Of a stretch of DNA of 64,000 nt, positions 1 to 64,000 are shown in pieces. The notes under the pieces are model-generated. The model made no database searches. It was not told the DNA's origin and worked only from the letters and a program-made list of their open reading frames with translations. Where the stretch lies: contig NZ_CP134876.1 of assembly GCF_032108445.1 (NCBI RefSeq), positions 558,001-622,000 of the forward strand. Direction: 5' to 3'. This DNA is from Micromonospora halotolerans (GTDB lineage: Bacteria > Actinomycetota > Actinomycetes > Mycobacteriales > Micromonosporaceae). Each line of letters begins with the position of its first letter. The stretch's first letter is position 1. Position numbers and translations under genes: made by a program.

Positions 1-541
1 CGAGGTCATGAGCAGCCCGCAGATGGGCAGCTGCCGCGGCCCGCTGTCTCAGGTCGATGTGCACGGTGGCCCGCAGCACCGCGAGCCACCCGCCGGCCAC
101 CAGCAGCCGGCGTTGCTGCGCAAGCGTGACGCGTCCGTCCAGCAGCCGGCCCACATATGCCAGATGCCGCCGTACCAGCGGCAGGAGATCAGCCGGGGCC
201 GTCGTCGGATAGGCACTGGCCAGATCATCGACGCCCTGCTCGATACGGTCGAGCACATCCTTGCCGACGTCGCTGGCCATGACCCTCGCACGCAGCTCGC
301 CGGCCTCAGCAGCATGGTCGATCGGCGCATCGACCATGCCAGCGAGCACGCCTCCGGCATCGAGAACCCGATCCAGGTGGCGCGCGGTGTCGGCGGTCGG
401 AGCCTTGACCCCCGTCTCCAGCTCGTGCAGGTGGCTCTTACTCCGATGGGCGAGCTGCCCGAGCGACCGAAGCGACAGACCCCGTCGCTCCCGAAACCCA
501 CGCAGAGCTACGCCGAAGCGCGGGTCGACGAATGAAGCCAT
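1..541 (-). CDS. XRE-family helix-turn-helix regulator, 3' end beyond window
   Basis: The frame opens at ATG 541-539 and stays open to the window edge, so about 180 N-terminal residues are visible and the C-terminus is missing. Residues 10-50 form a lambda-Cro/XRE helix-turn-helix (FRERRGLSLRSLGQLAH, then SKSHLHELETG). After it comes an alpha-helical segment like the TPR-like sensor half of actinomycete XRE regulators. No RBS is obvious. The gene reads leftwards, away from the integrative element remnant, so it may be the last gene of the element or chromosomal. Its target is unknown. HTH assignment is confident; the overall family is inferred. Confidence 0.75.
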   Translation of the reverse strand, partial: MASFVDPRFGVALRGFRERRGLSLRSLGQLAHRSKSHLHELETGVKAPTADTARHLDRVLDAGGVLAGMVDAPIDHAAEAGELRARVMASDVGKDVLDRIEQGVDDLASAYPTTAPADLLPLVRRHLAYVGRLLDGRVTLAQQRRLLVAGGWLAVLRATVHIDLRQRAAAAAHLRAAHDL

Positions 542-1153
542 ACGCCGCTCCAAGCTGAAGGGTCAGGCGGACTCACCCGGCCGCAATACGGCAAGCCACC
601 GATGTCGACGGTACCCCGATAGCCAGCGCACCGATGACCCCTCGCTTGTAAGTTCTGGGCGCTCCGCCCGGCGGAGTCCGTACACGTCCGCGACCTCGGG
701 CAAGTGTCCGCGCTCGGCAGCCGGCGACTGCCCTCGTCCCGGCCAGTTGCTGTCAGCACTGCTGTCGGCGCTGCTGCCGCACACGGCTCTATCTGGTCGC
801 CGCCACACGGCCCAGGCGGCCTAGATTCGGTCCAGTGGGGGATTCCCGTGTCGGCCAGCGACCGTCGGCATGGAAGGTGCTTCGACCTTTGGATAGGTCC
901 TTGCGGCGGTGTTAGGAGCCGCCTGAGTCCTCTCCGCCGAAGTGGGGGCGCCCGCTGATGCCGCCTGTCGTAGTCCCTCGTTGACTCGTCCAGCAAGCGC
1001 GCCTCAGCCCTGGCGTCGCGTCCGTCATCACTGGCGGCTCGTTCTATGATGAAGTGGGACTTAAGGCGGACTCCGCACGTCGCGGTGTCGGTCTCTGCCG
1101 ATGATCGCTGACCAGCGAATCTGCAGGTCGCTGACAGCGGTGACGGATCAAAG
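542..1153. other. Intergenic stretch without a credible gene
   Basis: About 600 bases lie between the divergent XRE regulator and the alarmone synthetase gene. The open frames here have arginine/serine/proline-rich translations with no domain and no good ribosome binding site. I looked for a second copy of the tRNA-Val 3' end that could mark the other end of the integrated element and saw none. The region probably holds the promoters of the two flanking genes. Confidence 0.5.
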
Positions 1154-2383
1154 GTGCCCAGGGATGACCTAGACCGGGGAAGCGGAATCACCTATGATTC
1201 GAGCTTTAGACAAGCGGTCTTGGAGCTTTGGATGACTCAGGTAGCCGCCGATGACTGGGAAGCTGAGTATCGCGCCGCACGCGGCACATACGAAGCATTC
1301 AGCTTACGCCTTCAATCTCTGATTATTGATCTACTTGAAGACGCTAAAATTGATGTTATTCAAGTCGAGGCTCGCGCCAAGGACGTGGATAGCTTCGTCG
1401 AGAAGATTGGACGGAAGGGTGCAAAGTACGAGAATCCAATTGAGGAAATTACGGATCTCGTCGGCCTGAGGATCATCACCTATTACCTTGAAGATGTTGT
1501 CCGAGTAGGTGAAATTCTTAAGGCCCAGTTTGTGATTGACGAGTCAAACTCGGTCGACAAGGCCGCAGGATTCGATCCCGACCGATTCGGCTACACCTCG
1601 GTACATTACGTGCTAGGACTTGCTCCTGCCCGTGGCGAGTTAGCTGAATGGCGACCGTTCAAGGGAATCCGTGCTGAGATTCAGGTTCGAACCGCGCTAC
1701 AGCACGCTTGGGCAGCCGTCAACCATAAGCTTGATTATAAATCGACAACCGAAGCCCCGGCAAAGCTTAGGCGGCGGCTGTTTCGCCTCAGTGCACTGTT
1801 TGAGCTTGCCGATGAGCAGTTTTCTGAGCTGCGCGATGAGCGCGAGCGGATTTCGTCTCAGTATGAGGGTGAGGTGCGCGAAGGGCACCTGGAGATTCCT
1901 CTCAATGAAGCATCCCTGCTCGCCTATCTAAGCGACAGTGATACTATTAGCGCGTTCACTGAACGGCTTCGTCAGCTAGAAGCAACCGTCAGGATGCATG
2001 ACGAAAAGCGGATGGCAAGAGACCGCAGGGATCTCCTTGAGGTCCTGGATCTTTATAACATTGAAACCGTGGCCGAACTTGACAAGTACATCAAGTCTGA
2101 CATCTTTCCCCATATGAGCATACCTCCCTACACTGGATATGCAACCAGCGTGCCAGACTGGCTGACGGCATACATCCTCATAGACAAGAAAGCAAGCAAA
2201 GAAACCGTTGTTGCTATCTACACCGAGGCGGTCTGGGACAAGCTTTCGAGAGCCGGAAAGATTTGGCACGAAAAGAAGCGGCAGAACGTCACCCGGAAAG
2301 CTGCACGGCCATCCCGTATGCCATCGACCCGCCCTCCTGGGGAGCGGGCCGCCGCCCGACCCGCCACGTCAAGCGGACATTGA
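1154..2383 (+). CDS. RelA/SpoT-domain (p)ppGpp synthetase-like protein, element cargo
   Basis: The product, up to 409 aa, has a RelA/SpoT synthetase domain at about residues 50-200. Visible motifs are a basic ATP-site helix (RAKDVDSFVEKIGRK), DLVGLRI with the metal-binding Asp near 101, YTSVHYVLGL, and EIQVRT followed by HAWAAVNHKL. No HD hydrolase, TGS or ACT domain is present, so it is a small alarmone synthetase rather than a housekeeping Rel. The C-terminal 200 residues (charged helices, then about 320-370 around IFPHMSIPPYTGY) are unrecognised. Codons are clearly AT-richer than the neighbours. The last 30 or so codons turn GC-rich and proline-rich as the frame runs into the remains of the rep gene, so the native C-terminus may be near 2290. 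Start is GTG 1154 or ATG 1232. Members can be housekeeping, toxic or anti-phage; which applies here is unknown. Confidence 0.8.
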   Translation: MPRDDLDRGSGITYDSSFRQAVLELWMTQVAADDWEAEYRAARGTYEAFSLRLQSLIIDLLEDAKIDVIQVEARAKDVDSFVEKIGRKGAKYENPIEEITDLVGLRIITYYLEDVVRVGEILKAQFVIDESNSVDKAAGFDPDRFGYTSVHYVLGLAPARGELAEWRPFKGIRAEIQVRTALQHAWAAVNHKLDYKSTTEAPAKLRRRLFRLSALFELADEQFSELRDERERISSQYEGEVREGHLEIPLNEASLLAYLSDSDTISAFTERLRQLEATVRMHDEKRMARDRRDLLEVLDLYNIETVAELDKYIKSDIFPHMSIPPYTGYATSVPDWLTAYILIDKKASKETVVAIYTEAVWDKLSRAGKIWHEKKRQNVTRKAARPSRMPSTRPPGERAAARPATSSGH

Positions 2384-3328
2384 CGCCCGTACGGGCGCTG
2401 GCGGGTCGGGCGGTGGTCTGCTCGGCTTGCCCGGGTCGATGGCAGGCGGGATGGCTCACCGCAACCACCTACGGCCTCCGGCAAGGTCCGCTGGGTGCCG
2501 CCCGTGCGGGTGTCCCACGGCAAGGTCGCCGAAGTGCAGCGCCGGGCCGCGGTGCACTTCCACGTTCTGCTACGCCTCGACGGCGTCGACCCCGACGACC
2601 CGGACGCTCTCGTGCCGCCGCCGGCCGGCACCACCGTCGACGACCTGGAAGGGGCGGTCCGCGTCGCCGCCCGGCAGATCACGGTCACCACGCCCTCGCA
2701 CTCCGACCAGCCCGAAGGGTGGCTGATCGCCTGGGGCGAGCAGGTTGACGTCCGGCGCATCAACACCGCCGACGGCGAGCTGACCGACGACAAGGTCGCC
2801 TCCTACCTCGCCAAGTACGCCACCAAGGCCACCGAAGCCACCGGCCAGTGCTCCACCCGGCTCACCCCGGCCACGATCGACGACTACGCCGACCCCGAAG
2901 GCGACCACCTCGCCCGCCTCATCGACGCCTGCGGGCACCTCGGCAGGCCCACCCACACTGACACGGCCAGCGGCGCCGCAACCGCCGACGACCGTCAAGA
3001 CAGCCTTGACACCAAACCCAACATCTACGGCGGCTTGCGCCGCTGGGCGCACATGCTCGGCTACGGCGGCCACTTCCTCACCAAAGCCCGCCGCTACTCC
3101 GTCACCTTCGCACTGCTCCGCGACACCCCCGCCAATTACCGCCGCACCGACGATGACGAAAGCGCCGACACGATCACTGTCGGCACCCGGACCTACATCG
3201 GGTCCGGCTGGCTCACCGAAGGTGATGCCCTGCTCGCGAACACCGCCGCCCGACAGCGACGTGAGAGCAGGCGCATCGGTCGGGAAGAACTCGCCTACGA
3301 AGCGTGGCTTGCCGGGGCCGCCGCATGA
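2384..3328 (+). pseudogene. Replication initiator (RepSA/pSAM2 type), N-terminally truncated
   Basis: The frame opens after TGA 2381-2383 and reads through GTG 2495 to TGA 3326-3328. From about 2470 it matches the C-terminal half of actinomycete integrative-element replication initiators: SHGKVAEVQRRAAVHFHVLL, the conserved YLAKYATKATE, GLRRWAHMLGYGGHFLTKA and RRYSVTFALLR. Intact homologues run to about 450-550 residues and carry Cys-rich and rolling-circle motifs upstream; here these are gone and the alarmone-synthetase gene abuts the break. The stop overlaps the excisionase start (ATGA), keeping the rep-xis-int order. A shortened protein from GTG 2495 could be made but is unlikely to initiate replication. 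Confidence 0.75.
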
Positions 3329-3522
3329 GCCGAGACCTCACCCCGCGCCGGTACTCGCCCGCCGAGGTCGCCGCTCTGCTCGGCTTCGGTATTTCCAAGG
3401 TCAAGGTGAAGATCGCCACCGGCGAGCTGCGCTCCATCAAGGATGGCAAGTACCGCCGCATCCTTCCCGAATGGGTCGACGACTACATCCGCGAACAGGT
3501 CGAACGTCAGGAGGCTGCCTGA
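3325..3522 (+). CDS. Excisionase-like HTH protein (Xis)
   Basis: A 65-residue protein starting at ATG 3325, which overlaps the rep stop by four bases. It is a winged-helix DNA-binding protein of the MerR/excisionase type: YSPAEVAALLGFGISKVKVK forms the helix-turn-helix, followed by IATGELRSIKDGKYRRI and the family-typical LPEWVDDYIREQ. Its stop overlaps the integrase ATG by one base. Such proteins steer the integrase toward excision of integrative elements. It is apparently intact, unlike rep and int on either side. Confidence 0.85.
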   Translation: MSRDLTPRRYSPAEVAALLGFGISKVKVKIATGELRSIKDGKYRRILPEWVDDYIREQVERQEAA

Positions 3523-4739
3523 TGCCCGGACGCGCACGAGCCAACGGCGAAGGCTCCATCTTCCCCTACCGCAACGGCTACGCCGCCTACGTCTGGGTCA
3601 CCAAGCCCGACGGCAAGCGCACCCGCAAGTACGTCTACGGCAAGACCCGCGAAGCCGTCTACGACAAGTGGATCAAGCTGCACCAGCAGGCCAAGGCCGG
3701 ACCCGTGGCGACCAGCGTCCCGACGGTCGGCAGCTTGCTCACCTGGTGGCTGGCCGAGATCATCCAGCCGAACCGGGCACCCTTGACGTACGCGACCTAC
3801 GAGACGTTCGTCCGCCGCTACATTGCCCCCTTTCTCGGGGCCAAGCGGCTCGACCGCCTCCAGTCGCGCGACGTGCAGACCTGGATCAACCAGGTGGCCC
3901 GCACCTGCCAGTGCTGCGCCTAGGGCAAGGACGCCGCCCGGCCGAAGCACAAGCGGCGCTGCTGTGCGGTCGGCCGCTGCTGCCAGGCCGTCCCGTCGAT
4001 GCGGACGGTCAGCGACATCCGGGCTGCGCTGCGGGCCGCCCTCACCCACGCCCAGGCCGAAGACCTCATCGCCAAGAATCCGGCCGTGCCGGTCACTCTG
4101 GCCACGGTCCGCCGCCGCCGGGGCAAGTCCTGGTCTAGCGACGAGGCGCGGAAGGTCCTGGAGTCCGCCAGAGCAGACGAGGACCCCTCTACGCCGCCTA
4201 CGCCCTGGTCCTCGTCACCGGCCTACGCAAGGGCGAGGCCCTCGGACTGACGTGGGAAGACGTCGACCTCGACGCCGGAGAGCTGACCATCGGCCGGCAA
4301 CTGCAACGCGTGCGCGGGCAACTCCTGCACCGCGACACCAAGACCCAGGCGTCCGACGCCACCCTCCCCGCCCGACATATGCCTGACCGCCCTCAAGCTG
4401 CGACAAGAACAACGTGACGAGGCCCGAGCAACAGCCGGCAACGCGTGGCACGAAACCGGACTTGTATTCACCACCCGCTATGGCACACCCATCGAGCCGC
4501 GCAACTTCCAGCGCTCCTGGCAGACGCGGTGCGACAAGGCGGGGGTCAAGCCAATCACGGTGCACGACGCCCGCCGTACCTGCGCCACGCTCCTGGCCGA
4601 CCTCGACGTCCACCCCAGAGTCGCCATGCAGGTGCTCCGGCACGCCCGGTTCTCGGTAACGATGGAGATCTACACCCAGGTCTCATCGAAGGCGACGAGA
4701 GAAGCATTGAAGCGTCTCGGCGATTCACTCGGCCATTGA
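3522..4739 (+). pseudogene. Tyrosine integrase, broken by one nonsense and two frameshift lesions
   Basis: Homology-like reading starts at ATG 3522 (SAM-like core-binding domain with GSIFPYRNGYAAYVW and LTWWLAEIIQPNRAPLTY) and ends at TGA 4737-4739. The first lesion is TAG at 3921-3923, most simply CAG to TAG inside a Cys-rich loop. The second, near 4190, is one base short in a C run: restoring it gives DPLYAAYALVLVTGLRKGEALGLTWEDVDLD across the catalytic Arg region. The third, near 4367, appears two bases short, and the frame then returns to phase 0, reading FTTRYGTPIEPRNFQ, HDARRTCATLL, LRHARFSVTMEIYTQVS with the catalytic HxxR and Tyr. The two deletions sum to three bases, so the original phase is restored. 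The gene lies directly beside the 3' end of tRNA-Val, as for tRNA-integrating elements. The element is probably immobile unless helped in trans. Confidence 0.85.
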
Positions 4740-4775
4740 GCACCGCTGCTGTACTTAGCTGCAGTACGACAGCAG

Positions 4776-4809
4776 AAAGGCCACCTCCCGAAGCCGGGAA
4801 GTGGCCTTT
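4776..4809. terminator. Strong hairpin between integrase and tRNA-Val
   Basis: AAAGGCCACCTCCCG pairs with CGGGAAGTGGCCTTT across a four-base loop, with one A-C mismatch. T-runs flank both sides, so it can stop transcription in both directions. A weaker inverted repeat (CTGCTGTACT with AGTAC/AGCAG) lies just upstream at 4745-4775. Confidence 0.75.
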
Positions 4810-4817
4810 GACATGCG

Positions 4818-4889
4818 TGGGCGATACTGGGATCGAACCAGTGACCTCTTCGGTGTGAACGAAGCGCTCTCCCGCTGAGCTAATCGCCC
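4818..4889 (-). tRNA. tRNA-Val (CAC anticodon), integration site of the element
   Basis: Read on the minus strand, GGGCGAT at 4889-4883 pairs with ATCGCCC at 4825-4819, with A at 4818 as discriminator base. The D-arm has AGCTCAGCGGGAGAGC, the anticodon stem CTTCG/CGAAG encloses TTCACAC giving CAC, and the T-arm has GGTTCGATCC. CCA is not encoded. The 3' end faces the broken integrase, so the att site is expected to overlap the T-arm/acceptor half. Confidence 0.95.
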
Positions 4890-4939
4890 TCAGCGCCGAT
4901 GACTCTACCTGATCGAGACCGCGGACCAAAAACCGGGTC

Positions 4940-5479
4940 TCAGTGCGTCGCGAGGTAGTGCAGGGCCCGCGCCACGAGGTCGATCCCGAGGCTGTACTTG
5001 AGCGACAGCCACAGCACGACCGACACGAACACCAGCCCGGCGGCCCCCAGGGCGCACCGCACCGGCAGTGACCGGCTGGTCGCCCAGCGCGTCCAGGCGT
5101 TGACGTGGCGGCGGGTGAAGGCGAGCAGCCGCCGCGCCCAGTGGAACTCGACGGCCCAGACGCCGAGGCCGGCGATCACCAGCAGCCAGCCGGGGCCGGG
5201 CAGTGGGATGAGGGCGATGCCGATGGTGACGACGATGGCGCCGAGCAGGCCGATGAAGATCTTGAGGGCGACCCGGCCGGTGGGGTTGGCCCGGATCAGT
5301 TCGAGGGTGGTGTGCAGGCGCCCTCGCCATCCGGTGTGGCGCCGCTCGGCGAGAGCGGTCCTCGGACCCCCTTCGACAGGCACCTCGTACCCCCGCCTTT
5401 TGGCTGCTCGGGCCGCACCTTTCGGTGGGCCGGCCGTGGTCCTCGCTTCCACCGAGGAACCCCTCGTGACCATTTCCAC
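4940..5479 (-). CDS. PGPGW-motif transmembrane protein (TIGR02611-like)
   Basis: A 179-residue membrane protein from ATG 5479, with GGGGGTGG as ribosome binding site. After a basic N-terminal tail of about 65 residues come paired hydrophobic helices separated by PLPGPGWLLVIAGLGVWAVE, the signature of the PGPGW / TIGR02611 family, and two further helices near the C-terminus. The biochemical role of the family is not established. It is transcribed toward the tRNA and is a normal chromosomal gene, which marks the right limit of the integrated DNA. ATG 5473 is an alternative start. Confidence 0.85.
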   Translation of the reverse strand: MEMVTRGSSVEARTTAGPPKGAARAAKRRGYEVPVEGGPRTALAERRHTGWRGRLHTTLELIRANPTGRVALKIFIGLLGAIVVTIGIALIPLPGPGWLLVIAGLGVWAVEFHWARRLLAFTRRHVNAWTRWATSRSLPVRCALGAAGLVFVSVVLWLSLKYSLGIDLVARALHYLATH

Positions 5480-5746
5480 CCCCAGTGTCGCCCGGGACCG
5501 TCACCCCTGCTGAGGACTGGACGTTACCGGAGTAAGTCGACGACTGAACCACCCGTTGCCGGGCGGGATGACGGATCGGGCGGAAGCGGAAATCCTACAA
5601 GAATTTTCATGTTCTCGAAGGCTTTCCGACCCCCTTCCCACCACTGGGTGAAGTCAGCGTATGGCGGAGCGTAGCCAGGAGCAGCACCTGAGTATGGGAA
5701 AAGCGGGACACGCGCGTTCCGCAGCGGTGCCGGGGGGAGAACGTCC

Positions 5747-6178
5747 ATGAGTGTCATCCGACCGACGACCGTAGAGGTCGAGACGTCGCTAAGGCTCGTC
5801 GCGCCTGACGCCACCGCCTTGCCGGTGCGTGCCAGTCTGCGTTACGACCCTGCTGACCCGTATGCGGTCCATGTCCTGTTCCACGCCGAATCCGCCGGCG
5901 GCGAGGCGGTGAGCTGGTCGTTCGCGCGCGAACTGCTGGTCACCGGTCTCGACGAGCCGGCCGGCATCGGCGATGTCCGGGTCTGGCCGTGGGCCACCCC
6001 GCGCGGCGACTTCGTCGCGCTCGCGCTGTCGTCGCCGGACGGCAACGCCCTCTTCGAGGTCCCGCGCAGCGTGCTCGTGCGCTTCCTGCGCCGGACCTAC
6101 GTCGTCGTCCCGCGCGGCCGCGAGGCCGAGCACCTGGACGTCGACACGGCGGTGAACCGGCTGCTCGCCGGTCGCTGA
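5747..6178 (+). CDS. ssgB: SsgA-like sporulation/cell-division protein SsgB
   Basis: A 143-residue protein with the complete SsgA-like (SALP) fold: the N-terminal LRYDPADPYAVHVLFH strand pair, WSFARELLVTGL, the conserved DVRVWPW, and EVPRSVLVRFLRRTYVVVPRG. SsgB is the most conserved SALP; in streptomycetes it marks future septum sites and recruits FtsZ at sporulation-specific division. GGGGGGAG upstream of ATG 5747 is a good ribosome binding site. The gene stands alone, with about 200 bases of upstream control region and a strong terminator after it. Assignment to SsgB rather than another SALP rests on length and overall sequence pattern. Confidence 0.9.
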   Translation: MSVIRPTTVEVETSLRLVAPDATALPVRASLRYDPADPYAVHVLFHAESAGGEAVSWSFARELLVTGLDEPAGIGDVRVWPWATPRGDFVALALSSPDGNALFEVPRSVLVRFLRRTYVVVPRGREAEHLDVDTAVNRLLAGR

Positions 6179-6187
6179 CACGGCACA

Positions 6188-6228
6188 CCCGGGGCCGCGC
6201 GGATCTGCCGAGTCCGCGCGGCCCCGGG
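6188..6228. terminator. Bidirectional terminator between ssgB and the SDR gene
   Basis: A perfect 16-bp stem (CCCGGGGCCGCGCGGA with its complement) around a nine-base loop lies between two convergent stop codons. It serves ssgB on the plus strand and the oxidoreductase on the minus strand. Confidence 0.8.
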
Positions 6229-6249
6229 CCGTCAGTTCCCGGGTACGCC

Positions 6250-7026
6250 TCAGCCGTGCGTGGTGATCCCACCGTCGACCGGGATCACCGCCCCGGTCAG
6301 GTACGCGCCGGCGCGCGACGACAGGTAGATCGCCGTGCCCGCCATGTCCTCGGGGCGGCCGATCCGGCCCAGCGGCACCTGCTGCTCGATGGCGGACCGG
6401 GAGGCCGGGTCGTGCAGCGCGAAGGCCATCATCTTGCTCTCGAACGGCCCGGGCGCGATGGCGTTGACGGTGATCTGCTCGCCGGCGAGCTGGTGGGCGA
6501 GGCTGCGGGTGAGCATGTGCACGGCCGCCTTGGTCGCCGAGTAGGCGTACACCTCCATCCAGGGCACCCGGATGCCGTCGATCGAGCCGATGTTGATCAC
6601 ACGGGCCGGGTCGTCGGGGGTCGCCGCGGCGCGCAGCGCGGGCAGCAGCGCGGTGGTGAGCCGGAAGACGGCCTTGACGTTGACCGCCCACAGCTTGTCG
6701 AACGCGGCCTCCGGGTAGGACTCCAGCGGCGCGCCCCAGGTGGCGCCGGCGTTGTTGACCAGCACGTCGAGCCGGTCGGTGCGGTCCCGCACGGCCTGCG
6801 CCAGCCCGAGCGCGCCCTCGTCGTGGCCCAGGTCGGCGGGGATAGCCTCGCAGTGCCCCTCGGCGGAGAGCTCCTTGGCCACGGTCTCGCAGACGTCGGC
6901 CTTGCGCGAGGAGATGATGACCTTCGCGCCGGCCCGCACGAAACCCCGGGCGATCATCAGGCCGATACCCCGTGAGCCGCCGGTGACCAGCACCGTCTTG
7001 CCTTCGACCGAGAACAGATCCGTCAT
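6250..7026 (-). CDS. Short-chain dehydrogenase/reductase (SDR) oxidoreductase
   Basis: A 258-residue classical SDR. The cofactor motif TGGSRGIG is at residues 14-21, the NNAG motif follows strand 4, the catalytic Ser is in INIGSIDG, and YSATK supplies the Tyr and Lys. The C-terminal GAVIPVDGG is the usual SDR end motif. A basic residue after strand 2 (SSRKAD) suggests NADP(H) preference. The substrate cannot be read from sequence. Start is ATG 7026; an in-frame ATG six bases upstream is possible. It is divergent from the AraC regulator next door, which may control it. Confidence 0.88.
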   Translation of the reverse strand: MTDLFSVEGKTVLVTGGSRGIGLMIARGFVRAGAKVIISSRKADVCETVAKELSAEGHCEAIPADLGHDEGALGLAQAVRDRTDRLDVLVNNAGATWGAPLESYPEAAFDKLWAVNVKAVFRLTTALLPALRAAATPDDPARVINIGSIDGIRVPWMEVYAYSATKAAVHMLTRSLAHQLAGEQITVNAIAPGPFESKMMAFALHDPASRSAIEQQVPLGRIGRPEDMAGTAIYLSSRAGAYLTGAVIPVDGGITTHG

Positions 7027-7176
7027 GCCCATCCCATCGCCGGTGTGCGGGGCCGCGGGTCGGTCGGGCGACCCCGGCGCTACCGATCGGTAACCTAACC
7101 GTCCCTGGTCAGTGCCGACAAGCCGGCCGAAACCGTCGAGATGCAACGTGCGCGCCGGGCGGTTACCGTCGGGACG

Positions 7177-8088
7177 ATGGTCACTACCGGTCAGCCCTCC
7201 CCGGCAACCCGCACCGACCTGTCCGCTCGCGTGGACGCCGACGAGATCGTCACCGGTGCGCTCGCCGACCTGGCGCCCGCGTCCGGCTGGTCCCGGCCGG
7301 TCCTGCTCGACGCCGACCTGCTGATCCTGGTCACCCATGGGCACGGCACCGCCGAGCTGGACTTCCGCGCGCTGCCCTGCCGCCCTGGCACGCTGCTGCG
7401 GGCCCGCCCCGGTCAGGTGCTGCGCTGCCTCGGTCCGCAGCTCGACGCGACGGTGGTGCGGTGGGGTCCGGAGACGCTACGCGGCCTGGACGTCGACCCC
7501 GACGCGGTGCCGGCGTACCGGCAGCTCGCCGGCGAGGACGAGGACGCGGTGATCAGCGAGGTGACCCAGCTGGCGGTGGACGCCGACCGGCACGCCGGCA
7601 TCCCGGCCGCGGTGGCGCTGCTGCGCCACCAGCTCGCCGTGCTGCTGCTGCGGTTGAGCCTGCTGCCCGGCACCGGGGAGCGCGCGACGCCGCGGGCCGA
7701 GACGGAGACCTTCCGCCGGCTGTGCCGGGAGGTGGAACGCGGCTACCGGCACACCCGGCGGGTGGAGGACTACGCCGCCCAGCTCGGCTGCTCGGTTCGT
7801 ACCCTCACCCGGGCCTGCCTGGCGGTGACCGGCCGCAGCGCCAAGCAGGTGATCGACGAGCGGGTGGCGTTGCAGGCCAGCCGGCTGCTCGCCGCCACCG
7901 ACGAGCCGATCGCCCGGATCGGCCGGCGGCTCGGCTTCCCCGAGCCGACCAACTTCGGTCGGTTCTTCACCCGGGAGGTGGGGGTGAGCCCCGGTGCCTT
8001 CCGGGCCGCCCGGGAGCAACCACTGCCCGTCCGCATGGTGCGCCCTCGCCCGCCCGCCGACTCCCCCGCCCCCGCCGGGCGGGCATGA
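7177..8088 (+). CDS. AraC-family transcriptional regulator with cupin-like N-terminus
   Basis: About 303 residues from ATG 7177; a further in-frame ATG lies at 7141. The N-terminal half resembles a ligand-binding cupin (LILVTHGHGTAELDF, then PGTLLRARPGQVLR). The C-terminal 100 residues hold two HTH motifs: VEDYAAQLGCSVRTLTRAC, and IARIGRRLGFPEPTNFGRFF with the AraC hallmark F..FF..E.G.SP..FR. It is divergent from the SDR gene and seven bases upstream of the Rrf2 gene. Effector and targets are unknown; control of the neighbouring SDR is the simplest guess. Confidence 0.88.
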   Translation: MVTTGQPSPATRTDLSARVDADEIVTGALADLAPASGWSRPVLLDADLLILVTHGHGTAELDFRALPCRPGTLLRARPGQVLRCLGPQLDATVVRWGPETLRGLDVDPDAVPAYRQLAGEDEDAVISEVTQLAVDADRHAGIPAAVALLRHQLAVLLLRLSLLPGTGERATPRAETETFRRLCREVERGYRHTRRVEDYAAQLGCSVRTLTRACLAVTGRSAKQVIDERVALQASRLLAATDEPIARIGRRLGFPEPTNFGRFFTREVGVSPGAFRAAREQPLPVRMVRPRPPADSPAPAGRA

Positions 8089-8095
8089 TGGCAGT

Positions 8096-8551
8096 GTGCA
8101 GATCTCCGCGCGCGGCGACTACGCGGTCCGGGCCGCTCTGAGCCTGGCCACCGCGTACCCCACCCTGGTGTCCACCCAGGCCATCGCGGCCGAGCAGGAC
8201 ATGCCCCGCAAGTTTCTCGAGGCGGTCCTGGCCGACCTGCGCCGGGCCGGCGTCGTCCGGGCCCAGCGCGGCGCCGAGGGCGGCTACACTCTGGCCCGCC
8301 CGCCGCGCGACATCACCATCGGGCAGATCCTGCGCGCCGTCGACGGCCCCCTCGCCGGGGTGCGCGGGCTGCGCCCCGAGGAGACGCATTACGAGGGCGC
8401 GGCGGAGAACCTGCCCCGGCTCTGGGTGGCCGTCCGGGCCGCCGTCCGGCAGGTGGTGGACGAGGTGAGCCTGGCCGAGATGGCCAGCGGGAAGCTCCCG
8501 GGGCACGTCCGCAAGCTGATCGCCCGCCCCGACGCCTGGGAGCCCCGCTGA
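8096..8551 (+). CDS. Rrf2-family regulator without Fe-S cysteines
   Basis: A 151-residue protein from GTG 8096. The N-terminal winged helix (SARGDYAVRAALSLA, then DMPRKFLEAVLADLRRAGVVRAQRG, and GGYTLARPPRDITIGQILRAVDGPL) is typical of Rrf2/IscR regulators. No cysteine occurs anywhere, so it cannot bind a cluster as IscR, NsrR or RsrR do; that places it with cluster-free members such as CymR, which senses cysteine status. It is convergent with, and four bases from the end of, a sulfur-type ABC/monooxygenase operon, so a role in sulfur control is a reasonable but unproven inference. Confidence 0.85.
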   Translation: MQISARGDYAVRAALSLATAYPTLVSTQAIAAEQDMPRKFLEAVLADLRRAGVVRAQRGAEGGYTLARPPRDITIGQILRAVDGPLAGVRGLRPEETHYEGAAENLPRLWVAVRAAVRQVVDEVSLAEMASGKLPGHVRKLIARPDAWEPR

Positions 8552-8555
8552 CGCC

Positions 8556-9167
8556 TCAGAGGGTGCGGACCGCCTCGGCGTAGTCGAGCCGGGGCAGCCG
8601 CTCCCGCCAGGCGTCCGGCGCCGGCCGGCCGATGTTCATGAGCAGCAGCACCCGGTGCCGGCCGTCCGGAAAGAAATCCCGCTCCACTCCGGCCGTGTCG
8701 AACCCGGCCATCGGTCCGGCGGCCAGCCCGGCCGCGCGCACCCCGACCAGCAGGTAGCCGATCTGCAGCGCGGCGTTGAGCCGGGCCTGCGCCTCCCGGC
8801 CGGCCGGGTCGCCGGTGAACCAGTCGCGCGCGCCGGGCCGGTGCGGGAACAGCTCGGGCAGCCGGTCGTGCCAGTCCACGTCGGCGGCGAGCACCGCGGT
8901 CAGCGGGGCGGCGGCCGTCTTGTCCCGGTTACCGGAGCTGACGTACGGCAGCAGCCGGGCCCGGGCCGGCGCGGAACGCAGCAGCAGCACCCGCAGCGGC
9001 TGGGCGTTCAGCGCGGTCGGGCCGTTGCGGACCAGGTCGTGGATGGCCCGGACCTGCTCCTCGTCGACCGGTTCGTCGGTGAACGCGTTGGCCGTGCGGG
9101 CCGCCCGGAACAGCAGGTCCTGGGCGGCCCGGTCGAGCGCGAGCAGCTTGGTGGCGGGTGCGTTCAC
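8556..9167 (-). CDS. Nitroreductase-like oxidoreductase, malonic semialdehyde reductase (RutE) type
   Basis: About 203 residues of the FMN-dependent nitroreductase fold, subgroup of RutE/HadB reductases: ARTANAFTDEPVD, RNGPTALNAQPLRVLLL, the Gly/Ala-rich LNAALQIGYLLVGVRAAGLAAGPMAGFD segment, and VLLLMNIGRP. It is the last gene of the sulfur operon; its GTG (9167, or 9170) overlaps the TGA of the flavin reductase gene. It may reduce an aldehyde or enal product released by the upstream monooxygenase. The RutE-type annotation describes family, not proven substrate. Confidence 0.82.
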   Translation of the reverse strand: MNAPATKLLALDRAAQDLLFRAARTANAFTDEPVDEEQVRAIHDLVRNGPTALNAQPLRVLLLRSAPARARLLPYVSSGNRDKTAAAPLTAVLAADVDWHDRLPELFPHRPGARDWFTGDPAGREAQARLNAALQIGYLLVGVRAAGLAAGPMAGFDTAGVERDFFPDGRHRVLLLMNIGRPAPDAWRERLPRLDYAEAVRTL

Positions 9168-9727
9168 CACGTCTCCGGCCAGCCCCCGAGGGTGGTGGTG
9201 TACCCGCCGCGGTGGTGCACCAGCGGGTCGCCGTCCTCGCCCGCGCCGAGCGCCAGGGGCTCGGCGAGCACGAGGGTGTGGTCACCGGCCTCGATCCGGC
9301 GGACCACCCGGCAGAGCAGCAGGGCCAGGGCGTCGCCGATCAGCGGCACCCCGAACGGTCCGGTCTCCCAGCCGGGGTGGGCGGCGAACCGGTCGATCCC
9401 GCTGGTGGCGAAGATCTTCGCGACCTCCTGCTGCCCGGAGGCGAGCAGGTGCACGGCCACGTGCTCGGCGTGGGCCACGGTCGGCCAGCTCGACGACTCC
9501 CGGCCCAGGCAGAACGACACCAGCGGCGGGTCCAGCGACACCGAGGTGAACGAGGTGGCGGTGAAACCGGCCGGGGGCAGCGACGGCAGGCGGCGGCCGG
9601 GGTGCAGGCCGGGGGTGGTGACCACGGTGACCGTGGACGCCTGCCGGCGCAGCAGGCCACGGAACGTGCCGGTGTCGACCGGACGCAGCTCGACGGTGCC
9701 GGCCCCGGGCCGGTCCACGGTGGTCAC
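9164..9727 (-). CDS. Flavin reductase (FMN) partner of the monooxygenase
   Basis: A 187-residue flavin reductase-like domain protein (RutF/HpaC-type split barrel): FRGLLRRQASTVTVVTTPG, GFTATSFTSVSLDPPLVSFCLG and RVVRRIEAGDHTLVLAEPLA. It should use NAD(P)H to supply reduced FMN to the upstream two-component monooxygenase. GTG 9727 overlaps the monooxygenase stop (GTGA), and its own stop overlaps the next gene, so all three are translationally coupled. Confidence 0.88.
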   Translation of the reverse strand: MTTVDRPGAGTVELRPVDTGTFRGLLRRQASTVTVVTTPGLHPGRRLPSLPPAGFTATSFTSVSLDPPLVSFCLGRESSSWPTVAHAEHVAVHLLASGQQEVAKIFATSGIDRFAAHPGWETGPFGVPLIGDALALLLCRVVRRIEAGDHTLVLAEPLALGAGEDGDPLVHHRGGYTTTLGGWPETW

Positions 9728-11058
9728 GCGCCCACCAGCTCGCGGTCGGCCCAGGTGCTGGCCGGGCGGGCCAGGCCGTAGTGCTCGCGCAGGGTCCGGC
9801 CGGTGTACTCGTGCCGGAACAGGCCGCGCCGGCGCAGCAGCGGTACGACGTGGTCCACGAAGGCCTCCAGTCCGTGGGGCAGCAGGGGTGGCATGACGTT
9901 GAAGCCGTCGGCGGCGCCCTGGGTGAACCAGAGCTCGATCTCGTCGGCGATCTGCTCGGGGGTGCCGGCGACGACGCGGTGCCCGCGACCGCCCCCGAGC
10001 CGGCCGATGAGCTGCCGGATGGTGAGCTTCTCCCGCCGGGCCAGGTCTACGACGAGCTGGTAGCGGCTCTGGTGCGACTGCACGGCGGTGGCGTCGGGCA
10101 AATCGGGCAGCGGCCCGTCCAGCGGCAGTCCGGCGAGATCGAGACCGGTCATGCCGGAGAGCTGGGCGAGGGCGTGCTCGGGCACGATCAGCGCCTCCAG
10201 CTCGTCGGCGAGGGCACGGGCCTCGGACTCCGTACCCCCGATCACCGGCGCGATTCCCGGCAGCACCTTCACCCCGTCGGGGTCGCGGCCGGCGGCGGCG
10301 GTCGCCCGCCGCAGCTCGGCGCGGAACGCCTGGCCGTCGGCGAAGGTCTGCTGGGCGGTGAACACGGCCTCGGCGTAGCGGGCGGCGAACGCGACGCCGT
10401 CGGCGGACGAGCCCGCCTGGACCAGCAGCGGCCGGCCCTGCGGTGGCCGGGGGGTGTTCAGCGGACCGTGCACCTGGAACCGGTCGCCGCGGTGCGCGAT
10501 GTCGTGCACCCGGTCGGTGTCGGCGAAGACGCCGGCCGCGGTGTCGAGGACCAGCGCGCCGTCCTCCCAGCTGTCCCAGAGCTTGATCGCCACGTCGACG
10601 AACTCGGCGGCCCGGCGGTACCGCTCGGCGTGCGCCGGGTGGTCGTCGAGGTTGAAGTTGCGGGCCTCCCGGGCCTGTGCCGAGGTGACGATGTTCCAGC
10701 CGGCCCGGCCGCCGCTGAGGTGGTCCAGCGAGGCGAACGCGCGGGCCAGGTTGAACGGCTCGTTGTAGGTGGTGGAGGCCGTGGCGATCAGGCCGATGTG
10801 CTCGGTGACGGTGGCCAGCGCGGCGAGCAGGGTGAGCGGCTCGAAGACGGCCTGGATGTTGTGCCGGACGGCCGGGCCGACGGCGAGCGAGTCGGCGAGG
10901 AACACCGAGTCGAGCGTGCCCCGCTCGGCGATGCGGGCCAGCTCCTGGAAGTGCGTGACGTCGGCGATCCGGCGCGGGTCGGTGCGGGGGTGCCGCCAGG
11001 CCGCCTCGTGGTGGCCGACACCCATCAGGAACGCGTTGAGGTGCAGGGTTCGGGACAT
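9724..11058 (-). CDS. FMNH2-dependent monooxygenase of the NtaA/SnaA/DszA family
   Basis: A 444-residue luciferase-like TIM-barrel flavoprotein. Family signatures are LHLNAFLMGVGHHEAAWRHP at the start, HFQELARIAERGTLDSVFLAD, the TTYNEPFNLARAFASLDHLS segment, GRAGWNIVTS, and QAGSSADGVAFAARYAEAVF. This family cleaves C-N or C-S bonds (nitrilotriacetate, dibenzothiophene sulfone and related compounds) using FMNH2 from a partner reductase, which is encoded next. With the aliphatic-sulfonate-type transporter upstream, the likely role is desulfurisation of an organosulfur compound. GAGAGGA precedes ATG 11058. Confidence 0.88.
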   Translation of the reverse strand: MSRTLHLNAFLMGVGHHEAAWRHPRTDPRRIADVTHFQELARIAERGTLDSVFLADSLAVGPAVRHNIQAVFEPLTLLAALATVTEHIGLIATASTTYNEPFNLARAFASLDHLSGGRAGWNIVTSAQAREARNFNLDDHPAHAERYRRAAEFVDVAIKLWDSWEDGALVLDTAAGVFADTDRVHDIAHRGDRFQVHGPLNTPRPPQGRPLLVQAGSSADGVAFAARYAEAVFTAQQTFADGQAFRAELRRATAAAGRDPDGVKVLPGIAPVIGGTESEARALADELEALIVPEHALAQLSGMTGLDLAGLPLDGPLPDLPDATAVQSHQSRYQLVVDLARREKLTIRQLIGRLGGGRGHRVVAGTPEQIADEIELWFTQGAADGFNVMPPLLPHGLEAFVDHVVPLLRRRGLFRHEYTGRTLREHYGLARPASTWADRELVGA

Positions 11059-11069
11059 GGGGGGTCCTC

Positions 11070-11960
11070 TCAGGCGGTGACGTCGACGCGCCAGGTGGAG
11101 AAGCGGCGTTCCCCGGCGACGAGGAGTTGGTTGACGACCAGGCCGATGGCGGAGATCGTGATGATCCCGGCGTACATGTCGGGGATCGCGAAGTTGTACT
11201 GCGCGTAGTTGATGAGGTAGCCGAGGCCGGCCTTCGCGCCGACCATCTCGGCGGCGACCAGCACGAGGATCGAGTACGCCCCGGCGAGCCGGACGCCGGT
11301 GAAGATGGTCGGCACGGCCGCCGGCAGGATCACCTTCTGGAACAGGCGCAGGTGGTTGAGCCCCATCGAGCGGGCCGAGCGGACCAGCAGCGGGTCCACT
11401 CCCTTCACCCCGGCGATGGTGTTCAGCAGGATCGGCCAGGAGCAGGCGTAGACCACCAGGGCGATCTTGGAGGTCTCGCCCAGGCCGAGGATGAGCACGA
11501 AGACCGGCAGCAGCGCCAGCGCGGCGGTGTTGCGGAACACCTCCAGCAGCGGGCTGAGCAGGTCGGCGAGCGGCCGGTACCAGCCGATCAGCAGGCCCAG
11601 CGGGATGGCGGCGGCCACCGCCAGGGCCAGCCCGGTGAGCGAGCGGGTCAGGCTCGCGCCGACGTGGTCGGCGAGCTGCCCGGTGCGCAGCAGCGTCCAC
11701 CAGGCGGTGAGCACCTCGGACAGCGGGGGCAGGAAGACCCGGTCGACCAGCCCGGCCCGGGGCGCGGTCTCCCAGATCCCGGCCAGGGCCAGCAGCGCGA
11801 CGCCGCGGTGCAGGGCCCGACCGCCGAACCCGAGCAGCCGCCCGGGCAGGGTGGGCGCGGCGGCGGGGGCCGCCGGGGGCCCGGCGGGCCGGGCCGCCGG
11901 TGCTGGGGGCGCTGCGGGCCGGCCCGCCGCCCCCGCAGGCCGTTCGGCGATGTCAACCAA
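11070..11960 (-). CDS. ABC transporter permease, sulfonate/taurine/nitrate type
   Basis: About 296 residues: a Pro/Ala-rich N-terminal segment, then six predicted membrane helices and a binding-protein-dependent inner membrane domain whose EAA-like loop reads SARSMGLNHLRLFQKVILPAA. It matches the SsuC/TauC permease family. The start is uncertain. TTG 11960 would overlap the ATPase stop by eight bases, GTG 11996 is also in frame, and the Pro/Ala tail gives no conserved start. It pairs with the ATPase and lipoprotein encoded upstream. Confidence 0.85.
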   Translation of the reverse strand: MVDIAERPAGAAGRPAAPPAPAARPAGPPAAPAAAPTLPGRLLGFGGRALHRGVALLALAGIWETAPRAGLVDRVFLPPLSEVLTAWWTLLRTGQLADHVGASLTRSLTGLALAVAAAIPLGLLIGWYRPLADLLSPLLEVFRNTAALALLPVFVLILGLGETSKIALVVYACSWPILLNTIAGVKGVDPLLVRSARSMGLNHLRLFQKVILPAAVPTIFTGVRLAGAYSILVLVAAEMVGAKAGLGYLINYAQYNFAIPDMYAGIITISAIGLVVNQLLVAGERRFSTWRVDVTA

Positions 11961-12771
11961 CGCGGGCCTCCTCCCGTACGGCGGACTGGGCGGCACGCAC
12001 CTCGTCGCGCAGCAGCGTCCAGATCTGGTGCCGGTGGTGCCGGAACGCGTCGGAGGAGCGCAGGTCCTCCTCCGCCTCCCGGTCGCCCAGTTCGATGTCG
12101 ATGACCTCCTTGATCCGCCCCGGGCGGGAGGTCATCACGGCGACCCGCTGACCGAGGTGGACGGCCTCGTCGATGCCGTGGGTGATGAAGACGACCGTCT
12201 TGCCGGTGGCCTGCCAGATCCGGACCAGCTCGTCCTGGAGCGAGTCGCGGGTCTGCGCGTCGAGCGCCGCGAACGGCTCGTCCATGAGCAGCACGTCGGG
12301 GTCGTACGCGAGACTGCGGGCGATGGCCACCCGCTGCTTCATGCCGCCGGACAGCTCGTGCGGGTAGCGGTCGGCGAACCCGGCGAGCCCGACCAGGTCG
12401 AGGTGGTGGGCGATCAGGTCGGCGGGGTGGGCGCGCGGCACGCCCTTGGCCTCCAGTCCGAACGCGACGTTGCCGGCGGCGGTGCGCCAGGGCAGCAGCG
12501 CGTACTGCTGGAAGACGATGCCCCGGTCCAGGCCGGGCCCGGTGACCGGGCGACCGTCGACCAGCACCTGCCCGCCGGTGGGGGCGGAGAGCCCGCCCAA
12601 CAGGTCGAGCAGGGTGGACTTGCCGCAGCCGCTGGGGCCGACGACGACCAGGAACTCGCCGGGGCGTACGCCGAGGGTCAGCTCGTCGAGCGCGGTGACC
12701 GCGCCGCCGCTGCCCCGCCGGCCCGGGAAGACCTTCGTCACCCGGTCGAAGAGGATCTTGTCGGTGCTCAC
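11953..12771 (-). CDS. ABC transporter ATPase, sulfonate/taurine/nitrate type
   Basis: A 272-residue SsuB/TauB-type ATPase with every motif: Walker A GPSGCGKST, Q-loop FQQYALLPW, signature LSGGMKQR, Walker B VLLMDEP, D-loop ALDA and H-loop FITHGIDEA. The C-terminal tail (LGDREAEEDLRSS through LRDEVRAAQ) is normal for the subfamily. GTG 12771 overlaps the lipoprotein stop codon (GTGA). Confidence 0.93.
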   Translation of the reverse strand: MSTDKILFDRVTKVFPGRRGSGGAVTALDELTLGVRPGEFLVVVGPSGCGKSTLLDLLGGLSAPTGGQVLVDGRPVTGPGLDRGIVFQQYALLPWRTAAGNVAFGLEAKGVPRAHPADLIAHHLDLVGLAGFADRYPHELSGGMKQRVAIARSLAYDPDVLLMDEPFAALDAQTRDSLQDELVRIWQATGKTVVFITHGIDEAVHLGQRVAVMTSRPGRIKEVIDIELGDREAEEDLRSSDAFRHHRHQIWTLLRDEVRAAQSAVREEARVG

Positions 12772-13799
12772 GCGCCACCCCCACCGGCGGCGAACTCGTT
12801 GAACCGGTTCGTGTAGAGGTCGGCGGGCTTCGGCCGGGCGCCCTTCAGCTCGCCCGAGTCGGCCAGCCAGTCGATCCAGGTGCCGAACTCGCGGTCTCTG
12901 ATCACGCCGCCCGTGCCGGCGACGCCGGTGGACTTCCAGTACCGCACCAGCGAGGGGTCCTCGTTGCGGCCGCGCTTCGCGATGATCGCCTCCAGCCGGG
13001 CCACGACGGTCTCGCGGGGCTGGGTGCGGGCCCACTCGACGGCCTTGCCCACCGCGCTGACGAACGCCCGGACGGTGGCCGGGTTGCGCCTCATGAAGTC
13101 GTCCCGGAAGACGTAGCTGCCCCCGCTGAACGCGCCGAGCAGCTCGTAGTCGGTGAAGACGGTGCGGACGCCGCCGGCCGCGACCGCCTTGTCGCGGATG
13201 ACGCCGCCGAGCACGGCGACGTCGATCTGCTTCTGCCGCAGCGACTGCTCGGTGTTGACCGGGGGCAGCGCGACCAGTTCGACCTTGGCGATCTCGGCGG
13301 GGGTCAGTCCGCCCTTGACGAGCCAGGTCTTGAGCACCGCCTCGGCGTGCGCGCCGAGCGTGTTCATGCCGACCTTCTTCCCGATCAGGTCGCGGGGGCC
13401 GCGGATCGGGCTGTCCTGCAGCACGTAGTAGCCCTGGAAGGTCTGCGCGTCGGAGCCGTAGTAGGCCACCACGGCGGTGATCGGCGCGTGCGCGGCCCGG
13501 AGCTTGACGATGGCGCCGTTGAAGGCGCCGCCGAAGTCGGTCTGGCCGGTGGCGGTGGCCTGGATGTCGGCGGGGCCGCCGGTGACGTTGCCGATCCAGT
13601 CGAGCCTGACGTCGCCGAGGTAGCCGAGGTCGGCGGCGAGTTCGGGAAGGGTCACCTGGCCGACCGAGCCCTGGTAGCGCAGCTCGGTGGTCTGCCGGCC
13701 GCCGGCGCCGTCGGCGCCGCAGCCCGCGGCGGCGGTGAGGGCGAGCAGGGTGACGGCGGCGGCGAGGGTACGCCGCGGCGACTGACGGGTCGAGGGCAT
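12768..13799 (-). CDS. Substrate-binding lipoprotein of the sulfonate-type ABC transporter
   Basis: A 343-residue secreted binding protein, first structural gene of the operon. A twin-basic N-region and hydrophobic core end in the lipobox ALTAAAGC. The mature part is an NMT1/SsuA-like type II periplasmic fold: SVGQVTLPELAADLGYL, GGPADIQATATGQTDFGGAF, AHAPITAVVAYYGSDAQ, and DLIGKKVGMNTLGAHAEAVL. AGGAG lies eight bases before ATG 13799. The ligand is probably an alkyl- or arylsulfonate or similar sulfur source; nitrate or taurine cannot be excluded. Confidence 0.88.
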   Translation of the reverse strand: MPSTRQSPRRTLAAAVTLLALTAAAGCGADGAGGRQTTELRYQGSVGQVTLPELAADLGYLGDVRLDWIGNVTGGPADIQATATGQTDFGGAFNGAIVKLRAAHAPITAVVAYYGSDAQTFQGYYVLQDSPIRGPRDLIGKKVGMNTLGAHAEAVLKTWLVKGGLTPAEIAKVELVALPPVNTEQSLRQKQIDVAVLGGVIRDKAVAAGGVRTVFTDYELLGAFSGGSYVFRDDFMRRNPATVRAFVSAVGKAVEWARTQPRETVVARLEAIIAKRGRNEDPSLVRYWKSTGVAGTGGVIRDREFGTWIDWLADSGELKGARPKPADLYTNRFNEFAAGGGGA

Positions 13800-13940
13800 G
13801 GAGAGGTCTCCTGATCTGTCCACGATGCGGTGGCGAGGGCCCGCGAGGGGCGCGAGAGCACGCCGCTGCCGGCCGGGCCACGATGCGCCGGCGACGGGAG
13901 CGGACGGGCGGAGGAGATGCGACGACCGGAAGCGGTCAGC

Positions 13941-14018
13941 TCAACAGAGCGCGCTCGCGTGCCGGACCAGGTCGACGTGCACGCGAGCGGTGAGGAGAAG
14001 CTCGTCCCGCTGCGACAT
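13941..14018 (-). CDS. 25-codon cysteine leader peptide upstream of the sulfur operon
   Basis: ATG 14018 with GAGG just upstream opens a 25-residue peptide whose second half reads TARVHVDLVRHASALC followed directly by TGA 13941. Short actinomycete leader peptides with an H/VDL-R-..-S-A-x-C ending recur before cysteine and sulfonate metabolism genes. The terminal Cys codon (TGT) next to the stop suits ribosome-mediated sensing of Cys-tRNA supply. It precedes the lipoprotein gene by 141 bases, which leaves room for an attenuator. Recognition rests on the motif and position; no translation evidence is available. Confidence 0.8.
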   Translation of the reverse strand: MSQRDELLLTARVHVDLVRHASALC

Positions 14019-14259
14019 GACCTCATGCTGCCGACCGTTCTCTGCGCCGGTCAACGCCCTTCCACAGAGTGAGACTTGCGTCGCTGGCTTTGTTAACACC
14101 CGTTGCGACCAGCATTTACCGCCCCTTAACACCTACCCGTTGGATAGAGATTGTGACGGGTGGGACAGGCACCGTCCAGACCGGATCGGAGCGGGTTTCG
14201 CGAACCGCCGTTTCGGGCATGTTCGATCCCGCAGACGCAGGGAGACAAAGGAGGACCCC

Positions 14260-14439
14260 ATGGGCATCCAGTTCCGCAAGCGCAAGAAGTACGGTCCGGT
14301 GATCCTCCACTTCACGGAGAACGGCTTCTCGTCCTGGAGCCTCAAGATCGGCCGGTGGTCGTGGAACTCCAACACCCGCGCCCACCGCGTGGACCTGCCG
14401 GGGCCGCTCTCCTGGAAGCAGGACAAGACCCGGGCGTGA
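14260..14439 (+). CDS. DUF4236-family small protein
   Basis: A 59-residue protein from ATG 14260, preceded by a near-perfect AAAGGAGGA. Its first line, GIQFRKRKKYGPVILHFTEN, followed by GFSSWSLKIGRWSWN and the closing RVDLPGPLSWKQD, fits the DUF4236 pattern of an aromatic/basic N-terminus followed by G-x-S beta strands and a VDLPG-type end. The function of the family is unknown. The gene stands alone, with its own terminator directly after. Confidence 0.8.
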   Translation: MGIQFRKRKKYGPVILHFTENGFSSWSLKIGRWSWNSNTRAHRVDLPGPLSWKQDKTRA

Positions 14440-14453
14440 CCTCCCGAGGTCGC

Positions 14454-14484
14454 GCGGGGTGCCGGTGTTTCACCGGCACCCCGC
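14454..14484 (+). terminator. Terminator after the DUF4236 gene
   Basis: GCGGGGTGCCGGTG and CACCGGCACCCCGC form a perfect 14-bp stem with a TTT loop, 15 bases past the stop codon. No long T-tract follows, as is usual for terminators in high-GC actinomycetes. Confidence 0.75.
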
Positions 14485-14547
14485 TCGGCGTCGGGCGGGC
14501 TTCCCCGTTCGGCCGACGGGAATGCCGCCACGGCGGAGAATCGCGGG

Positions 14548-15072
14548 GTGGCGGACCAGTCCTTCCGGCGGGAGCGGCGGCGGGCCGCGGCGGCCGTCGC
14601 GCTGCTGCTGCTCGCCTACTTCGTGGTCCCCGTCGAGCCGGACCCGAACGGCCTGCGCCTCGCCCTGCGTTCCGCCGGCACCCTGATCCTCGTGCTCGTG
14701 GTCGCGTTCCTGGTCACCGGCCAGGTACGCCGCCAGCTCGCCGCCACCCCACCGACGGGTGACGCGGAGACCCGGGCGCTGATCCGGCTCACCGTCGCCC
14801 TGATCGCCGGGCTGCTGGTCTTCGCCCTGGCCGACTACGTGGTGGCGAACAGCCGACCGGCCGAGTTCAGCGGCCTGCGCACCCGGATCGACGCGCTCTA
14901 CTTCGCGCTCGCCACGCTCACCACGGTCGGCTACGGCGACGTCAACGCCGAGGGGCAGATCGCCCGGGTGGTGGTCTGCGCGCAGATGGTGTTCAGCATC
15001 GGGGTGATCGCCACCGGGGCGTCCATGGTGGTCAGGCAGATGTCCCAGCGGCCCCGCCCGACACGGCGCTGA
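14548..15072 (+). CDS. Two-TM potassium channel family protein
   Basis: A 174-residue membrane protein from GTG 14548. Two N-terminal hydrophobic helices (about residues 15-30 and 43-58) precede an ion-channel module: helix LIRLTVALIAGLLVFALADY, pore helix ALYFALATLTTVGYGD with the K+ selectivity filter TVGYGD, and the inner helix VVVCAQMVFSIGVIATGASM. No cytoplasmic RCK domain is present. The tail overlaps the convergent next gene by 41 bases, an antisense arrangement. Confidence 0.9.
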   Translation: MADQSFRRERRRAAAAVALLLLAYFVVPVEPDPNGLRLALRSAGTLILVLVVAFLVTGQVRRQLAATPPTGDAETRALIRLTVALIAGLLVFALADYVVANSRPAEFSGLRTRIDALYFALATLTTVGYGDVNAEGQIARVVVCAQMVFSIGVIATGASMVVRQMSQRPRPTRR

Positions 15073-15940
15073 TCAGCACGTCCCCGCCGAGCCGGCCGTG
15101 TTCGGGGTCGCGGGACACCGCGCCGGCGGCGAGCAGCGAGGCGAGCGCCCGGTTGGCGTCGGCGGCCCGGTAGACCGTCGAGGTGGCGGCGAAGCGGCGC
15201 AGCTCGGTCACCGTACGCGGGCCGGAGCGGGCGAGTTCGGCCAGCAGTTCACGGCGCAGCGGGCCGGGTTCCGGGTCGAGGCTGATGTCGAGCAGCCGCC
15301 CCGCCGGGTCGGCCGGGTCGCGGTAGCGCACCCCCGCGTACTCGTCGACCGCCCAGAGCGCGTCCTTGACCGCCTCCAGACCCCGGTCGGAGCCGGTCGC
15401 GTAGCCGAACAGCCGGGCCGGCCCGCCGTCGGCCGGCACCAGCTCGACCTCGGTGACCAGCGGGAAGCCGGCCCCGGTCAGCGCCGCGCGCAGCGACCGG
15501 CCGGGCGCGGTGACCAGCAGCACCTCGGCCGGGCGGCCGGACGCGGCGGCAGCCAGCAGGGCCCGGTCGGGCTCGCCGCCGTCGACCACGGTGAACAGCG
15601 GGGCGCCCGCCGCGCCGGCCGCCTTGAGCGCCACCGGCAGCCGGTCCGGCCGGCCCGGCACCACGTGCACGGCGACGTCCGCGGGCAGGGCGGCCTCGGC
15701 CGCGCCCAGCCGGGCGGGCAGCTCCGCGCCGCCGTCGGCGACCACGAGCACGGTCAGCCGCCGGCCGCGCAACCGGTCGGCGAACTCGGCCACCACCCGC
15801 AGCGCGGCCTCCGCGCCACCGACGTCACTCCCGGCGTACGCGAGGGCGAGGGTGGCCCGCCGCGAACGGTGCAGCGCGGCGGGCAACCAGTGGTCGAGTT
15901 GCCGGACGAGCAGCTCGCGCAGGACGGCGTCGGTCGACAT
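15032..15940 (-). CDS. Conserved actinomycete protein of unknown function
   Basis: A 302-residue soluble protein from ATG 15940 that I do not recognise by name. The N-terminal two thirds alternates strands and helices in a Rossmann-like rhythm (RRATLALAYAGSDVGGAE, RRLTVLVVADGG, PLFTVVDGG, EVLLVTAPG). A central conserved block reads EAVKDALWAVDEYAGVRYRD. The last 80 residues look like a winged helix (RSGPRTVTELRRFAATSTVY, then ANRALASLLAAGAVSRDPEHGR). The three-cysteine-partner (TcmP) or methyltransferase-like class is a possibility only. It overlaps the channel gene 3' end. Confidence 0.7.
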   Translation of the reverse strand: MSTDAVLRELLVRQLDHWLPAALHRSRRATLALAYAGSDVGGAEAALRVVAEFADRLRGRRLTVLVVADGGAELPARLGAAEAALPADVAVHVVPGRPDRLPVALKAAGAAGAPLFTVVDGGEPDRALLAAAASGRPAEVLLVTAPGRSLRAALTGAGFPLVTEVELVPADGGPARLFGYATGSDRGLEAVKDALWAVDEYAGVRYRDPADPAGRLLDISLDPEPGPLRRELLAELARSGPRTVTELRRFAATSTVYRAADANRALASLLAAGAVSRDPEHGRLGGDVLISAVSGGAAGTSA

Positions 15941-15964
15941 GCTGCCGTTCTACCGCATGGACGG

Positions 15965-16486
15965 TCAGGCCGGAACGGAGATCCCCACGCCGCCGCGGGT
16001 CTGGCCGCCGTAGCGCTGCCGCTCGCGGTCCAGGTCGAGCCGGCCGATCCGCTTGCGGGCGGCGAGGGCCGCGTCGTCGAGCAGGGCGGCCGGAACGATC
16101 CACACGATCTCGAACTCCAGCCCGTCGGGGTCGCGGCCGTAGAGGCTCTTGGTGGTCCCGTGGTCCGAGGTGCCCACCAGGGCGCCGGCGGCGGCCAGCC
16201 GCTCGGCGGTGGCGGCCAGCTCGTCCAGGGTGTCCAACTCCCAGGCGAGGTGGTAGAGGCCGACGGTGGCCCGGCCGGCCGGCGAGGGTCCGGCGGCCGC
16301 GCCGATCTCGAACAGCCCGAGGTCGTGGTCGTTGGTGGAGTCGGGCGCCTGGAGGAACGCGGCGCCCCGGAAGCCGTCCGGCGTCATCGGCACCGGGCGG
16401 AAGCCGAGCACGTCGCGGTAGAAGGCGACGCTGCGGTCGAGGTCACGGACGTAGAGGACGGCGTGGTTGAGGCGGTGGATTCCCAT
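15965..16486 (-). CDS. VOC-family dioxygenase-like protein
   Basis: A 173-residue vicinal-oxygen-chelate protein from ATG 16486. Two beta-alpha-beta-beta-beta modules are visible: HRLNHAVLYVRDLDRSVAFY with the first metal His, and LYHLAWELDTLDEL with the second metal His, then YGRDPDGLEFEIVW carrying the metal-ligand Glu. This is the pattern of catechol 2,3-dioxygenases and glyoxalase-like proteins; the substrate is unknown. It is divergent from the MarR gene across a palindromic operator. Confidence 0.88.
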   Translation of the reverse strand: MGIHRLNHAVLYVRDLDRSVAFYRDVLGFRPVPMTPDGFRGAAFLQAPDSTNDHDLGLFEIGAAAGPSPAGRATVGLYHLAWELDTLDELAATAERLAAAGALVGTSDHGTTKSLYGRDPDGLEFEIVWIVPAALLDDAALAARKRIGRLDLDRERQRYGGQTRGGVGISVPA

Positions 16487-16507
16487 GACACCGACCGTAG
16501 CGCGGTT

Positions 16508-16538
16508 TTGTTGAGCGTTCAACAACTTGCGGTATGAT
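16508..16538 (+). promoter_or_regulatory. MarR-type palindromic operator over the divergent promoter
   Basis: TTGTTGA and TCAACAA are separated by GCGT (16508-16525), a classic MarR-site layout. TATGAT at 16533-16538 lies eight bases before ATG 16546, with TTGAGC as a possible -35, so the MarR transcript would be leaderless. Repressor bound here would block both this promoter and the VOC gene. Confidence 0.75.
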
Positions 16539-16545
16539 GGCCGTC

Positions 16546-17007
16546 ATGACCCGGTGGCTGGACCCCGACGAGCAGCGGACCTGGCGGGCGTTCCTCACCG
16601 CCTCCCGCGCGCTGATGGACACCCTCGACCGCGAGCTGCAACGCGACGCCGGGATGCCGCACGCCTACTACGAGATCCTGGTCCGGCTCTCCGAGGCCCC
16701 CGACCGGCGGCTGCGGATGAGCGACCTGGCCGACGCCACCGGCTCCTCCCGCAGCCGCCTCTCGCACGCCGCCGCCCGCCTGGAGGCCGCCGGGTGGATC
16801 CGCCGGGAGGAGTGCCCTACCGACCGGCGCGGCCAGCTCGCCGTCCTCACCGACGCGGGCTTCGCCACCCTGGCCGCCGCCGCGCCCGGCCACGTCGCCG
16901 GGGTACGCCGGCACCTGTTCGACGCGCTCAGCCCGGCCCAGGTCGACCAGCTCCGGCGGATCAGCGAGACCCTCGCCGACCACCTGACCGGATCGCGACC
17001 AAACTGA
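16546..17007 (+). CDS. MarR-family transcriptional regulator
   Basis: A 153-residue regulator from ATG 16546. The winged helix reads LRMSDLADATGSSRSRLSHAAARLEAAGWI, followed by the wing RREECPTDRRGQLAVLTDAG. N- and C-terminal helices form the dimer domain (HLFDALSPAQVDQLRRISETL). Two upstream in-frame ATGs (16534, 16537) fall in the proposed -10 box, so the downstream ATG is preferred. It probably represses itself and the VOC gene, with the ligand likely related to the VOC substrate. Confidence 0.9.
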   Translation: MTRWLDPDEQRTWRAFLTASRALMDTLDRELQRDAGMPHAYYEILVRLSEAPDRRLRMSDLADATGSSRSRLSHAAARLEAAGWIRREECPTDRRGQLAVLTDAGFATLAAAAPGHVAGVRRHLFDALSPAQVDQLRRISETLADHLTGSRPN

Positions 17008-17055
17008 TCCACAGCGGGGGTTGTACTTACCGTCGTCGGATGAGCACGATGGGGC

Positions 17056-18618
17056 GTGTCCTCCGGCTTCGCTGACCTGACTGTCCAGGCGCACCACCTG
17101 GTGTCCGAAGGCGACCTCACCGGTGCCCAGCAACTGCTCGCCGACGCCCTGAGCGACGCCGATCCCCGCCCCGCCAACGCCTCCGCCGAGCTGGCCGAGG
17201 CCGCCGGCCTGCAGGCCCGGGTGCTCGTGGCGCTCGGCGAACCGCACTCCGCGCGCGGCTGGGCCGCGTTCGCGTACGCGGCGACCACCCGGCTGTTCGG
17301 GCGCTCCGACGATCGCACGGTCACCGCCGCCGCGACCCTGGCCGCCGTGCTGCACCGGGTCGGCAGCGACGCCCGCGCCGCGCGGCTCTACTCCGACGTC
17401 ATCATCGAGCTGACCGCCCGCGACGGGCCGGAGTCGCAGCGGGTGCTGGCCGCGCACGCCGACCTGGCCACCGTGGAATACGCCCGCGGCCAGTGCGACG
17501 TGGCCCGCGACCGGTTGCAGGACGCCTGGGAGCTGCACCACGAGGTCTACGGCGACGGCCACCCCAGCGGCATCAAGATGCTGGCCAAGCTCGGCGCCAT
17601 GGAACGCGACTGCGGCCGCTATGCCGAGTCCCACGAGCACCTGACCCTCGCCGAGGAGCTGTGCCGGGAGCACCTGGCCGCGGACGACCCGCTGTGCACC
17701 CAGGTCGCCGGGCTGGTCCGGGCCGCCGCCGACCCGGACCACGTCTGCGGCGCGGCGGAGCCACCGCCCCGGGAGACCCCGGTGGTGCCGGCCGCCCGCG
17801 TCCCCCCGCCCGCCGAGGGGCCACCCGACCTGCCGCCCTACCAGCCGCCGACGCTCGACGACCCGGTCGAGACGCCGCTCTACCGCCCGCCGGACCGGGC
17901 CGAGGGCCCGCACGTGCCGACGCCCCGCACCCCGCCCGACGCGGACGACGAGGCGTTCGCCGACTACCCGTGGCCGCCGGACGAGCCGGCCGACGAGCCC
18001 TGGCGGCCCGGGGAGAGCGCGCTGCCGCCGACCGTGGTCGGGCTGACCGACTCCGAGCCGGCGGGCGTACGCCGGGTGTCCCCGGCCGCCGAGCCCGAGG
18101 CGCCGTCGCGCTACCTGCCGGTGCACGTGCCCCGGCCGCCCACCGCCGAGCGCCGGAACACGCCGTGGCTGCCACTCGTGGTGGCCGGGGTGGTGGTGGC
18201 GCTGCTGCTCGGCACCATCGCGGTGATCGCCGGGGTGTCCCGGGTGGACGGCGGGCGGGACAGCCCGGCGCCCGCGCCGACCGGGCGGGCCTCCTCGGCG
18301 GGTCCCACCGCCGGCACGCCGATCGCCGCGCCGGCCGCCACGCCGGGCACCCCGCCCGGGCAGCTCGCCCTGACCGACCGGCGGGACAGCATCGTGCTGA
18401 GCTGGACCTACCCGGCCGGGGCCGAGGGGCCCGTGGTGATCGCCGGTGGTCGCTCCGGGCAGCCGCAGCGCACCTTCCTGACCCTGCCCGCCGGCTCCGT
18501 CGACTACATCGCCTACGGCCTCGACCGCACCACCGACTACTGCTTCACGGTCGCGCTGGTCTGGTCCACCGACAGCGTCGCGCGGACCGGCCCGGTCTGC
18601 ACGAAACGGCGCCGCTGA
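17056..18618 (+). CDS. TPR protein with one TM helix and extracellular Fn3-like domain
   Basis: A 520-residue protein from GTG 17056. Residues 1-230 are tetratricopeptide-like helices (ALGEPHSARGWAAFAYAATT, AARLYSDVIIELTARDGPES, ARGQCDVARDRLQDAWELHH). Residues 235-370 are a low-complexity Pro/Asp/Glu linker. One membrane helix lies near 380-400 (PLVVAGVVVALLLGTIAVIA). A Pro/Ala/Thr stalk then leads to a C-terminal fibronectin III-like domain (SIVLSWTYPAGAEGPVVIAG through TTDYCFTVALVW). The TPR half is predicted to be cytoplasmic. No specific role is known. Confidence 0.75.
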   Translation: MSSGFADLTVQAHHLVSEGDLTGAQQLLADALSDADPRPANASAELAEAAGLQARVLVALGEPHSARGWAAFAYAATTRLFGRSDDRTVTAAATLAAVLHRVGSDARAARLYSDVIIELTARDGPESQRVLAAHADLATVEYARGQCDVARDRLQDAWELHHEVYGDGHPSGIKMLAKLGAMERDCGRYAESHEHLTLAEELCREHLAADDPLCTQVAGLVRAAADPDHVCGAAEPPPRETPVVPAARVPPPAEGPPDLPPYQPPTLDDPVETPLYRPPDRAEGPHVPTPRTPPDADDEAFADYPWPPDEPADEPWRPGESALPPTVVGLTDSEPAGVRRVSPAAEPEAPSRYLPVHVPRPPTAERRNTPWLPLVVAGVVVALLLGTIAVIAGVSRVDGGRDSPAPAPTGRASSAGPTAGTPIAAPAATPGTPPGQLALTDRRDSIVLSWTYPAGAEGPVVIAGGRSGQPQRTFLTLPAGSVDYIAYGLDRTTDYCFTVALVWSTDSVARTGPVCTKRRR

Positions 18619-18675
18619 CCGTCGGGTTGTGCCGTATCGGCGGTGCGCCCGCCGTGGGTCTGTGACCCTGTCGTC

Positions 18676-20898
18676 GTGGACACCGGACCGGGGGGCGACA
18701 CCGTCGAGCTGAGGGTGCACGGGGTGTCCGGCGGGACCGCGGAGAAGATCCTCGACCATCCGATCGTGGACCGGGTCGCCGGGGACGGCCACGCCGGGTT
18801 CTACCGGCCCCGGCCCGGAGCCGGGCCGGCGGGCGGGGCCACCGCCGGGATCGCCGTCGAGGCGTACCGCTGGGGTGCGCTGACGGCCGGCACCGCCGTG
18901 CGGACGGCCTCCATGCTGTTGCTCCTGCCGTTCATGCTGAGCAACCTCGCGATCCGGTTGCGCCCGGCATCGACCGACCGGTCCGCCCTGTTCGCGGTGC
19001 TGTGCCGGCTGCTGGCCGGAACCCTCACGGCCGCGTTCGTGCTCTCCCTCATCGGGGTGACGCTGGACCTCGTCGCCTGGCAGTGCGTGCCCTACCACCG
19101 GTGCCGCGAAGGCCGCCCCTACCTGTCCTGGCTGCACGCCCTGCCGATGGGCCCCCGGCTGGCCCTGCTCGCGCTCGTCCCGCTGTTCGCGCTGCGCGTC
19201 ATCTGGAGCCTGGGCGCCCGCTCGGCGCGGGCGTTCGAGGGGTTCGGCACACCGCCGTCCCGCCCCCGGCCCTTCCTGGTCGACGAGAGCCTCAGCCTGC
19301 CGGGATTCTGGGACGACGAGCGGACGCCGGCGTGGCTTCGGCGGATCCACGTGGCGATCGGCGCCGGCACGCTGGATGCCAGCCTGCTCGCCGGGATCTC
19401 CTCCGCGGACGGCGTGGCCGGCCCGATCCTGTTCGGCGCGGCCCTCGGCCTGCTCGCCTGCTGCGCGGTGCTGCTCTGCCTGCCCGTGCCGACCACCCCG
19501 CGGACGGTCCGCCGCGTGCTGCGCGCGTTGTCGGCAGCGACCGCCGCGGTGACCCTCCTGAGCCTCGGCTACGCCGCCCTGGCCCGCGACATCCGTCCGC
19601 TGCCCGGGCAACTGCCCGGCTACGAGGGGACGGTCGGTGGCCTGATCGCGGCGCAGGGCCTCCTCCTGGTGGCGCTCGCCCTCGTCACGGCGGCGCCCCG
19701 GGCGACCGGCAGCCGGCCCTTCCTGGCCGGGCTCGGCATGCCGGTCGTGGCGGCGGCCTCGGTGACGGTCGCCGGCGCCCTCGCCGCCGCCCTGGTCTTC
19801 CGGGTCGCCGACTTCCTCGACCGTGCCTCCGTCCCCGGCCCGATCCGGCCCGACCCGTCGGACACCGCTCCCCTGGACCCGCCGGTCGCCTACTGGTGGG
19901 CCGCGCTGGCCGGCCTCGCCGCACTGGTGATCGCCACCGCCTCCGCCTCCCTCACGCTCCTGGCCACCCGCCGCAGGAGGCGGCGCCGCGCCGCGCAGAT
20001 CGTGGAGCGGGACTACCCGGAGGTCCCGGCCCGGGAAACGAACAGGCGCGAGGAGGTCCGGGAGACCATCGCCAGATCCCGGGTGGCCGAGGAACTGGGG
20101 CCCATCCTCATCACGTTCCTCGTGATGTCCTCGCTCGGCCTGGCCACCATCGCGTTCGACGTGATCGGCATCGGGCCCACCCAGCTCGTCGGCAGGCTCA
20201 CCGCGGAACCGGAGCACGCGACCCTGCTGACCGCGTACGTCACCGACGGCGGGGTCTGGCTCATCAGCCTGCTCGTCATCGGCCTCATGATCCTCGCCTT
20301 CCGCTCCTACCGGTCGGCGCAGACGCGGCGCACCGTGGCCGCCCTGTGGGACCTCGGCGACTTCTGGCCCCGTACCGTCCACCCCTTCGCGCCGCCCTGC
20401 TACGCCGCCCGGGCCGTGCCCGAACTCGCCAAACGGGTGTCCGCGCTCGGCGCGCACGGCAAGGTGGTCATCTCGGGACACAGCCACGGCTCCGTCCTGG
20501 CCGCGGCCACGATCCTGCAACTGCCGCCGGACGTCCTGCGCCGCGTGGCGCTGCTGACCCACGGGTCCCCGCTGAGCCGTCTCTACACGCGCCTCTACCC
20601 CGCCTACCTCGGCCCGCGGACACTGTGCGCCCTGGGCGACCGGCTCGACTGGCGGTGGCGCAACCTGTGGCGCGACACGGACCCGGTCGGCGGGCCCATC
20701 TTCGACCCGTCCGAGGGCGGGCCCGCGGCCTGCGGGGTGCCGGAGACGCGGTCCGTCGACGTCCGGCTCCGCGATCCGAGCAGCCTCACCATCGATCCGG
20801 CGGACACCGTGCCGCCACCGCTGGAGCGGCACTGGCCGTACCACACCCGCACGGCGTACCAGACCGCCGTACGGGACCTCGCCGCCCGGATCGGCTGA
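18676..20898 (+). CDS. Polytopic membrane protein with alpha/beta-hydrolase-like domain
   Basis: About 740 residues from GTG 18676. The N-terminus has a short hydrolase-like start (VELRVHGVSGGTAEKILDHP). At least eight hydrophobic helices follow to about residue 560, with a basic loop at RRRRRRAAQIVERDYPE. After LWDLGDFWPRTVHPFAPPCYA, conserved in this family, comes a nucleophile elbow GHSHGS within KVVISGHSHGSVLAAATILQ and a downstream LLTHGSPLSRLY. This is an actinomycete integral-membrane family with a lipase/hydrolase-like C-terminus. Substrate and topology are unproven. Confidence 0.75.
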   Translation: MDTGPGGDTVELRVHGVSGGTAEKILDHPIVDRVAGDGHAGFYRPRPGAGPAGGATAGIAVEAYRWGALTAGTAVRTASMLLLLPFMLSNLAIRLRPASTDRSALFAVLCRLLAGTLTAAFVLSLIGVTLDLVAWQCVPYHRCREGRPYLSWLHALPMGPRLALLALVPLFALRVIWSLGARSARAFEGFGTPPSRPRPFLVDESLSLPGFWDDERTPAWLRRIHVAIGAGTLDASLLAGISSADGVAGPILFGAALGLLACCAVLLCLPVPTTPRTVRRVLRALSAATAAVTLLSLGYAALARDIRPLPGQLPGYEGTVGGLIAAQGLLLVALALVTAAPRATGSRPFLAGLGMPVVAAASVTVAGALAAALVFRVADFLDRASVPGPIRPDPSDTAPLDPPVAYWWAALAGLAALVIATASASLTLLATRRRRRRRAAQIVERDYPEVPARETNRREEVRETIARSRVAEELGPILITFLVMSSLGLATIAFDVIGIGPTQLVGRLTAEPEHATLLTAYVTDGGVWLISLLVIGLMILAFRSYRSAQTRRTVAALWDLGDFWPRTVHPFAPPCYAARAVPELAKRVSALGAHGKVVISGHSHGSVLAAATILQLPPDVLRRVALLTHGSPLSRLYTRLYPAYLGPRTLCALGDRLDWRWRNLWRDTDPVGGPIFDPSEGGPAACGVPETRSVDVRLRDPSSLTIDPADTVPPPLERHWPYHTRTAYQTAVRDLAARIG

Positions 20899-20909
20899 CG
20901 CCGGGGCGT

Positions 20910-22358
20910 TCAGTCCACCTCCGGGTCGGCCAGCGCCGGCAGCCGTACCGTCACGCGCAGCCCCGGGGCGGCCGCCGCCGGCTCGGCGTCGGCCAGCTCG
21001 ACGGCGCCACCGGCCCGGCGGACCAGCTCCCGCACGATGGCCAGGCCGAGGCCGGCGCCGCCGGCGTCGCGCGCCCGGGCGTCGTCCAGCCGGGTGAAGC
21101 GGGCGAAGACCCGCTCCCGGTCCGCCGCCGGGATGCCCGGCCCGTCGTCGGTCACCGTGACCAGGTGGTACGCCGAACCGCCCCGCTGCCGGGGCACCGG
21201 CGGGTCGGCGTGCGGGCCGGTGACCGCGAGCCGCACCTCGCCGTGCGCGTGCCGCAGCGCGTTCTCCACGAGGTTGACCAGCACCCGACGCAGCTCCCCC
21301 GGGTCCCCCTCGGTCCAGAGCGGCCCGACCGGCGGGGTGTGGCGCAGCGGCGGGGACGGATAGCGCTCCGCCACCCCGCGCAGCAGCTCCCCCAGCTCCA
21401 CCGGGCCGACCGCGTGCGGCGCGGGACGGTCCGGCCGGGCGGCCTGCTCGTCGAGGCGGGCCAGCAGCAGCAGGTCGTCGACGAGCCGGCTGAGCCGCTC
21501 GGTGTCGGCGAGCAGGTTCTCCGCCACGGCCGGCCAGTCCGGGTCGCCCAGCCGCCGGGCCACCTCCAGCTCGGTGCGCATGTTCGTGAGGGGGCTGCGC
21601 AGCTCGTGCGCGGCGTCGGCGACGAACGCCCGCTGCCGGTCCCGGGACGCGGCCAGCCGGTCCAGCATGTCGTTGAGGGTGACCGCCAGCCGCTGGATCT
21701 CGTCCCGCCCGGCCGGCACGGGCAGCCGCTCCGCCCCGGCCCGGCCGGTGATCTCGGCAGCCCCGCTGCGCAGCGCCTCCACCGGGCGCAGGGTCGCCCC
21801 CACCACCCGCCAGGCCACCACGGCCAGCCCGGCCACCAGCAGCGGGAAGCCGACCAGCAGCAGGTTCCGGACCACGTGCAGGCTGTGCCGGACGTCGGAC
21901 ATCGACTTCGCCACCAGCACGGTGCGCGGCTCGTCCGGCGTGCCCGCCGGCACGGTCACCACCCGCACCGGCCCGGTGAGGCCGACCCGCCGCCCGTCCA
22001 CCACCAGCCGCTGGCGCTCCCCGGCGCGCAGCTGGTCGGCCCCGAGCATCGGCACCAGCCGGTCGGCGTCGATGGAGGCGGCCCGGATCCGGCCCTGGCC
22101 GTCGATCACCTGGACGCGGAGCTGCCCGCCGGCCACCGGCAGCGGATCGGGCAGGGCGTCCTCGGCGGCGAGCAGCGCGACGGCGTCCGCGGTGCGGAGC
22201 GCCTCGGCGTCGACGGAGCGCTGCAACGTCCAGCCGAGCGCGCCGAGCAGCAGCGCCCCGCCGAGCGCGAACCCGAGGACCAGCCCGAGCACCCCGAGCG
22301 CGAGCAGCCGGGACCGCAGCCCGAGGTCCGGCAGGAGCGCGCTGAGCCGGCGCCTCAT
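20910..22358 (-). CDS. Sensor histidine kinase
   Basis: A 482-residue membrane kinase. A first TM helix at about 15-42, an extracytoplasmic sensor region of about 120 residues, and a second TM helix at about 165-187 lead to a HAMP domain (LRPVEALRSGAAEITGRAG). The HisKA domain has His251 in AHELRSPLTN. The HATPase has N-box LRRVLVNLVENALRHAH, G1 VTDDGPGIP and G2 GAGLGLAIV. Start ATG 22358 overlaps the stop of the response regulator gene (ATGA), so the two are co-translated. The signal is unknown; the divergent LolA-like gene is a plausible target. Confidence 0.93.
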   Translation of the reverse strand: MRRRLSALLPDLGLRSRLLALGVLGLVLGFALGGALLLGALGWTLQRSVDAEALRTADAVALLAAEDALPDPLPVAGGQLRVQVIDGQGRIRAASIDADRLVPMLGADQLRAGERQRLVVDGRRVGLTGPVRVVTVPAGTPDEPRTVLVAKSMSDVRHSLHVVRNLLLVGFPLLVAGLAVVAWRVVGATLRPVEALRSGAAEITGRAGAERLPVPAGRDEIQRLAVTLNDMLDRLAASRDRQRAFVADAAHELRSPLTNMRTELEVARRLGDPDWPAVAENLLADTERLSRLVDDLLLLARLDEQAARPDRPAPHAVGPVELGELLRGVAERYPSPPLRHTPPVGPLWTEGDPGELRRVLVNLVENALRHAHGEVRLAVTGPHADPPVPRQRGGSAYHLVTVTDDGPGIPAADRERVFARFTRLDDARARDAGGAGLGLAIVRELVRRAGGAVELADAEPAAAAPGLRVTVRLPALADPEVD

Positions 22359-23011
22359 GTGGCGAGCCGGTAGCCGGCGCCGCGGACCGTCTCCAGCCGG
22401 TCCCGGCCGATCTTGCGCCGCAGGTAGCCGACGTAGACCTCGACCGCGTTCGGCGCGGTCTCCACCGAGGCGTCCCAGACGTGGTCCAGCAGCTCGGTCT
22501 TGGAGACCACCTCGCCGGGGCGGCGCATCAGGTAGGCGAGCAGGGCGTACTCGCGGGCGGTCAGGGCCACCTCGGCCTCGGACCGGGTCACCCGCCGCCG
22601 CGCCGGATCCAACCGCAGGTCACCGACCGCGAGCACGGCCGGGCGCTCCGGCGCGCCGCGGCGCAGCAGCGCCCGCAGCCGAGCCAGCAGCACCACGTAC
22701 GAGAAGGGCTTGGTGAGGTAGTCGTCGGCCCCGCAGTCCAGACCGTCGGCCTGGTCGTACTCACCGTCCTTGGCCGAGAGCATCAGCACCGGCAGCCAGC
22801 GCTCCTCGGCGCGCAGCCGGCGCACCACCTCGTACCCGGACAGCCCGGGAAGCATCACGTCGAGGATCATCGCGTCGTAGTCGCCGTGCCGGGCGGCGTC
22901 CAGCCCGCCGGGGCCGGTGGGCTCGACGTCGACCACGAAGCCCTCCGCCTGCAGACCCCGCCGCAGCGACGCGGCCAGCCGCGTCTCGTCCTCCACCACC
23001 AGCAACCGCAC
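22355..23011 (-). CDS. OmpR/PhoB-family response regulator
   Basis: A 218-residue regulator from GTG 23011. The receiver has acidic residues E7/D8, phospho-acceptor Asp51 in MILDVMLPG and Lys101 in YLTKPF. The C-terminal winged helix has EVALTAREYALLAYLMRRPG and YVGYLRRKI. It is first in a two-gene operon with the sensor kinase. The 96-base gap to the divergent envelope-protein gene probably holds its binding site. Confidence 0.95.
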   Translation of the reverse strand: MRLLVVEDETRLAASLRRGLQAEGFVVDVEPTGPGGLDAARHGDYDAMILDVMLPGLSGYEVVRRLRAEERWLPVLMLSAKDGEYDQADGLDCGADDYLTKPFSYVVLLARLRALLRRGAPERPAVLAVGDLRLDPARRRVTRSEAEVALTAREYALLAYLMRRPGEVVSKTELLDHVWDASVETAPNAVEVYVGYLRRKIGRDRLETVRGAGYRLAT

Positions 23012-23107
23012 GGGTCAAGGGTGCCATCAGGTGACACCCCCTAGGGAATCTCCTCAGCGCTCTCACAGCGGCGCTGGTGCAGCATCTACCGTCAGGAGGT
23101 GCACATC

Positions 23108-24238
23108 ATGTCCGTACTGAAGAACCACACCGTGCTCCGCTGGCTGGTCCCGGTGACCGCGGGGGTCGCCGTGATCGGGGGCGGCGCCGCCGTCGGCACG
23201 TTCGCGGCGGGCGCCGACCCGGCGCTGCCGCCGCGCACCGCCGCCCAACTCCTGGAGGACCTGCGGACGTCCCGCCTCGACGGGCTCTCCGGCACCGTCG
23301 TGCAGCGCGCCGACCTCGGGCTGCCTCCGATCGCCGGGCTGGTCGGGCAGGCCGCCGGTAACGATCTGGCCAGCCTGGTCAGCGGCACGCACACGCTGCG
23401 GGTCTGGTACGCCGGCCCGGAGCGGCAGCGGCTCGCCCTGGTCGACACGCTGGGCGAGCGGGACGTGGTGCGCGACGGGCGCGACGTCTGGACCTGGGAC
23501 AGCCGGGCCAACACGGCGTCCCACCGGAAGCTGCCGGCGGACGCCAAGGACCTCGAGTCGGCGCCGGCCACGCCGGCCGACGCCGCCGACCGGGCGCTCG
23601 AGGCGATCGACCCGAGCACCGCGGTCACCGTGGGCCGCTCCGCCACCGTCGCCGGGCGCAGCGTGTACGAGCTGGTGCTGACCCCGCGCGACCGGGACTC
23701 GCTGGTGCACCAGGTGCGGATCGCGCTGGACGCGAAGGAGCACGTGCCGCTGCGCTTCGAGGTGCTCGCCGACGGCGTGGACGAGCCGGCGTTCGAGGTG
23801 GCCTTCACGCAGGTCGACTTCCGCACCCCGGACGCCGACCAGTTCCGGTTCAACCCGCCGCCCGGCGTGACGGTCAAGGAGGAGCCGGCGGGTGACGAGC
23901 GCGGGCCGGCCGGCCGGCAGCGCCCCGAGCGGGGCAAGGCCGACCCGGACGTGCGTACCGTGGGGACCGGCTGGACCACCGTGCTGGTGGCGAAGCTCGA
24001 CGCGGCCGGCGCCGCGGGAGCGGCCGGCGGAAAGCCGGGTGCGAAGCCGGGTGAGGCGGCCGGGCCGGACGTCGACATGATGGCGAAGGTGCTCGGCGGG
24101 CTGCAGCGGGTGAGCGGCGACTGGGGCAGCGGCCGGCTGCTCACCGGCAAGCTGTTCAGCGTGCTGCTCACCGACGACGGCCGGGTGCTGGCCGGTCTCG
24201 TGCGGCCGGAGCGGCTGTACCAGGCGGCGAAGGGCTGA
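23108..24238 (+). CDS. LolA/LppX-like secreted or membrane-anchored protein
   Basis: A 376-residue protein with an N-terminal membrane segment (LRWLVPVTAGVAVIGGGAAVG) and an outer-membrane-lipoprotein-sorting (DUF2092/LolA-like) beta fold: DLRTSRLDGLSGTVVQRADLG, LRVWYAGPERQRLALVDTLG, DVWTWDSRANTA, and PLRFEVLADGVDEPAFEVAF. A Gly/Ala/Lys-rich insert sits before the last domain. AGGAGG at 23093-23098 favours ATG 23108 over GTG 23099. It is divergent from the two-component system and is likely part of its regulon. It may bind lipid at the cell surface. Confidence 0.8.
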   Translation: MSVLKNHTVLRWLVPVTAGVAVIGGGAAVGTFAAGADPALPPRTAAQLLEDLRTSRLDGLSGTVVQRADLGLPPIAGLVGQAAGNDLASLVSGTHTLRVWYAGPERQRLALVDTLGERDVVRDGRDVWTWDSRANTASHRKLPADAKDLESAPATPADAADRALEAIDPSTAVTVGRSATVAGRSVYELVLTPRDRDSLVHQVRIALDAKEHVPLRFEVLADGVDEPAFEVAFTQVDFRTPDADQFRFNPPPGVTVKEEPAGDERGPAGRQRPERGKADPDVRTVGTGWTTVLVAKLDAAGAAGAAGGKPGAKPGEAAGPDVDMMAKVLGGLQRVSGDWGSGRLLTGKLFSVLLTDDGRVLAGLVRPERLYQAAKG

Positions 24239-24337
24239 GATCCGCAAGGGGACTCTTCGGGGTCCGGTCGGCGTGCGCCGGCCGGGCCCCGCTTTCGTGT
24301 GCGAGCCTGCGGGTGTGACGTGGTCGCGGGTGCCGGC

Positions 24338-24372
24338 GGGGCTTGGTCCAGCGGCCGGCCGCGCGGTATCTT
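24338..24372 (+). promoter_or_regulatory. Possible rifamycin-associated element and promoter upstream of helD
   Basis: GGGGCTTG at 24338-24345 is an exact half-site of the rifamycin-associated element known before actinomycete rifamycin-response genes, as I remember its consensus. The expected partner half-site at 24349-24356 is degenerate. TATCTT at 24367-24372 may be the -10. The match is partial, so this is a candidate only. Confidence 0.45.
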
Positions 24373-24391
24373 TCTCAGTTCAAACACAAAA

Positions 24392-24416
24392 AGGAATGGC
24401 TCCGAAAGCCATTCCT
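24392..24416 (+). promoter_or_regulatory. Perfect 10-bp hairpin in the helD 5' leader
   Basis: AGGAATGGCT and AGCCATTCCT enclose the loop CCGAA, 29 bases before the TTG start. It is not followed by Ts. It could be an mRNA stability or attenuation element, or a DNA operator. Confidence 0.5.
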
Positions 24417-24445
24417 GCCGCAATTCTAGGCAATGAGGAGCCGGC

Positions 24446-26740
24446 TTGTCAACGCACTCCGACGTGTCGGGTGAACTGGACCAGGACGACGAGATCGGTC
24501 GCGAACAGACGTACGTCTCGATGCTCTACGACCGGTTGGACGACAAGCGGGACCAGGCCGCCCGGCGGCTCACCGAGGAGCTGCGCGCCACCGGCGGCAC
24601 GAAGCAGGCCCGGTCGCAACGCGACCACGCCGTGCGGATGTACGCCGACCAGGTCGAGCAGCTCTCCGCGGTGGAGAGCGGCCTCTGCTTCGGCCGCCTC
24701 GACGGCGACGACGACTCGTGCCGCTACATCGGCCGGATCGGCATCTTCGACACCTCCGGCGACTACGACCCGCTGCTGATCGACTGGCGCGCTCCGGCCG
24801 CCCGCGCCTTCTACCTGGCGACCGCCGCCAACCCCCAGGGGGTCCGCCGGCGGCGGCACCTGCGTACCCGGGAGCGGAAGGTCACCGGGCTCAACGACGA
24901 GGTGCTGGACATCGCCGCCGCCTCCCCCACCGCCCACGAGGAGGTGACGGGCGAGGCGTCGCTGCTCGCCGCGCTGAACGCCGGGCGTACCGGCCAGATG
25001 CGCGACATCGTCGAGACCATCCAGGCCGAGCAGGACCAGATCATCCGGGCCGACCTGCCGGGCGTCATGGTGGTGCAGGGCGGGCCGGGCACCGGGAAGA
25101 CCGCGGTGGCGCTGCACCGGGCCGCGTACCTGCTCTACACCCACCGCCAGCAGCTCTCCACCCGGGGCGTGCTGCTGGTCGGCCCGAACCCCACCTTCCT
25201 GCGGTACATCTCCCAGGTGCTGCCGGCGCTGGCCGAGACGGGCGTGCTGCTGCGCACCCAGGCCGATCTCTTCCCCGGCGTGCACGCCCGGCGCACCGAG
25301 CCGGCGGCCACCGCGGCGCTGAAGGGCCGTGCCGTGCTGGCCGAGGTGCTGGCCAACGCGGTGCGGGACCGGCAGTGGGTGCCGGACGAGCCGCTGGAGA
25401 TCGAACTGCCCCAGCGGGAGATCCTCACCCTCGACCCGGAGACCGTGCGCCAGGCGCGGGAGCGGGTCCGCCGCACCGACCGCCCGCACAACCTCGCCCG
25501 GGCGCTGTTCGACATCGAGATCGTGCACGCGCTCGCCGACCAGGTGGCCGAGCGGATCGGCGCCGACCCGCTCGGCGGGGAGAACCTGCTCTCCGAGGCC
25601 GACCGGGCGGAGATCCGCCGGGAGCTGCGCGACGAGCCGGGGATCCGGGCCGCGCTGGACGAGCTGTGGCCGGTGCTCACCCCGCAGCGGCTGCTCGCCG
25701 ACCTGTTCGAGTCGCCGGAGCGGATCGCCGCCGCCGCGCCGATGCTCACCGACGCGGAGCGGGCCGCGCTGCACCGCGAGCCGGGCGGCTGGACGCCGGC
25801 CGACGTGCCGCTGCTGGACGAGGCGGCCGAACTGCTCGGCGAGGACGAGCGCGCCGCCGCCGCCCGCCGGGAGCGGATCCGCGCCCTGGAACGCGAGTAC
25901 GCCGAGGGCGTGCTGGAGATCTGGCGGGGTTCGCGCTCGATCGACGTGGAGGACGAGGCGGACGGCGGCGAGATCCTCGGTGTCACCGACCTGATCGACG
26001 CCGACCGGCTCTCCGAGCGGCAGGAGGAGGCCGACCGGCTCACCACCGCGCAGCGTGCCGCCGCCGACCGCACGTGGGCGTTCGGGCACGTGATCGTCGA
26101 CGAGGCGCAGGAGCTGTCGCCGATGGCCTGGCGCCTGCTCATGCGCCGGTGCCCGAGCCGGTCGATGACGATCGTGGGGGACGTGGCACAGACCGGGGCG
26201 CTCGCCGGCACGCCGTCCTGGCAGGAGGCGCTGGCCCCGTACGTGGCGGACCGGTGGCGGCTGGAGGAGCTGACCGTCAGCTACCGCACCCCGGCCGAGA
26301 TCATGGCGGTCGCCGCCGAGGTGCTGGCCGAGATCGACCCGGCGCTGCGCCCACCCCGCTCCGTACGCGCCAGCGGCGTGCCGCCGTGGGACCGCACGGT
26401 GCCGGCGGACCGGCTCGCCGCCGAGCTGGTCGAGGCGACCGCGCGGGAGGCCGCCCGGCTGACCGACGGCCGGCTCGGGGTGATCGTGCCGGCCGGCAAG
26501 GTGGACGAGCTGGGGGCGGCGGTCGTCGCGGCGCTGCCCGAGGCGACGGTCGGCGAGCAGCCGGAGCTGGCGAACCGGGTGGTGGTGCTCACCACCGAGC
26601 AGGCCAAGGGCCTGGAGTTCGACTCGGTACTGGTGGTGGACCCGGACGAAATCGTCGCCGAGTCCCCCCGCGGCCACAGCGACCTCTACGTGGCCCTGAC
26701 CCGAGCCACCCAACGCCTGGGCATCCTCCGCGCCCCCTGA
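24446..26740 (+). CDS. helD: HelD-type superfamily 1 helicase (RNA polymerase-associated ATPase)
   Basis: A 764-residue UvrD/Rep-like ATPase starting at TTG 24446 behind GAGGAG. The N-terminal coiled coil (QTYVSMLYDRLDDKRDQAAR, EELRATGGTKQARSQRDHAV) is the arm that enters the RNA polymerase secondary channel in HelD proteins. Walker A GGPGTGKT is at 212-219; Walker B VIVDEAQELSPMAW, motif III GDVAQTGA, motif IV LEELTVSYRTP and motif VI LYVALTRATQRL follow. HelD proteins dissociate stalled polymerase, and the actinomycete HelR subgroup protects against rifamycins. Assignment to HelR depends on the weak upstream element and is tentative. Confidence 0.9.
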   Translation: MSTHSDVSGELDQDDEIGREQTYVSMLYDRLDDKRDQAARRLTEELRATGGTKQARSQRDHAVRMYADQVEQLSAVESGLCFGRLDGDDDSCRYIGRIGIFDTSGDYDPLLIDWRAPAARAFYLATAANPQGVRRRRHLRTRERKVTGLNDEVLDIAAASPTAHEEVTGEASLLAALNAGRTGQMRDIVETIQAEQDQIIRADLPGVMVVQGGPGTGKTAVALHRAAYLLYTHRQQLSTRGVLLVGPNPTFLRYISQVLPALAETGVLLRTQADLFPGVHARRTEPAATAALKGRAVLAEVLANAVRDRQWVPDEPLEIELPQREILTLDPETVRQARERVRRTDRPHNLARALFDIEIVHALADQVAERIGADPLGGENLLSEADRAEIRRELRDEPGIRAALDELWPVLTPQRLLADLFESPERIAAAAPMLTDAERAALHREPGGWTPADVPLLDEAAELLGEDERAAAARRERIRALEREYAEGVLEIWRGSRSIDVEDEADGGEILGVTDLIDADRLSERQEEADRLTTAQRAAADRTWAFGHVIVDEAQELSPMAWRLLMRRCPSRSMTIVGDVAQTGALAGTPSWQEALAPYVADRWRLEELTVSYRTPAEIMAVAAEVLAEIDPALRPPRSVRASGVPPWDRTVPADRLAAELVEATAREAARLTDGRLGVIVPAGKVDELGAAVVAALPEATVGEQPELANRVVVLTTEQAKGLEFDSVLVVDPDEIVAESPRGHSDLYVALTRATQRLGILRAP

Positions 26741-26763
26741 CCCCCCCGGCCCCCCACCCCGGC

Positions 26764-26818
26764 GATCATGAGGTTGGCGGCGAAAACGGAGATCCACACC
26801 GCCGTCAACCTCATGATC
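26764..26818. repeat. Intergenic palindromic element, 19-bp arms
   Basis: GATCATGAGGTTGGCGGCG (26764-26782) is mirrored by CGCCGTCAACCTCATGATC (26800-26818) with one mismatch, around a 17-base loop. It is intergenic, just past the helD stop, and much longer than a normal terminator arm. It looks like a dispersed REP/MITE-type repeat; only one copy is in this window. Confidence 0.7.
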
Positions 26819-26863
26819 GACGCAGGCGGGAGGGGCGGGCGGGTGCCGGCCCGGTGGGCGCGC

Positions 26864-26891
26864 GCGGAGGGGGCGGCCAAGGCCGCCCCCT
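26864..26891. terminator. Bidirectional terminator between helD and the next gene
   Basis: GGAGGGGGCGGCC and GGCCGCCCCCTCC form a perfect 13-bp stem with an AA loop, followed by CTCTTT on the plus strand. It lies between convergent genes. Confidence 0.8.
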
Positions 26892-26911
26892 CCGCCTCTT
26901 TGTGCCGGGTG

Positions 26912-27334
26912 TCAGCCGGGGTTGGCCTGGTCGTTGGTGAAGTTGCCGACCTGGCTGCCGGTCGACGAGGCGTCGCTGGTGGAGCCGCCGGCCGGGGTGC
27001 TCAGGCCGCCGGTGGTGGCGTCGCCCGTGGTCGTCGGCGCCACCGTGCCCCGGTGCTGCTCCGGCTGGCGAGCCACCCGGCGGACGCTGGCCGGACCGGC
27101 GGTGCCGCCGGTCGTGGTGACCGCGCCCTGGCCCCGGGTCGGGCCGCCGTCGCGCAACATGTTCGGGTCGACCGGGGCGTGCGCCGGGTCGTCCGGATCC
27201 TCCTCCTGGATGACCCGCAGCACGTCGGTCTGCGGCACGGTGACCTCGTCGAGCGCGCCCTCGCCGTAGACGCCGCCGGCGACCCGCTCCTCGGCCCGCC
27301 GGGCGGCCTGCTGCCGCATGTCGTCCTCACGCAC
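26912..27334 (-). CDS. Hypothetical low-complexity hydrophilic protein
   Basis: About 140 residues. GAGGTGG upstream supports GTG 27334 over GTG 27343. The N-terminal third is charged (REDDMRQQAARRAEERVAGG, VPQTDVLRVIQEEDPDDPAH). The rest is Gly/Thr/Ser/Pro-rich and predicted disordered, ending SQVGNFTNDQANPG. There is no signal peptide, TM helix or recognised domain. Similar disordered proteins are common in Micromonosporaceae. It lies between a terminator and the divergent membrane protein gene. Confidence 0.6.
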   Translation of the reverse strand: MREDDMRQQAARRAEERVAGGVYGEGALDEVTVPQTDVLRVIQEEDPDDPAHAPVDPNMLRDGGPTRGQGAVTTTGGTAGPASVRRVARQPEQHRGTVAPTTTGDATTGGLSTPAGGSTSDASSTGSQVGNFTNDQANPG

Positions 27335-27626
27335 GTGAACCACCTCGCAGATTTCTCGGGATCTTCCTTGCGTGCCCGACGACCGCAGGCTGAAACCGGC
27401 CGGCCCCCGACTGCGCCGGCTATCCGCCCGGATGTCCGTTTCCCGGCATCGCCCCGGCGTCCTGGCGCCTGCGCTCCTATTCGGCCGGGAGGTGGCGTTA
27501 CCTCACCGGGGCCAGGGGTAGACGGTGGGTGCCCCCGCCACAGTGCGCGAACCGTGCCGTGGCCGACCTGCGGCAGCGGGGCGGGTGGTGTGCAGAGAAC
27601 GACTCATCAAATCCTGAGGAGGACAG

Positions 27627-28007
27627 ATGAGCACGCAGGCTGCATCCGCCAGGCCGACGAACCGGCCGGCACAGGACATGTCCAACCGGGCCGCCATGCA
27701 GGAGACGCCGACCCGCCCCATGCCGATGATGCACGACGGGCACCGGGAGCAGGCGATCGCGGCGCCGGGCACCGAGACCAAGCCGTCGCTCCGGACGACC
27801 GAATTCTGGGTCTACATCGCGTCCGTGGTGGCCGTGCTGGCGGCGTCCTTCCTGGTCGGCAAGAACTCGGTCGGGGTGGACATCTTCCGCGCCAACCAGG
27901 CCTGGTTCTTCATCACGCTGCTGACCATCGGTTACCTGGGTAGCCGTGGTCTGGCCAAGGCCGGAAGCAACTTCCGCAGCGGCGAGGAGCGCAAGGCCCG
28001 GCACTGA
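27627..28007 (+). CDS. Small two-TM membrane protein of unknown function
   Basis: A 126-residue protein with GAGGAGG seven bases before ATG 27627. The first 55 residues are polar and Met/Pro-rich; then two hydrophobic helices, WVYIASVVAVLAASFLVGK and WFFITLLTIGYLGSR, are joined by a short loop, and the tail is basic. I do not recognise a named family. It is monocistronic with a strong terminator after it. The 283-base gap upstream shows no gene. Confidence 0.7.
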   Translation: MSTQAASARPTNRPAQDMSNRAAMQETPTRPMPMMHDGHREQAIAAPGTETKPSLRTTEFWVYIASVVAVLAASFLVGKNSVGVDIFRANQAWFFITLLTIGYLGSRGLAKAGSNFRSGEERKARH

Positions 28008-28024
28008 CCGGAGCCACTCCTGAG

Positions 28025-28058
28025 ACGATGCCCCCGGGGAACTCCCCGGGGGCATCGT
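28025..28058. terminator. Bidirectional terminator
   Basis: ACGATGCCCCCGGGGA pairs perfectly with TCCCCGGGGGCATCGT over a two-base loop, between convergent genes ending at 28007 and 28068. Confidence 0.85.
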
Positions 28059-28067
28059 CGCGTGTGG

Positions 28068-29024
28068 TCACTCTCCGCCGAAATCGCCGAAATCGCCGAA
28101 ATCGCCCTCGAAGGCGTCCTCGATCAGCTCACCGGCGACCAGGCCGCCCGCCACGCCCAGCGCGGCGCCGGCCACCATGCCGCCCATCCCCGCGCCGCGG
28201 TGGCCGTGGTGCCCGCGCGGCGCGCCGAAGCCCTGCGCGCGCAGGTTGCCGTAGCGCGAGGTGGTCTCCCGCAGCCAGCCGTCGACCACCTGCACCCAGT
28301 CGGTGCGGCCCGCGTCGCTGTGCGGGACGGCGTAGCGGCCGAAGGCGTCGTGCCCGGGGGTGAGGAAGCCGCCGCGCTTGTCGCACTCCAGGATCACCTC
28401 GACGCCGTGCTGGCTGGTCACGAAGGTCAGCTCGACCTCGTTTGTGACCCGGGCGTACTGGGGCGCGGCGAAGAACTCGATCTCCTGGTAGAAGGGCAGC
28501 GTCTGCTGCACCCCACGGATGTGGCCGCGCTCCAGGTCGGCGTGCTTGAAGCGGAAGCCGAGCGCCTGGAAGGCGTCGAGGATGCGTTCGTGGATCGGCA
28601 GCGGGTGCACCGCCACCTGGTCCAGGTCGGACTTGTCCACGGCCCGGGCCACCGCCAGCTCGGTGCGCAGACCCATGGTCATGCCGTGCAGCCGCTGGCC
28701 GTACACGTCGGTGACCGGGGTCTCCCACGGCACCGGGAGCTGGAACGGGATGGACAGCTGCTGCTTCGGGGCCAGCTGCAGCGGCCCGCTCACCGACATC
28801 CGGTGGAACTCCATGACGCCGGCGTACTCGGTGTCACCGCTCTCGATCTCGACCCGGGTGACGAGGCCGACGGTGATCTGCTCGATGCTCGCCGGCGCGT
28901 CGCCGCCGACCAGGTTGACGTGCCCGTCCAGGGTCAGGCCCGGCCGGGTGTTGGGGTTGGTCAGCACGGTGTCGACGCTCGGGCCGCCCACGCCGAACGC
29001 GCTCAACATCTTCTTGAAGACCAT
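28068..29024 (-). CDS. Spo0M-type sporulation control protein (arrestin-like)
   Basis: A 318-residue protein from ATG 29024 (GTG 29030 also in frame; AGGGG spacing favours the ATG). The SpoOM domain covers residues 1-230: VFKKMLSAFGVGGPSVDTVL, PGLTLDGHVNLVGGDAPASI, LSIPFQLPVPWETPVTDVYG and GLRTELAVARAVDKSDLDQV. These arrestin-like proteins influence sporulation control and cell morphology in Bacillus and actinomycetes. The C-terminus has a Gly-rich stretch (GAGMGGMVAGAALGVAGG) and ends in a repeated G-D-F triplet encoded by a 9-bp tandem DNA repeat. Confidence 0.85.
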   Translation of the reverse strand: MVFKKMLSAFGVGGPSVDTVLTNPNTRPGLTLDGHVNLVGGDAPASIEQITVGLVTRVEIESGDTEYAGVMEFHRMSVSGPLQLAPKQQLSIPFQLPVPWETPVTDVYGQRLHGMTMGLRTELAVARAVDKSDLDQVAVHPLPIHERILDAFQALGFRFKHADLERGHIRGVQQTLPFYQEIEFFAAPQYARVTNEVELTFVTSQHGVEVILECDKRGGFLTPGHDAFGRYAVPHSDAGRTDWVQVVDGWLRETTSRYGNLRAQGFGAPRGHHGHRGAGMGGMVAGAALGVAGGLVAGELIEDAFEGDFGDFGDFGGE

Positions 29025-29123
29025 GCTCACCCCTGCGGGACGGCGCTCTCTGAAGAGCGTCGGACGCTTGCTCGCGGCAGCCTAAACCCGCCCGCTGTGA
29101 GATGCCTGTGAGCGACCCCAGCC

Positions 29124-30956
29124 CTAACCGTCCGACAGGCCTTCGGGCTCGCGACTCGACGGCTCGCGGTCTCCGTCCGCCCGCTGCGCCGGTATGGCCG
29201 GATTCGATGGCCAATCCTGCTGGTCGACACGGTTCCTGACGCAGGCGGGCGGGCGGGTCTCCCGAACGTGTCCGGTGTAGTCGATCCGGTCGAAGGCATC
29301 GGCCGCGAAGGTGAGTTGACGCACTGCGGCGATGAGGGCGGCAACAGCTCTCGACCCCGACAGCCCGGCCCGGGTGCCCTGCCGGATCAGTTCCTTGGCT
29401 AGTGCGGCGTGCCACTGCCAGTGCCACTGCTCGGTCGTCATCTGCAACGCCTCGGCGCGAACGTAGCTCGGCAGTTTGTCGACCACCTGGCCGACGAACG
29501 CATCGACCGGGTCCGCATTGATGGCCGGTTGCACGGATCGAGCCGGCGCGCACAGTCCATCGAGATAGGCCGACACCTCGGCCGTATCCGACCACTGCAG
29601 TGGCGCGGCGCCTGCTCGCCGCACCGACAACACGAGATCGACCACCAGCCGGGCAGCGTCGACCGCCCAATGGTTCGGCCCGTACATGGACGCGTCCACC
29701 AACACCGGTCGGCTGTCCGGACTCGGATACACGAGGACGTTCGTGGAATGAAGGTCTCCGAATGCGTCAATGAAGACCGTCTTCCCTTCGGGTTTCCGGC
29801 CACCCGGCAGCGCGCCCTGGTCGACGAACGCGCTGAGGATCTCGCGGTGCTCGGCCTCATCCGACGCCTGCTCCTCACTTCCCCATACCGCTGCCAGGAT
29901 TTCCTCGTAGAGATTGAGTGTCTCGCGGAGGCGCAGGCGAAGCACTGGCGTGGCCACGAGCCACTCGGCGAAGGACCTTGTCTCCCGCTGCCCGGGTTCG
30001 AACAGCTTGGTGAGCTGAGCCCCGAACAGGATGTCGGCGACACTCTCGGCCTGCCGGCCTGGCGGGCCGGACAACCACTCAGCGAGCGTCACCGCTCCAG
30101 TGGCGAGGCGGGCGGCGACGGCATGATAGCCGGAGGTCCGATGTGTGCGAATTTGCCCGGAGAAACCCACCAGGTCACCCGCTCCGAGCAGATGCAACGC
30201 CCGCTCGTTGGCGCTGAGCTCGAATTCGAGCGCGCGCCGATCCAGCCCGATTTTGAGTACGTAGGAGGTGATGGACCTGCCCTCCATGTGATCGACCCGG
30301 CACACATGCGCTCCGGATCGACCAGACGCGAGGTAGCTGACCGCCAGGGTCGTCGCGTCCGGCCGGTAGTTCGGAGCGAGACAGTCGATGGCAAGGCTGC
30401 GGACGATGCTCTTTCCGATGGCCACCGAATCAACTCCTGGCGGATTCGGACTGCCAATGGTGTGCAGGGTGGACTCCAGTGCCAGGTCGCCGTCGGTGAA
30501 CGTCACCTTCAGACCGTCGAAGTCGCGCTTGCGTGCCAGGTGCAGGCGGATTCTGTTCGCGAGAGCCCGAAAGGTCATGCCGCCCTGGCGTCCCATGTTG
30601 AGGACGAACCGGATGACCGCGTCGTCCGCGCCTGCCCGGAGTGCCTCGTCCCGGAAGTTCGGGTATTTGTTTCCCAGACCGGTGATGACCAGCACGTACG
30701 TGTTTCCGCCTCGAGCCCGGATCGCCTCGACTACTGCAATCCCACTCTGCTGCCCTTCACCGAGCCCGTAGTCGACGATGGCGAAATCGAACGGAGGGCT
30801 GTCACGGATGGTCTTTCTTGCCGAGGTCGCATCCGGCAGGACGGTCCAGCCGACCTTCATCCCGATATCCTCGAACTCCAGGTCCATGGAGCCGCGGATG
30901 ATAGGGGTGTTGGGTGCCTCGTCGTCGACGAGCAGTCCGCGGATCTCCAGCGTCAT
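29124..30956 (-). CDS. Receiver domain fused to kinase-fold (aminoglycoside-phosphotransferase-like) domain
   Basis: A 610-residue protein from ATG 30956, which overlaps the upstream stop (ATGA). Residues 1-140 are a receiver-like domain: acidic D11/D12/E13, phospho-acceptor Asp62 in FAIVDYGLGEG, Thr92 in VLVITGLG. The usual Lys is replaced in GADDAVIR. Residues 195-560 resemble a choline/aminoglycoside kinase fold: LASGRSGAHVCRVD, Lys235 in YVLKIG, catalytic loop IDAFGDLHSTNVLV (Asp401, Asn406) and metal Asp421 in VLVDASMYGPNHWAVDAARL. This layout resembles the ternary-complex-associated domain class of predicted conflict systems, an attribution to be checked by profile search. Base composition is AT-richer than flanking genes. 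Substrate unknown; the catalytic residues suggest activity. Confidence 0.75.
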   Translation of the reverse strand: MTLEIRGLLVDDEAPNTPIIRGSMDLEFEDIGMKVGWTVLPDATSARKTIRDSPPFDFAIVDYGLGEGQQSGIAVVEAIRARGGNTYVLVITGLGNKYPNFRDEALRAGADDAVIRFVLNMGRQGGMTFRALANRIRLHLARKRDFDGLKVTFTDGDLALESTLHTIGSPNPPGVDSVAIGKSIVRSLAIDCLAPNYRPDATTLAVSYLASGRSGAHVCRVDHMEGRSITSYVLKIGLDRRALEFELSANERALHLLGAGDLVGFSGQIRTHRTSGYHAVAARLATGAVTLAEWLSGPPGRQAESVADILFGAQLTKLFEPGQRETRSFAEWLVATPVLRLRLRETLNLYEEILAAVWGSEEQASDEAEHREILSAFVDQGALPGGRKPEGKTVFIDAFGDLHSTNVLVYPSPDSRPVLVDASMYGPNHWAVDAARLVVDLVLSVRRAGAAPLQWSDTAEVSAYLDGLCAPARSVQPAINADPVDAFVGQVVDKLPSYVRAEALQMTTEQWHWQWHAALAKELIRQGTRAGLSGSRAVAALIAAVRQLTFAADAFDRIDYTGHVRETRPPACVRNRVDQQDWPSNPAIPAQRADGDREPSSREPEGLSDG

Positions 30957-33900
30957 GTCGACAACCTCCACCGTTCGAATCTGGCCTCGACACAGAAGCT
31001 GGCCCACTCCACCGGGGGCCGGACCGGCTGGAGATCAGCGCCGAACGCGGTGAGCTCGTCCGCGAGGGAACTCAGTCCTCGGCCTCCTCCCCTACCCGAC
31101 GGCCGGCTGCCATCGTTGCGAACCGAAACCGTCACATACCCGGGCGCGCGGTCCTCAACGACAACCTCGATGCGCTGGTCGCCGCCGCCGACCCGATGCA
31201 CCTTGACCGCGTTCATCTGAATGTGGGTGAACACGTCCTTGACGATGCGCTCACTGCAGAAGACCAAGAGGTGCTCCTCCGATCCGGCGTGTACCTGCTG
31301 ATCCGGAAAGGTGCTGCGGAGAATCCTCAGCAGATCCGTGGGGCACCGGTCGACAACCTGGTGGATCCCCGCCCCGTTCGCCGGCAGGAAGAAGTCGTTC
31401 CACCACTGCAGGTCGCGAAGCAGTTGATCCACATCGTGCGGGGCCCTCCCCGCACTCGCGCGCACCCGCTCGATCAGGGCGTCGAGCTGCACTGTCGTTT
31501 CGTCCAGCGCGCTGCGCCCCGGAGCGGCGTTGAGCACCTCGGCGAAGCGGTCCGCATCATCTCTGCCCAATCTTGCGGCGGCGTCGCGGTTCAACAGAGC
31601 GTTGCGCAGCAGATAGATGTTGGGCAACACGTCGAGGTTGAGGAAGTTGCTGCACACCGCCCAGTCTTCGCGCATGCCATCCAGGTCCTCTGGGCGCCGG
31701 CCCCGGCCGATCAGCGCGACGCTCTGGATGACCCGCCACATGGCGTTCTCGTAATCGTGGTCGGCGACCGACCGCCGGTGTTCACGCAGCGCAGCCCAGG
31801 CTGTCTGTCGATCGGCCGGCTCGGGCGCGACCGTGCGCTGCCCGTGGGAAAGGACGTAGCGCACCAGGTTGCGACTCAGCACGACAGTTTCCCCAGCGCT
31901 GTCTGCCCGCGAGCCACGCAGCTCGTCCTCGAGCCGGACTAGCCGCTGCACGATCGGATGGATCACCAGATCGCGGGAGTACCGGTTCGGGGAACGCGTG
32001 GCAGCCACCAGCCGCAGGGCCTCCAGCATCGCCTGCAACACCACCGGCTCGTCGTGCCTGTTCTCGTTCAGGATACGACTGAGCTGATCGGCGAACGTGA
32101 TCGCCGAGACCCGCGCCAAGAGGATCACCGCCTGCACCCGCAGCATCGCATCGGCAGCCGGCGCGGAATCGCCGACCAGCAACAACAGCGCCAGATCCGC
32201 GACGGTTGACTGGCACTCGGGGAACCAGAGCGGAGCCGAGCGCAGCCAGTGCGCCTCGGCCACCAGCAGCCGCACCAATGCGTCCCGGACGACCGGCTGC
32301 TGGCGGGCACTGGCCAGTTTGTGGGTGACCTCAAGCCGCTGGAGCGTGTCCAGGTCGGCCTCGCGCAGCTCGTAGCGCCAGCGTAGGTACTCCGTGCAGT
32401 CTTTGGGGCCGACGTGCGCGCCGAAGAGATCGGTGGCCTGCTCCTCGAAGGCCGCGCGCTTGGATCGCGGCTCCAACAGCCGCAGCAGCCAGTCCCGGTG
32501 CGCCTCCAACACGACGGGAATGGGCACGAGCATGGCCAATCCCTGATAGGCATCGCGTAACTTGCAGATGTCGCACCCCTGGCGGCTGCGGCCGCTCATA
32601 GCGGTCCGGGCGACGTAGTGCAAAGCGACAGGAATCGAATCGCGCCGGGGGCCGTGGTTCGACCGGGCAATGGTCGTTGTCTGGTGCAACACCAGTGCGT
32701 CGTCACCGGTCAAGCCGTTGAGCAGGAGGAATCCGCTGATGGCAGCGATATCGCCGGTGGCCGCTATCCGTTGCAGGTGACCGATGGTACGGGTGCTGCC
32801 GGTGCCGGCGTCGACAATGACCGCATGCCGCGCCCCGGCGGGCAGGGTCACTGAACCGGGGTACCGCCACCATTCACGTAGCGGAGCGCGCGGAATGCCC
32901 AGAGTGGCGATCACCGGGATGCGGGCGCTGACCAGGGCAGTGCCCAGCGCCTCAGCAACCCGCGGCAGGTCGTCCAGCGTCCCCTCGGGATAGAGCACAC
33001 AGGCCGCGACGGCTTCGGCGTCGCCGCCGAAAGTGGCATGGTGCATCTCGGTGACCCGTTTGGTCAACAGGCGGGTCACCAGCTCGGCCCAGTCGCGCTG
33101 GCGAAACAGGCGGGTCGGGTCGACGTATGCGGTGTAGTGCCGATCGGCTGGCCGCTCGATGTGACCGAGGCGGGCGGCGCTGGAGCGCTCCATGGCGGCG
33201 ACGTAGGCCCGCTGCGTCACGAGAGCCTTCGGTATCGTGCGCGTACCCGTCCTGGGCTGGCGGAGCACCGGATCGATCGGGTCCGGCTGACGGTTGAGGG
33301 GTGGCTCCACCCGCACGTCGACATCGGCGAGCTTGATCATTGGCACCCGACGGTTGAGGAAGAGAACCTCTCCGGGCTCGCTCGTGTCGTCGGCGGTGCC
33401 GGTGTCGACTCCGGCGGCAACCGCGAGGGGCACCATGTCCCGGTCGACGATCTGCAGCAGCGCGTGCTTGAGCGTACGGCGGCTGGACGCCAGGTCGGTG
33501 ACCAGCAGGACCTGGGCCGCGCCCTCGGCTCCCCGGCGGGCGCGCTCCAACCGCACGTCCTCCAGCGAGTCGGCGTAGCTGTCGTGACCGGTGAATGACC
33601 GCGCGAATGCTGCGACCATGGCGTGCGGCGCGTCGCCGACCCGGACGACCAGCGGAGCTGCTGCCCGGTCGAATCGACCGATGCGGTCCTCCATCCGAGC
33701 GGCGAGGGCGTAGCCTGCCAGGCTACCGAGGTTCAGGCCGGCCAGGATCCGGCTGAGATCGCACCAGCGGCTGGCCACCTCCAGGTTCGGAGTGAGGAAG
33801 ACGCCCTCCTCGACGCCCTCGGTCGTGCTGTTCTCAATCGCGTTCTGCAGCTCGTGGCCGACGTAGCTGGCCAGCGCGCTCATCGCGTCCTGCGGCTTGA

Positions 33901-35683
33901 TCCGCAAGTGGATCGCATCGTTCTCGGCGTGCAGCACCCCCGTCCGGTCCTGCAGTTCGCGAACGGCGGGTAGCGCGTCAGCGGGGTTACGACCGCTGGT
34001 GGCGAGGTCGTGCAGATGCACCGGATGCTGCGCCGCGGACAGCCGCCGCAGGATCTCCCGCCCGCCTGCGGTGCCGCCGACCCAGAAGTGTCGGTTGTCC
34101 GGGCCGAGAGCCAGAACCGGAGCCCGCATGTCAGGGGGAACATCGGCCGATCGCGGCCCGCACTCGGCGTTGAGGAACTCCACCGCAACCGACATCATCT
34201 GGCGGCTGACGCCAGGAAGGGCGATCACCACCGTGGCCAGATCGTCCGGAGCGTTGGCTATGCGCAGCACCTGTGCGATCGCGGTGCCGATGTCGACGTC
34301 GTCAGGACGAACGTCGCGGTCCAGTGCGGTGATCGCGACGACCAGGCCACCCGTGGCCGTCGGACGTCGACCCAACTGCCGACGGATACGGAGCAGGTCC
34401 GCCTCGGTCAGCCCGCATCGACGACGCAACGAGACCGCCACGCAATCCAGGTCAGGTCGCCCGTCCTCGCGGCCGGTGGTCCGTGGTGGCGTGATCACTT
34501 CCTCCGCCCCGAGCTGCGCCTCGTCGTCCGGCTGCAGGAGCAGGTCGCACTCGACGATCGTGCCCGCTGTGACCACGGTGCAAGCCCGAGCCGTGTCGTG
34601 CGGATCCGGCGATTGCCCGAAGACGCGGGTGATCAGCTGTCCACTCGAGGTGATCAGGAGGCCACCCTGGTAGCCGCGCGCGAGACGGGCCACCTTCCAC
34701 AGCCCTCGGGCATGATGATCAGTCAGCGCGGTCGGCTTGCGGGCTGGCGGCCGGCGGTCCAGCGCGGCCAGGATCGCCTGCTGCGCCTCGCCCGGGTCGA
34801 GGTCGACCTCCACCGGATTGGCCGTCGCAAACGCTCTGATCATGCCGCGGCCGGCATCTGCGACCACGAGGCGGACCAGCGGGCTGGGCACCTTGGCCGC
34901 CCACTTGACCAGATCGCGGATGCTCTCGTCGAGATCGTCGCCGCGGTCCTTGTACGTCTCCGGCGGCACGATGACACCGCCAAGGAGGATCCGCTGCCGG
35001 CCCGGACTTCCACTGCCGCCGCCGTCGCGCAGGCCGGAATGCTCGGCGGCGTTCTCCAGGAGTTCGGCGATGATGCCGGTGCCGATCGCAGCGGCCTGCT
35101 CGTCGGACAGCCCGAGGTCCTTCAGGTCGGCCACCCACCGGAAGGCTTCGTCGGACTCGGTCAGACCGCGTGCTTCACCGACGCCGACCCAGCGGTATGG
35201 CAGGATTCGGCGACGTCGCTTCGGCAGCTGACCGCCTTCACCACCGCCGTCCGAGCGGCGCGGAACGTCGGTGACGGGTGAGAGTCGTCCCACGCCGTCC
35301 GGCGCCACGAACTCGACCTTCCCGTCCATGTCGGCGTAGGCGGCCTGGAAGCCGGTCTGCTCGAGGTAGAGCTGACAGTTGCGCCGGGCCAGCCGCCGCA
35401 CCCCGGTGGCGGCCTCCTGTGGCGACTCGTGCGCCAATGCGTCCGGCTGGGGCGACACCACGGAGAACTGCGCGCCCGCGTCGGTCACCGCTCGCAGGAA
35501 GATAAGCAGGTGGCCCAGCGTCACAAAATCGGCGAACCCGACCTCGGACAGGTCGACGACAATGTGCTGGCCCGCGAACTCTCCGGGAGCGAACGTGGTG
35601 TCGGCAAAATACTCGGCGTGGGCGCTCAGGGCGTCCATCCAGGATCGGGCGTTGAGACGAATGCCGAAATTGAGGAGAATCAT
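30953..35683 (-). CDS. 1576-aa multidomain protein: STAS-like, two GHKL ATPase and two PRTase-like modules
   Basis: ATG 35683 is the preferred start because the STAS-like fold begins at once (FGIRLNARSW, IVVDLSEVGFADFVTLGHLL, about 1-90). GHKL module 1 spans 195-380: N-box GIIAELLENAAEHS, G1 LVVADAGRGM, G2 HHARGLWKVARLARGYQGGL. Residues 600-760 resemble an orotate-type phosphoribosyltransferase: FLTPNLEVASRWCDLSRIL, then the PRPP-loop-like VLLVTDLASSRRTL. A second PRTase-like unit spans about 860-1010 (VIVDAGTGSTRTIGHL). A CxxC (GCDICKLRD) is near 1037. Helical, HEAT-like segments fill 1100-1420. GHKL module 2 is C-terminal: VFTHIQMNAVKVH, VRNDGSRPSGRGGGRGLSSL. No HisKA domain is present. Its stop overlaps the receiver-kinase gene. 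Family function is unknown to me; domain calls are by eye. Confidence 0.7.
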   Translation of the reverse strand: MILLNFGIRLNARSWMDALSAHAEYFADTTFAPGEFAGQHIVVDLSEVGFADFVTLGHLLIFLRAVTDAGAQFSVVSPQPDALAHESPQEAATGVRRLARRNCQLYLEQTGFQAAYADMDGKVEFVAPDGVGRLSPVTDVPRRSDGGGEGGQLPKRRRRILPYRWVGVGEARGLTESDEAFRWVADLKDLGLSDEQAAAIGTGIIAELLENAAEHSGLRDGGGSGSPGRQRILLGGVIVPPETYKDRGDDLDESIRDLVKWAAKVPSPLVRLVVADAGRGMIRAFATANPVEVDLDPGEAQQAILAALDRRPPARKPTALTDHHARGLWKVARLARGYQGGLLITSSGQLITRVFGQSPDPHDTARACTVVTAGTIVECDLLLQPDDEAQLGAEEVITPPRTTGREDGRPDLDCVAVSLRRRCGLTEADLLRIRRQLGRRPTATGGLVVAITALDRDVRPDDVDIGTAIAQVLRIANAPDDLATVVIALPGVSRQMMSVAVEFLNAECGPRSADVPPDMRAPVLALGPDNRHFWVGGTAGGREILRRLSAAQHPVHLHDLATSGRNPADALPAVRELQDRTGVLHAENDAIHLRIKPQDAMSALASYVGHELQNAIENSTTEGVEEGVFLTPNLEVASRWCDLSRILAGLNLGSLAGYALAARMEDRIGRFDRAAAPLVVRVGDAPHAMVAAFARSFTGHDSYADSLEDVRLERARRGAEGAAQVLLVTDLASSRRTLKHALLQIVDRDMVPLAVAAGVDTGTADDTSEPGEVLFLNRRVPMIKLADVDVRVEPPLNRQPDPIDPVLRQPRTGTRTIPKALVTQRAYVAAMERSSAARLGHIERPADRHYTAYVDPTRLFRQRDWAELVTRLLTKRVTEMHHATFGGDAEAVAACVLYPEGTLDDLPRVAEALGTALVSARIPVIATLGIPRAPLREWWRYPGSVTLPAGARHAVIVDAGTGSTRTIGHLQRIAATGDIAAISGFLLLNGLTGDDALVLHQTTTIARSNHGPRRDSIPVALHYVARTAMSGRSRQGCDICKLRDAYQGLAMLVPIPVVLEAHRDWLLRLLEPRSKRAAFEEQATDLFGAHVGPKDCTEYLRWRYELREADLDTLQRLEVTHKLASARQQPVVRDALVRLLVAEAHWLRSAPLWFPECQSTVADLALLLLVGDSAPAADAMLRVQAVILLARVSAITFADQLSRILNENRHDEPVVLQAMLEALRLVAATRSPNRYSRDLVIHPIVQRLVRLEDELRGSRADSAGETVVLSRNLVRYVLSHGQRTVAPEPADRQTAWAALREHRRSVADHDYENAMWRVIQSVALIGRGRRPEDLDGMREDWAVCSNFLNLDVLPNIYLLRNALLNRDAAARLGRDDADRFAEVLNAAPGRSALDETTVQLDALIERVRASAGRAPHDVDQLLRDLQWWNDFFLPANGAGIHQVVDRCPTDLLRILRSTFPDQQVHAGSEEHLLVFCSERIVKDVFTHIQMNAVKVHRVGGGDQRIEVVVEDRAPGYVTVSVRNDGSRPSGRGGGRGLSSLADELTAFGADLQPVRPPVEWASFCVEARFERWRLST

Positions 35684-35817
35684 GCCGCATCCCCGCTCGA
35701 TCGCTCGTGTGGAGACTTGTCTGCCAATCACGCTACCGAGTGAAATCGATATCGCAAGCCGCTGTTCCTCGGGCCGTGCGAACGGCGCGGGGGTCCCTGC
35801 CGATCGAAGGACGAGCC

Positions 35818-36474
35818 GTGACCGATATTGACGTCCAAGGAGCATTGGCCGAGTACCAGTCACTCCGCGCGGAGATAGATTCGCGGGCCAAGTTTCAGCA
35901 GCAGATTGTCGGCTTACAGCTGACCCTGACCAGCGCTATCATCGCTTTCGGACTGTCTCGTCCGGGTTTCCTGGCGGTGTTGCTGATTGTGCCGCTGAGC
36001 TCCTATCTGCTATGTGGGCGCTATGTCGGGCAGCGCACGGCGATGCGCTGGACGACGAGATACATCGATGAGGAACTCGCTCCGCGGGTGCCGGGCGGAC
36101 TCGGCTGGGGGGCCTGGTCAACGGCCAACCGGCGGCCGGCCCGACTCCTGGACTGGTTCCTACCACTGCTGATCTGCTTTCCCGGGGCGAGCCTGCTGAC
36201 GCTGGGGTGGACCGTACGGCTCATGTTCGCGCACCAGGCTTGGTACACGACGGCCGGCTTTGTCATCGTCTGGTTGGTCGGTTTCCTCACCACCGGCATC
36301 TCGGTCTACCTACTCGTGGATGTGCTCCACCGCTCGGCTCCGGTGCAGGCACCGGTCTCCCGGAACGCGGGCCTGCCCTCGGCACCGGCTACTCGCCCCA
36401 CACGTCCGGGTGCCCCCGAACCGATGTCGTCAGCACCACCGGCACCCGGGGAGCACGTGCCGCCGGTTCGATAG
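35818..36474 (+). CDS. Multi-TM membrane protein, divergent partner of the island operon
   Basis: A 218-residue protein from GTG 35818 behind AAGGACG. An amphipathic N-terminal helix (ALAEYQSLRAEIDSRAKFQQ) leads into four hydrophobic segments (near 30-45, 48-62, 115-135 and 145-165), with a basic loop GRYVGQRTAMRWTTRYIDEE after the second. The tail is Pro/Ala-rich. The start pattern AEY..LR.EI..R recurs in actinomycete membrane proteins of unknown function, and is reminiscent of small-membrane effectors in conflict loci, but no named family is certain. It shares a 134-base divergent control region with the 1576-aa gene. Confidence 0.7.
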   Translation: MTDIDVQGALAEYQSLRAEIDSRAKFQQQIVGLQLTLTSAIIAFGLSRPGFLAVLLIVPLSSYLLCGRYVGQRTAMRWTTRYIDEELAPRVPGGLGWGAWSTANRRPARLLDWFLPLLICFPGASLLTLGWTVRLMFAHQAWYTTAGFVIVWLVGFLTTGISVYLLVDVLHRSAPVQAPVSRNAGLPSAPATRPTRPGAPEPMSSAPPAPGEHVPPVR

Positions 36475-36618
36475 GCGCGAGCGGTACGACCGGGTGTGAT
36501 CACGCACCGAACGCGAGTCCGTTTCCCGACAAAGCGCCGGGCGCCGTTACCCACCCACCGCACGGGGTGCCGTGCCGCAGCCGCGTAACCTCCACCCCCG
36601 CCGCGCGTAGGGCGTGTT

Positions 36619-36948
36619 TCAGAACTTGTCGCGGGGGCGGGCTTGCGGTCGTCCGGGGTAGCCGCGAGCGGCTAGCCAGATGGTGAGGTCGGTGGCGATG
36701 CGGCTGACGTCGGTAGCGGTAGTGAGGTCGTGCTCGCGCCAGCGGGGGTCGCGGCGTTCAACCTCGTAGCTGCCGTCGTCGAGTAGGGATATCGAGGCGT
36801 ACCAGTCGCTGTCGTCGGCCGGGGTGATGGTGACGAAGGTGTTGTCCGGGTGGCCCAGCTGATTGATCAGCATGAACAGGGCATCTTCGGATGGGTCGTC
36901 GATGTGGTCGCCGTTTTCGGTGTCGGCGGCGTGGTACTCGGCGGTCAT
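36619..36948 (-). CDS. Small hypothetical protein inside the IS, immunity-protein-like
   Basis: 109 residues from ATG 36948; the TGA lies inside the left inverted repeat of the IS. The sequence is acidic with a compact alpha/beta pattern: DALFMLINQLGHPDNTFVTI, DDSDWYASISLLDDGSYEVE, TTATDVSRIATDLTIWLAARG. The strand order and final helix recall Imm1-type immunity proteins of polymorphic toxin systems, but the match is by feel, not motif. There is no toxin nearby. It may be a true IS passenger or a fossil gene captured between the ends. Confidence 0.5.
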   Translation of the reverse strand: MTAEYHAADTENGDHIDDPSEDALFMLINQLGHPDNTFVTITPADDSDWYASISLLDDGSYEVERRDPRWREHDLTTATDVSRIATDLTIWLAARGYPGRPQARPRDKF

Positions 36949-37004
36949 CGGCACCCCCTCGTCCCGGTTGGAGATCAACGGGTTGAGCATCTCACGGTCC
37001 GCGG

Positions 37005-37553
37005 TCACAGCCACTCGTTGATCGCGGCGATGTGCAGGACGGCATCGAACCGCACGGCGAGCTTGTCGTAGCGGGTGGCTACCGCCCGGTACCGCTTGAG
37101 CCGGTTGATCCCGCACTCCACGGCAAGTCGGTCTTGTAGTCCTCCCGATCGAAGCGGGCGGCCGTCCACCGCCGCGGCCGCGGTTGCGGCGGTGGGCGGC
37201 CTGATCGGCCGGTTCGGCGAGGGCCGCGCGGATGCCGTGCCGGCGCAGGAACTGCCGATTGGCCCGGATGAGTAGGCCTTGTCCGCCCGCACCGGTCGCG
37301 GGCGCCACCGCGGCCGTCCCGGCCCGAGCCGCGGTACCCGGATCGCCTGCAGCACGGGGAGGAACTGCGGGCTATCCCCGCACTGCCCGGCGGTGATCAG
37401 CAGTGACAACGGCTTCTGCCGCTGCTCACAGGCGAGGTGGGTCTTCGTAGTCAGGCCACCACGCGAGCGGTCCAACGCATGATCTGTCGGCTCCACACTC
37501 GTACCACCGGGAGGTTCCACCTGCGCATCACCGTTGCGGCGCGCCCTGGCGGC
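37005..37553 (-). pseudogene. IS5-family transposase, 5'-truncated and frameshifted
   Basis: The piece starts at codons for EPTDHALDRSRGGLTTKTHL, which corresponds to the middle of an IS5/IS1182-like DDE transposase; about 120 N-terminal residues are missing. It continues TAGQCGDSPQFLPVLQAIRV, then RVRADKAYSS-like, after which the frame changes (RRHGIRAALAEPADQAAHRR is read in another phase). It changes again before the C-terminal AVECGINRLKRYRAVATRYD. The DDE triad cannot be assembled in one frame, so it is non-functional. Confidence 0.8.
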
Positions 37554-37572
37554 GCAACTTATGAAACACGTC

Positions 37573-38349
37573 CTAGTCGACGTCGACCACGATGAGCTCA
37601 CCGACCTGCTCGCCGATCTGCTGGCGCCCCTCCGGCGGCAGCCCGCCGTCGGTGACGAGCACGTCGGCCGCCTCCAGCGGCGCGATGGTGGCGATGCCGA
37701 TGGTCTCCCACTTGGTGTGGTCGGCGAGCACCACGAGCCGCCGGGCCGCGCCGATCAGCCGCCGGTTGACGGCGGCCTCCAGCAGGTTCGGGGTGGTGAA
37801 CCCGGTGCGCGGGCTCATCCCGTGCACGCCGAGGAAGAGCAGGTCGACGTTGAGCGCCGCGATGGCCGCCTCGGCCACCGGCCCGGTCAGCGCGTCCGAG
37901 GGGGTACGGATGCCGCCGGTGAGCACGACGGTCTGGTCGGCCCGCGGGTTCTGGTAGAGGGCGTCGGCGACCGGGATCGAGTTGGTGACCACGGTCAGCC
38001 CCCGGACGTCGGCCAGCCGGGCGGCCAGGGCGGCGGTGGTGGTGCCGGCGGAGAGCGCGATGGCCATGCCGGGCTCGACCAGGTCGGCGGCCCGCTCGAC
38101 GATGGCCCGCTTCTCGGCCTGCTGCCGGATCGACTTGGCCGCGAAGCCCGGCTCCTCGGCGGAGCCGGGGCCGGCCAACGTCGCTCCCCCGTGGACCTTG
38201 TCGACCAGGCCCCGCTCGGCGAGCACCTCCAGGTCCCGCCGGATGGTCATGTCCGACACCCCGAAGCGGCTGACCAGGTGGCTGACCCGGACGCCGCCGC
38301 GCTGGCGGATCAGCTCCAGGATGGCGCTCTGCCGTTGCTGGGCGAGCAT
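37573..38349 (-). CDS. DeoR-family transcriptional regulator of the galactoside locus
   Basis: A 258-residue repressor from ATG 38349 behind AAGGAGG. The N-terminal HTH (QRQSAILELIRQRGGVRVSH, FGVSDMTIRRDLEVLAERGL) carries the DeoR signature, followed by VDKVHGGATL and a sugar-phosphate-sensing C-terminal domain (AIALSAGTTTAALA, LTVVTNSIPVADAL, DLLFLGVHGM, VVLADHTKWE). It is downstream of, and co-directional with, the GH42 gene, and probably controls it and the divergent importer operon. Its TAG stop straddles the IS insertion point, so length is probably unchanged, but downstream termination may be altered. Confidence 0.9.
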   Translation of the reverse strand: MLAQQRQSAILELIRQRGGVRVSHLVSRFGVSDMTIRRDLEVLAERGLVDKVHGGATLAGPGSAEEPGFAAKSIRQQAEKRAIVERAADLVEPGMAIALSAGTTTAALAARLADVRGLTVVTNSIPVADALYQNPRADQTVVLTGGIRTPSDALTGPVAEAAIAALNVDLLFLGVHGMSPRTGFTTPNLLEAAVNRRLIGAARRLVVLADHTKWETIGIATIAPLEAADVLVTDGGLPPEGRQQIGEQVGELIVVDVD

Positions 38350-38383
38350 CGGACCTCCTTCAGGCGCGGCACGGTACGCGGGA

Positions 38384-40393
38384 TCAGGCGACCTCGGGAC
38401 GGCCCGAGGCTTCCTCGCGGACCACCGCCACCTCCCCCGCGCCGATGACCAGCTCACCGTCGCACCGGCCGCCGTCGAGCAGCTCGGCTCCGGTGACCGC
38501 CAGCCGGGCGTCGGCGTCGGTGTGGTTGATGACGAACAGCCAGCTCCGGTCGCCGGCCCGGCGGCGGACCACCTCCACCCCCTCGGGCGCGCTGACCGGC
38601 GGCCGGACGTCGGCCTCGGCGAGCAGCCGGGCGACCAGCCGGTCGGTGGCCGCCTGGTCGAGCCGGGTGCCGAGGTACCAGGCCGCGCCCGCGCCGACCG
38701 CGTGCCGGGTCAGCGCCGGCACGCCCGGCAACGGCCCGTCGGCGTACGCGGCGAGCACCTCGGCGCCCTCGGCGTGCAGCCATTCGGTCCACACGTCGGC
38801 GGTCGAGCCGTCGTCGAGGCGTACCGACTCGCCGGACCGGAGCGGGAAGAACTCCTCGGTGCGGACGCCGAGCAGGTCGCGGAACGCGCCCGGGTAGCCG
38901 CCGAGCCGGATGTGGTCGTGCTCGTCGACGATGCCGCTGAAGTAGGTGACCAGCGCGGTCCCGCCGGCCTCGACGTACCGGCGCAGCGCGGCGGCGTCGG
39001 CGTCGCGGACCAGGTAGAGGGTGGGCGCCAGGACCAGCCGGTAGCGGGACAGGTCGGTGGACGGGTGCACCACGTCGGCGGTGACCCCGGCCCGCCAGAG
39101 CGCGCCGTGCAGCGCGGTGAGCCGGTCGACGTAGGTGACGTCGACGCTGGGGTGGGAGTCGAGTTCGGCGCCCCACCAGGCCTCGTAGTCGAAGAGGATG
39201 GCCACGTCGGCGTCGACCCGGCTGCCGCGCACCTCGGCCAGGGCCCGCAGGTCGGCGCCGAGCCGGCAGACCTCGCGGAACACCTTGGTCTCCGGGCCGG
39301 CGTGCGGGACGAGCGCGGAGTGGAACTTCTCGGCGCCGGCCCGGGACGCCCGCCACTGGAAGAACAGCACCCCGTCGGCGCCGCGCGCCACGTGGGCGAG
39401 GCTGTTGCGGCGCAGCTGGCCGGGGGTCTTGGCGACGTTGCGCGGCTGCCAGTTCACCGCGCTGGTGGAGTGCTCCATGAGCAGCCACGGGTCGCCGCCG
39501 GCGACGCCCCGGGTGTGGTCGGCGGCCAGCGCCAGGCCGACCTGCGGCTGCGGGTCGGCGGCGGTGAGGTAGTGGTCGTTGGCGACCAGGTCCACGTCGG
39601 CGGCCCAGGAGTGGTAGTCGAGGTACTTGATGCCGGTGCCGATCATGAAGTTCGTGGTGACCGGCTGGGTGGTGAGCCCGGTCAGCAGCTCCCGCTCGGC
39701 GCGCAGCTGGGCGCGCTGCTCGTCGGAGGAGAAGCGCAGGAAGTCCAGCTGCTGGGTGGGGTTGGCGAAGGTCGGGGCGGTCCGCGGCGGGTTGACCTCG
39801 GCCCAGTCGTGGTAGCGCTGGCTCCAGAACGCGGTGCCCCAGGCGGCGTTGAGCGTGTCGAGGTCGCCGTAGCGGTCGCGCAGCCAGGTTCGGAACGCCT
39901 CGGCGCTGACGTCGCAGTAGCAGTGCACGTTGTGGCAGCCCAGCTCGTTGGAGACGTGCCACATGACGACGGCCGGGTGGTCGGCGTACCGGCTTGCGAC
40001 GGCCTCGACCAGGGCGAGCGAGCGCTCGCGGAACACCGGCGAGCTGGGGCAGTACGCCTGCCGCCCGCCGGGCCAGAGGATCGTGCCGTCGGCGCGGCGG
40101 GGCAGCGTCTCCGGGTGCCGGTGGGCCAGCCAGGGCGGCGGGCTGGCCGTGGCGGTGGCGAGGTCGACGCTGATCCCGCCGGTGTGCAGCAGGTCGAGCG
40201 CGCGGTCCAGCCAGCCGAACTCGAAGCGGCCGGGGGCGGGTTCCAGCAGGGCCCAGGAGAAGATCCCGACCGAGACGAGGTTGACCCCGGCACGGCGCAT
40301 CAGCTCGACGTCCTCGGCCCAGGTCTCCTCGGGCCACTGCTCCGGGTTGTAGTCCGCGCCGTACCAGATCTGCTCGCCGTGCCAGTTCCGCAT
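38384..40393 (-). CDS. GH42 beta-galactosidase
   Basis: A 669-residue enzyme from ATG 40393. The TIM barrel starts IWYGADYNPEQWPEETWAED. The acid/base is Glu150 in WHVSNELG and the nucleophile is Glu307 in LLMEHSTSAVNW. Cys115, 153, 158 and 160 match the four-cysteine zinc site of GH42. A trimerisation domain (LFDYEAWWGAELDSHPSVDV) and a C-terminal beta domain complete it. No signal peptide is seen, so it acts inside the cell on galactosides brought in by the adjacent importer. It is divergent from that importer and followed 34 bases later by the DeoR gene. Confidence 0.95.
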   Translation of the reverse strand: MRNWHGEQIWYGADYNPEQWPEETWAEDVELMRRAGVNLVSVGIFSWALLEPAPGRFEFGWLDRALDLLHTGGISVDLATATASPPPWLAHRHPETLPRRADGTILWPGGRQAYCPSSPVFRERSLALVEAVASRYADHPAVVMWHVSNELGCHNVHCYCDVSAEAFRTWLRDRYGDLDTLNAAWGTAFWSQRYHDWAEVNPPRTAPTFANPTQQLDFLRFSSDEQRAQLRAERELLTGLTTQPVTTNFMIGTGIKYLDYHSWAADVDLVANDHYLTAADPQPQVGLALAADHTRGVAGGDPWLLMEHSTSAVNWQPRNVAKTPGQLRRNSLAHVARGADGVLFFQWRASRAGAEKFHSALVPHAGPETKVFREVCRLGADLRALAEVRGSRVDADVAILFDYEAWWGAELDSHPSVDVTYVDRLTALHGALWRAGVTADVVHPSTDLSRYRLVLAPTLYLVRDADAAALRRYVEAGGTALVTYFSGIVDEHDHIRLGGYPGAFRDLLGVRTEEFFPLRSGESVRLDDGSTADVWTEWLHAEGAEVLAAYADGPLPGVPALTRHAVGAGAAWYLGTRLDQAATDRLVARLLAEADVRPPVSAPEGVEVVRRRAGDRSWLFVINHTDADARLAVTGAELLDGGRCDGELVIGAGEVAVVREEASGRPEVA

Positions 40394-40424
40394 GACAGCA
40401 GAGCGTGCCGCCGAACGCCACCCA

Positions 40425-40459
40425 AGTCAACACTTTCCAACATCGACAGAAATTCCAAC
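40425..40459. promoter_or_regulatory. Twin TTCCAAC direct repeats, candidate DeoR operator
   Basis: TTTCCAAC (40434-40441) and ATTCCAAC (40452-40459) repeat at an 18-bp period on the plus strand, in the divergent gap between beta-galactosidase and importer. On the minus strand they flank TTGACT (40430-40425), a possible -35 for the GH42 gene. Tandem repeats of this kind are typical DeoR-family sites. Confidence 0.5.
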
Positions 40460-40513
40460 GTTTACCTTCTCCCGCCGTTGTCACAACTGGGTTATCGCTG
40501 TCCTTCTGCCCTC

Positions 40514-40541
40514 TTGACAGCGCCGAAGCAAGGGGTAGCTT
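40514..40541 (+). promoter_or_regulatory. Sigma-70-like promoter of the sugar importer operon
   Basis: A consensus TTGACA at 40514-40519 and TAGCTT at 40536-40541 are spaced by 16 bases. This leaves a 5' leader of about 125 bases before ATG 40673. Confidence 0.6.
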
Positions 40542-40672
40542 CAACCGCCACCGGCTGTTTGTGTTCGGACGTGTGGATTCTCGGTGGATCTATGCCGGCC
40601 GGCACGAACACCTATCCCCGCCACCCATCACGGCCCTTGGGCGCAGCGCACCTCTTCCACGCAGGAGGCACA

Positions 40673-42001
40673 ATGTCCCGTCCCCGTACCGAAGCCGAGT
40701 ACCTCGCTCGACTCGTACCCCCGTCCGTCGCCGGCCTGAACCGCCGCTCGCTGCTCGCCGGCGCGGCCGGCACGGGCGCGCTGCTCGGCACGGGACTGCT
40801 CGCCGGCTGCGGCTCCGACTCCGACTCCGGCGCGGACTCGAAGACCGTGTCGATCGGCTCGAACGCCTCGGACCCCACGCCGAAGGACGTCCTCGCCAAG
40901 CTGGCGGCCGGCTTCCAGACCAAGTCCGGGGTGACCGCCAACATCAACACGGTCGACCACAACACGTTCCAGGAGAACATCAACAACTACCTGCAGGGCA
41001 AGCCGGACGACGTGTTCACCTGGTTCGCCGGCTACCGGATGCGGTTCTTCGCCGCCAAGGGCCTGGCCGGCGACGTCAGCGACGTCTGGGGCAAGCTCTC
41101 CGGATTCTCCGACGCGTTCAAGAAGGCGTCGACCGGCGACGACGGCAAGCAGTACTTCGTTCCGGCGTCCTACTACCCGTGGGCGGTCTTCTACCGCAAG
41201 TCGGTGTGGCAGCAGCGCGGCTACCAGGTGCCGAAGACGCTCGACGACTTCACCACGCTCGGCACGCAGATGAAGAAGGACGGCTTGAACCCGATCGCCT
41301 TCGCCGACAAGGACGGCTGGCCGGCGATGGGCACCTTCGACATCCTCAACCTGCGGATCAACGGCTACCAGTTCCACGTCGACCTGATGGCCGGCAAGGA
41401 GGCGTGGACCTCCGACAAGGTGAAGAAGGTCTTCGACACCTGGGCGGGGCTGCTGCCGCTGCACCAGCCGGACGCCCTGGGCCGGACCTGGCAGGAGGCG
41501 GCCCAGTCGCTGCAGCAGAAGAAGAGCGGCATGTACCTGCTCGGCCTCTTCGTCGCCCAGCAGTTCAACGAGAACGAGCAGGACGACATCGACTTCTTCA
41601 CCTTCCCGGAGATCGACTCCACCATCGGGGCCAAGGCCCTGGACGCGCCGATCGACGGCTACATGATGGCCCGCAAGCCGAAGTCCGAGGCCAACGCCAA
41701 GAAGCTCCTGGAGTACATCGGCGGCGTCGACGCTGCGAACATCATGGTGAAGGGCGACCCCGGCACCCTGGTCGCCAACACCGGCGGGGACACCAGCGGC
41801 TACACCGCGCTGAAGAAGAAGGCCGCCGAGCTGGTCGGCTCCGCCACCGAGATCGCCCAGTTCCTCGACCGGGACACCCGGCCGGACTTCGCCTCGACCG
41901 TGATGATCCCGGCGTTGCAGCAGTTCATCAAGGACCCGAAGGACATCGGCGGGCTGCTCACCAGCATCGAGAACCAGAAAAAGTCGATCTTCACCAGCTG
42001 A
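40673..42001 (+). CDS. Sugar ABC transporter substrate-binding lipoprotein
   Basis: A 442-residue binding protein with GGAGG before ATG 40673. The N-region has a twin-arginine-like LNRRSLLAGAAG and lipobox LLAGC near residue 43. The mature protein is an MalE/UgpB-type fold: KDVLAKLAAGFQTKSGVTAN, QENINNYLQGKPDDVFTWFA, FVPASYYPWAVFYRKSVWQQ, and DIDFFTFPEIDSTIGAKALD. First gene of a four-gene operon with two permeases and an alpha-galactosidase, so the ligand is probably an alpha-/beta-galactoside such as melibiose or raffinose. No ATPase is encoded; a shared MsiK-type ATPase elsewhere is expected. Confidence 0.9.
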   Translation: MSRPRTEAEYLARLVPPSVAGLNRRSLLAGAAGTGALLGTGLLAGCGSDSDSGADSKTVSIGSNASDPTPKDVLAKLAAGFQTKSGVTANINTVDHNTFQENINNYLQGKPDDVFTWFAGYRMRFFAAKGLAGDVSDVWGKLSGFSDAFKKASTGDDGKQYFVPASYYPWAVFYRKSVWQQRGYQVPKTLDDFTTLGTQMKKDGLNPIAFADKDGWPAMGTFDILNLRINGYQFHVDLMAGKEAWTSDKVKKVFDTWAGLLPLHQPDALGRTWQEAAQSLQQKKSGMYLLGLFVAQQFNENEQDDIDFFTFPEIDSTIGAKALDAPIDGYMMARKPKSEANAKKLLEYIGGVDAANIMVKGDPGTLVANTGGDTSGYTALKKKAAELVGSATEIAQFLDRDTRPDFASTVMIPALQQFIKDPKDIGGLLTSIENQKKSIFTS

Positions 42002-42023
42002 CGGCGGAAGGGGGAGGACAGCC

Positions 42024-42980
42024 ATGTCCGACCTGCCCCTGATCCAAGCGGATCGCGCCGTGCCGCCGCCGGCCGCGACCACCACCACGCGTGGTCGCGG
42101 CCGCCGGCTACGGCTCCTGTCCGGCACCGACCGCGTGGTGATCACGCTGATGGTGCTGGTGCCCCTGCTGCTCGTCGTCGGCCTGGTCTGGCTGCCGGCG
42201 GGAGCGACCGTGCTGCTCTCCGGCACCAACTGGGACGGCATCGGCCCGCTGGGCGAGATCGACTGGGTCGGCCTGAAGAACTACGACGACGTGGTGAACA
42301 TCTACCCGCCGTTCGTGCCGGCCGTGCAGAACAACCTGCTCTGGCTGGCCGCGCTGTTCGTGGTGGCCACCCCGTTCGGGATGTTCCTCGCCGTGCTGCT
42401 GGACAAGGAGATCCGCGGCAGCCGGTTCTACCAGACCGCGCTCTACCTGCCGGTGGTGCTGTCGCTGGCGCTGATCGGCTTCGTCTGGCAGCTCATCTAC
42501 AGCCGCGACCAGGGCCTGCTCAACGCGCTGCTCGGCACCCAGACCGACTGGTACGGCGACCCGAACGTCAACATCTGGGCGGTGCTCCTCGCCGCCGGCT
42601 GGCGGCACGTCGGCTACATCATGCTGCTCTACCTGGCCGGCCTGAAGGGCGTCGACCCGTCGTTGCGCGAGGCCGCCGCCGTGGACGGCTCCTCCGAGGC
42701 CAGCACGTTCTTCCGGGTCGTCTTCCCGGTGATGCGACCCATCAACATCATCGTGCTGGTTGTGACGGTGATCGAGTCACTGCGCGCCTTCGACCTGGTC
42801 TGGGTCATCAACAAGGGCCGCAACGGCCTGGAGCTGATCAGCGCCCTGGTCACCCAGAACGTGGTGGGCGAGGCGAGCCGGATCGGCTTCGGCTCGGCGC
42901 TGGCGACCATCATGCTGGTCGTCTCCCTGGTCTTCATCACCCTCTACCTGTTCACCGTGATGCGGGAGGACCGGCGATGA
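42024..42980 (+). CDS. Sugar ABC transporter permease, MalF/LacF type
   Basis: A 318-residue permease with six predicted membrane helices. The inner-membrane signature reads LREAAAVDGSSEASTFFRVVFPVM (EAA loop, residues about 213-236). The N-terminal cytoplasmic tail is Pro/Thr-rich. It overlaps the second permease by four bases (ATGA) and follows the binding protein after 22 bases. Confidence 0.93.
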   Translation: MSDLPLIQADRAVPPPAATTTTRGRGRRLRLLSGTDRVVITLMVLVPLLLVVGLVWLPAGATVLLSGTNWDGIGPLGEIDWVGLKNYDDVVNIYPPFVPAVQNNLLWLAALFVVATPFGMFLAVLLDKEIRGSRFYQTALYLPVVLSLALIGFVWQLIYSRDQGLLNALLGTQTDWYGDPNVNIWAVLLAAGWRHVGYIMLLYLAGLKGVDPSLREAAAVDGSSEASTFFRVVFPVMRPINIIVLVVTVIESLRAFDLVWVINKGRNGLELISALVTQNVVGEASRIGFGSALATIMLVVSLVFITLYLFTVMREDRR

Positions 42981-43888
42981 GCAGCGCGACCCTGACCCGT
43001 GCGGCCGACACCGCGCCGCCGCCCGCCCGCCGCCGGCCGCTGCGGCCGGCCCGCGTGGTCCTGCACGTCTTCCTCGCCGCGGTGGCGGTCGGCTGGCTCT
43101 TCCCGATCCTCTGGGCGGTGCTGACCTCGCTGCGCTCCTACGAGTACACCGCCACCCACGGCTACGTCTCGCTCGGCGGCTGGACCCTCGACAACTACCT
43201 CACCGCCTGGCGGACCGCCGAGTTCGGCAAGCACTTCCTGAACTCGGTCTACATCACCGTCCCGGCGGTGCTGCTGACCCTCTTCCTCGCCTCGTGCGTG
43301 GCGTTCGTGATCGCCCGGTTCAGCTGGAAGTTCAATATCGCGCTGCTCGGCCTCTTCACCGCGGCGAACCTCCTGCCGCAGCAGGCCCTGCTCATCCCGC
43401 TGTTCCGGATGTTCACCGAGATCCCGCTGCCGGCCTGGATGAGCGACTCGGAGCTGCTCTACGACAGCTACTGGGGGCTGATCCTGGTCAACGTCGCCTT
43501 CCAGTGCGGCTTCTGCGTCTTCGTGCTGAGCAACTACATGAAGGCCCTGCCGCACGAGCTGTACGAGGCGGCCATGGTGGACGGTGCGAGCGTCTGGCGG
43601 CAGTACTGGCAGGTGACCATGCCGCTGTGCCGGCCGGCCCTGGCCGCGCTGGCGACGCTCGAGGTGACCTGGATCTACAACGAGTTCTTCTGGGCCACCG
43701 TGCTCATGCGCACCGGCGACAAGTTCCCGGTGACCAGCTCGCTGAACAACCTGCGCGGCGAGTTCTTCACCGACAACAACCTCGTCTCGGCCGGCTCGGT
43801 GCTGGTCGCCATCCCCACCCTGGTCATCTTCTTCCTGTTGCAGAAGCAGTTCGTCCGGGGCCTCACCCTGGGAGCTTCCAAGGGATGA
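42977..43888 (+). CDS. Sugar ABC transporter permease, MalG/LacG type
   Basis: A 303-residue permease with six membrane helices and EAA loop HELYEAAMVDGASVWRQYWQ. The C-terminus ends with the MalG-like FLLQKQFVRGLTLGASKG. Its stop overlaps the alpha-galactosidase ATG (ATGA). With the first permease it forms the channel of the importer. Confidence 0.93.
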   Translation: MSSATLTRAADTAPPPARRRPLRPARVVLHVFLAAVAVGWLFPILWAVLTSLRSYEYTATHGYVSLGGWTLDNYLTAWRTAEFGKHFLNSVYITVPAVLLTLFLASCVAFVIARFSWKFNIALLGLFTAANLLPQQALLIPLFRMFTEIPLPAWMSDSELLYDSYWGLILVNVAFQCGFCVFVLSNYMKALPHELYEAAMVDGASVWRQYWQVTMPLCRPALAALATLEVTWIYNEFFWATVLMRTGDKFPVTSSLNNLRGEFFTDNNLVSAGSVLVAIPTLVIFFLLQKQFVRGLTLGASKG

Positions 43889-46107
43889 CCATCGTTCACC
43901 TGCGCCGCGCGCGGACCAGCCTGGTGCTCGACGCGCGCGGCCACGGCCTGCCCCGGGTCGTGCACTGGGGTGCCGACCTCGGTCCGCTGCCGACCGCCGA
44001 CCTGCCCGCGCTGGTCGACGCCACCGTCCCGCCGGTGGTGCCGAGCAGCTTCGACGCGCCGACCGTGCTGTCGCTGCTGCCCGAACCGAGCGCCGGCTGG
44101 AGCGGCCGCCCCGGCCTGGCCGGGCACCGGGACGGCCGGGACTGGTCGACCGCCTTCCAGCTCACCGGGCTGGACGTCGTTGACGACGGCGGGCTCGGCC
44201 CGGAACCGAGCCGCGTGGCGGCGGGTGGGGACGCGGTGCGCGTATCCGGGCAGGAGCGGGACCACGGCGGCGTCGGGGCCGCGCGGGTGACCGTGCGGGC
44301 CGCGGACCCGGGCGCCGGGCTGTCCCTGACCGTCGAGATCACCCTGACCACCGCGGGGCTGCTGACCGTGCGGCACCGGCTGCGCAACGACGGCGACCGG
44401 CCCTACGAGGTACGCGAGCTGACGCCGGTGCTGCCGGTGCCGGCGGTCGCCACCGAACTGCTCGACCTGACCGGGCGTTGGTGCCGGGAGCGCGCGCCGC
44501 AGCGGCACCCGTGGCCGATGGGCGCCTGGGTACGCGAGGGGCGGCACGGCCGGACCGGGCACGACGCCACCCTGCTGCTGGTCGCCGGCACCGCCGGGTT
44601 CGGCTTCGGGCACGGCGAGGTGTGGGCGGTGCACACCGCGTGGAGCGGCGACCACGTCACGGTCGCCGAGCGCCGGCCGACCGGGGAGGCCACCCTCGGC
44701 GGCGGTGAGCTGCTCGCCCCCGGGGAGATCCGGCTCGGGCCGGGCGAGGAGTACGCCACTCCCCTGCTCTACGCGGTGCACTCCGCCGCCGGGCTGGACG
44801 GGCTCAGCGACGTGCTGCACACCCACCTGCGGGCCCGTCCGGAGCACCCGCGCGGCCCGCGCCCGGTGACCTTGAACGTCTGGGAGGCGGTCTACTTCGA
44901 CCACGACCTGGACCGGCTCCGGGGTCTCGCCGACCGGGCCGCCGAGGTGGGCGTCGAACGCTTCGTGCTGGACGACGGCTGGTTCCGCGGCCGGCGGCAC
45001 GACCGGGCCGGCCTCGGCGACTGGTGGGTGGACGACGAGGTGTGGCCGGGCGGGCTGCAACCGCTCATCGACCACGTCCGCGGGCACGGCATGCAGTTCG
45101 GGCTCTGGGTCGAGCCGGAGATGGTCAACCCGGACTCGGACCTGTTCCGCGCACACCCGGACTGGGTGCTCCAGGCCCCCGGCCGGCTGCCGCCGGAATG
45201 GCGGCACCAGCAGGTGCTCGACCTCGCGCACCCGGACGCGTACGCCCACCTGCTCGGCCGGCTGGACGCCGTGCTGAGCGAGCACGACGGGATCGCGTAC
45301 CTGAAGTGGGACCACAACCGGGACCTCACCGAGGCCGGGCACGGCGGGCGGCCCGGCGTGCACGCGCAGACCGTGGCCGTCTATCGGCTCCTCGACGACC
45401 TGCGCGCCCGGCACCCCGGCCTGGAGATCGAGAGCTGCTCCTCCGGTGGCGCCCGGGTCGACCTGGAGATCCTGCGCCGCACCGAGCGGGTCTGGGCCAG
45501 CGACTGCAACGACGCCCTGGAGCGGCTGTCCATCCAGCGCTGGACCGGCCTGCTGCTGCCGCCCGAGCTCATCGGCACCCACATCGGACCGGAGCGCTCG
45601 CACACCACCCACCGCGTGCACGACCTGGGCTTCCGGGCGGTCACCGCGCTCTTCGGCCACCACGGCATCGAGTGGGACATCAGCGGGATCGGCGCGGCCG
45701 AACGGGCCGAACTCGCCGCCTGGGTGGCGCTGCACAAGCGGCTCCGCCCGCTGCTGCACGGAGGCCGGGTGGTCCGGGTCGACCACCCGGATCCGGCCGT
45801 CCAGGCCCACGGCGTGGTCGCCCACGACGGCTCCCACGCGGTGTACGCGGTGTCCCGGTTGGCCACCTCGGCGGCGCAGGTGCCCGGCATGGTGCGGCTG
45901 CCGGGCCTGGACCCGGGCCGGCGCTACCGGGTCCGGCCGCCCGCGGGGGTTCCCGAGCCGGCACTGCTGGAACTGGCGCCGCCGGCCTGGCTGGCCACGG
46001 GCGGCGGGGTGACGCTGAGCGGGTCGGTGCTGGGTTCCGTGGGACTTCAGCTGCCCGCCCTGCACCCGGAGCAGGCGCTGCTGCTGGAGGTCGACACGGC
46101 CGGCTGA
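43885..46107 (+). CDS. GH36 alpha-galactosidase
   Basis: A 740-residue enzyme. An N-terminal beta-supersandwich leads to the catalytic barrel (LNVWEAVYFDHDLDRLRGLA, VLDDGWFRGRRHD, GLWVEPEMVNPDSDLFR). The nucleophile is Asp476 in YLKWDHNRD and the acid/base Asp540 in WASDCNDALE, with ESCSSGGARVD between them. No signal peptide is present, so it is cytoplasmic. Translation is coupled to the importer. With the GH42 enzyme the locus can split both alpha- and beta-linked galactose. Confidence 0.95.
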   Translation: MTIVHLRRARTSLVLDARGHGLPRVVHWGADLGPLPTADLPALVDATVPPVVPSSFDAPTVLSLLPEPSAGWSGRPGLAGHRDGRDWSTAFQLTGLDVVDDGGLGPEPSRVAAGGDAVRVSGQERDHGGVGAARVTVRAADPGAGLSLTVEITLTTAGLLTVRHRLRNDGDRPYEVRELTPVLPVPAVATELLDLTGRWCRERAPQRHPWPMGAWVREGRHGRTGHDATLLLVAGTAGFGFGHGEVWAVHTAWSGDHVTVAERRPTGEATLGGGELLAPGEIRLGPGEEYATPLLYAVHSAAGLDGLSDVLHTHLRARPEHPRGPRPVTLNVWEAVYFDHDLDRLRGLADRAAEVGVERFVLDDGWFRGRRHDRAGLGDWWVDDEVWPGGLQPLIDHVRGHGMQFGLWVEPEMVNPDSDLFRAHPDWVLQAPGRLPPEWRHQQVLDLAHPDAYAHLLGRLDAVLSEHDGIAYLKWDHNRDLTEAGHGGRPGVHAQTVAVYRLLDDLRARHPGLEIESCSSGGARVDLEILRRTERVWASDCNDALERLSIQRWTGLLLPPELIGTHIGPERSHTTHRVHDLGFRAVTALFGHHGIEWDISGIGAAERAELAAWVALHKRLRPLLHGGRVVRVDHPDPAVQAHGVVAHDGSHAVYAVSRLATSAAQVPGMVRLPGLDPGRRYRVRPPAGVPEPALLELAPPAWLATGGGVTLSGSVLGSVGLQLPALHPEQALLLEVDTAG

Positions 46108-46225
46108 GGACGGCTCCGGGGAGCGATCGGAACAGGCTCGAAACTTCCGGGCTGACGGTCCGGTGCGAGCGCGGTCGGTCACCGCCTGTCCCGGCTCGGA
46201 CGGCGCGTGGGACTTCCGGAAATTC

Positions 46226-46255
46226 TTGACTCCGCATCGGCGGTGGGCCAATACT
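46226..46255 (+). promoter_or_regulatory. Candidate promoter of the deacetylase gene
   Basis: TTGACT at 46226-46231 and AATACT at 46250-46255 with an 18-base spacer, 75 bases before ATG 46331. Confidence 0.5.
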
Positions 46256-46330
46256 TGCGCCGCCCGCCGGACCTCGATGGCTGTCGATGTGAGGACCGGC
46301 AACCCGCCACCACGAGGAGGGCTCAGCCGC

Positions 46331-47324
46331 ATGTGGAGCAGAACACCGTCGAAGCGATCCCTGGCCGCGGGATTCGCCGCGGCCGCGCTGGTCGCGGCGA
46401 GCAGCCTGGCCGTCACGCTCACCGTGGCGGCCGCCCCGGCCCGGGCCGCCGCCTGCAACGGGTACGTCGGGCTCACGTTCGACGACGGCCCGTCCAACGA
46501 CCACACCCCCGCCCTGCTCAACGCGCTGCGGCAGAACGGGCTGCGGGCCACGATGTTCAACGAGGGCCAGTACGCGGCCGCCTACCCCGCCCAGGTGCGG
46601 GCGCAGCGCCGGCATGTGGGTCGGTAACCACAGCTACACGCATCCGCACCTGATCCAGCAGAGCCAGTCGCAGATCGACTCCGAGGTATCCCGGACCCAG
46701 CAGGCCATCGCCAACGCCGGCGGCGGCACACCCCGGCTGTTCCGTCCGCCGTACGGCGAGACCAACTCGACCCTGCAGTCGGTCCTGGCGAGGTACGGCC
46801 TGACCCAGATCATCTGGGATGTCGACTCGCAGGACTGGAACGGGGCGAGCGTCGACGCGATCGTGCAGGCCAACGCCCGGCTGGCCAACGGCCAGATCAT
46901 CCTCATGCACGAGTGGTCCGCCAACACGCTGGCGGCGATCCCCCGTATCGCGCAGGGGCTGGCCAGCCGCGGCCTGTGCGCCGGCATGATCTCCCCGCAG
47001 ACCGGCAGCGCCGTGGCGCCGGACGGTGGCGGTGGTGGCGGTGGCGGTGGCGGTGGGGGCAGTTGCACCGCGACGCTCTCGGCCGGGCAGCAGTGGAGCG
47101 ACCGCTACAACCCCAACGTCTCGGTGTCCGGGTCCAACACCTGGACGGTCACCATGAACATCCCCACCCCCGCGAAGGTCATCGCCACCTGGAACGTCAA
47201 CGCCACCTGGCCCAACGCCCAGACGATGGTCGGCCGGCCGAACGGCAGCGGGAACACCTTCGGGGTCACCATCCAGCACAACGGAAACCGGACCTGGCCG
47301 ACCGTCTCCTGCGCGGCCGGCTGA
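46331..47324 (+). pseudogene. Secreted CE4 polysaccharide deacetylase with CBM2, split by a frameshift
   Basis: Reading starts at ATG 46331 (GAGGAGG upstream) with a Sec signal peptide ending APARAAA. The NodB domain begins [20 protein letters not shown], then the frame runs into TAA at 46625. In the next phase from about 46605 it resumes with [14 protein letters not shown] (metal-binding H..H), [23 protein letters not shown] and IILMHEW. A Gly-rich linker encoded by GGT repeats joins a C-terminal CBM2 ([17 protein letters not shown] through [10 protein letters not shown]). One single-base indel near 46605 separates the halves. This is either a recent pseudogene or a sequencing error. An intact enzyme would deacetylate xylan or chitin. 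Confidence 0.85.
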
Positions 47325-47425
47325 CGCCGGAAATTTCTTCTGGACGGATGTCGAGGGGCGGGGTGGCAGCTTCTACCGGAGGGTGGAAGCATCGACAATC
47401 GGTGCTCGGGCGTGAGGAGCCAATC

Positions 47426-47827
47426 GTGAAGTACATGCTGCTGATGCAGTTCAGCGCCGCCGGGACCGACTTCCCCTCGATCGACACCTGGACGCCGGAG
47501 GAGATCCGGGCGCACATCGGGTTCATGGGGGAGGTCAACGCGAAGCTCGTCGCCGACGGGGAGTTCGTGCAGGCCGAGGGCCTGGGCGGGCCGCAGCAGG
47601 CGCGGATCGTCCGGGCCGGCGAGACCGGCGCGCCGGTGGTCACCGAGGGGCCGTTCGCCGAGACCAAGGAGTTCCTCGCCGGCTGGTGGATCGTGGACTG
47701 CGAGACGCCGCAGCGGGCCGTCGAGATCGCCGCGCACATCTCCACCGCGCCCGGGCCGGGCGGTCGTCCCCTCAACATGCCCATCGAGGTGCACCCCGTC
47801 ATGTCGGCGCCGTCCCAGGATCTGTGA
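47426..47827 (+). CDS. DGPF/YCII-family protein, partner of the ECF42 sigma factor
   Basis: A 133-residue protein from GTG 47426 behind GAGGAGC. It has the YCII-related core KYMLLMQF, EEIRAHIGFMGEVNAKLVAD, EGPFAETKEFLAGWWIVDCE and the C-terminal IEVHPVM; the DGPF-type motif appears as EGPF. In actinobacteria these proteins are encoded next to ECF42 sigma factors, as here. Their biochemical role is unknown; they may be regulon members or cofactors. Confidence 0.9.
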   Translation: MKYMLLMQFSAAGTDFPSIDTWTPEEIRAHIGFMGEVNAKLVADGEFVQAEGLGGPQQARIVRAGETGAPVVTEGPFAETKEFLAGWWIVDCETPQRAVEIAAHISTAPGPGGRPLNMPIEVHPVMSAPSQDL

Positions 47828-47830
47828 CCC

Positions 47831-49180
47831 CTGGGCGTCCCGGACCACACCGTCGAGGACCTGCTGCGCGAGCTGGCGCCGCAGGTCCTCGGCGTGCTCG
47901 CCCGCCGGTTCGGTGACTTCGCCACGGCCGAGGACGCCGTGCAGGAGGCGCTGCTGGCCGCGGCCACCCAGTGGCCCGTCGAGGGGCTGCCCGACCATCC
48001 GCGCGGCTGGCTGGTGCAGGTCGCGTACCGCCGGATGATCGAGCTGGTCCGCGGTGAGGCGGCCCGCCGGGACCGGGAGGACCGGGCCGCCCGGCGCGGC
48101 GGTGACGACCGGCGGACCGCGCCGGCCGCCGACGAGCCGCTGACCGCGGACCGGGACGACACCCTGGTGCTGCTCTTCCTCTGCTGCCACCCGACGCTTT
48201 CCACGGCGTCGGCGATCGCGCTGACGCTGCGCGCGGTCGGCGGGCTCAGCACCGCCGAGATCGCCCGCGCCTTCCTCGTCCCCGAGGCCACGATGGCGCA
48301 GCGGATCAGCCGGGCCAAGCAGCGCATCAGATCCTCCGGCCTGCCGTTCCGGATGCCGGCGGAGGAGGAACGGCAGGCCCGGCTGGCCGCCGTGCTGCAC
48401 GTGCTCTACCTGATCTTCACCGAGGGGCACACGGCGAGCCTCGGCGACGACCTGCGCCGGGTCGACCTCTCCGAGGAGGCGATCCGGCTGACCCACGCCA
48501 TGCACGCGCTGCTGCCCGACGACAGCGAGGTGGCCGGGCTGCTCGCCCTGATGCTGCTCACCGAGGCCCGGGCGGCCGCCCGCACCGGCCCGTCCGGTGA
48601 GCTGATCTCCCTGGCCGAGCAGGACCGTTCCCGGTGGGACGCCGCCGCGATCGCCGAGGGGACCGCGCTGGTCACCCGCGCCATGGCCCGGGGACCGGTC
48701 GGGCCGTACCAGATCCAGGCCGCCATCGCGGCCCTGCACGACGAGGCGCCGACCGCCGAGCGGACCGACTGGCCGCAGATCCTCGCCCTCTACCAGGTGC
48801 TGGAGCGGCTGGCGGAGAGCCCGGTGGTGGCGCTCAACAGGGCGGTGGCGACCGCCATGGTGCACGGCCCGGCCGCCGGGCTGGCGGCCCTGGCCGCACT
48901 GGCCGCCGATCCCCGGCTCACCGAACACCACCGGCTCGACGCGGCCCGGGCCCACCTGCACGAGATGGCCGGCGACCGGGACGCGGCGGTGGCGCACTAC
49001 CGGGCCGCCGCCGGCCGCACCACCAGCCGCCCCGAACAGGAGTACCTCCGGATGCGGGCGGCGCGGCTGGCCACCAGCCGTCCAGGCGGCGGCGGGCAGT
49101 CAGGCCCACTCGAGGGCTCGACGTCACACCAGCCGGATGCGGGTACGACAAACGGTCCCTCTGGTGCAGAGGGACCGTGA
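47831..49180 (+). CDS. ECF42-type RNA polymerase sigma factor with C-terminal TPR extension
   Basis: Sigma-2 begins VEDLLRELAPQVLGVLARRFGDF and continues TAEDAVQEALLAAATQWP and GWLVQVAYRRMIELVR. Sigma-4 includes GLSTAEIARAFLVPEATMAQR. The long C-terminal TPR-like region (LPDDSEVAGLLALMLLTEAR through ARAHLHEMAGDRDAAVAHY) is the ECF42 hallmark; no anti-sigma gene is present. The start is odd. No ATG, GTG or TTG precedes sigma-2 in frame; only CTG 47831 does. Dropping one G near 47834 would instead put GTG 47824 (overlapping the DGPF stop) in frame. The last 33 or so residues run through a terminator hairpin and are probably not native. Confidence 0.88.
   Translation: MGVPDHTVEDLLRELAPQVLGVLARRFGDFATAEDAVQEALLAAATQWPVEGLPDHPRGWLVQVAYRRMIELVRGEAARRDREDRAARRGGDDRRTAPAADEPLTADRDDTLVLLFLCCHPTLSTASAIALTLRAVGGLSTAEIARAFLVPEATMAQRISRAKQRIRSSGLPFRMPAEEERQARLAAVLHVLYLIFTEGHTASLGDDLRRVDLSEEAIRLTHAMHALLPDDSEVAGLLALMLLTEARAAARTGPSGELISLAEQDRSRWDAAAIAEGTALVTRAMARGPVGPYQIQAAIAALHDEAPTAERTDWPQILALYQVLERLAESPVVALNRAVATAMVHGPAAGLAALAALAADPRLTEHHRLDAARAHLHEMAGDRDAAVAHYRAAAGRTTSRPEQEYLRMRAARLATSRPGGGGQSGPLEGSTSHQPDAGTTNGPSGAEGP
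49152..49178 (+). terminator. Hairpin overlapping the sigma factor stop codon
   Basis: ACGGTCCCTCT and AGAGGGACCGT form a perfect 11-bp stem with a five-base loop. The stop codon of the sigma gene is at its very end, so the reading frame extends through its own terminator. Confidence 0.7.
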
Positions 49181-49212
49181 GACGAGGTGATCAGGCCAGC
49201 GTCCGCTTGCCG

Positions 49213-49512
49213 TTACCGCTGGTTGTTCTGGTTGTGCCGGAGGGCTTCTTCGAGTTGGTCCTCGAGAATGATGATCCGGCAGGCGGCTTCCAGGGCGGTG
49301 CCCTGATCGACCATCTCCCGAGCCCGCGCGGCAAGGCGGAGCTGGTAACGGGAGTATCGGCGATGGCCACCGGCCGACCGGACCGGGGTGATCAACTTTG
49401 CCTCGTCGAGGCGACGCAGAAAGTCCTGCGATGCGCCGGTGATCTCCGCGGCGCGACCCATCGTGTATGCGGGGTAGTCGTCGTCACCGAACATGTCGTC
49501 GGGTTGGGCCAT
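49213..49512 (-). CDS. Small MerR-family DNA-binding protein
   Basis: A 99-residue protein from ATG 49512, with AAGAGGT upstream. The MerR winged helix reads YTMGRAAEITGASQDFLRRL, then DEAKLITPVRSAGGHRRYSR and the following helix. It lacks a long coiled coil or effector domain, ending shortly after CRIIILEDQLEEALR. This stand-alone type is widespread in actinomycetes; regulon unknown. It is convergent with the sigma factor gene. Confidence 0.88.
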   Translation of the reverse strand: MAQPDDMFGDDDYPAYTMGRAAEITGASQDFLRRLDEAKLITPVRSAGGHRRYSRYQLRLAARAREMVDQGTALEAACRIIILEDQLEEALRHNQNNQR

Positions 49513-49534
49513 ACACGTACCTCTTCATGGACGA

Positions 49535-49564
49535 GGGCCCCGGCGCTTCTCAGCGCCGGGGCCC
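49535..49564. terminator. Strong GC hairpin upstream of the MerR gene
   Basis: GGGCCCCGGCGCT and AGCGCCGGGGCCC form a perfect 13-bp stem with a TCTC loop. It ends any minus-strand transcript coming from 49983-49550. Confidence 0.75.
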
Positions 49565-49983
49565 GGGGTTACGGGTCAAAACACCATCTACCGGCAGGTT
49601 CGTCGGGTTGTCGTATCCGCACCTACCGCCGTCGGCGGCTTGGGGTGCGAGGATCGCATAAGCGTGACCGGAGACCACCTCTCGTTCGATGGAAACTGCG
49701 GTGTCCGGCTCCAGCGTTGAACTGCCTTCTGGAGACGGGCGATCCAACGGTGTTCGGGCCCTCCCTTTCCTCTGCTTCCGATTTCTGTGGTGCTTGTCGT
49801 GCTGCCCGCCGGCGCCGGAGCCCCACTCGACTTCATGGCCCCGCGCACGTGCGACGGACTGTCCTGCCAGGCGAGCCCTGAACCAGCATCGGCCCGCCTG
49901 TCCGCCCTGACCTGGAATGACGTCAGGGTCTTCACTGCTTCGTCCGCGTCTTCAACGACCTCTGCTGTCAACGACAGGAACAC
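49550..49983 (-). CDS. Uncertain hypothetical protein, possibly frameshifted
   Basis: Two minus-strand frames each look partly protein-like. From ATG 49983 the product starts FLSLTAEVVEDADEAVKTLT and SFQVRADRRADAGSG, then becomes low-complexity. From about 49720 another phase gives SIEREVVSGHAYAILAPQAA, then GRCGYDNPTNLPVDGV, ending at TGA 49550 beside a terminator. One frameshift near 49740 would join them. Codon use is less GC-biased than neighbours. It may be a decayed gene or noise; no family is recognised. Confidence 0.3.
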
Positions 49984-50070
49984 TAGCCAGCTACGGCGAG
50001 AATGTCTAGCGCTTCGGACCTAGATTTTCTGGGCCGCCGCGCCTGCTTTCGGCGGACGACACCAAAGGGT

Positions 50071-50100
50071 GGTGGCCGGGTCCGCGCGGACCCGGCCACC
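50071..50100 (-). terminator. Terminator of the mannanase gene
   Basis: A perfect 30-bp palindrome (GGTGGCCGGGTCCGC and its complement) lies nine bases past the stop on the minus strand and is followed there by CCCTTTGG. Confidence 0.8.
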
Positions 50101-50109
50101 GGTGGTGCC

Positions 50110-51483
50110 TCAGCTCGCCGTGCAGGTCACCGCGGGGATCGGGTTGCTGCCGTTCCAGCTGCCGATGAAGCCGAACGAGGTGCTGGCCCCGGCGCCGAGC
50201 CGGCCGTTGTAGTCGACGTTGCGGGCGGTGTACGCCGAGCCGCTGCCGCTGACCGTGGCATTCCACGACTGGCTGACGGTCTGGCCGTTGGCGAGCGTCC
50301 ACCTCGCCGTCCAGCCGGTGATCGCCGCCGCGCCCGCGGTCACCCTGACCTCACCCTGGAAGCCGCCCTGCCAGGAGTTGACGATCGTGTAGCTGGCGGT
50401 GCAGCCACCGGGCGGCGGCGCGGTCGTCGGGCTGGTCGTCGGGCTCGGGCTGGTGGTCGGGCTCGTCGTGGGGCTCGTGGTCGGGCTCGGTGACGTGCCG
50501 GCGTAGACCGAGGCCTCGCGGGCGGTGGCCCGGATGCCGTTCGCCCCGTTGAAGATCCGCTGGCCCCAGGTGGTCAGCTGGTTCGGGTCGAAGTTGGTGA
50601 CCATGTCGAGGTACTCGACGCCGCCGCCGTTGCCGCTCCACGACCAGCCGAGGTAGCCGATCCCGTTGGCCTGGCTGTAGGCCAGGATGGTGTCCTCGTC
50701 GGGGTTGCCGTCGGAGTGGTTGAAGCCGAACTCGCCGACCACGATCGGCAGGCCGGCGGTGCGGAAGCGGCCCAGGTAGTCGGTGATCTCGGCGGCGGTG
50801 TCGAAGACGCCGTACATGTGGATCGAGAAGACGGTGTTCTTCTGCGGGTCGGCGGCGAAGACCGACGCGGCGTTGTCGCGCATGGTGAAGGACCAGTCCT
50901 GGCCCCAGTTCGGGGCGTCCACCATGATCGTGTGGGTCAGGCCGCCGGCGCGCAGCCGCTTGACGGCGTTGGCCGTGTCGGTGGCCCAGGTGCTGTAGTC
51001 CTGGTTGCCGTACGGCTCGTTGCCGATGTTGACGATGACGTACTTCTCCTGGCCCTGGAGCGCGCTCGCGATGCTGAGCCAGTAGTCCACCGCCCGGTCC
51101 AGGGTGATGGCGCCGCTCTGCTCGCCGTACCCGGTGGTGTCGTGCACCTCCAGGACGCAGATGAGCCGGTTGGCCCTGCAGAGCGAGATGACGTTGGTGA
51201 CGTCGGCGGCGCTGTTCTTCGGCCAGCGGTCGCCGCTGGCCAGCACCACCCGCACGGTGTTCGCGCCGAGCGCCTTGATGTTGGCGAACGAGGTGGTCTG
51301 CTGCGGGTACCAGGTGTGCGCGTGGTTGACCCCGCGCATGACGAACTCGGTGCCGTTGGCGTCGTAGAGCCGGCCGTTCGCGACGGAGAAGCCGGCGGCG
51401 GCGTGGGCCGGCTGCCCGAAGGCGAAGACGGCGGCCAGGACCGTCAGCAGGGCGGCGCCCGCGACGGAGAGCAACTTCTTCAT
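50110..51483 (-). CDS. Secreted GH5 mannanase-like glycosidase with CBM2
   Basis: A 457-residue secreted enzyme from ATG 51483 (GAGGA upstream). The signal peptide ends GQPAHAAA. The GH5 barrel (subfamily 8-like) has FVMRGVNHAHTWYPQQTTSF, acid/base Glu156 in VNIGNEPYGNQD and nucleophile Glu251 in IVVGEFGFNHSDG. A Ser/Pro/Thr repeat linker (SPTTSPTTSPTTSPSPTTSP) joins a CBM2 (CTASYTIVNSWQGGFQGEVR through AVTCTAS). It most resembles endo-1,4-beta-mannanases; a cellulase is the alternative. Two AACCGGTTAAGC boxes lie upstream. Confidence 0.9.
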   Translation of the reverse strand: MKKLLSVAGAALLTVLAAVFAFGQPAHAAAGFSVANGRLYDANGTEFVMRGVNHAHTWYPQQTTSFANIKALGANTVRVVLASGDRWPKNSAADVTNVISLCRANRLICVLEVHDTTGYGEQSGAITLDRAVDYWLSIASALQGQEKYVIVNIGNEPYGNQDYSTWATDTANAVKRLRAGGLTHTIMVDAPNWGQDWSFTMRDNAASVFAADPQKNTVFSIHMYGVFDTAAEITDYLGRFRTAGLPIVVGEFGFNHSDGNPDEDTILAYSQANGIGYLGWSWSGNGGGVEYLDMVTNFDPNQLTTWGQRIFNGANGIRATAREASVYAGTSPSPTTSPTTSPTTSPSPTTSPTTAPPPGGCTASYTIVNSWQGGFQGEVRVTAGAAAITGWTARWTLANGQTVSQSWNATVSGSGSAYTARNVDYNGRLGAGASTSFGFIGSWNGSNPIPAVTCTAS

Positions 51484-51622
51484 GGCTGTCCTCAGGGAGG
51501 TCTGCCCCGTGCCCAGGTGGGGGTGCGGTGATGGTGACGAGGGCGTGGCGGCTGAGCCCGGCAGCCGCCGCCCGACTCCGGCGGACGCACGCATCAGCGT
51601 AGGCCGATGGAATGGGGAAGGC

Positions 51623-51747
51623 AACCGGTTAAGCAGGTCGGTCGGGCGACCCAAAAGCCTGCGGCGGCCCATGTCGCCACGGGCCGCCGCAGGGGCGGTC
51701 ATCCCCACCACAGGATGGTGCGCCACCGGAGTCTGAACCGGTTAAGC
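51623..51747. promoter_or_regulatory. Two AACCGGTTAAGC operator-like boxes upstream of the mannanase gene
   Basis: AACCGGTTAAGC occurs at 51623-51634 and again at 51736-51747, 113 bp apart, both around the palindromic core AACCGGTT. The form resembles LacI-family repressor sites used for glycosidase genes. The 380-base gap between the mannanase start and the oxidoreductase gene holds nothing else recognisable. Confidence 0.6.
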
Positions 51748-51865
51748 CGGACTGTAGGCAGCATCCCCACCGGCGTCAAGACGCCCGGCCGCCGAAGCGG
51801 ACACCAGGGTTGACCGTCGCCGCGCGGGGTATCCGGTGACGATCCCGCCCGGAAGGAGAGGTGTC

Positions 51866-52828
51866 ATGGTCAACGTCGGCTACACCCTCATGTGCGAGCA
51901 GGCCGGCCCCAAGCAGCTGGTCGACCACGCCGTCCGCGCCGAGGCCGCCGGCTTCGACCACCTCGTCACGTCCGACCACTACTACCCCTGGCTCGACTCG
52001 CAGGGCCACTCCCCGTACGCCTGGTCGGTGCTCGGCGCGGTCGCCCACGCCACCAGCCGGGCCGAGCTGCTCTCCTTCGTGACCTGCCCGATCCGGCGCT
52101 ACCACCCGGCGGTGGTGGCGCAGAAGGCCAGCACGATCGGGGTCCTCTCGGACGGGCGGTTCACCCTCGGCCTCGGCGCCGGGGAGAACCTCAACGAGCA
52201 CGTGGTGGGCGGGTGGCCGCACGTGCAGCAGCGGCACGAGATGTTCGAGGAGGCGCTGCAGATCATCCGGCCGCTGCTCAACGGCGAGACGCTGACCTTC
52301 TCCGGCAACCACTTCGACGTGCCGGACGCCTACGTCTGGGACCGGCCGGAACGGCCGGTGCCGATGGCCGTGGCCGCCTCGGGCCGGCAGTCCGCCACCC
52401 TCGCCGCCGACTACGCCGACGCCATGATCGCCACCGACCCGCTGCCGCACCTGGTCGAGATGTACGAGGAGGCCGGCGGAGCGGGCCGCCCCCGGTACGG
52501 GCAGGTGGCCATCTGCTACGGCCCGGACGAGGCCGAGTGCCGCAAGATCGTGCACGACCAGTTCCGCTGGTTCGGCATGGGGTGGAAGGTCAACGCCGAC
52601 CTGCCCGGCCCGGACGCCTTCGCCGCGGCCACCCAGTTCGTCCGCGAGGAGGACGTGGCCGAGGGCATCTCCTGCGGGCCGGACGTGGACCGGCACGTCG
52701 AGGCGTTCAAGAAGTTCGTCGACGCGGGGTTCACCCACGTGGCGCTGGTCCAGGTCGGCGGGGACAGCCAGCCGATGTTCCTGGACTGGGCGCAGGAGGA
52801 GCTGCTGCCCCGGCTCCGCGAGCTGTGA
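51866..52828 (+). CDS. F420-dependent LLM-class oxidoreductase (TIGR03557-like)
   Basis: A 320-residue luciferase-like barrel protein from ATG 51866 behind GGAAGGAGAGG. Markers are VNVGYTLMCEQAGPKQLVDH, HLVTSDHYYPWLDSQGHSPY, TCPIRRYHPAVVAQKAST, and FTLGLGAGENLNEHVVGGWP. These match the TIGR03557 subgroup related to F420-dependent glucose-6-phosphate dehydrogenase. Substrate unknown. Its stop overlaps the hydrolase start (GTGA). Confidence 0.88.
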   Translation: MVNVGYTLMCEQAGPKQLVDHAVRAEAAGFDHLVTSDHYYPWLDSQGHSPYAWSVLGAVAHATSRAELLSFVTCPIRRYHPAVVAQKASTIGVLSDGRFTLGLGAGENLNEHVVGGWPHVQQRHEMFEEALQIIRPLLNGETLTFSGNHFDVPDAYVWDRPERPVPMAVAASGRQSATLAADYADAMIATDPLPHLVEMYEEAGGAGRPRYGQVAICYGPDEAECRKIVHDQFRWFGMGWKVNADLPGPDAFAAATQFVREEDVAEGISCGPDVDRHVEAFKKFVDAGFTHVALVQVGGDSQPMFLDWAQEELLPRLREL

Positions 52829-53670
52829 CCGGTCGCGGCGTCCAGCTCACGCCACCGGGACGCTTCGGGCCGGCGGAGCTGCGGCTGGCCCTGGCCGCGC
52901 CCCACCCGGCCGCGGGCCTGACCAGCGAGTTCCGGCTGGTCGACGGCCTGCGGACGCACACCCGCCGGTCGGCCGACCCGGGCGGCGACGGGCCGCCCGT
53001 CGTGCTGGTGCACGGCCTGGCCGTCTCGCACCGCTACCTCACCCCGCTGGCGGTGGCCCTGTCGGCTACCCATCCCGTGTACGTGCCGGACCTGCCCGGC
53101 TTCGGGCTGACCGAGCGCCCCGGCACGGCGTACGACGTGCCCCGGCACGCCGCGTTCCTGGCGGACTGGCTGGCCGCGTACCGGCTGGGGCCGGTCTGCC
53201 TGCTCGGCCACTCGTTCGGCGCGGAGGTGGCCGCGGCGCTCGCCGCCCGCCGCCCCGACCTGGTGAGCGCGCTGGTGCTGGCCGGCCCGACCAGCGACCC
53301 GGCCGCCCGTTCCCGGCGCGGTCAGGTCGGGCGGTGGCTGCTGGACACCCTGCGGGAGGCGAAGTGGCAGGCACCGATCCTGCTGCGCGACGTCCTCGAC
53401 GCCCGTCCCTGGCGGGTGTTCGCCACCCTGTCCCACTCGGTGCGCAACTCGATCGAGGCGGACCTGGTCCGGGTCACCGCGCCGACGCTGGTGCTGACCG
53501 GCAGCCGGGACCCGGTGGTTCCGGCCGGCTGGCGCGTGGAGGCGGCCCGCCTGGTCCCGGGCGGCCGGACCGCCGCCGTGCCGGGAGCCGCGCACAACGT
53601 CGCCACCACCGCCCCCGGCCAGGTCGCCGACGCGATCCGCGACCTGCTGGCGCCCGTCCTGCGAAGGTGA
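52825..53670 (+). CDS. Alpha/beta-fold hydrolase
   Basis: A 281-residue hydrolase from GTG 52825. The oxyanion region VVLVHGLAVSHRYLTPLA, nucleophile elbow LLGHSFGAEVA (Ser), acid in LVLTGSRDPVVP (Asp) and His in VPGAAHNVATT form a complete catalytic set. It is translationally coupled to the F420-type enzyme and followed four bases later by a tiny membrane protein gene. Substrate unknown. Confidence 0.9.
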   Translation: MTGRGVQLTPPGRFGPAELRLALAAPHPAAGLTSEFRLVDGLRTHTRRSADPGGDGPPVVLVHGLAVSHRYLTPLAVALSATHPVYVPDLPGFGLTERPGTAYDVPRHAAFLADWLAAYRLGPVCLLGHSFGAEVAAALAARRPDLVSALVLAGPTSDPAARSRRGQVGRWLLDTLREAKWQAPILLRDVLDARPWRVFATLSHSVRNSIEADLVRVTAPTLVLTGSRDPVVPAGWRVEAARLVPGGRTAAVPGAAHNVATTAPGQVADAIRDLLAPVLRR

Positions 53671-53674
53671 GTCC

Positions 53675-53794
53675 ATGCGCATCGGAAACACGGAGATCCG
53701 GCCCCTCGGCGGCGGTCTCGGCTGCCTGCTGATGATCCTCTTCTCGATCGTCGCCTCGGTCGTGCTGACGGTGCTGCTGAACCTGCTCGTCTGA
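53675..53794 (+). CDS. 39-aa single-TM membrane protein
   Basis: ATG 53675, four bases after the hydrolase stop, opens a 39-codon gene: RIGNTEIRPLGGGLGCLL followed by one hydrophobic helix (MILFSIVASVVLTVLLNLLV). AAGGTGAG at the hydrolase end can serve as its ribosome binding site. Its position at the end of the operon and clean gene-like codon use support it. Function unknown. Confidence 0.6.
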   Translation: MRIGNTEIRPLGGGLGCLLMILFSIVASVVLTVLLNLLV

Positions 53795-53887
53795 ACCCGC
53801 CCCGCACCGCGACGGGCCTCCGCAGAATGCGGCCGCGGACCTGCGGAGCGTGCTGCCGCCGGCGACCGTGCTGACCGGCGGGTGCGG

Positions 53888-54691
53888 TCAGCACGGCGCC
53901 AGCGCCAGGTCGGCGACGACCGGGTAGTGGTCCGAGGCGCTGTCCGCGTCGCCGCCGCGGACCACCCGGACCGCGCGTGCCGTCGCGGCCAGCGCCGGGG
54001 TGGCGAGCAGGTAGTCCAGCCGCATCCCGGCGAACTCGGCCCCGCCGTGCCGGGTCGGCACGGTCAGCCCGGCCGGCTCGCCCCCGCCGGTGTGCGGCCA
54101 GAGGTCGACCAGGCCCGCGTCGAGCAGCCGGGCCACCGCGCGGGTGTCGACGGTATGGCCGTCGCGGCGCAGGTGACGCCGCCGGTGCAGGGGGTCCAGG
54201 CCGGCGAGCCGGGTGCGGTGGTCGACGGCCGGTTCCAGGGTGTTCAGGTCACCGGCGAGCAGGGTCAGGCCTCCCCCGGCCCGCCGCACGGCCACCGCCA
54301 GCCAGTCGGCCTCCATGCGCCGCCGCCCACCGGAGTACGGGTCCAGGTGGGCGCTGAACACGGTCAGCGGGCCGTCCGCCGTGGCCACCTCGACCCGGGC
54401 CGCGGCGTGGTGGAACGGGCGGCGTACCCGGCCCGCGCGGAGCACCCGCAGCGGCGGGCGGACCAGCACCGCCACCGGCTGCCCGAAGCAGGACCGGGCG
54501 AGGTGCGGCACCATGCCCATCCGCTGCGCCAGTTCGGCCAGCCGGCCGTCCCGGTGCAGACCGCGCAGCTCCTGCAGGGCCAGCAGGTCGGGGCGCTGGT
54601 CGGCGACCACCGCGACGATCCGGTCCCGGCGGTCGGTGCCGTCGCGGTCCCGCCCGCCGGTCCGGATGTTCCAGGTCATCGCCCGCAGCAT
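53888..54691 (-). CDS. Endonuclease/exonuclease/phosphatase-fold protein
   Basis: A 267-residue EEP-superfamily protein: MTWNIRTGGRDRDGT (strand 1 with Asn), PDLLALQELRGL with the metal Glu, LTVFSAHLDPYSGGRRRMEA, LLAGDLNTLEP and the terminal SDHYPVVADL with the catalytic Asp-His. No signal peptide is seen. It may be a nuclease or phosphodiesterase such as those acting on phosphoinositides. It is downstream of the PAP2 gene and could share its transcript. Confidence 0.88.
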   Translation of the reverse strand: MLRAMTWNIRTGGRDRDGTDRRDRIVAVVADQRPDLLALQELRGLHRDGRLAELAQRMGMVPHLARSCFGQPVAVLVRPPLRVLRAGRVRRPFHHAAARVEVATADGPLTVFSAHLDPYSGGRRRMEADWLAVAVRRAGGGLTLLAGDLNTLEPAVDHRTRLAGLDPLHRRRHLRRDGHTVDTRAVARLLDAGLVDLWPHTGGGEPAGLTVPTRHGGAEFAGMRLDYLLATPALAATARAVRVVRGGDADSASDHYPVVADLALAPC

Positions 54692-54701
54692 CGGCGCCCG
54701 A

Positions 54702-56192
54702 TCACTCCTCGCGGCCGGCCCGGGCCAGCTCGTCGTCCAGCTCGTGCACCTGCTCCGACTCGATGGCCGGCCGGTTGCCGTCGCGCACGTCCGCGTTGGG
54801 GCGCACCACCCACCAGAGCAGCGTGAGCCAGAGCGCGCCGAGCAGGATCGCGCCCATGAAGTCGGTGGGGTGGTGCATGCCCCGGTACATCCGGGAGGTG
54901 GCCACCCCGACCGGCATGATCACGGCGAGGGCCACGAACAGCCAGCGCCACCAGCGGTCGGTGCGGGGCAGCACGATGATCGCCATGGCGGTCCAGAGGC
55001 AGATGGTCGCCGCGATGTGCCCGGACGGGAACGACGAGGTGGGCATCTGCCCGTCCAGGTTCTCCACCGGCGGGCGCGGCCGCTCGACCACCCGGGCGCT
55101 GGCCAGGAACAGGCTCAGTTCGCCGAACATCGCCAGCACCACGAACAGCACCGGTCGCCATCGCCGCCAGATCGCCAGCACGATCGGGCAGAACACCAGG
55201 GAGACCAGCAGGATGGCGTGGGTGTCGCCGAACTTGCTCCACCACCAGCTCAGGTCGGTGAGCGCGTCGGTGCGCCGGTCGGCGAACCAGTGCGGCACCT
55301 CGGTGTCCAGGGTGTCGAAGACGGTGCCCTTGGCGTGGTAGCTCACGTACATGCCGAACGCGTAGAGGGCGCCGAAGACGAGCACCCAGCCGACCAGCAG
55401 TTCGGCCACCGACGAGCGGGGATGCTCCAGCACGTGCTCCTCGGCCGGGGCGGGCGTGATCTCCTCCCCCGCCTCCGGCTCCAGGCCCTCGGTCAGCGGC
55501 GGCACCGGCCGGCCCCGCTCGCGCCGCCACAGCCGGAAGGCGTACGCGGTGACGCCCAGCCAGGCCGCGCCGAGCAGCCAGCCGCCCAGCACGTCCGAGA
55601 CGAAGTGCACGCCCAGCGCGATCCGGGTCAGCCCGATCAGGACGACCAGCAGGCCGGCGACGGCAATGGCCGGTTTACGCCAGCGCGGCGCGACCGCCGG
55701 CAGGAACACCAGCAGCAGCGCCCCGTACGCGACGAACGAGCCGAGCGCGTGCCCGCTCGGGAAGCTGTTGCCGGGGGCGCTGGCCACCGGCACGTCCACC
55801 ACCGGGCGCAGCCGGCCGACCAGCGCCTTGAGCGACGGGTCGAGGATCAGCCCACCCACCCCGGTGATGATCAGGTAGACGGCCAGCCGGGACTGGCGGC
55901 GGATCAGCAGGCCGACCACCGCGATGGTGACCAGCCAGATCAGCACGGGCCGCCCGCCCAGGTCGGTGACCGCCTGGAGCACGGTGACCAGCGGGTGGTG
56001 CGGCGCCACGAGGCCGTTGAACCATTCGGCCGCCTCGTGGTCGGCGTGGTAGAGCGGGCCCCAGTGGAACCGGACGAGCATGAGCAGCACGCCGAACCCG
56101 ACGCCCGCGCCGGCCACGACGAGCAGCCCCGCCACGCTCCGCTCGGCGAAATGGCCGAGCGGGCGGCGCGTCGCCTCCTTGACCGCGGTCAC
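54702..56192 (-). CDS. Tandem PAP2 phosphatase (two complete domains in one protein)
   Basis: A 496-residue membrane protein with two PAP2/phosphatidic acid phosphatase domains. The first has KALVGRLRP, SFPSGHALGSF and ALGVHFVSDVLGGW (about 125-220). A linker rich in Glu/Pro follows. The second has VVERPRPP, SFPSGHIAATICL and RMYRGMHHPTDFMGAILLG (about 375-470). Each repeat keeps the KxxxxxxRP, PSGH and R-x5-H-x3-D set, so both could be active. Predicted role: dephosphorylating lipid phosphates at the outer face of the membrane. Confidence 0.92.
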   Translation of the reverse strand: MTAVKEATRRPLGHFAERSVAGLLVVAGAGVGFGVLLMLVRFHWGPLYHADHEAAEWFNGLVAPHHPLVTVLQAVTDLGGRPVLIWLVTIAVVGLLIRRQSRLAVYLIITGVGGLILDPSLKALVGRLRPVVDVPVASAPGNSFPSGHALGSFVAYGALLLVFLPAVAPRWRKPAIAVAGLLVVLIGLTRIALGVHFVSDVLGGWLLGAAWLGVTAYAFRLWRRERGRPVPPLTEGLEPEAGEEITPAPAEEHVLEHPRSSVAELLVGWVLVFGALYAFGMYVSYHAKGTVFDTLDTEVPHWFADRRTDALTDLSWWWSKFGDTHAILLVSLVFCPIVLAIWRRWRPVLFVVLAMFGELSLFLASARVVERPRPPVENLDGQMPTSSFPSGHIAATICLWTAMAIIVLPRTDRWWRWLFVALAVIMPVGVATSRMYRGMHHPTDFMGAILLGALWLTLLWWVVRPNADVRDGNRPAIESEQVHELDDELARAGREE

Positions 56193-56273
56193 CCCGCACC
56201 TCCCTTGTCTTCTGCGAGGCGCGCTGTACCCGATTCCCGCCCCGCGTACACGCCCGGGCGGGTCGGCGCGGCG

Positions 56274-57275
56274 TCAGAGGGCGGTCATGTCCCCGGTGTC
56301 GACGAGCTCCTCGCGCTCGGCCTCCGGCTGCCAGAGGTCGGGCTGGGCGGGCTCCTCCACGCCGATCCGCATCGCCTCCAGCTGGGCGGCGAACGCCAGC
56401 CCGCCGAAGAGCGCCACCCCGGTCAGGTTGGCCCAGAGCAGCAGGGCCATCATCCCGGTCAGGGCGCCGTACGTCTGCCCGAATCCGCCGCTGTACTTCA
56501 CGTAGGCGGCGAGCAGCAGGCTGGCCAGCCACCAGAGCGCCGTGGCGATGCCGGCGCCGAAGAAGAGCCAGGACAGGCCGGGCTGCTTGCGCCGGGGCGC
56601 GTGCCGGAACAGCACCGCGACGGCGAGCACGGTCAGGCCGAGGCTGAGCGGCCAGCGGATCACGTCCCAGGCCGCGTGGGCGAAGTCGCCCCACTCGTAG
56701 TGCCGCCGTACCGAGTCGCCCATGGCCCGGCCGCCCACCAGGATCAGGAACCCGGCCAGCGCGGGCACGCCGGCGACCAGCGCGAGGACCGCCGCGCGCA
56801 GGTACTTGAACAGGGCGGGGCGGTCCCGCTCGACGCCGTAGATCCGGTTCGCGCCCCGCTCGATCTGGGCCATGGTGGTGGTGAGCGCGACCAGGCCGGT
56901 CAGCAGGCCGAGGGTCAGCGCCAGCTCACCGGCGTCCTCGGTGCGCTCGGTGTCGGCCAGCAGTTCCTGCACCATCGACTCGCTCTGGCCCGGCGTGATC
57001 GCCAGCACGGTGTCGGCGACCACCTTGCCGCCCTCGTCGACGCCGAGGTCGGTGATCAGGCCGGTGAGCGCGATGAGGAACGGCACCACGGCGAGGCAGA
57101 GCTGCAGGGCGAAGGCCCGCGAGTGGCTGAAGCCGTCGCCGTAGCGGAACCGGATGAAGGCGTCCCGGAGCAGGCACCAGCCGCCGTGGCGGCGCAGCGT
57201 GTGCCAGGCGTCGTCGGCGGAGAGTTCCTCCTGCGCCATGAGCCGGGTCTCGGGGACGAGCTTGGTGCTACTCAT
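56274..57275 (-). CDS. YihY/UPF0761 (BrkB-type) membrane protein
   Basis: A 333-residue protein with about six membrane helices typical of the YihY family: FSHSRAFALQLCLAVVPFLI, GLLTGLVALTTTMAQIERGA, WLFFGAGIATALWWLASLLL and YGALTGMMALLLWANLTGVA. Function unproven; these are misannotated as ribonuclease BN in old records. ATG 57275 overlaps the upstream DagK-like gene by eight bases. Confidence 0.9.
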   Translation of the reverse strand: MSSTKLVPETRLMAQEELSADDAWHTLRRHGGWCLLRDAFIRFRYGDGFSHSRAFALQLCLAVVPFLIALTGLITDLGVDEGGKVVADTVLAITPGQSESMVQELLADTERTEDAGELALTLGLLTGLVALTTTMAQIERGANRIYGVERDRPALFKYLRAAVLALVAGVPALAGFLILVGGRAMGDSVRRHYEWGDFAHAAWDVIRWPLSLGLTVLAVAVLFRHAPRRKQPGLSWLFFGAGIATALWWLASLLLAAYVKYSGGFGQTYGALTGMMALLLWANLTGVALFGGLAFAAQLEAMRIGVEEPAQPDLWQPEAEREELVDTGDMTAL

Positions 57276-58275
57276 GGCGGACCTCCTCGACCAGCCGTTC
57301 GCCCCGCTGGGCGGCGGCGTCGGCGTCGACCGACAGGTCCGGGTGGCCCGCCGGCCGCGGCACGCAGAGCCAGAGCGACCCGGGCCGGATCTCGGCCTTG
57401 AGCGACCGGCCGGGCTCGATGAGGTCGCCGTCGAGCTGCCGCGGCTGGGCCCGGTTGCTGGTGATCTCGACCCTGCGGCCGCGGAACACCTCCATCCGGG
57501 GCACGCTGCCCCGCCGCCGCAGCACCGCCCAGCCGAGGGCGAGCCAGTGGCCGAGGGTCCGCGGGGTCAGCACCGCCACGTCGAGCCAGCCGTCGTCCGG
57601 CTCGGCGTCGGTGAGCAGGCGTACCCCGCCCTGGAGCCGGCCGACGTTGCCGACCAGGACCGAGCGGGCCCGCCGGCGCAGCGGCGGCCCGCCGTCGATC
57701 CGGATGGAGACCCGCATGGGTCGGTCCCGCAGGTGCTTGGCCGCTCCCACCACGTAGGCCGGCCAGCCGAACCGCTTCTTGGTCGTCTCGGAGGTGGAGT
57801 CGAGCATCTGCGCGTCGAAGCCCATCCCGGCCATCACGGCGAAGCACCGGTCGCCGACCGCGCCCACGTCGAGCCGGCGGACGCCCCGCTCGACGGCGAC
57901 CTCCAGCCCGGCGGCGAGGTCGCCGGAGAGGCCGAGGTTGGCGGCGAGCAGGTTGCCGGTGCCCTGGGGCAGCACGGCGAGGGCCACGTCGGTGCCGGCC
58001 AGCGCGGTCACGCAGGCCATCACGGTGCCGTCCCCGCCGCAGGCGAAGACCACCTCGGCGCCGCCCTCGACGGCCGCCTCGGTCTGGCCCCGCCCCGGGT
58101 CCTCCACCGTCGTCTCGTACCAGGCGGGCTCCGGCCAGCCGGCGGCGGCGAGGGCGTCGTCCACCGTCCGGCGGAACTCGTCGAGATCGGTCACCTTGAC
58201 CGGGTTGACCACCACGGCCGAGCGTGGTGCCTTGTTGTCCGCGGTCAACGGGCGCTTCTCGTCTCCACCGTCCAC
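57268..58275 (-). CDS. Diacylglycerol kinase-catalytic-domain (lipid kinase) protein
   Basis: A 335-residue DagK/YegS-type kinase from GTG 58275. It has SAVVVNPVKV, the nucleotide-binding VVFACGGDGTVMACVTALAG, and the LPQGTGNLLAANLGL motif, followed by LDVGAVGDRCFAVMAGMGFD and VLVGNVGRLQGGVRL. The C-terminus ends with the beta-rich domain (LDGDLIEPGRSLKAEIRPGS). It is first in a run with YihY and PAP2 genes, suggesting lipid phosphate turnover. A CACACT box six bases before the start hints at a leaderless transcript. Confidence 0.92.
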   Translation of the reverse strand: MDGGDEKRPLTADNKAPRSAVVVNPVKVTDLDEFRRTVDDALAAAGWPEPAWYETTVEDPGRGQTEAAVEGGAEVVFACGGDGTVMACVTALAGTDVALAVLPQGTGNLLAANLGLSGDLAAGLEVAVERGVRRLDVGAVGDRCFAVMAGMGFDAQMLDSTSETTKKRFGWPAYVVGAAKHLRDRPMRVSIRIDGGPPLRRRARSVLVGNVGRLQGGVRLLTDAEPDDGWLDVAVLTPRTLGHWLALGWAVLRRRGSVPRMEVFRGRRVEITSNRAQPRQLDGDLIEPGRSLKAEIRPGSLWLCVPRPAGHPDLSVDADAAAQRGERLVEEVRHE

Positions 58276-58390
58276 GGCGCAAGTGTGCAGCAACCGGGGC
58301 GGCTGGGCGACCCGACGGCGGCGGACGTCGCGAGGACCGCAATCAGGTTTGAACCGGGCCGGCCCCGTGGCAGCGGCCGGCCGGCGCCGG

Positions 58391-58966
58391 TCAGGCCGCC
58401 GTGCGCAGCGCCGCCTCCACCCGCCGGCGCAGGTCGTCGAGGTCCGCACCGGCCTCGGTGAGCACCAGCGCGGCCAGCCCGTTGCCCTCCCGGAGCAGGC
58501 CGAGCAGGATGTGCTCGGTGCCGATGTGGTGGTGGCGCAGCCGCACCGCCTCCCGCAGGGACAGCTCCAGCACCTTCTTGGCCCGCGGTGAGAACCGGCC
58601 GTCGTCGGGGCGGCGCCCCCACCAGCGGCGCGGCGCGGGGGCCGCCTCGCGCAGCGCGTCCGGGCCGAAGGACTCCTCGATCCGGGCGACGATCGCGGCG
58701 AGGTCGATGCCGATCTCGCGCAGCGCCGCCGCGTCCGCCTCGCTGAGGCCGTCGACCCCGTGCGCCGTGTGCCGGGTCACCGCGGCGCGCAGGTCCTCGG
58801 CCCGGATGCCGCCGGCCGACAGCACCCGGACGGCCAGGTTGTCGCCGTCGGCGAGCACGCCGAGCAGCAGGTGCTCGGTGCCGACCGGGCGCCGGCCCTC
58901 GGTGCGCGCCTCGTCGACCGCGTGGTGCACCACCGCGCGGGCCCGGTCGGTGAATCGTTCGAACAT
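58391..58966 (-). CDS. Protein of two Clp_N domains (ClpN-like, no ATPase)
   Basis: A 191-residue protein with two Clp_N repeats: FERFTDRARAVVHHAVDEAR, RPVGTEHLLLGVLADG in the first, and RFSPRAKKVLELSLREAVRL, HHIGTEHILLGLLREG in the second, joined by a Trp/Arg-rich linker. It lacks the AAA+ modules of ClpA/ClpC, so it probably binds misfolded substrates or adaptor proteins on its own. ATG 58966 is preferred on spacing from GGAGG; GTG 58969 is possible. Its start overlaps the stop of the HTH gene. Confidence 0.9.
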   Translation of the reverse strand: MFERFTDRARAVVHHAVDEARTEGRRPVGTEHLLLGVLADGDNLAVRVLSAGGIRAEDLRAAVTRHTAHGVDGLSEADAAALREIGIDLAAIVARIEESFGPDALREAAPAPRRWWGRRPDDGRFSPRAKKVLELSLREAVRLRHHHIGTEHILLGLLREGNGLAALVLTEAGADLDDLRRRVEAALRTAA

Positions 58967-59202
58967 CACGCCTCCCAGCTTCCGCGGACCGCCGGTCGCC
59001 CGGCGTGCTTCTTGTGGACCGCCTGCCGGCTGACCTCGAGGGCGTCGGCGATCTCCTGCCAGGACCAGCCCTGCCGTCGGGCGTTGTCCACCTGGACCAC
59101 CTCCAGCCGTTCGAGCAGCCGGCGCAGGGCGAGCACGGCCCGCAGCCCGACCTTCGGGTCGGTGCTGCCGGCCGCCGCCGCGAGTTCCGTCGCCTGACTC
59201 AT
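58966..59202 (-). CDS. Small HTH regulator of the Clp_N gene
   Basis: A 78-residue protein from ATG 59202. The core is an HTH: WSWQEIADALEVSRQAVHKK, preceded by a helix (GLRAVLALRRLLERLEVVQV). This pairing with a stand-alone Clp_N gene is common in actinomycetes. Two GTCAAC-N4-GTTGAC palindromes directly upstream are the likely autoregulatory sites. Upstream in-frame start 59250 lies inside the second palindrome, so the downstream ATG is better. Confidence 0.85.
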   Translation of the reverse strand: MSQATELAAAAGSTDPKVGLRAVLALRRLLERLEVVQVDNARRQGWSWQEIADALEVSRQAVHKKHAGRPAVRGSWEA

Positions 59203-59205
59203 GCT

Positions 59206-59250
59206 GTCAACGTAGGTTGACGCGGCCCGTTTGTCAACCCCGGTTGACAA
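59206..59250. promoter_or_regulatory. Twin GTCAAC-N4-GTTGAC operators between HTH and PP2C genes
   Basis: GTCAAC-GTAG-GTTGAC (59206-59221) and GTCAAC-CCCG-GTTGAC (59233-59248, extended to TTGTCAACC/GGTTGACAA) have identical arms and spacer lengths, 27 bp centre to centre. They lie three bases before the HTH gene start, and within the divergent region of the phosphatase gene. Confidence 0.8.
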
Positions 59251-59308
59251 GCCGACACGTCGCCGCGACCTGCCGATCCCCGGCCCGCACCGGTGCTACG
59301 GTCCGCAG

Positions 59309-60109
59309 GTGTTCCGCCGCCGCCCGCTGGATCAGCCCGTCCAGGCCACCCGCCGGCTGACCGTCGGCCGGCTCACCCTGGAGATCGCCGGGGGCAGCGT
59401 GGTCGGGCACCGCTACGCGGAGAACTTCGACGTGCTGCACGTCGACCCGGAGCTGCCGCTGGCCGCGGTCGCCGACGGCATGGGCGACGGCGAGGGCAGC
59501 CGGGTCGCCGGCACCACTGCCATGACCACCTTCGTGGCGCAGGTCCGCGCCGGCTGGCCGGCCGTCGACGCCGCCCGCCTGCGCGCCGCGACGGCCGAGA
59601 CCCAGCTCCGGGTGCGCCGGGCCGGGGCGGGACTCGCCGGGCTGACCGGCTGCACGCTCACCGCCCTGATCGCCGAGCCCGACGGCGGGCAGGGCTGGCT
59701 GGTCCAGCTCGGCGACTCGCGGGCGTACCGGCTGCGCGACGGCCTGCTGGAACTGGTGACCGTCGACCACACCATGGCCTGGCTCGGCCTGCTGCACGGG
59801 TGGTGGCCGCCCGACTCGCCGGAGGCGGCCCGGGCCCGCTACCAGTTGCTGCGCTACGTCGGCCACCCGGACAAGCCCGAGCCGGACCTGCTCGCCGTGC
59901 CGCTGCGCAGCGGGGACACCTGGCTGCTCTGCACCGACGGGGTGAGCGACCAGCTCGGCTACCACCGGCTGCGCGACCTGCTCTCCGCACGCCGCGACCC
60001 GGCCCGGACCGCGCAGGCCCTGCTCGCCGCCAGCCTGACCGAGGGCGGCGAGGACAACGCCACCGCCGTGATCGTCCGCGTCCATCCCACCCTGCCCGGT
60101 CCCCGCTGA
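59309..60109 (+). CDS. PP2C-family serine/threonine phosphatase-like protein
   Basis: A 266-residue PP2C from GTG 59309. Motifs are RYAENFDVLHVDPELPLAAV, the metal-binding VADGMGDGEGSRVAGTTAM, GCTLTALIAEPDGGQGWLVQ, LGDSRAYRLRDGLLELVTVD, LLCTDGVSDQL and the closing GGEDNATAVIVRV. TACGGT seven bases before the GTG fits a leaderless transcript. Divergence from the Clp_N operon across twin operators suggests co-regulation under protein stress. Confidence 0.9.
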   Translation: MFRRRPLDQPVQATRRLTVGRLTLEIAGGSVVGHRYAENFDVLHVDPELPLAAVADGMGDGEGSRVAGTTAMTTFVAQVRAGWPAVDAARLRAATAETQLRVRRAGAGLAGLTGCTLTALIAEPDGGQGWLVQLGDSRAYRLRDGLLELVTVDHTMAWLGLLHGWWPPDSPEAARARYQLLRYVGHPDKPEPDLLAVPLRSGDTWLLCTDGVSDQLGYHRLRDLLSARRDPARTAQALLAASLTEGGEDNATAVIVRVHPTLPGPR

Positions 60110-60204
60110 CCGTTCCCGCCGGCGCCAGTTCCGCCGACCCGCTCCGGGCGGGCGCCCGCCCGACTACCGTGGGTGAGGAGATCGCGGTCGGGAGGTGAGC
60201 CGGG

Positions 60205-61038
60205 ATGCCCGCACCCACCCACGGCGCGGTGGTGGTCGGCGTGGGCAGCTCGGCGGAGGACCTCCAGCTGGTCCGGACGGCCGCCGGGGAGGCCGCCGCG
60301 CACGACCGGCCGCTGCACCTGCTGCACGCCTTCAACTGGGCGGCGGCCCTGGAGTCGTTCTCGGTGAGCGGCCCGCGCGCCGCCGCCGAGGACCTGCTGG
60401 AAAAGGCCGCGCGGGTCGCCGCCGAGGCCGCGCCCGCGGTGCCGGTGACCGACGAGATCGTCGAGGGCGACCCGATCGAGGCGCTGGTCCGGGCCTCCGA
60501 CTCGGCGTTCCTGCTGGCGGTCGGTGACGGCGGCGTGGCCGGATGCCCGTCCTGCGTACCGGCCAACGCGCCGTCCGTGCAGCTCGCCGCCCGGGCCGGC
60601 TGCCCGGTGCTGGTCGGCCGGGCCGAGCCGCCCCCGCAGGGGCCGCTGCTGGTCGGGTTCGACGGGTCGGAGAGCTCCCGCGCCACCCTGGCGTACGCCC
60701 TCGACTGCGCCGAGGGCCGGGGCGCCCGGCTGCTCGCCATCCGGGTGCTGGAGCCCGACGAGCACCCCGACGGCGACGACGGCCTGCTCGACGAGGCCGT
60801 CGCCCGGTACGGCAGCCGGCATCCCCGGGTGGCCGTCGAGTGCCACACGATCCGCGGCGACCCCGGTGCCGTCCTCGTCGAACAGTCCCGTTCGGCACAG
60901 GTGGCGCTGGTCGGGGCGCGCGGCGACGAGCCGCTGCGGGGCATGCTGGGCGCGGTCAGCCAGACGTTGCTCTACCACTCGCCGGCCCCGGTGATCGTCG
61001 TTCGTGGACTCGACCCGGACGACGAGGACGGGCCGTGA
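60205..61038 (+). CDS. Tandem universal stress protein (UspA)
   Basis: A 277-residue protein with two Usp domains, each about 135 residues: GAVVVGVGSSAEDLQLVRTA and the second GPLLVGFDGSESSRATLAYA, with the C-terminal VALVGARGDEPLRGMLGAVS and YHSPAPVIVV carrying the ATP-type G-2x-G-9x-G(S/T)-like motif. The first copy is degenerate in the nucleotide loop. GGGAGGTGAG precedes ATG 60205. It leads a stress/fermentation cluster with phosphoketolase. Confidence 0.9.
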   Translation: MPAPTHGAVVVGVGSSAEDLQLVRTAAGEAAAHDRPLHLLHAFNWAAALESFSVSGPRAAAEDLLEKAARVAAEAAPAVPVTDEIVEGDPIEALVRASDSAFLLAVGDGGVAGCPSCVPANAPSVQLAARAGCPVLVGRAEPPPQGPLLVGFDGSESSRATLAYALDCAEGRGARLLAIRVLEPDEHPDGDDGLLDEAVARYGSRHPRVAVECHTIRGDPGAVLVEQSRSAQVALVGARGDEPLRGMLGAVSQTLLYHSPAPVIVVRGLDPDDEDGP

Positions 61039-61166
61039 CGCCCGCCCGGCCCGGGACCTACGGCCCTGCTCGACCCGCCGGCCCATGGACGAGGCTGGAC
61101 GTGCCGGAGGCGGCCGATCCGCTCCCGGGTGGCAGAAGACCCCGAGCCGCGAGAGGCTAACGCAGC

Positions 61167-63569
61167 ATGGACACCGCGCTGGACGTGCACAGCCCACTGA
61201 CCGAGGACGAGCTGCGCCGGCTCGACGCCTACTGGCGGGCGGCGAACTACCTCACCGTCGGGCAGATCTACCTGCTCGACAACCCGCTGCTACGTGAGCC
61301 CCTGAAGCCCGAGCACATCAAGCCTCGGCTGCTGGGGCACTGGGGCACGAGCCCCGGCCTCAACCTCCTCTACACGCACCTCAACCGGATCATCGTCGGC
61401 CGCGACCTGTCCGCCATCTTCATCACCGGCCCGGGCCACGGCGGCCCCGCCCTGGTGGCGAACACCTGGCTGGAGGGCACCTACAGCGAGCTCTACCACC
61501 ACATCGCCCGCGACGAGACCGGCATGCAGCGGCTGTTCCGCCAGTTCTCCTTCCCCGGCGGCATCCCCAGCCACGTGGCGCCGGAGGTGCCGGGTTCCAT
61601 CCACGAGGGCGGCGAGCTCGGCTACTCGCTGAGCCACGCGTACGGCGCCGCGTTCGACAATCCGGACCTGCTGGTCGCCTGTGTGATCGGCGACGGCGAG
61701 GCGGAGACCGGGCCGCTGGCCGGGAGCTGGCTGTCCAACGTCTTCCTCAACCCGGCCCGGGACGGGGCGGTGCTGCCGATCCTGCACCTCAACGGCTACA
61801 AGATCGCCAACCCGACGGTGCTCGACCGGATCCCCGCCGAGGACCTGCTCGACCAGATGCGCGGCTTCGGCTACCAGCCGTACGTCGTCGAGGGCGACGA
61901 CCCGGCCCGGGTGCACCAGGCCCTCGCCGCCACGCTGGACCGGGCGGTCGACGAGATCGCCGAGATCCAGCGCCGGGCCCGCTCCGGCGGCGAGGTCGAG
62001 CGCCCCCGCTGGCCCATGATCATCCTCCGTACGCCGAAGGGCTGGACCGGGCCGGCGGACGTCGACGGCAAGCAGGTCGAGGGCACGTTCCGCGCCCACC
62101 AGGTGCCGATCGACGGGGTCCGCGACAACCCGGCACACCTGGCCGAGCTGGAGCGGTGGCTGCGCAGCTACCGGCCGGAGGAGCTGTTCGACGCCACCGG
62201 CGCGCCGGTCGCCGAGCTGGTCGACCTGCCGCCGCGGGGCGACCGGCGGATGAGCGCCAACCCGGTGGCCAACGGCGGGCTCCTGCTGCGCGACCTGGAG
62301 CTGCCGGACTTCCGCGACTACGCGGTCGACGTCAAGGAGCCGGGCTCGCCGATGGCCGGCGCCACCGGCGCGCTGGGCCCGTGGATCCGGGACGTGATCA
62401 CCCGCAACCCGCAGTCCTTCCGCCTGTTCGGCCCCGACGAGATCGCCTCGAACCGGCTGGGCGCCGCCTTCGAGGTCACCGACCGCGCGTTCGTCGGCAG
62501 CCGGCTCCCCGGCGACGACCACCTCTCCCCCGACGGCCGGGTCATGGAGGTGCTCTCCGAGCACCTGTGCCAGGGCTGGCTGGAGGGCTACCTGCTGACC
62601 GGGCGGCACGGCATCTTCACCAGCTACGAGGCGTTCATCCACATCGTCGACTCGATGGTCAACCAGCACGCCAAGTGGCTCAAGGTGACCCGGCAGATCC
62701 CGTGGCGGGCCCCGGTGGCCTCGCTGAACTACCTGCTCTCCAGCCACGTCTGGCGGCAGGACCACAACGGCTTCTCCCACCAGGACCCCGGCTTCATCGA
62801 CCACGTGGTCAACAAGAAGGCCGAGGTGGTGCGGGTCTACCTGCCGCCGGACGGCAACACCCTGCTCTCCACCATGGACCACTGCCTGCGCAGCCGGCAG
62901 TACATCAACGTCGTGGTGGCCGGGAAGCAGCCGGCGCCCAACTGGCTGACCATGGACGAGGCGATCCAGCACACCCGCCGCGGGCTGGGCATCTGGGACT
63001 GGGCCAGCACCGACGACGGCAGCGAGCCCGACGTGGTGCTCGCCTGCGCCGGCGACGTGCCGACCCTGGAGACCCTGGCCACGGCCGACCTGCTCCGCCA
63101 GCACCTGCCCGACCTGAAGGTCCGGGTGGTCAACGTGGTCGACCTGATGCGCCTGCAGCCGCCCTCGGAACACCCGCACGGCCTGCCGGACAGCGAGTTC
63201 GACACGATCTTCACCCGCGACAAGCCGGTCATCTTCGCCTACCACGGCTACCCGTGGCTGATCCACCGGCTCACCTACCGCCGCACCAACCACGACAACC
63301 TGCACGTCCGCGGCTACAAGGAGGAGGGCACCACCACCACGCCGTTCGACATGGTGATGCTCAACGACCTGGACCGCTTCCACCTGGTCATCGACGTCAT
63401 CGACCGGCTGCCCGGGCTGCGCTCGCGGGCCGCCCACCTGCGCCAGGAGATGGTGGACCTCCGGCAGTCCTGCCGCGACTACACCCGCCAGCACGGCGAG
63501 GACGACCCCCGGGTCGCCGAGTGGCGCTGGATCCGGGAGACCGAACCAGGTATGCGGGGTGGACAGTGA
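61167..63569 (+). CDS. xfp: Phosphoketolase (xylulose-5-phosphate / fructose-6-phosphate)
   Basis: An 800-residue thiamine-diphosphate enzyme. Markers are the N-terminal [39 protein letters not shown], the ThDP-binding [59 protein letters not shown] motif ([11 protein letters not shown]), and [19 protein letters not shown]. It cleaves xylulose-5-P, and often fructose-6-P, to acetyl-phosphate plus a triose or tetrose phosphate. No acetate kinase gene is adjacent. It lies between two Usp genes, a pattern linked with hypoxia or stress metabolism in actinobacteria. Confidence 0.96.
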
Positions 63570-63621
63570 GCGTGCGGTGTGAGCCTGCGAGCCCCGCAGT
63601 CGCGAACGAAAGGCCGGCACC

Positions 63622-64000
63622 GTGAGCGGCGACGAGATCCTGGTCGGCTACGACGGCTCCGCCGACGCGTCCGTGGCCCTGGACTGGGCGCTGGACGAGG
63701 CGGGCCGCTCGGGCCGGCCGGTGCGGCTCGCGTACGTCTTCGAGTGGTTGACGGTGGCCGGCTGGATCGGGCCCGGGGTCGCCCCCGGGGTCTGGCCCGA
63801 CGAGACCGCCCGGCGGCAGGTCGAGGAACTGGTCCATCGGGCGGCGGCGGACGCTGCCGCCGACCGGCCCGGGCTGACCGTGCGGGGCGAGGTGTTCGAC
63901 GGCCCGCCCGCGCTGGTCCTCCAGGAGCGCTCCGCCGAGGTGGCCATGCTGGTGCTGGGCAGCCGGGGCCACGGCGGGTTCGGCGGGCTGCTCGCCGGCT
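63622..64000 (+). CDS. Universal stress protein, cut by the window end
   Basis: From GTG 63622, with GAAAGG upstream, 126 codons are visible: EILVGYDGSADASVALDWAL at the N-terminus, and VAMLVLGSRGHGGFGGLLAG, the ATP-binding loop of UspA, at the cut. The stop codon is outside the window. It may be a single- or tandem-domain Usp. It is co-directional with phosphoketolase, 52 bases downstream. Confidence 0.9.
   Translation, partial: MSGDEILVGYDGSADASVALDWALDEAGRSGRPVRLAYVFEWLTVAGWIGPGVAPGVWPDETARRQVEELVHRAAADAAADRPGLTVRGEVFDGPPALVLQERSAEVAMLVLGSRGHGGFGGLLAG

Follow-up and report, generated by a model that had tools for sequence, protein, structure and literature searches.

A rare, mobile signalling cassette of Micromonospora halotolerans encoding a giant STAS-GHKL protein with PRTase-like modules

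Genes and features at the locus

The window, by which we mean the whole stretch of DNA analysed (64,000 nucleotides, positions 558,001 to 622,000 of contig NZ_CP134876.1 of Micromonospora halotolerans), carries between spo0M and deoR an inserted unit whose cargo is a cassette of three genes together with a DDE transposase fragment (Table 1). The cassette consists of a gene for a giant protein, a gene for a receiver domain joined to an APH/TCAD9-like kinase (RRk), the start of which overlaps the stop of the giant gene, and a divergently oriented membrane-protein gene (MEM). The giant protein had been singled out in a preliminary description as a STAS-GHKL-PRTase-PRTase-GHKL chain with helical repeats and devoid of HisKA, and this observation stands with corrections: a single chain contains a STAS domain, a GHKL domain, an unassigned alpha/beta region, a PyrR-like phosphoribosyltransferase (PRTase) module, a second module of predicted PRTase fold, helices and a GHKL domain of the histidine-kinase type, Pfam finds no HisKA in it or in four relatives, and a family that extends over its whole length is absent from Pfam, NCBIfam, PADLOC and PHROGs. 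What had been missed is the CA fold of the second GHKL domain, the receiver in the next gene, the presence of MEM and the horizontal mobility of the cassette.

The giant gene and RRk are adjacent at all 12 loci (11 loci and L108). MEM is present at nine of the 11 and was not found in L108; as it was not found at three of the 12 loci, the core of the cassette must be able to do without it.

Table 1. Position of the cassette, its genes and their domains in the window
Feature	Position	Strand	Basis or remark
Insertion relative to the empty sites of relatives	29113..37574		blastn of 8 relatives' sites; between spo0M and deoR
Giant protein gene	30953..35683	-	start ATG 35683, stop 30953, 1576 aa
RRk gene (receiver + APH/TCAD9-like kinase)	29124..30956	-	610 aa, ATGA overlap with giant gene
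MEM, membrane-protein gene	35818..36474	+	218 aa, divergent; 9/12 loci, four hydrophobic stretches
Giant: STAS-like domain, residues 1-115	35339..35683	-	Pfam STAS/STAS_2, weak; strand-helix pattern in model
Giant: basic conserved junction, residues 155-165	35189..35221	-	alignment; Trp165 in 11/11 rows
Giant: GHKL 1, SpoIIAB-like, residues 157-385	34529..35215	-	fold and motifs
Giant: unassigned alpha/beta domain, residues 405-614	33842..34471	-	model, well predicted; between GHKL 1 and PRTase module 1
Giant: PRTase-like module 1 (PyrR/HPRT-like), residues 615-817	33233..33841	-	profile match
Giant: PRPP-loop region of module 1, residues 725-737	33473..33511	-	second acid (D or E) 12/12, first 0/12
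Giant: PRTase-like module 2, residues 822-1036	32576..33220	-	fold and motif; starts LGH...H(Y/F)xxY
Giant: PRPP-loop region of module 2, residues 952-968	32780..32830	-	first acid 12/12, second 0/12; register by eye
Giant: CxxC, residues 1037-1040	32564..32575	-	12/12 rows
Giant: helical region, residues 1041-1440	31364..32563	-	model
Giant: His1309-Asp1310, candidate phospho-acceptor	31754..31759	-	His aligned 12/12, Asp directly after in 9/12; role inferred
Giant: GHKL 2, histidine-kinase CA-like, residues 1447-1574	30962..31345	-	fold and hhalign
RRk: receiver domain, residues 8-114, presumed acceptor Asp62	30615..30935	-	Response_reg E 2.3e-6 (below the family's cut-off); PDB profile; motif rows
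RRk: GDLHSTN catalytic loop of APH-type kinase	29739..29759	-	motif rows

Distribution of the cassette

With the own genome counted throughout, full-length homologues of the giant protein were found in 4 of 61 relatives, in 11 of 354 family genomes and, at E<=1e-6, in 4 of 348 order genomes, one of which, G1238, belongs to another family, while the class (394 genomes) and the phylum (396 genomes) gave a full-length match in the own genome only. About two candidates were scored in each genome, and 43 of the 54 positive family genomes contain short matches only. The window and eight copies at 39-87% identity make up a window type of nine loci; the other three, at 22-27% (G744, G466 and G1238), are divergent. 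No match to the giant protein was obtained in plasmids, phages or viral contigs, none to RRk in plasmids and none to MEM in viral contigs. The MEM profile recovered 1 of 198 phylum genomes, its own, and the RRk profile gave, outside its own genome, receiver-length matches only, in 149.

Insertion site and mobility

Homology between the window and the corresponding sites of eight relatives (blastn) stops at 29024-29112 on one side and at 37575-37587 on the other, and at this site G019 holds 7242 bp vs 5 bp in G021. Among 16 members of the genus, spo0M and the beta-galactosidase gene are 0.9-1.2 kb apart, the site being empty, in six (G032, G626, G021, G018, G006, G031); the interval holds other material in four (G002, G020, G008, G012) and the cassette in two (G009, G019). 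The remaining four (G003, G007, G013, G035) allowed no judgement. Other copies of the cassette lie at other loci; in G626, classed as the species of the window genome, this site is empty and a copy of 39% identity lies at another place. Between the window and G009, dS is 0.45-0.58 for the giant gene, RRk and MEM vs 0.08-0.14 for spo0M, deoR, the beta-galactosidase and a UvrD-type helicase (3-7 fold), and between the window and G019 it is 0.75-0.90 for the cassette vs 0.23-0.36 for the flanks (2-4 fold). Because this synonymous divergence lies above that of the flanking genes, which form the only background of the comparison, it argues against joint descent of the three cassette genes and their flanks; alternatively, the cassette itself may have a higher synonymous rate.

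The differing material in the spo0M-deoR interval of G008, G012, G002 and G020 (L101-L103, L100, L099) makes this a variable spot. The idea of a defence hotspot found no support, as the other cargo consists, by reading, of regulators, transposases and an Rhs-like gene. The DDE transposase fragment of the insertion lies at 37008-37601 of the window (minus strand; Pfam DDE_Tnp_1, E 4.8e-7).

The STAS-GHKL front of the giant protein

Pfam gave weak STAS matches only for the giant protein itself; at E<=10 on four relatives, it reported STAS_2 in four, STAS in three, HATPase_c in three, and Pribosyltran and UPRTase in one each. The phospho-site motif of SpoIIAA is DSSG. In a register set by eye against this motif, the position of the phospho-serine is occupied by V (nine rows), G (two) or T (one), and none of the 12 rows offers a phosphorylatable Ser there. 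Classical partner switching through the giant's own STAS domain, the anti-sigma chemistry that the preliminary description had in mind, is rejected on this ground, and Pfam detects no separate STAS gene in the insertion.

The first GHKL domain has SpoIIAB as its best fold match and carries EL-x-E/D-N and G-L/M-W-K/R-V/A in 12/12 rows each, with the G1 Asp in 11 of the 12 (Asn in P0009); a PDB profile search did not recover it and returned designed helical repeats. In the basic junction (residues 155-165), the motif LPFQW is also read in L108. Residues 405-614 gave no hhalign match to PRTase module 1, module 2 or STAS, and a fold search with a model covering them left the domain without identity, the match list being filled by GHKL. 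In four pairs of sequences, dN/dS is below 0.4 in each domain of the giant protein, with values of 0.11-0.28 for the PRTase and GHKL 1 regions, which indicates purifying selection.

Two known kinases share this front: CapK, an ssDNA-responsive HTH-STAS-GHKL kinase with control over immune operons, and VapK, a STAS-GHKL kinase (PMC13373217). The giant protein likewise has STAS followed by a SpoIIAB-like GHKL, and its Trp165 and basic residues near the boundary of the two recall the ssDNA groove of CapK, a resemblance only, unaligned. It differs from the CapK/VapK kinases in having neither an HTH (Pfam) nor a Ser at its own STAS phospho-site, in the lack of an adjacent STAS substrate gene of the CapS/VapS type (neither MEM nor RRk has a STAS match in Pfam) and in its approximately 1190 further residues, which comprise the PRTase-like, helical and CA-like parts. 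Of the architecture, proposed earlier to be likely undescribed, the front is known from CapK and VapK; no description of a PRTase-GHKL fusion was found in the open-access full texts searched.

The PRTase-like modules

A type I PRTase fold is indicated for module 1 by profile, with PyrR as best match, and for module 2 by predicted fold only, so that the identity of the latter as a PRTase is putative. Its profile search returned a repeat protein at 0.0022 (no single stretch passing) and PRPP synthetase at 0.76, hhalign against local PRTase sets gave probabilities of 1.4 and 0.4, and the two modules do not match each other (hhalign 0.2). The LGH...H..Y of module 2 is invariant in the 12 rows, and the start of the module presumably resembles the GHF..SGRH..Y start of OPRTs.

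The canonical PRPP loop is DD...T, with two adjacent acids. Compared with this motif, with the register set by eye, neither module has two adjacent acids in any of the 12 rows: each loop keeps one acid and is without the other, the losses being complementary, and the module 1 loop reads SSRRT in the three window-type rows. The modules thus differ from PyrR, HPRT and APRT, which module 1 matches by profile and module 2 by fold, in their incomplete loops and in being fused in tandem between kinase-type domains. Since each loop is without one of the two acids, sensing seems likelier than catalysis, and target modification by the PRTases, suggested in the preliminary description, becomes less likely.

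GHKL 2 and the partner RRk

GHKL 2 is predicted to adopt the CA (HATPase_c) fold of two-component kinases, in a C-terminal model with a pTM of 0.42. Its hhalign value against 36 kinases is 97.9, for a set that was picked by the family's own profile matches and is partly circular, and a PDB profile search did not find it significantly (DesK at 0.32). The second GHKL fold and the PRTase folds proposed at the outset are supported, that of module 2 by predicted fold only. The N-box Asn of GHKL 2 is present in 11 of 12 rows, the usual Asp of the G1 box is Asn in 11 of 12, as in one of the compared kinases (L021), and most of the 12 rows have His in place of the N-box acid. His1309, aligned in 12/12 rows, was not placed on a kinase H-box by global hhalign.

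In the adjoining gene, the presumed acceptor Asp is found in 11 of 12 receivers (9 of 10 aligned rows, L064 and L108), and the usual Lys of receivers is Arg in nine of ten rows and Trp in the tenth. The APH-type kinase has its Lys, DLH..N and second Asp in 10/10 rows; with TCAD9, RRk of the window scores 30.2 vs a gathering threshold of 40, below it, whereas RRk of G1238 lies above gathering, both for TCAD9 (48.7) and for APH (28.9 vs 23.2). The giant protein of G466 (P0011) is the only one of the 12 whose GHKL 2 is without the N-box Asn, and it is also without the G-box pattern; its partner receiver has VVIVNLLYP in place of the stretch that carries Asp in the others, and has lost the acidic pair and TG as well. 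The other divergent members, G744 and G1238, retain both the N-box Asn and the receiver Asp. GHKL 2 and the partner receiver thus appear, from sequence, to have decayed jointly in this one lineage.

With two-component systems of the DesK/HisKA_3 type, the pair shares the CA-like GHKL 2, the adjoining receiver with its presumed acceptor and this joint decay; it differs in that the giant protein has no recognised DHp/HisKA and that the output of the receiver is an APH-type kinase. TCAD9 (PF19974), which the RRk kinase domain resembles, is named in a legend of PMC10910872 as associated with vWA-MoxR-VMAP. Unlike those ternary systems, the inserted unit of the window contains no vWA, MoxR or VMAP gene (Pfam), and the constant partner is the giant protein. 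PMC7159879 places both APH-type kinases and receiver domains among the effectors of conflict systems.

Proposed function and alternatives

The cassette is a real, rare and mobile signalling unit with an architecture that we did not find described. Tentatively, we read it as a horizontally mobile cassette with two to three genes. A STAS-GHKL front like that of CapK, together with PRTase-like sensors, would gate phosphotransfer to a receiver-kinase, with a stress or anti-phage output. Gene linkage, the discrete insertion, the folds and purifying selection come from the computation, whereas phosphotransfer, the sensing of a ligand, the target of the kinase and the role in the cell are inferred. 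Phosphotransfer between the partners is plausible because of the CA fold of GHKL 2, the linkage with RRk at 12/12 loci, the receiver Asp in 11 of 12 and the joint loss in G466; it is weakened by the lack of a Pfam HisKA, the failure of global hhalign to place His1309 on an H-box, the receiver Lys changed to Arg or Trp and the deviations in the G1 and N boxes of GHKL 2. The giant protein would be a cytosolic hub whose front is built like that of the stress kinase CapK and whose two PRTase-like modules would serve as sensors, with PRPP or a nucleotide as the most likely ligand. The C-terminal GHKL would act as a histidine-kinase catalytic domain and phosphorylate the RRk receiver, directly or via a His in the helical region; this would switch the attached APH-type kinase, the target of which (MEM, some other protein or a small molecule) would execute the stress or anti-phage response. 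A more specific version, which we consider rather unlikely, is a mobile immune or stress switch combining a CapK-like kinase, tandem pseudo-PRTase sensors and a CA domain in one protein, in which nucleotide-pool changes induced by phage or damage (possibly ssDNA) would send phosphoryl to the receiver-controlled APH-type kinase and on to a membrane or STAND effector. If the phosphotransfer reading is right, STAS-GHKL serine kinases, two-component phosphotransfer and PRTase-based nucleotide sensing, which are normally separate, are united in one horizontally spread unit, and actinomycetes gain a coupling of nucleotide state to kinase output. As the presumed partners share one operon, the prediction is directly testable.

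Other readings weight the modules differently. Were both PRTase-like modules active, the cassette could be an immune system in which a nucleotide messenger opens or activates MEM; the PRTase profile and fold, MEM at 9 of 12 loci and the nucleoside and nucleotide derivatives described as made with PRTases in Ter systems (PMC7824862) are in favour, but an acid is missing from each loop in 12/12 rows, the three window-type rows have SSRRT in module 1 and MEM was not found at three loci, and we regard this as improbable. A PyrR-like metabolic switch of the nucleotide pool, devoid of any conflict role, would agree with the best match of module 1 and with the apparent pyrimidine-biosynthesis setting of the pair in G744; such a setting was seen, by reading, at one of the 12 loci, and patchy presence with mobility at unrelated sites is unlike a core metabolic regulator, which leaves this reading with little probability.

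GHKL 1 could instead act in the manner of SpoIIAB or CapK, phosphorylating STAS proteins encoded elsewhere and so controlling either a sigma factor or a repressor, the remainder of the protein being regulatory. Its SpoIIAB match, its conserved motifs and G1 Asp and the precedent of CapK (PMC13373217) fit this, yet the inserted unit has no separate STAS gene, the phospho-site of the own STAS domain is not Ser and such a role would not account for the constant receiver-kinase partner, so that we find it quite doubtful. Very unlikely, lastly, is an ordinary but extremely divergent hybrid two-component protein with its extra modules as inert scaffolding: the CA fold, the receiver partner and the incomplete PRTase loops would suit it, whereas the low dN/dS of the PRTase and GHKL 1 regions and the invariant motif of module 2 speak against inert modules. 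Phosphotransfer to RRk remains our preferred, tentative reading.

Neighbouring genes and paralogues

A defence role for the cassette is suggestive, and weaker than the phosphotransfer model. In G469, a gene matching TmtA (PADLOC, 1383.8 bits; L061:15127-19308, minus strand), which we take to be a Tiamat gene, lies about 1.2 kb from the cassette MEM. In G1238, the likely ATG (13347) of an NB-ARC/TPR STAND-type gene (L108:13347-15413, plus strand) precedes the stop of RRk, the two genes overlapping, and the N-terminus of its product presumably resembles a stretch common in actinobacterial STAND proteins. The TmtA-like gene is the only clear PADLOC match among the scanned cassette neighbours, ten further ones, chosen by size, having given weak domain-level matches only; genes in these neighbourhoods were called by a simple composition script, so that errors are possible. 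For the cassette itself no PADLOC system model matched (giant protein, Cas11e at E 0.0021 and 0.017; RRk, Cyclase at 0.057; MEM, none), and a CRISPR link through Cas11e was rejected, the best match being short and helical.

The giant gene and RRk of G744 lie inside an apparent pyrimidine-biosynthesis cluster (L064:182-19550, by reading), in which Pfam finds two amidohydrolase-family genes and a PRTase gene.

All nine MEM proteins have four hydropathy peaks. Pfam and PADLOC assign MEM to no family, and it has one weak PHROG match, named phosphohydrolase (5.1e-5, no single stretch passing), which our reading leaves unexplained. A MEM paralogue of the own genome (L072:8502-9098, minus strand, C1:2.88 Mb) lies next to genes for a phage integrase and for RepSA (pSAM2) and is therefore probably cargo of an integrative element. 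Another MEM paralogue, at 34% identity, is carried by a Streptomyces plasmid.
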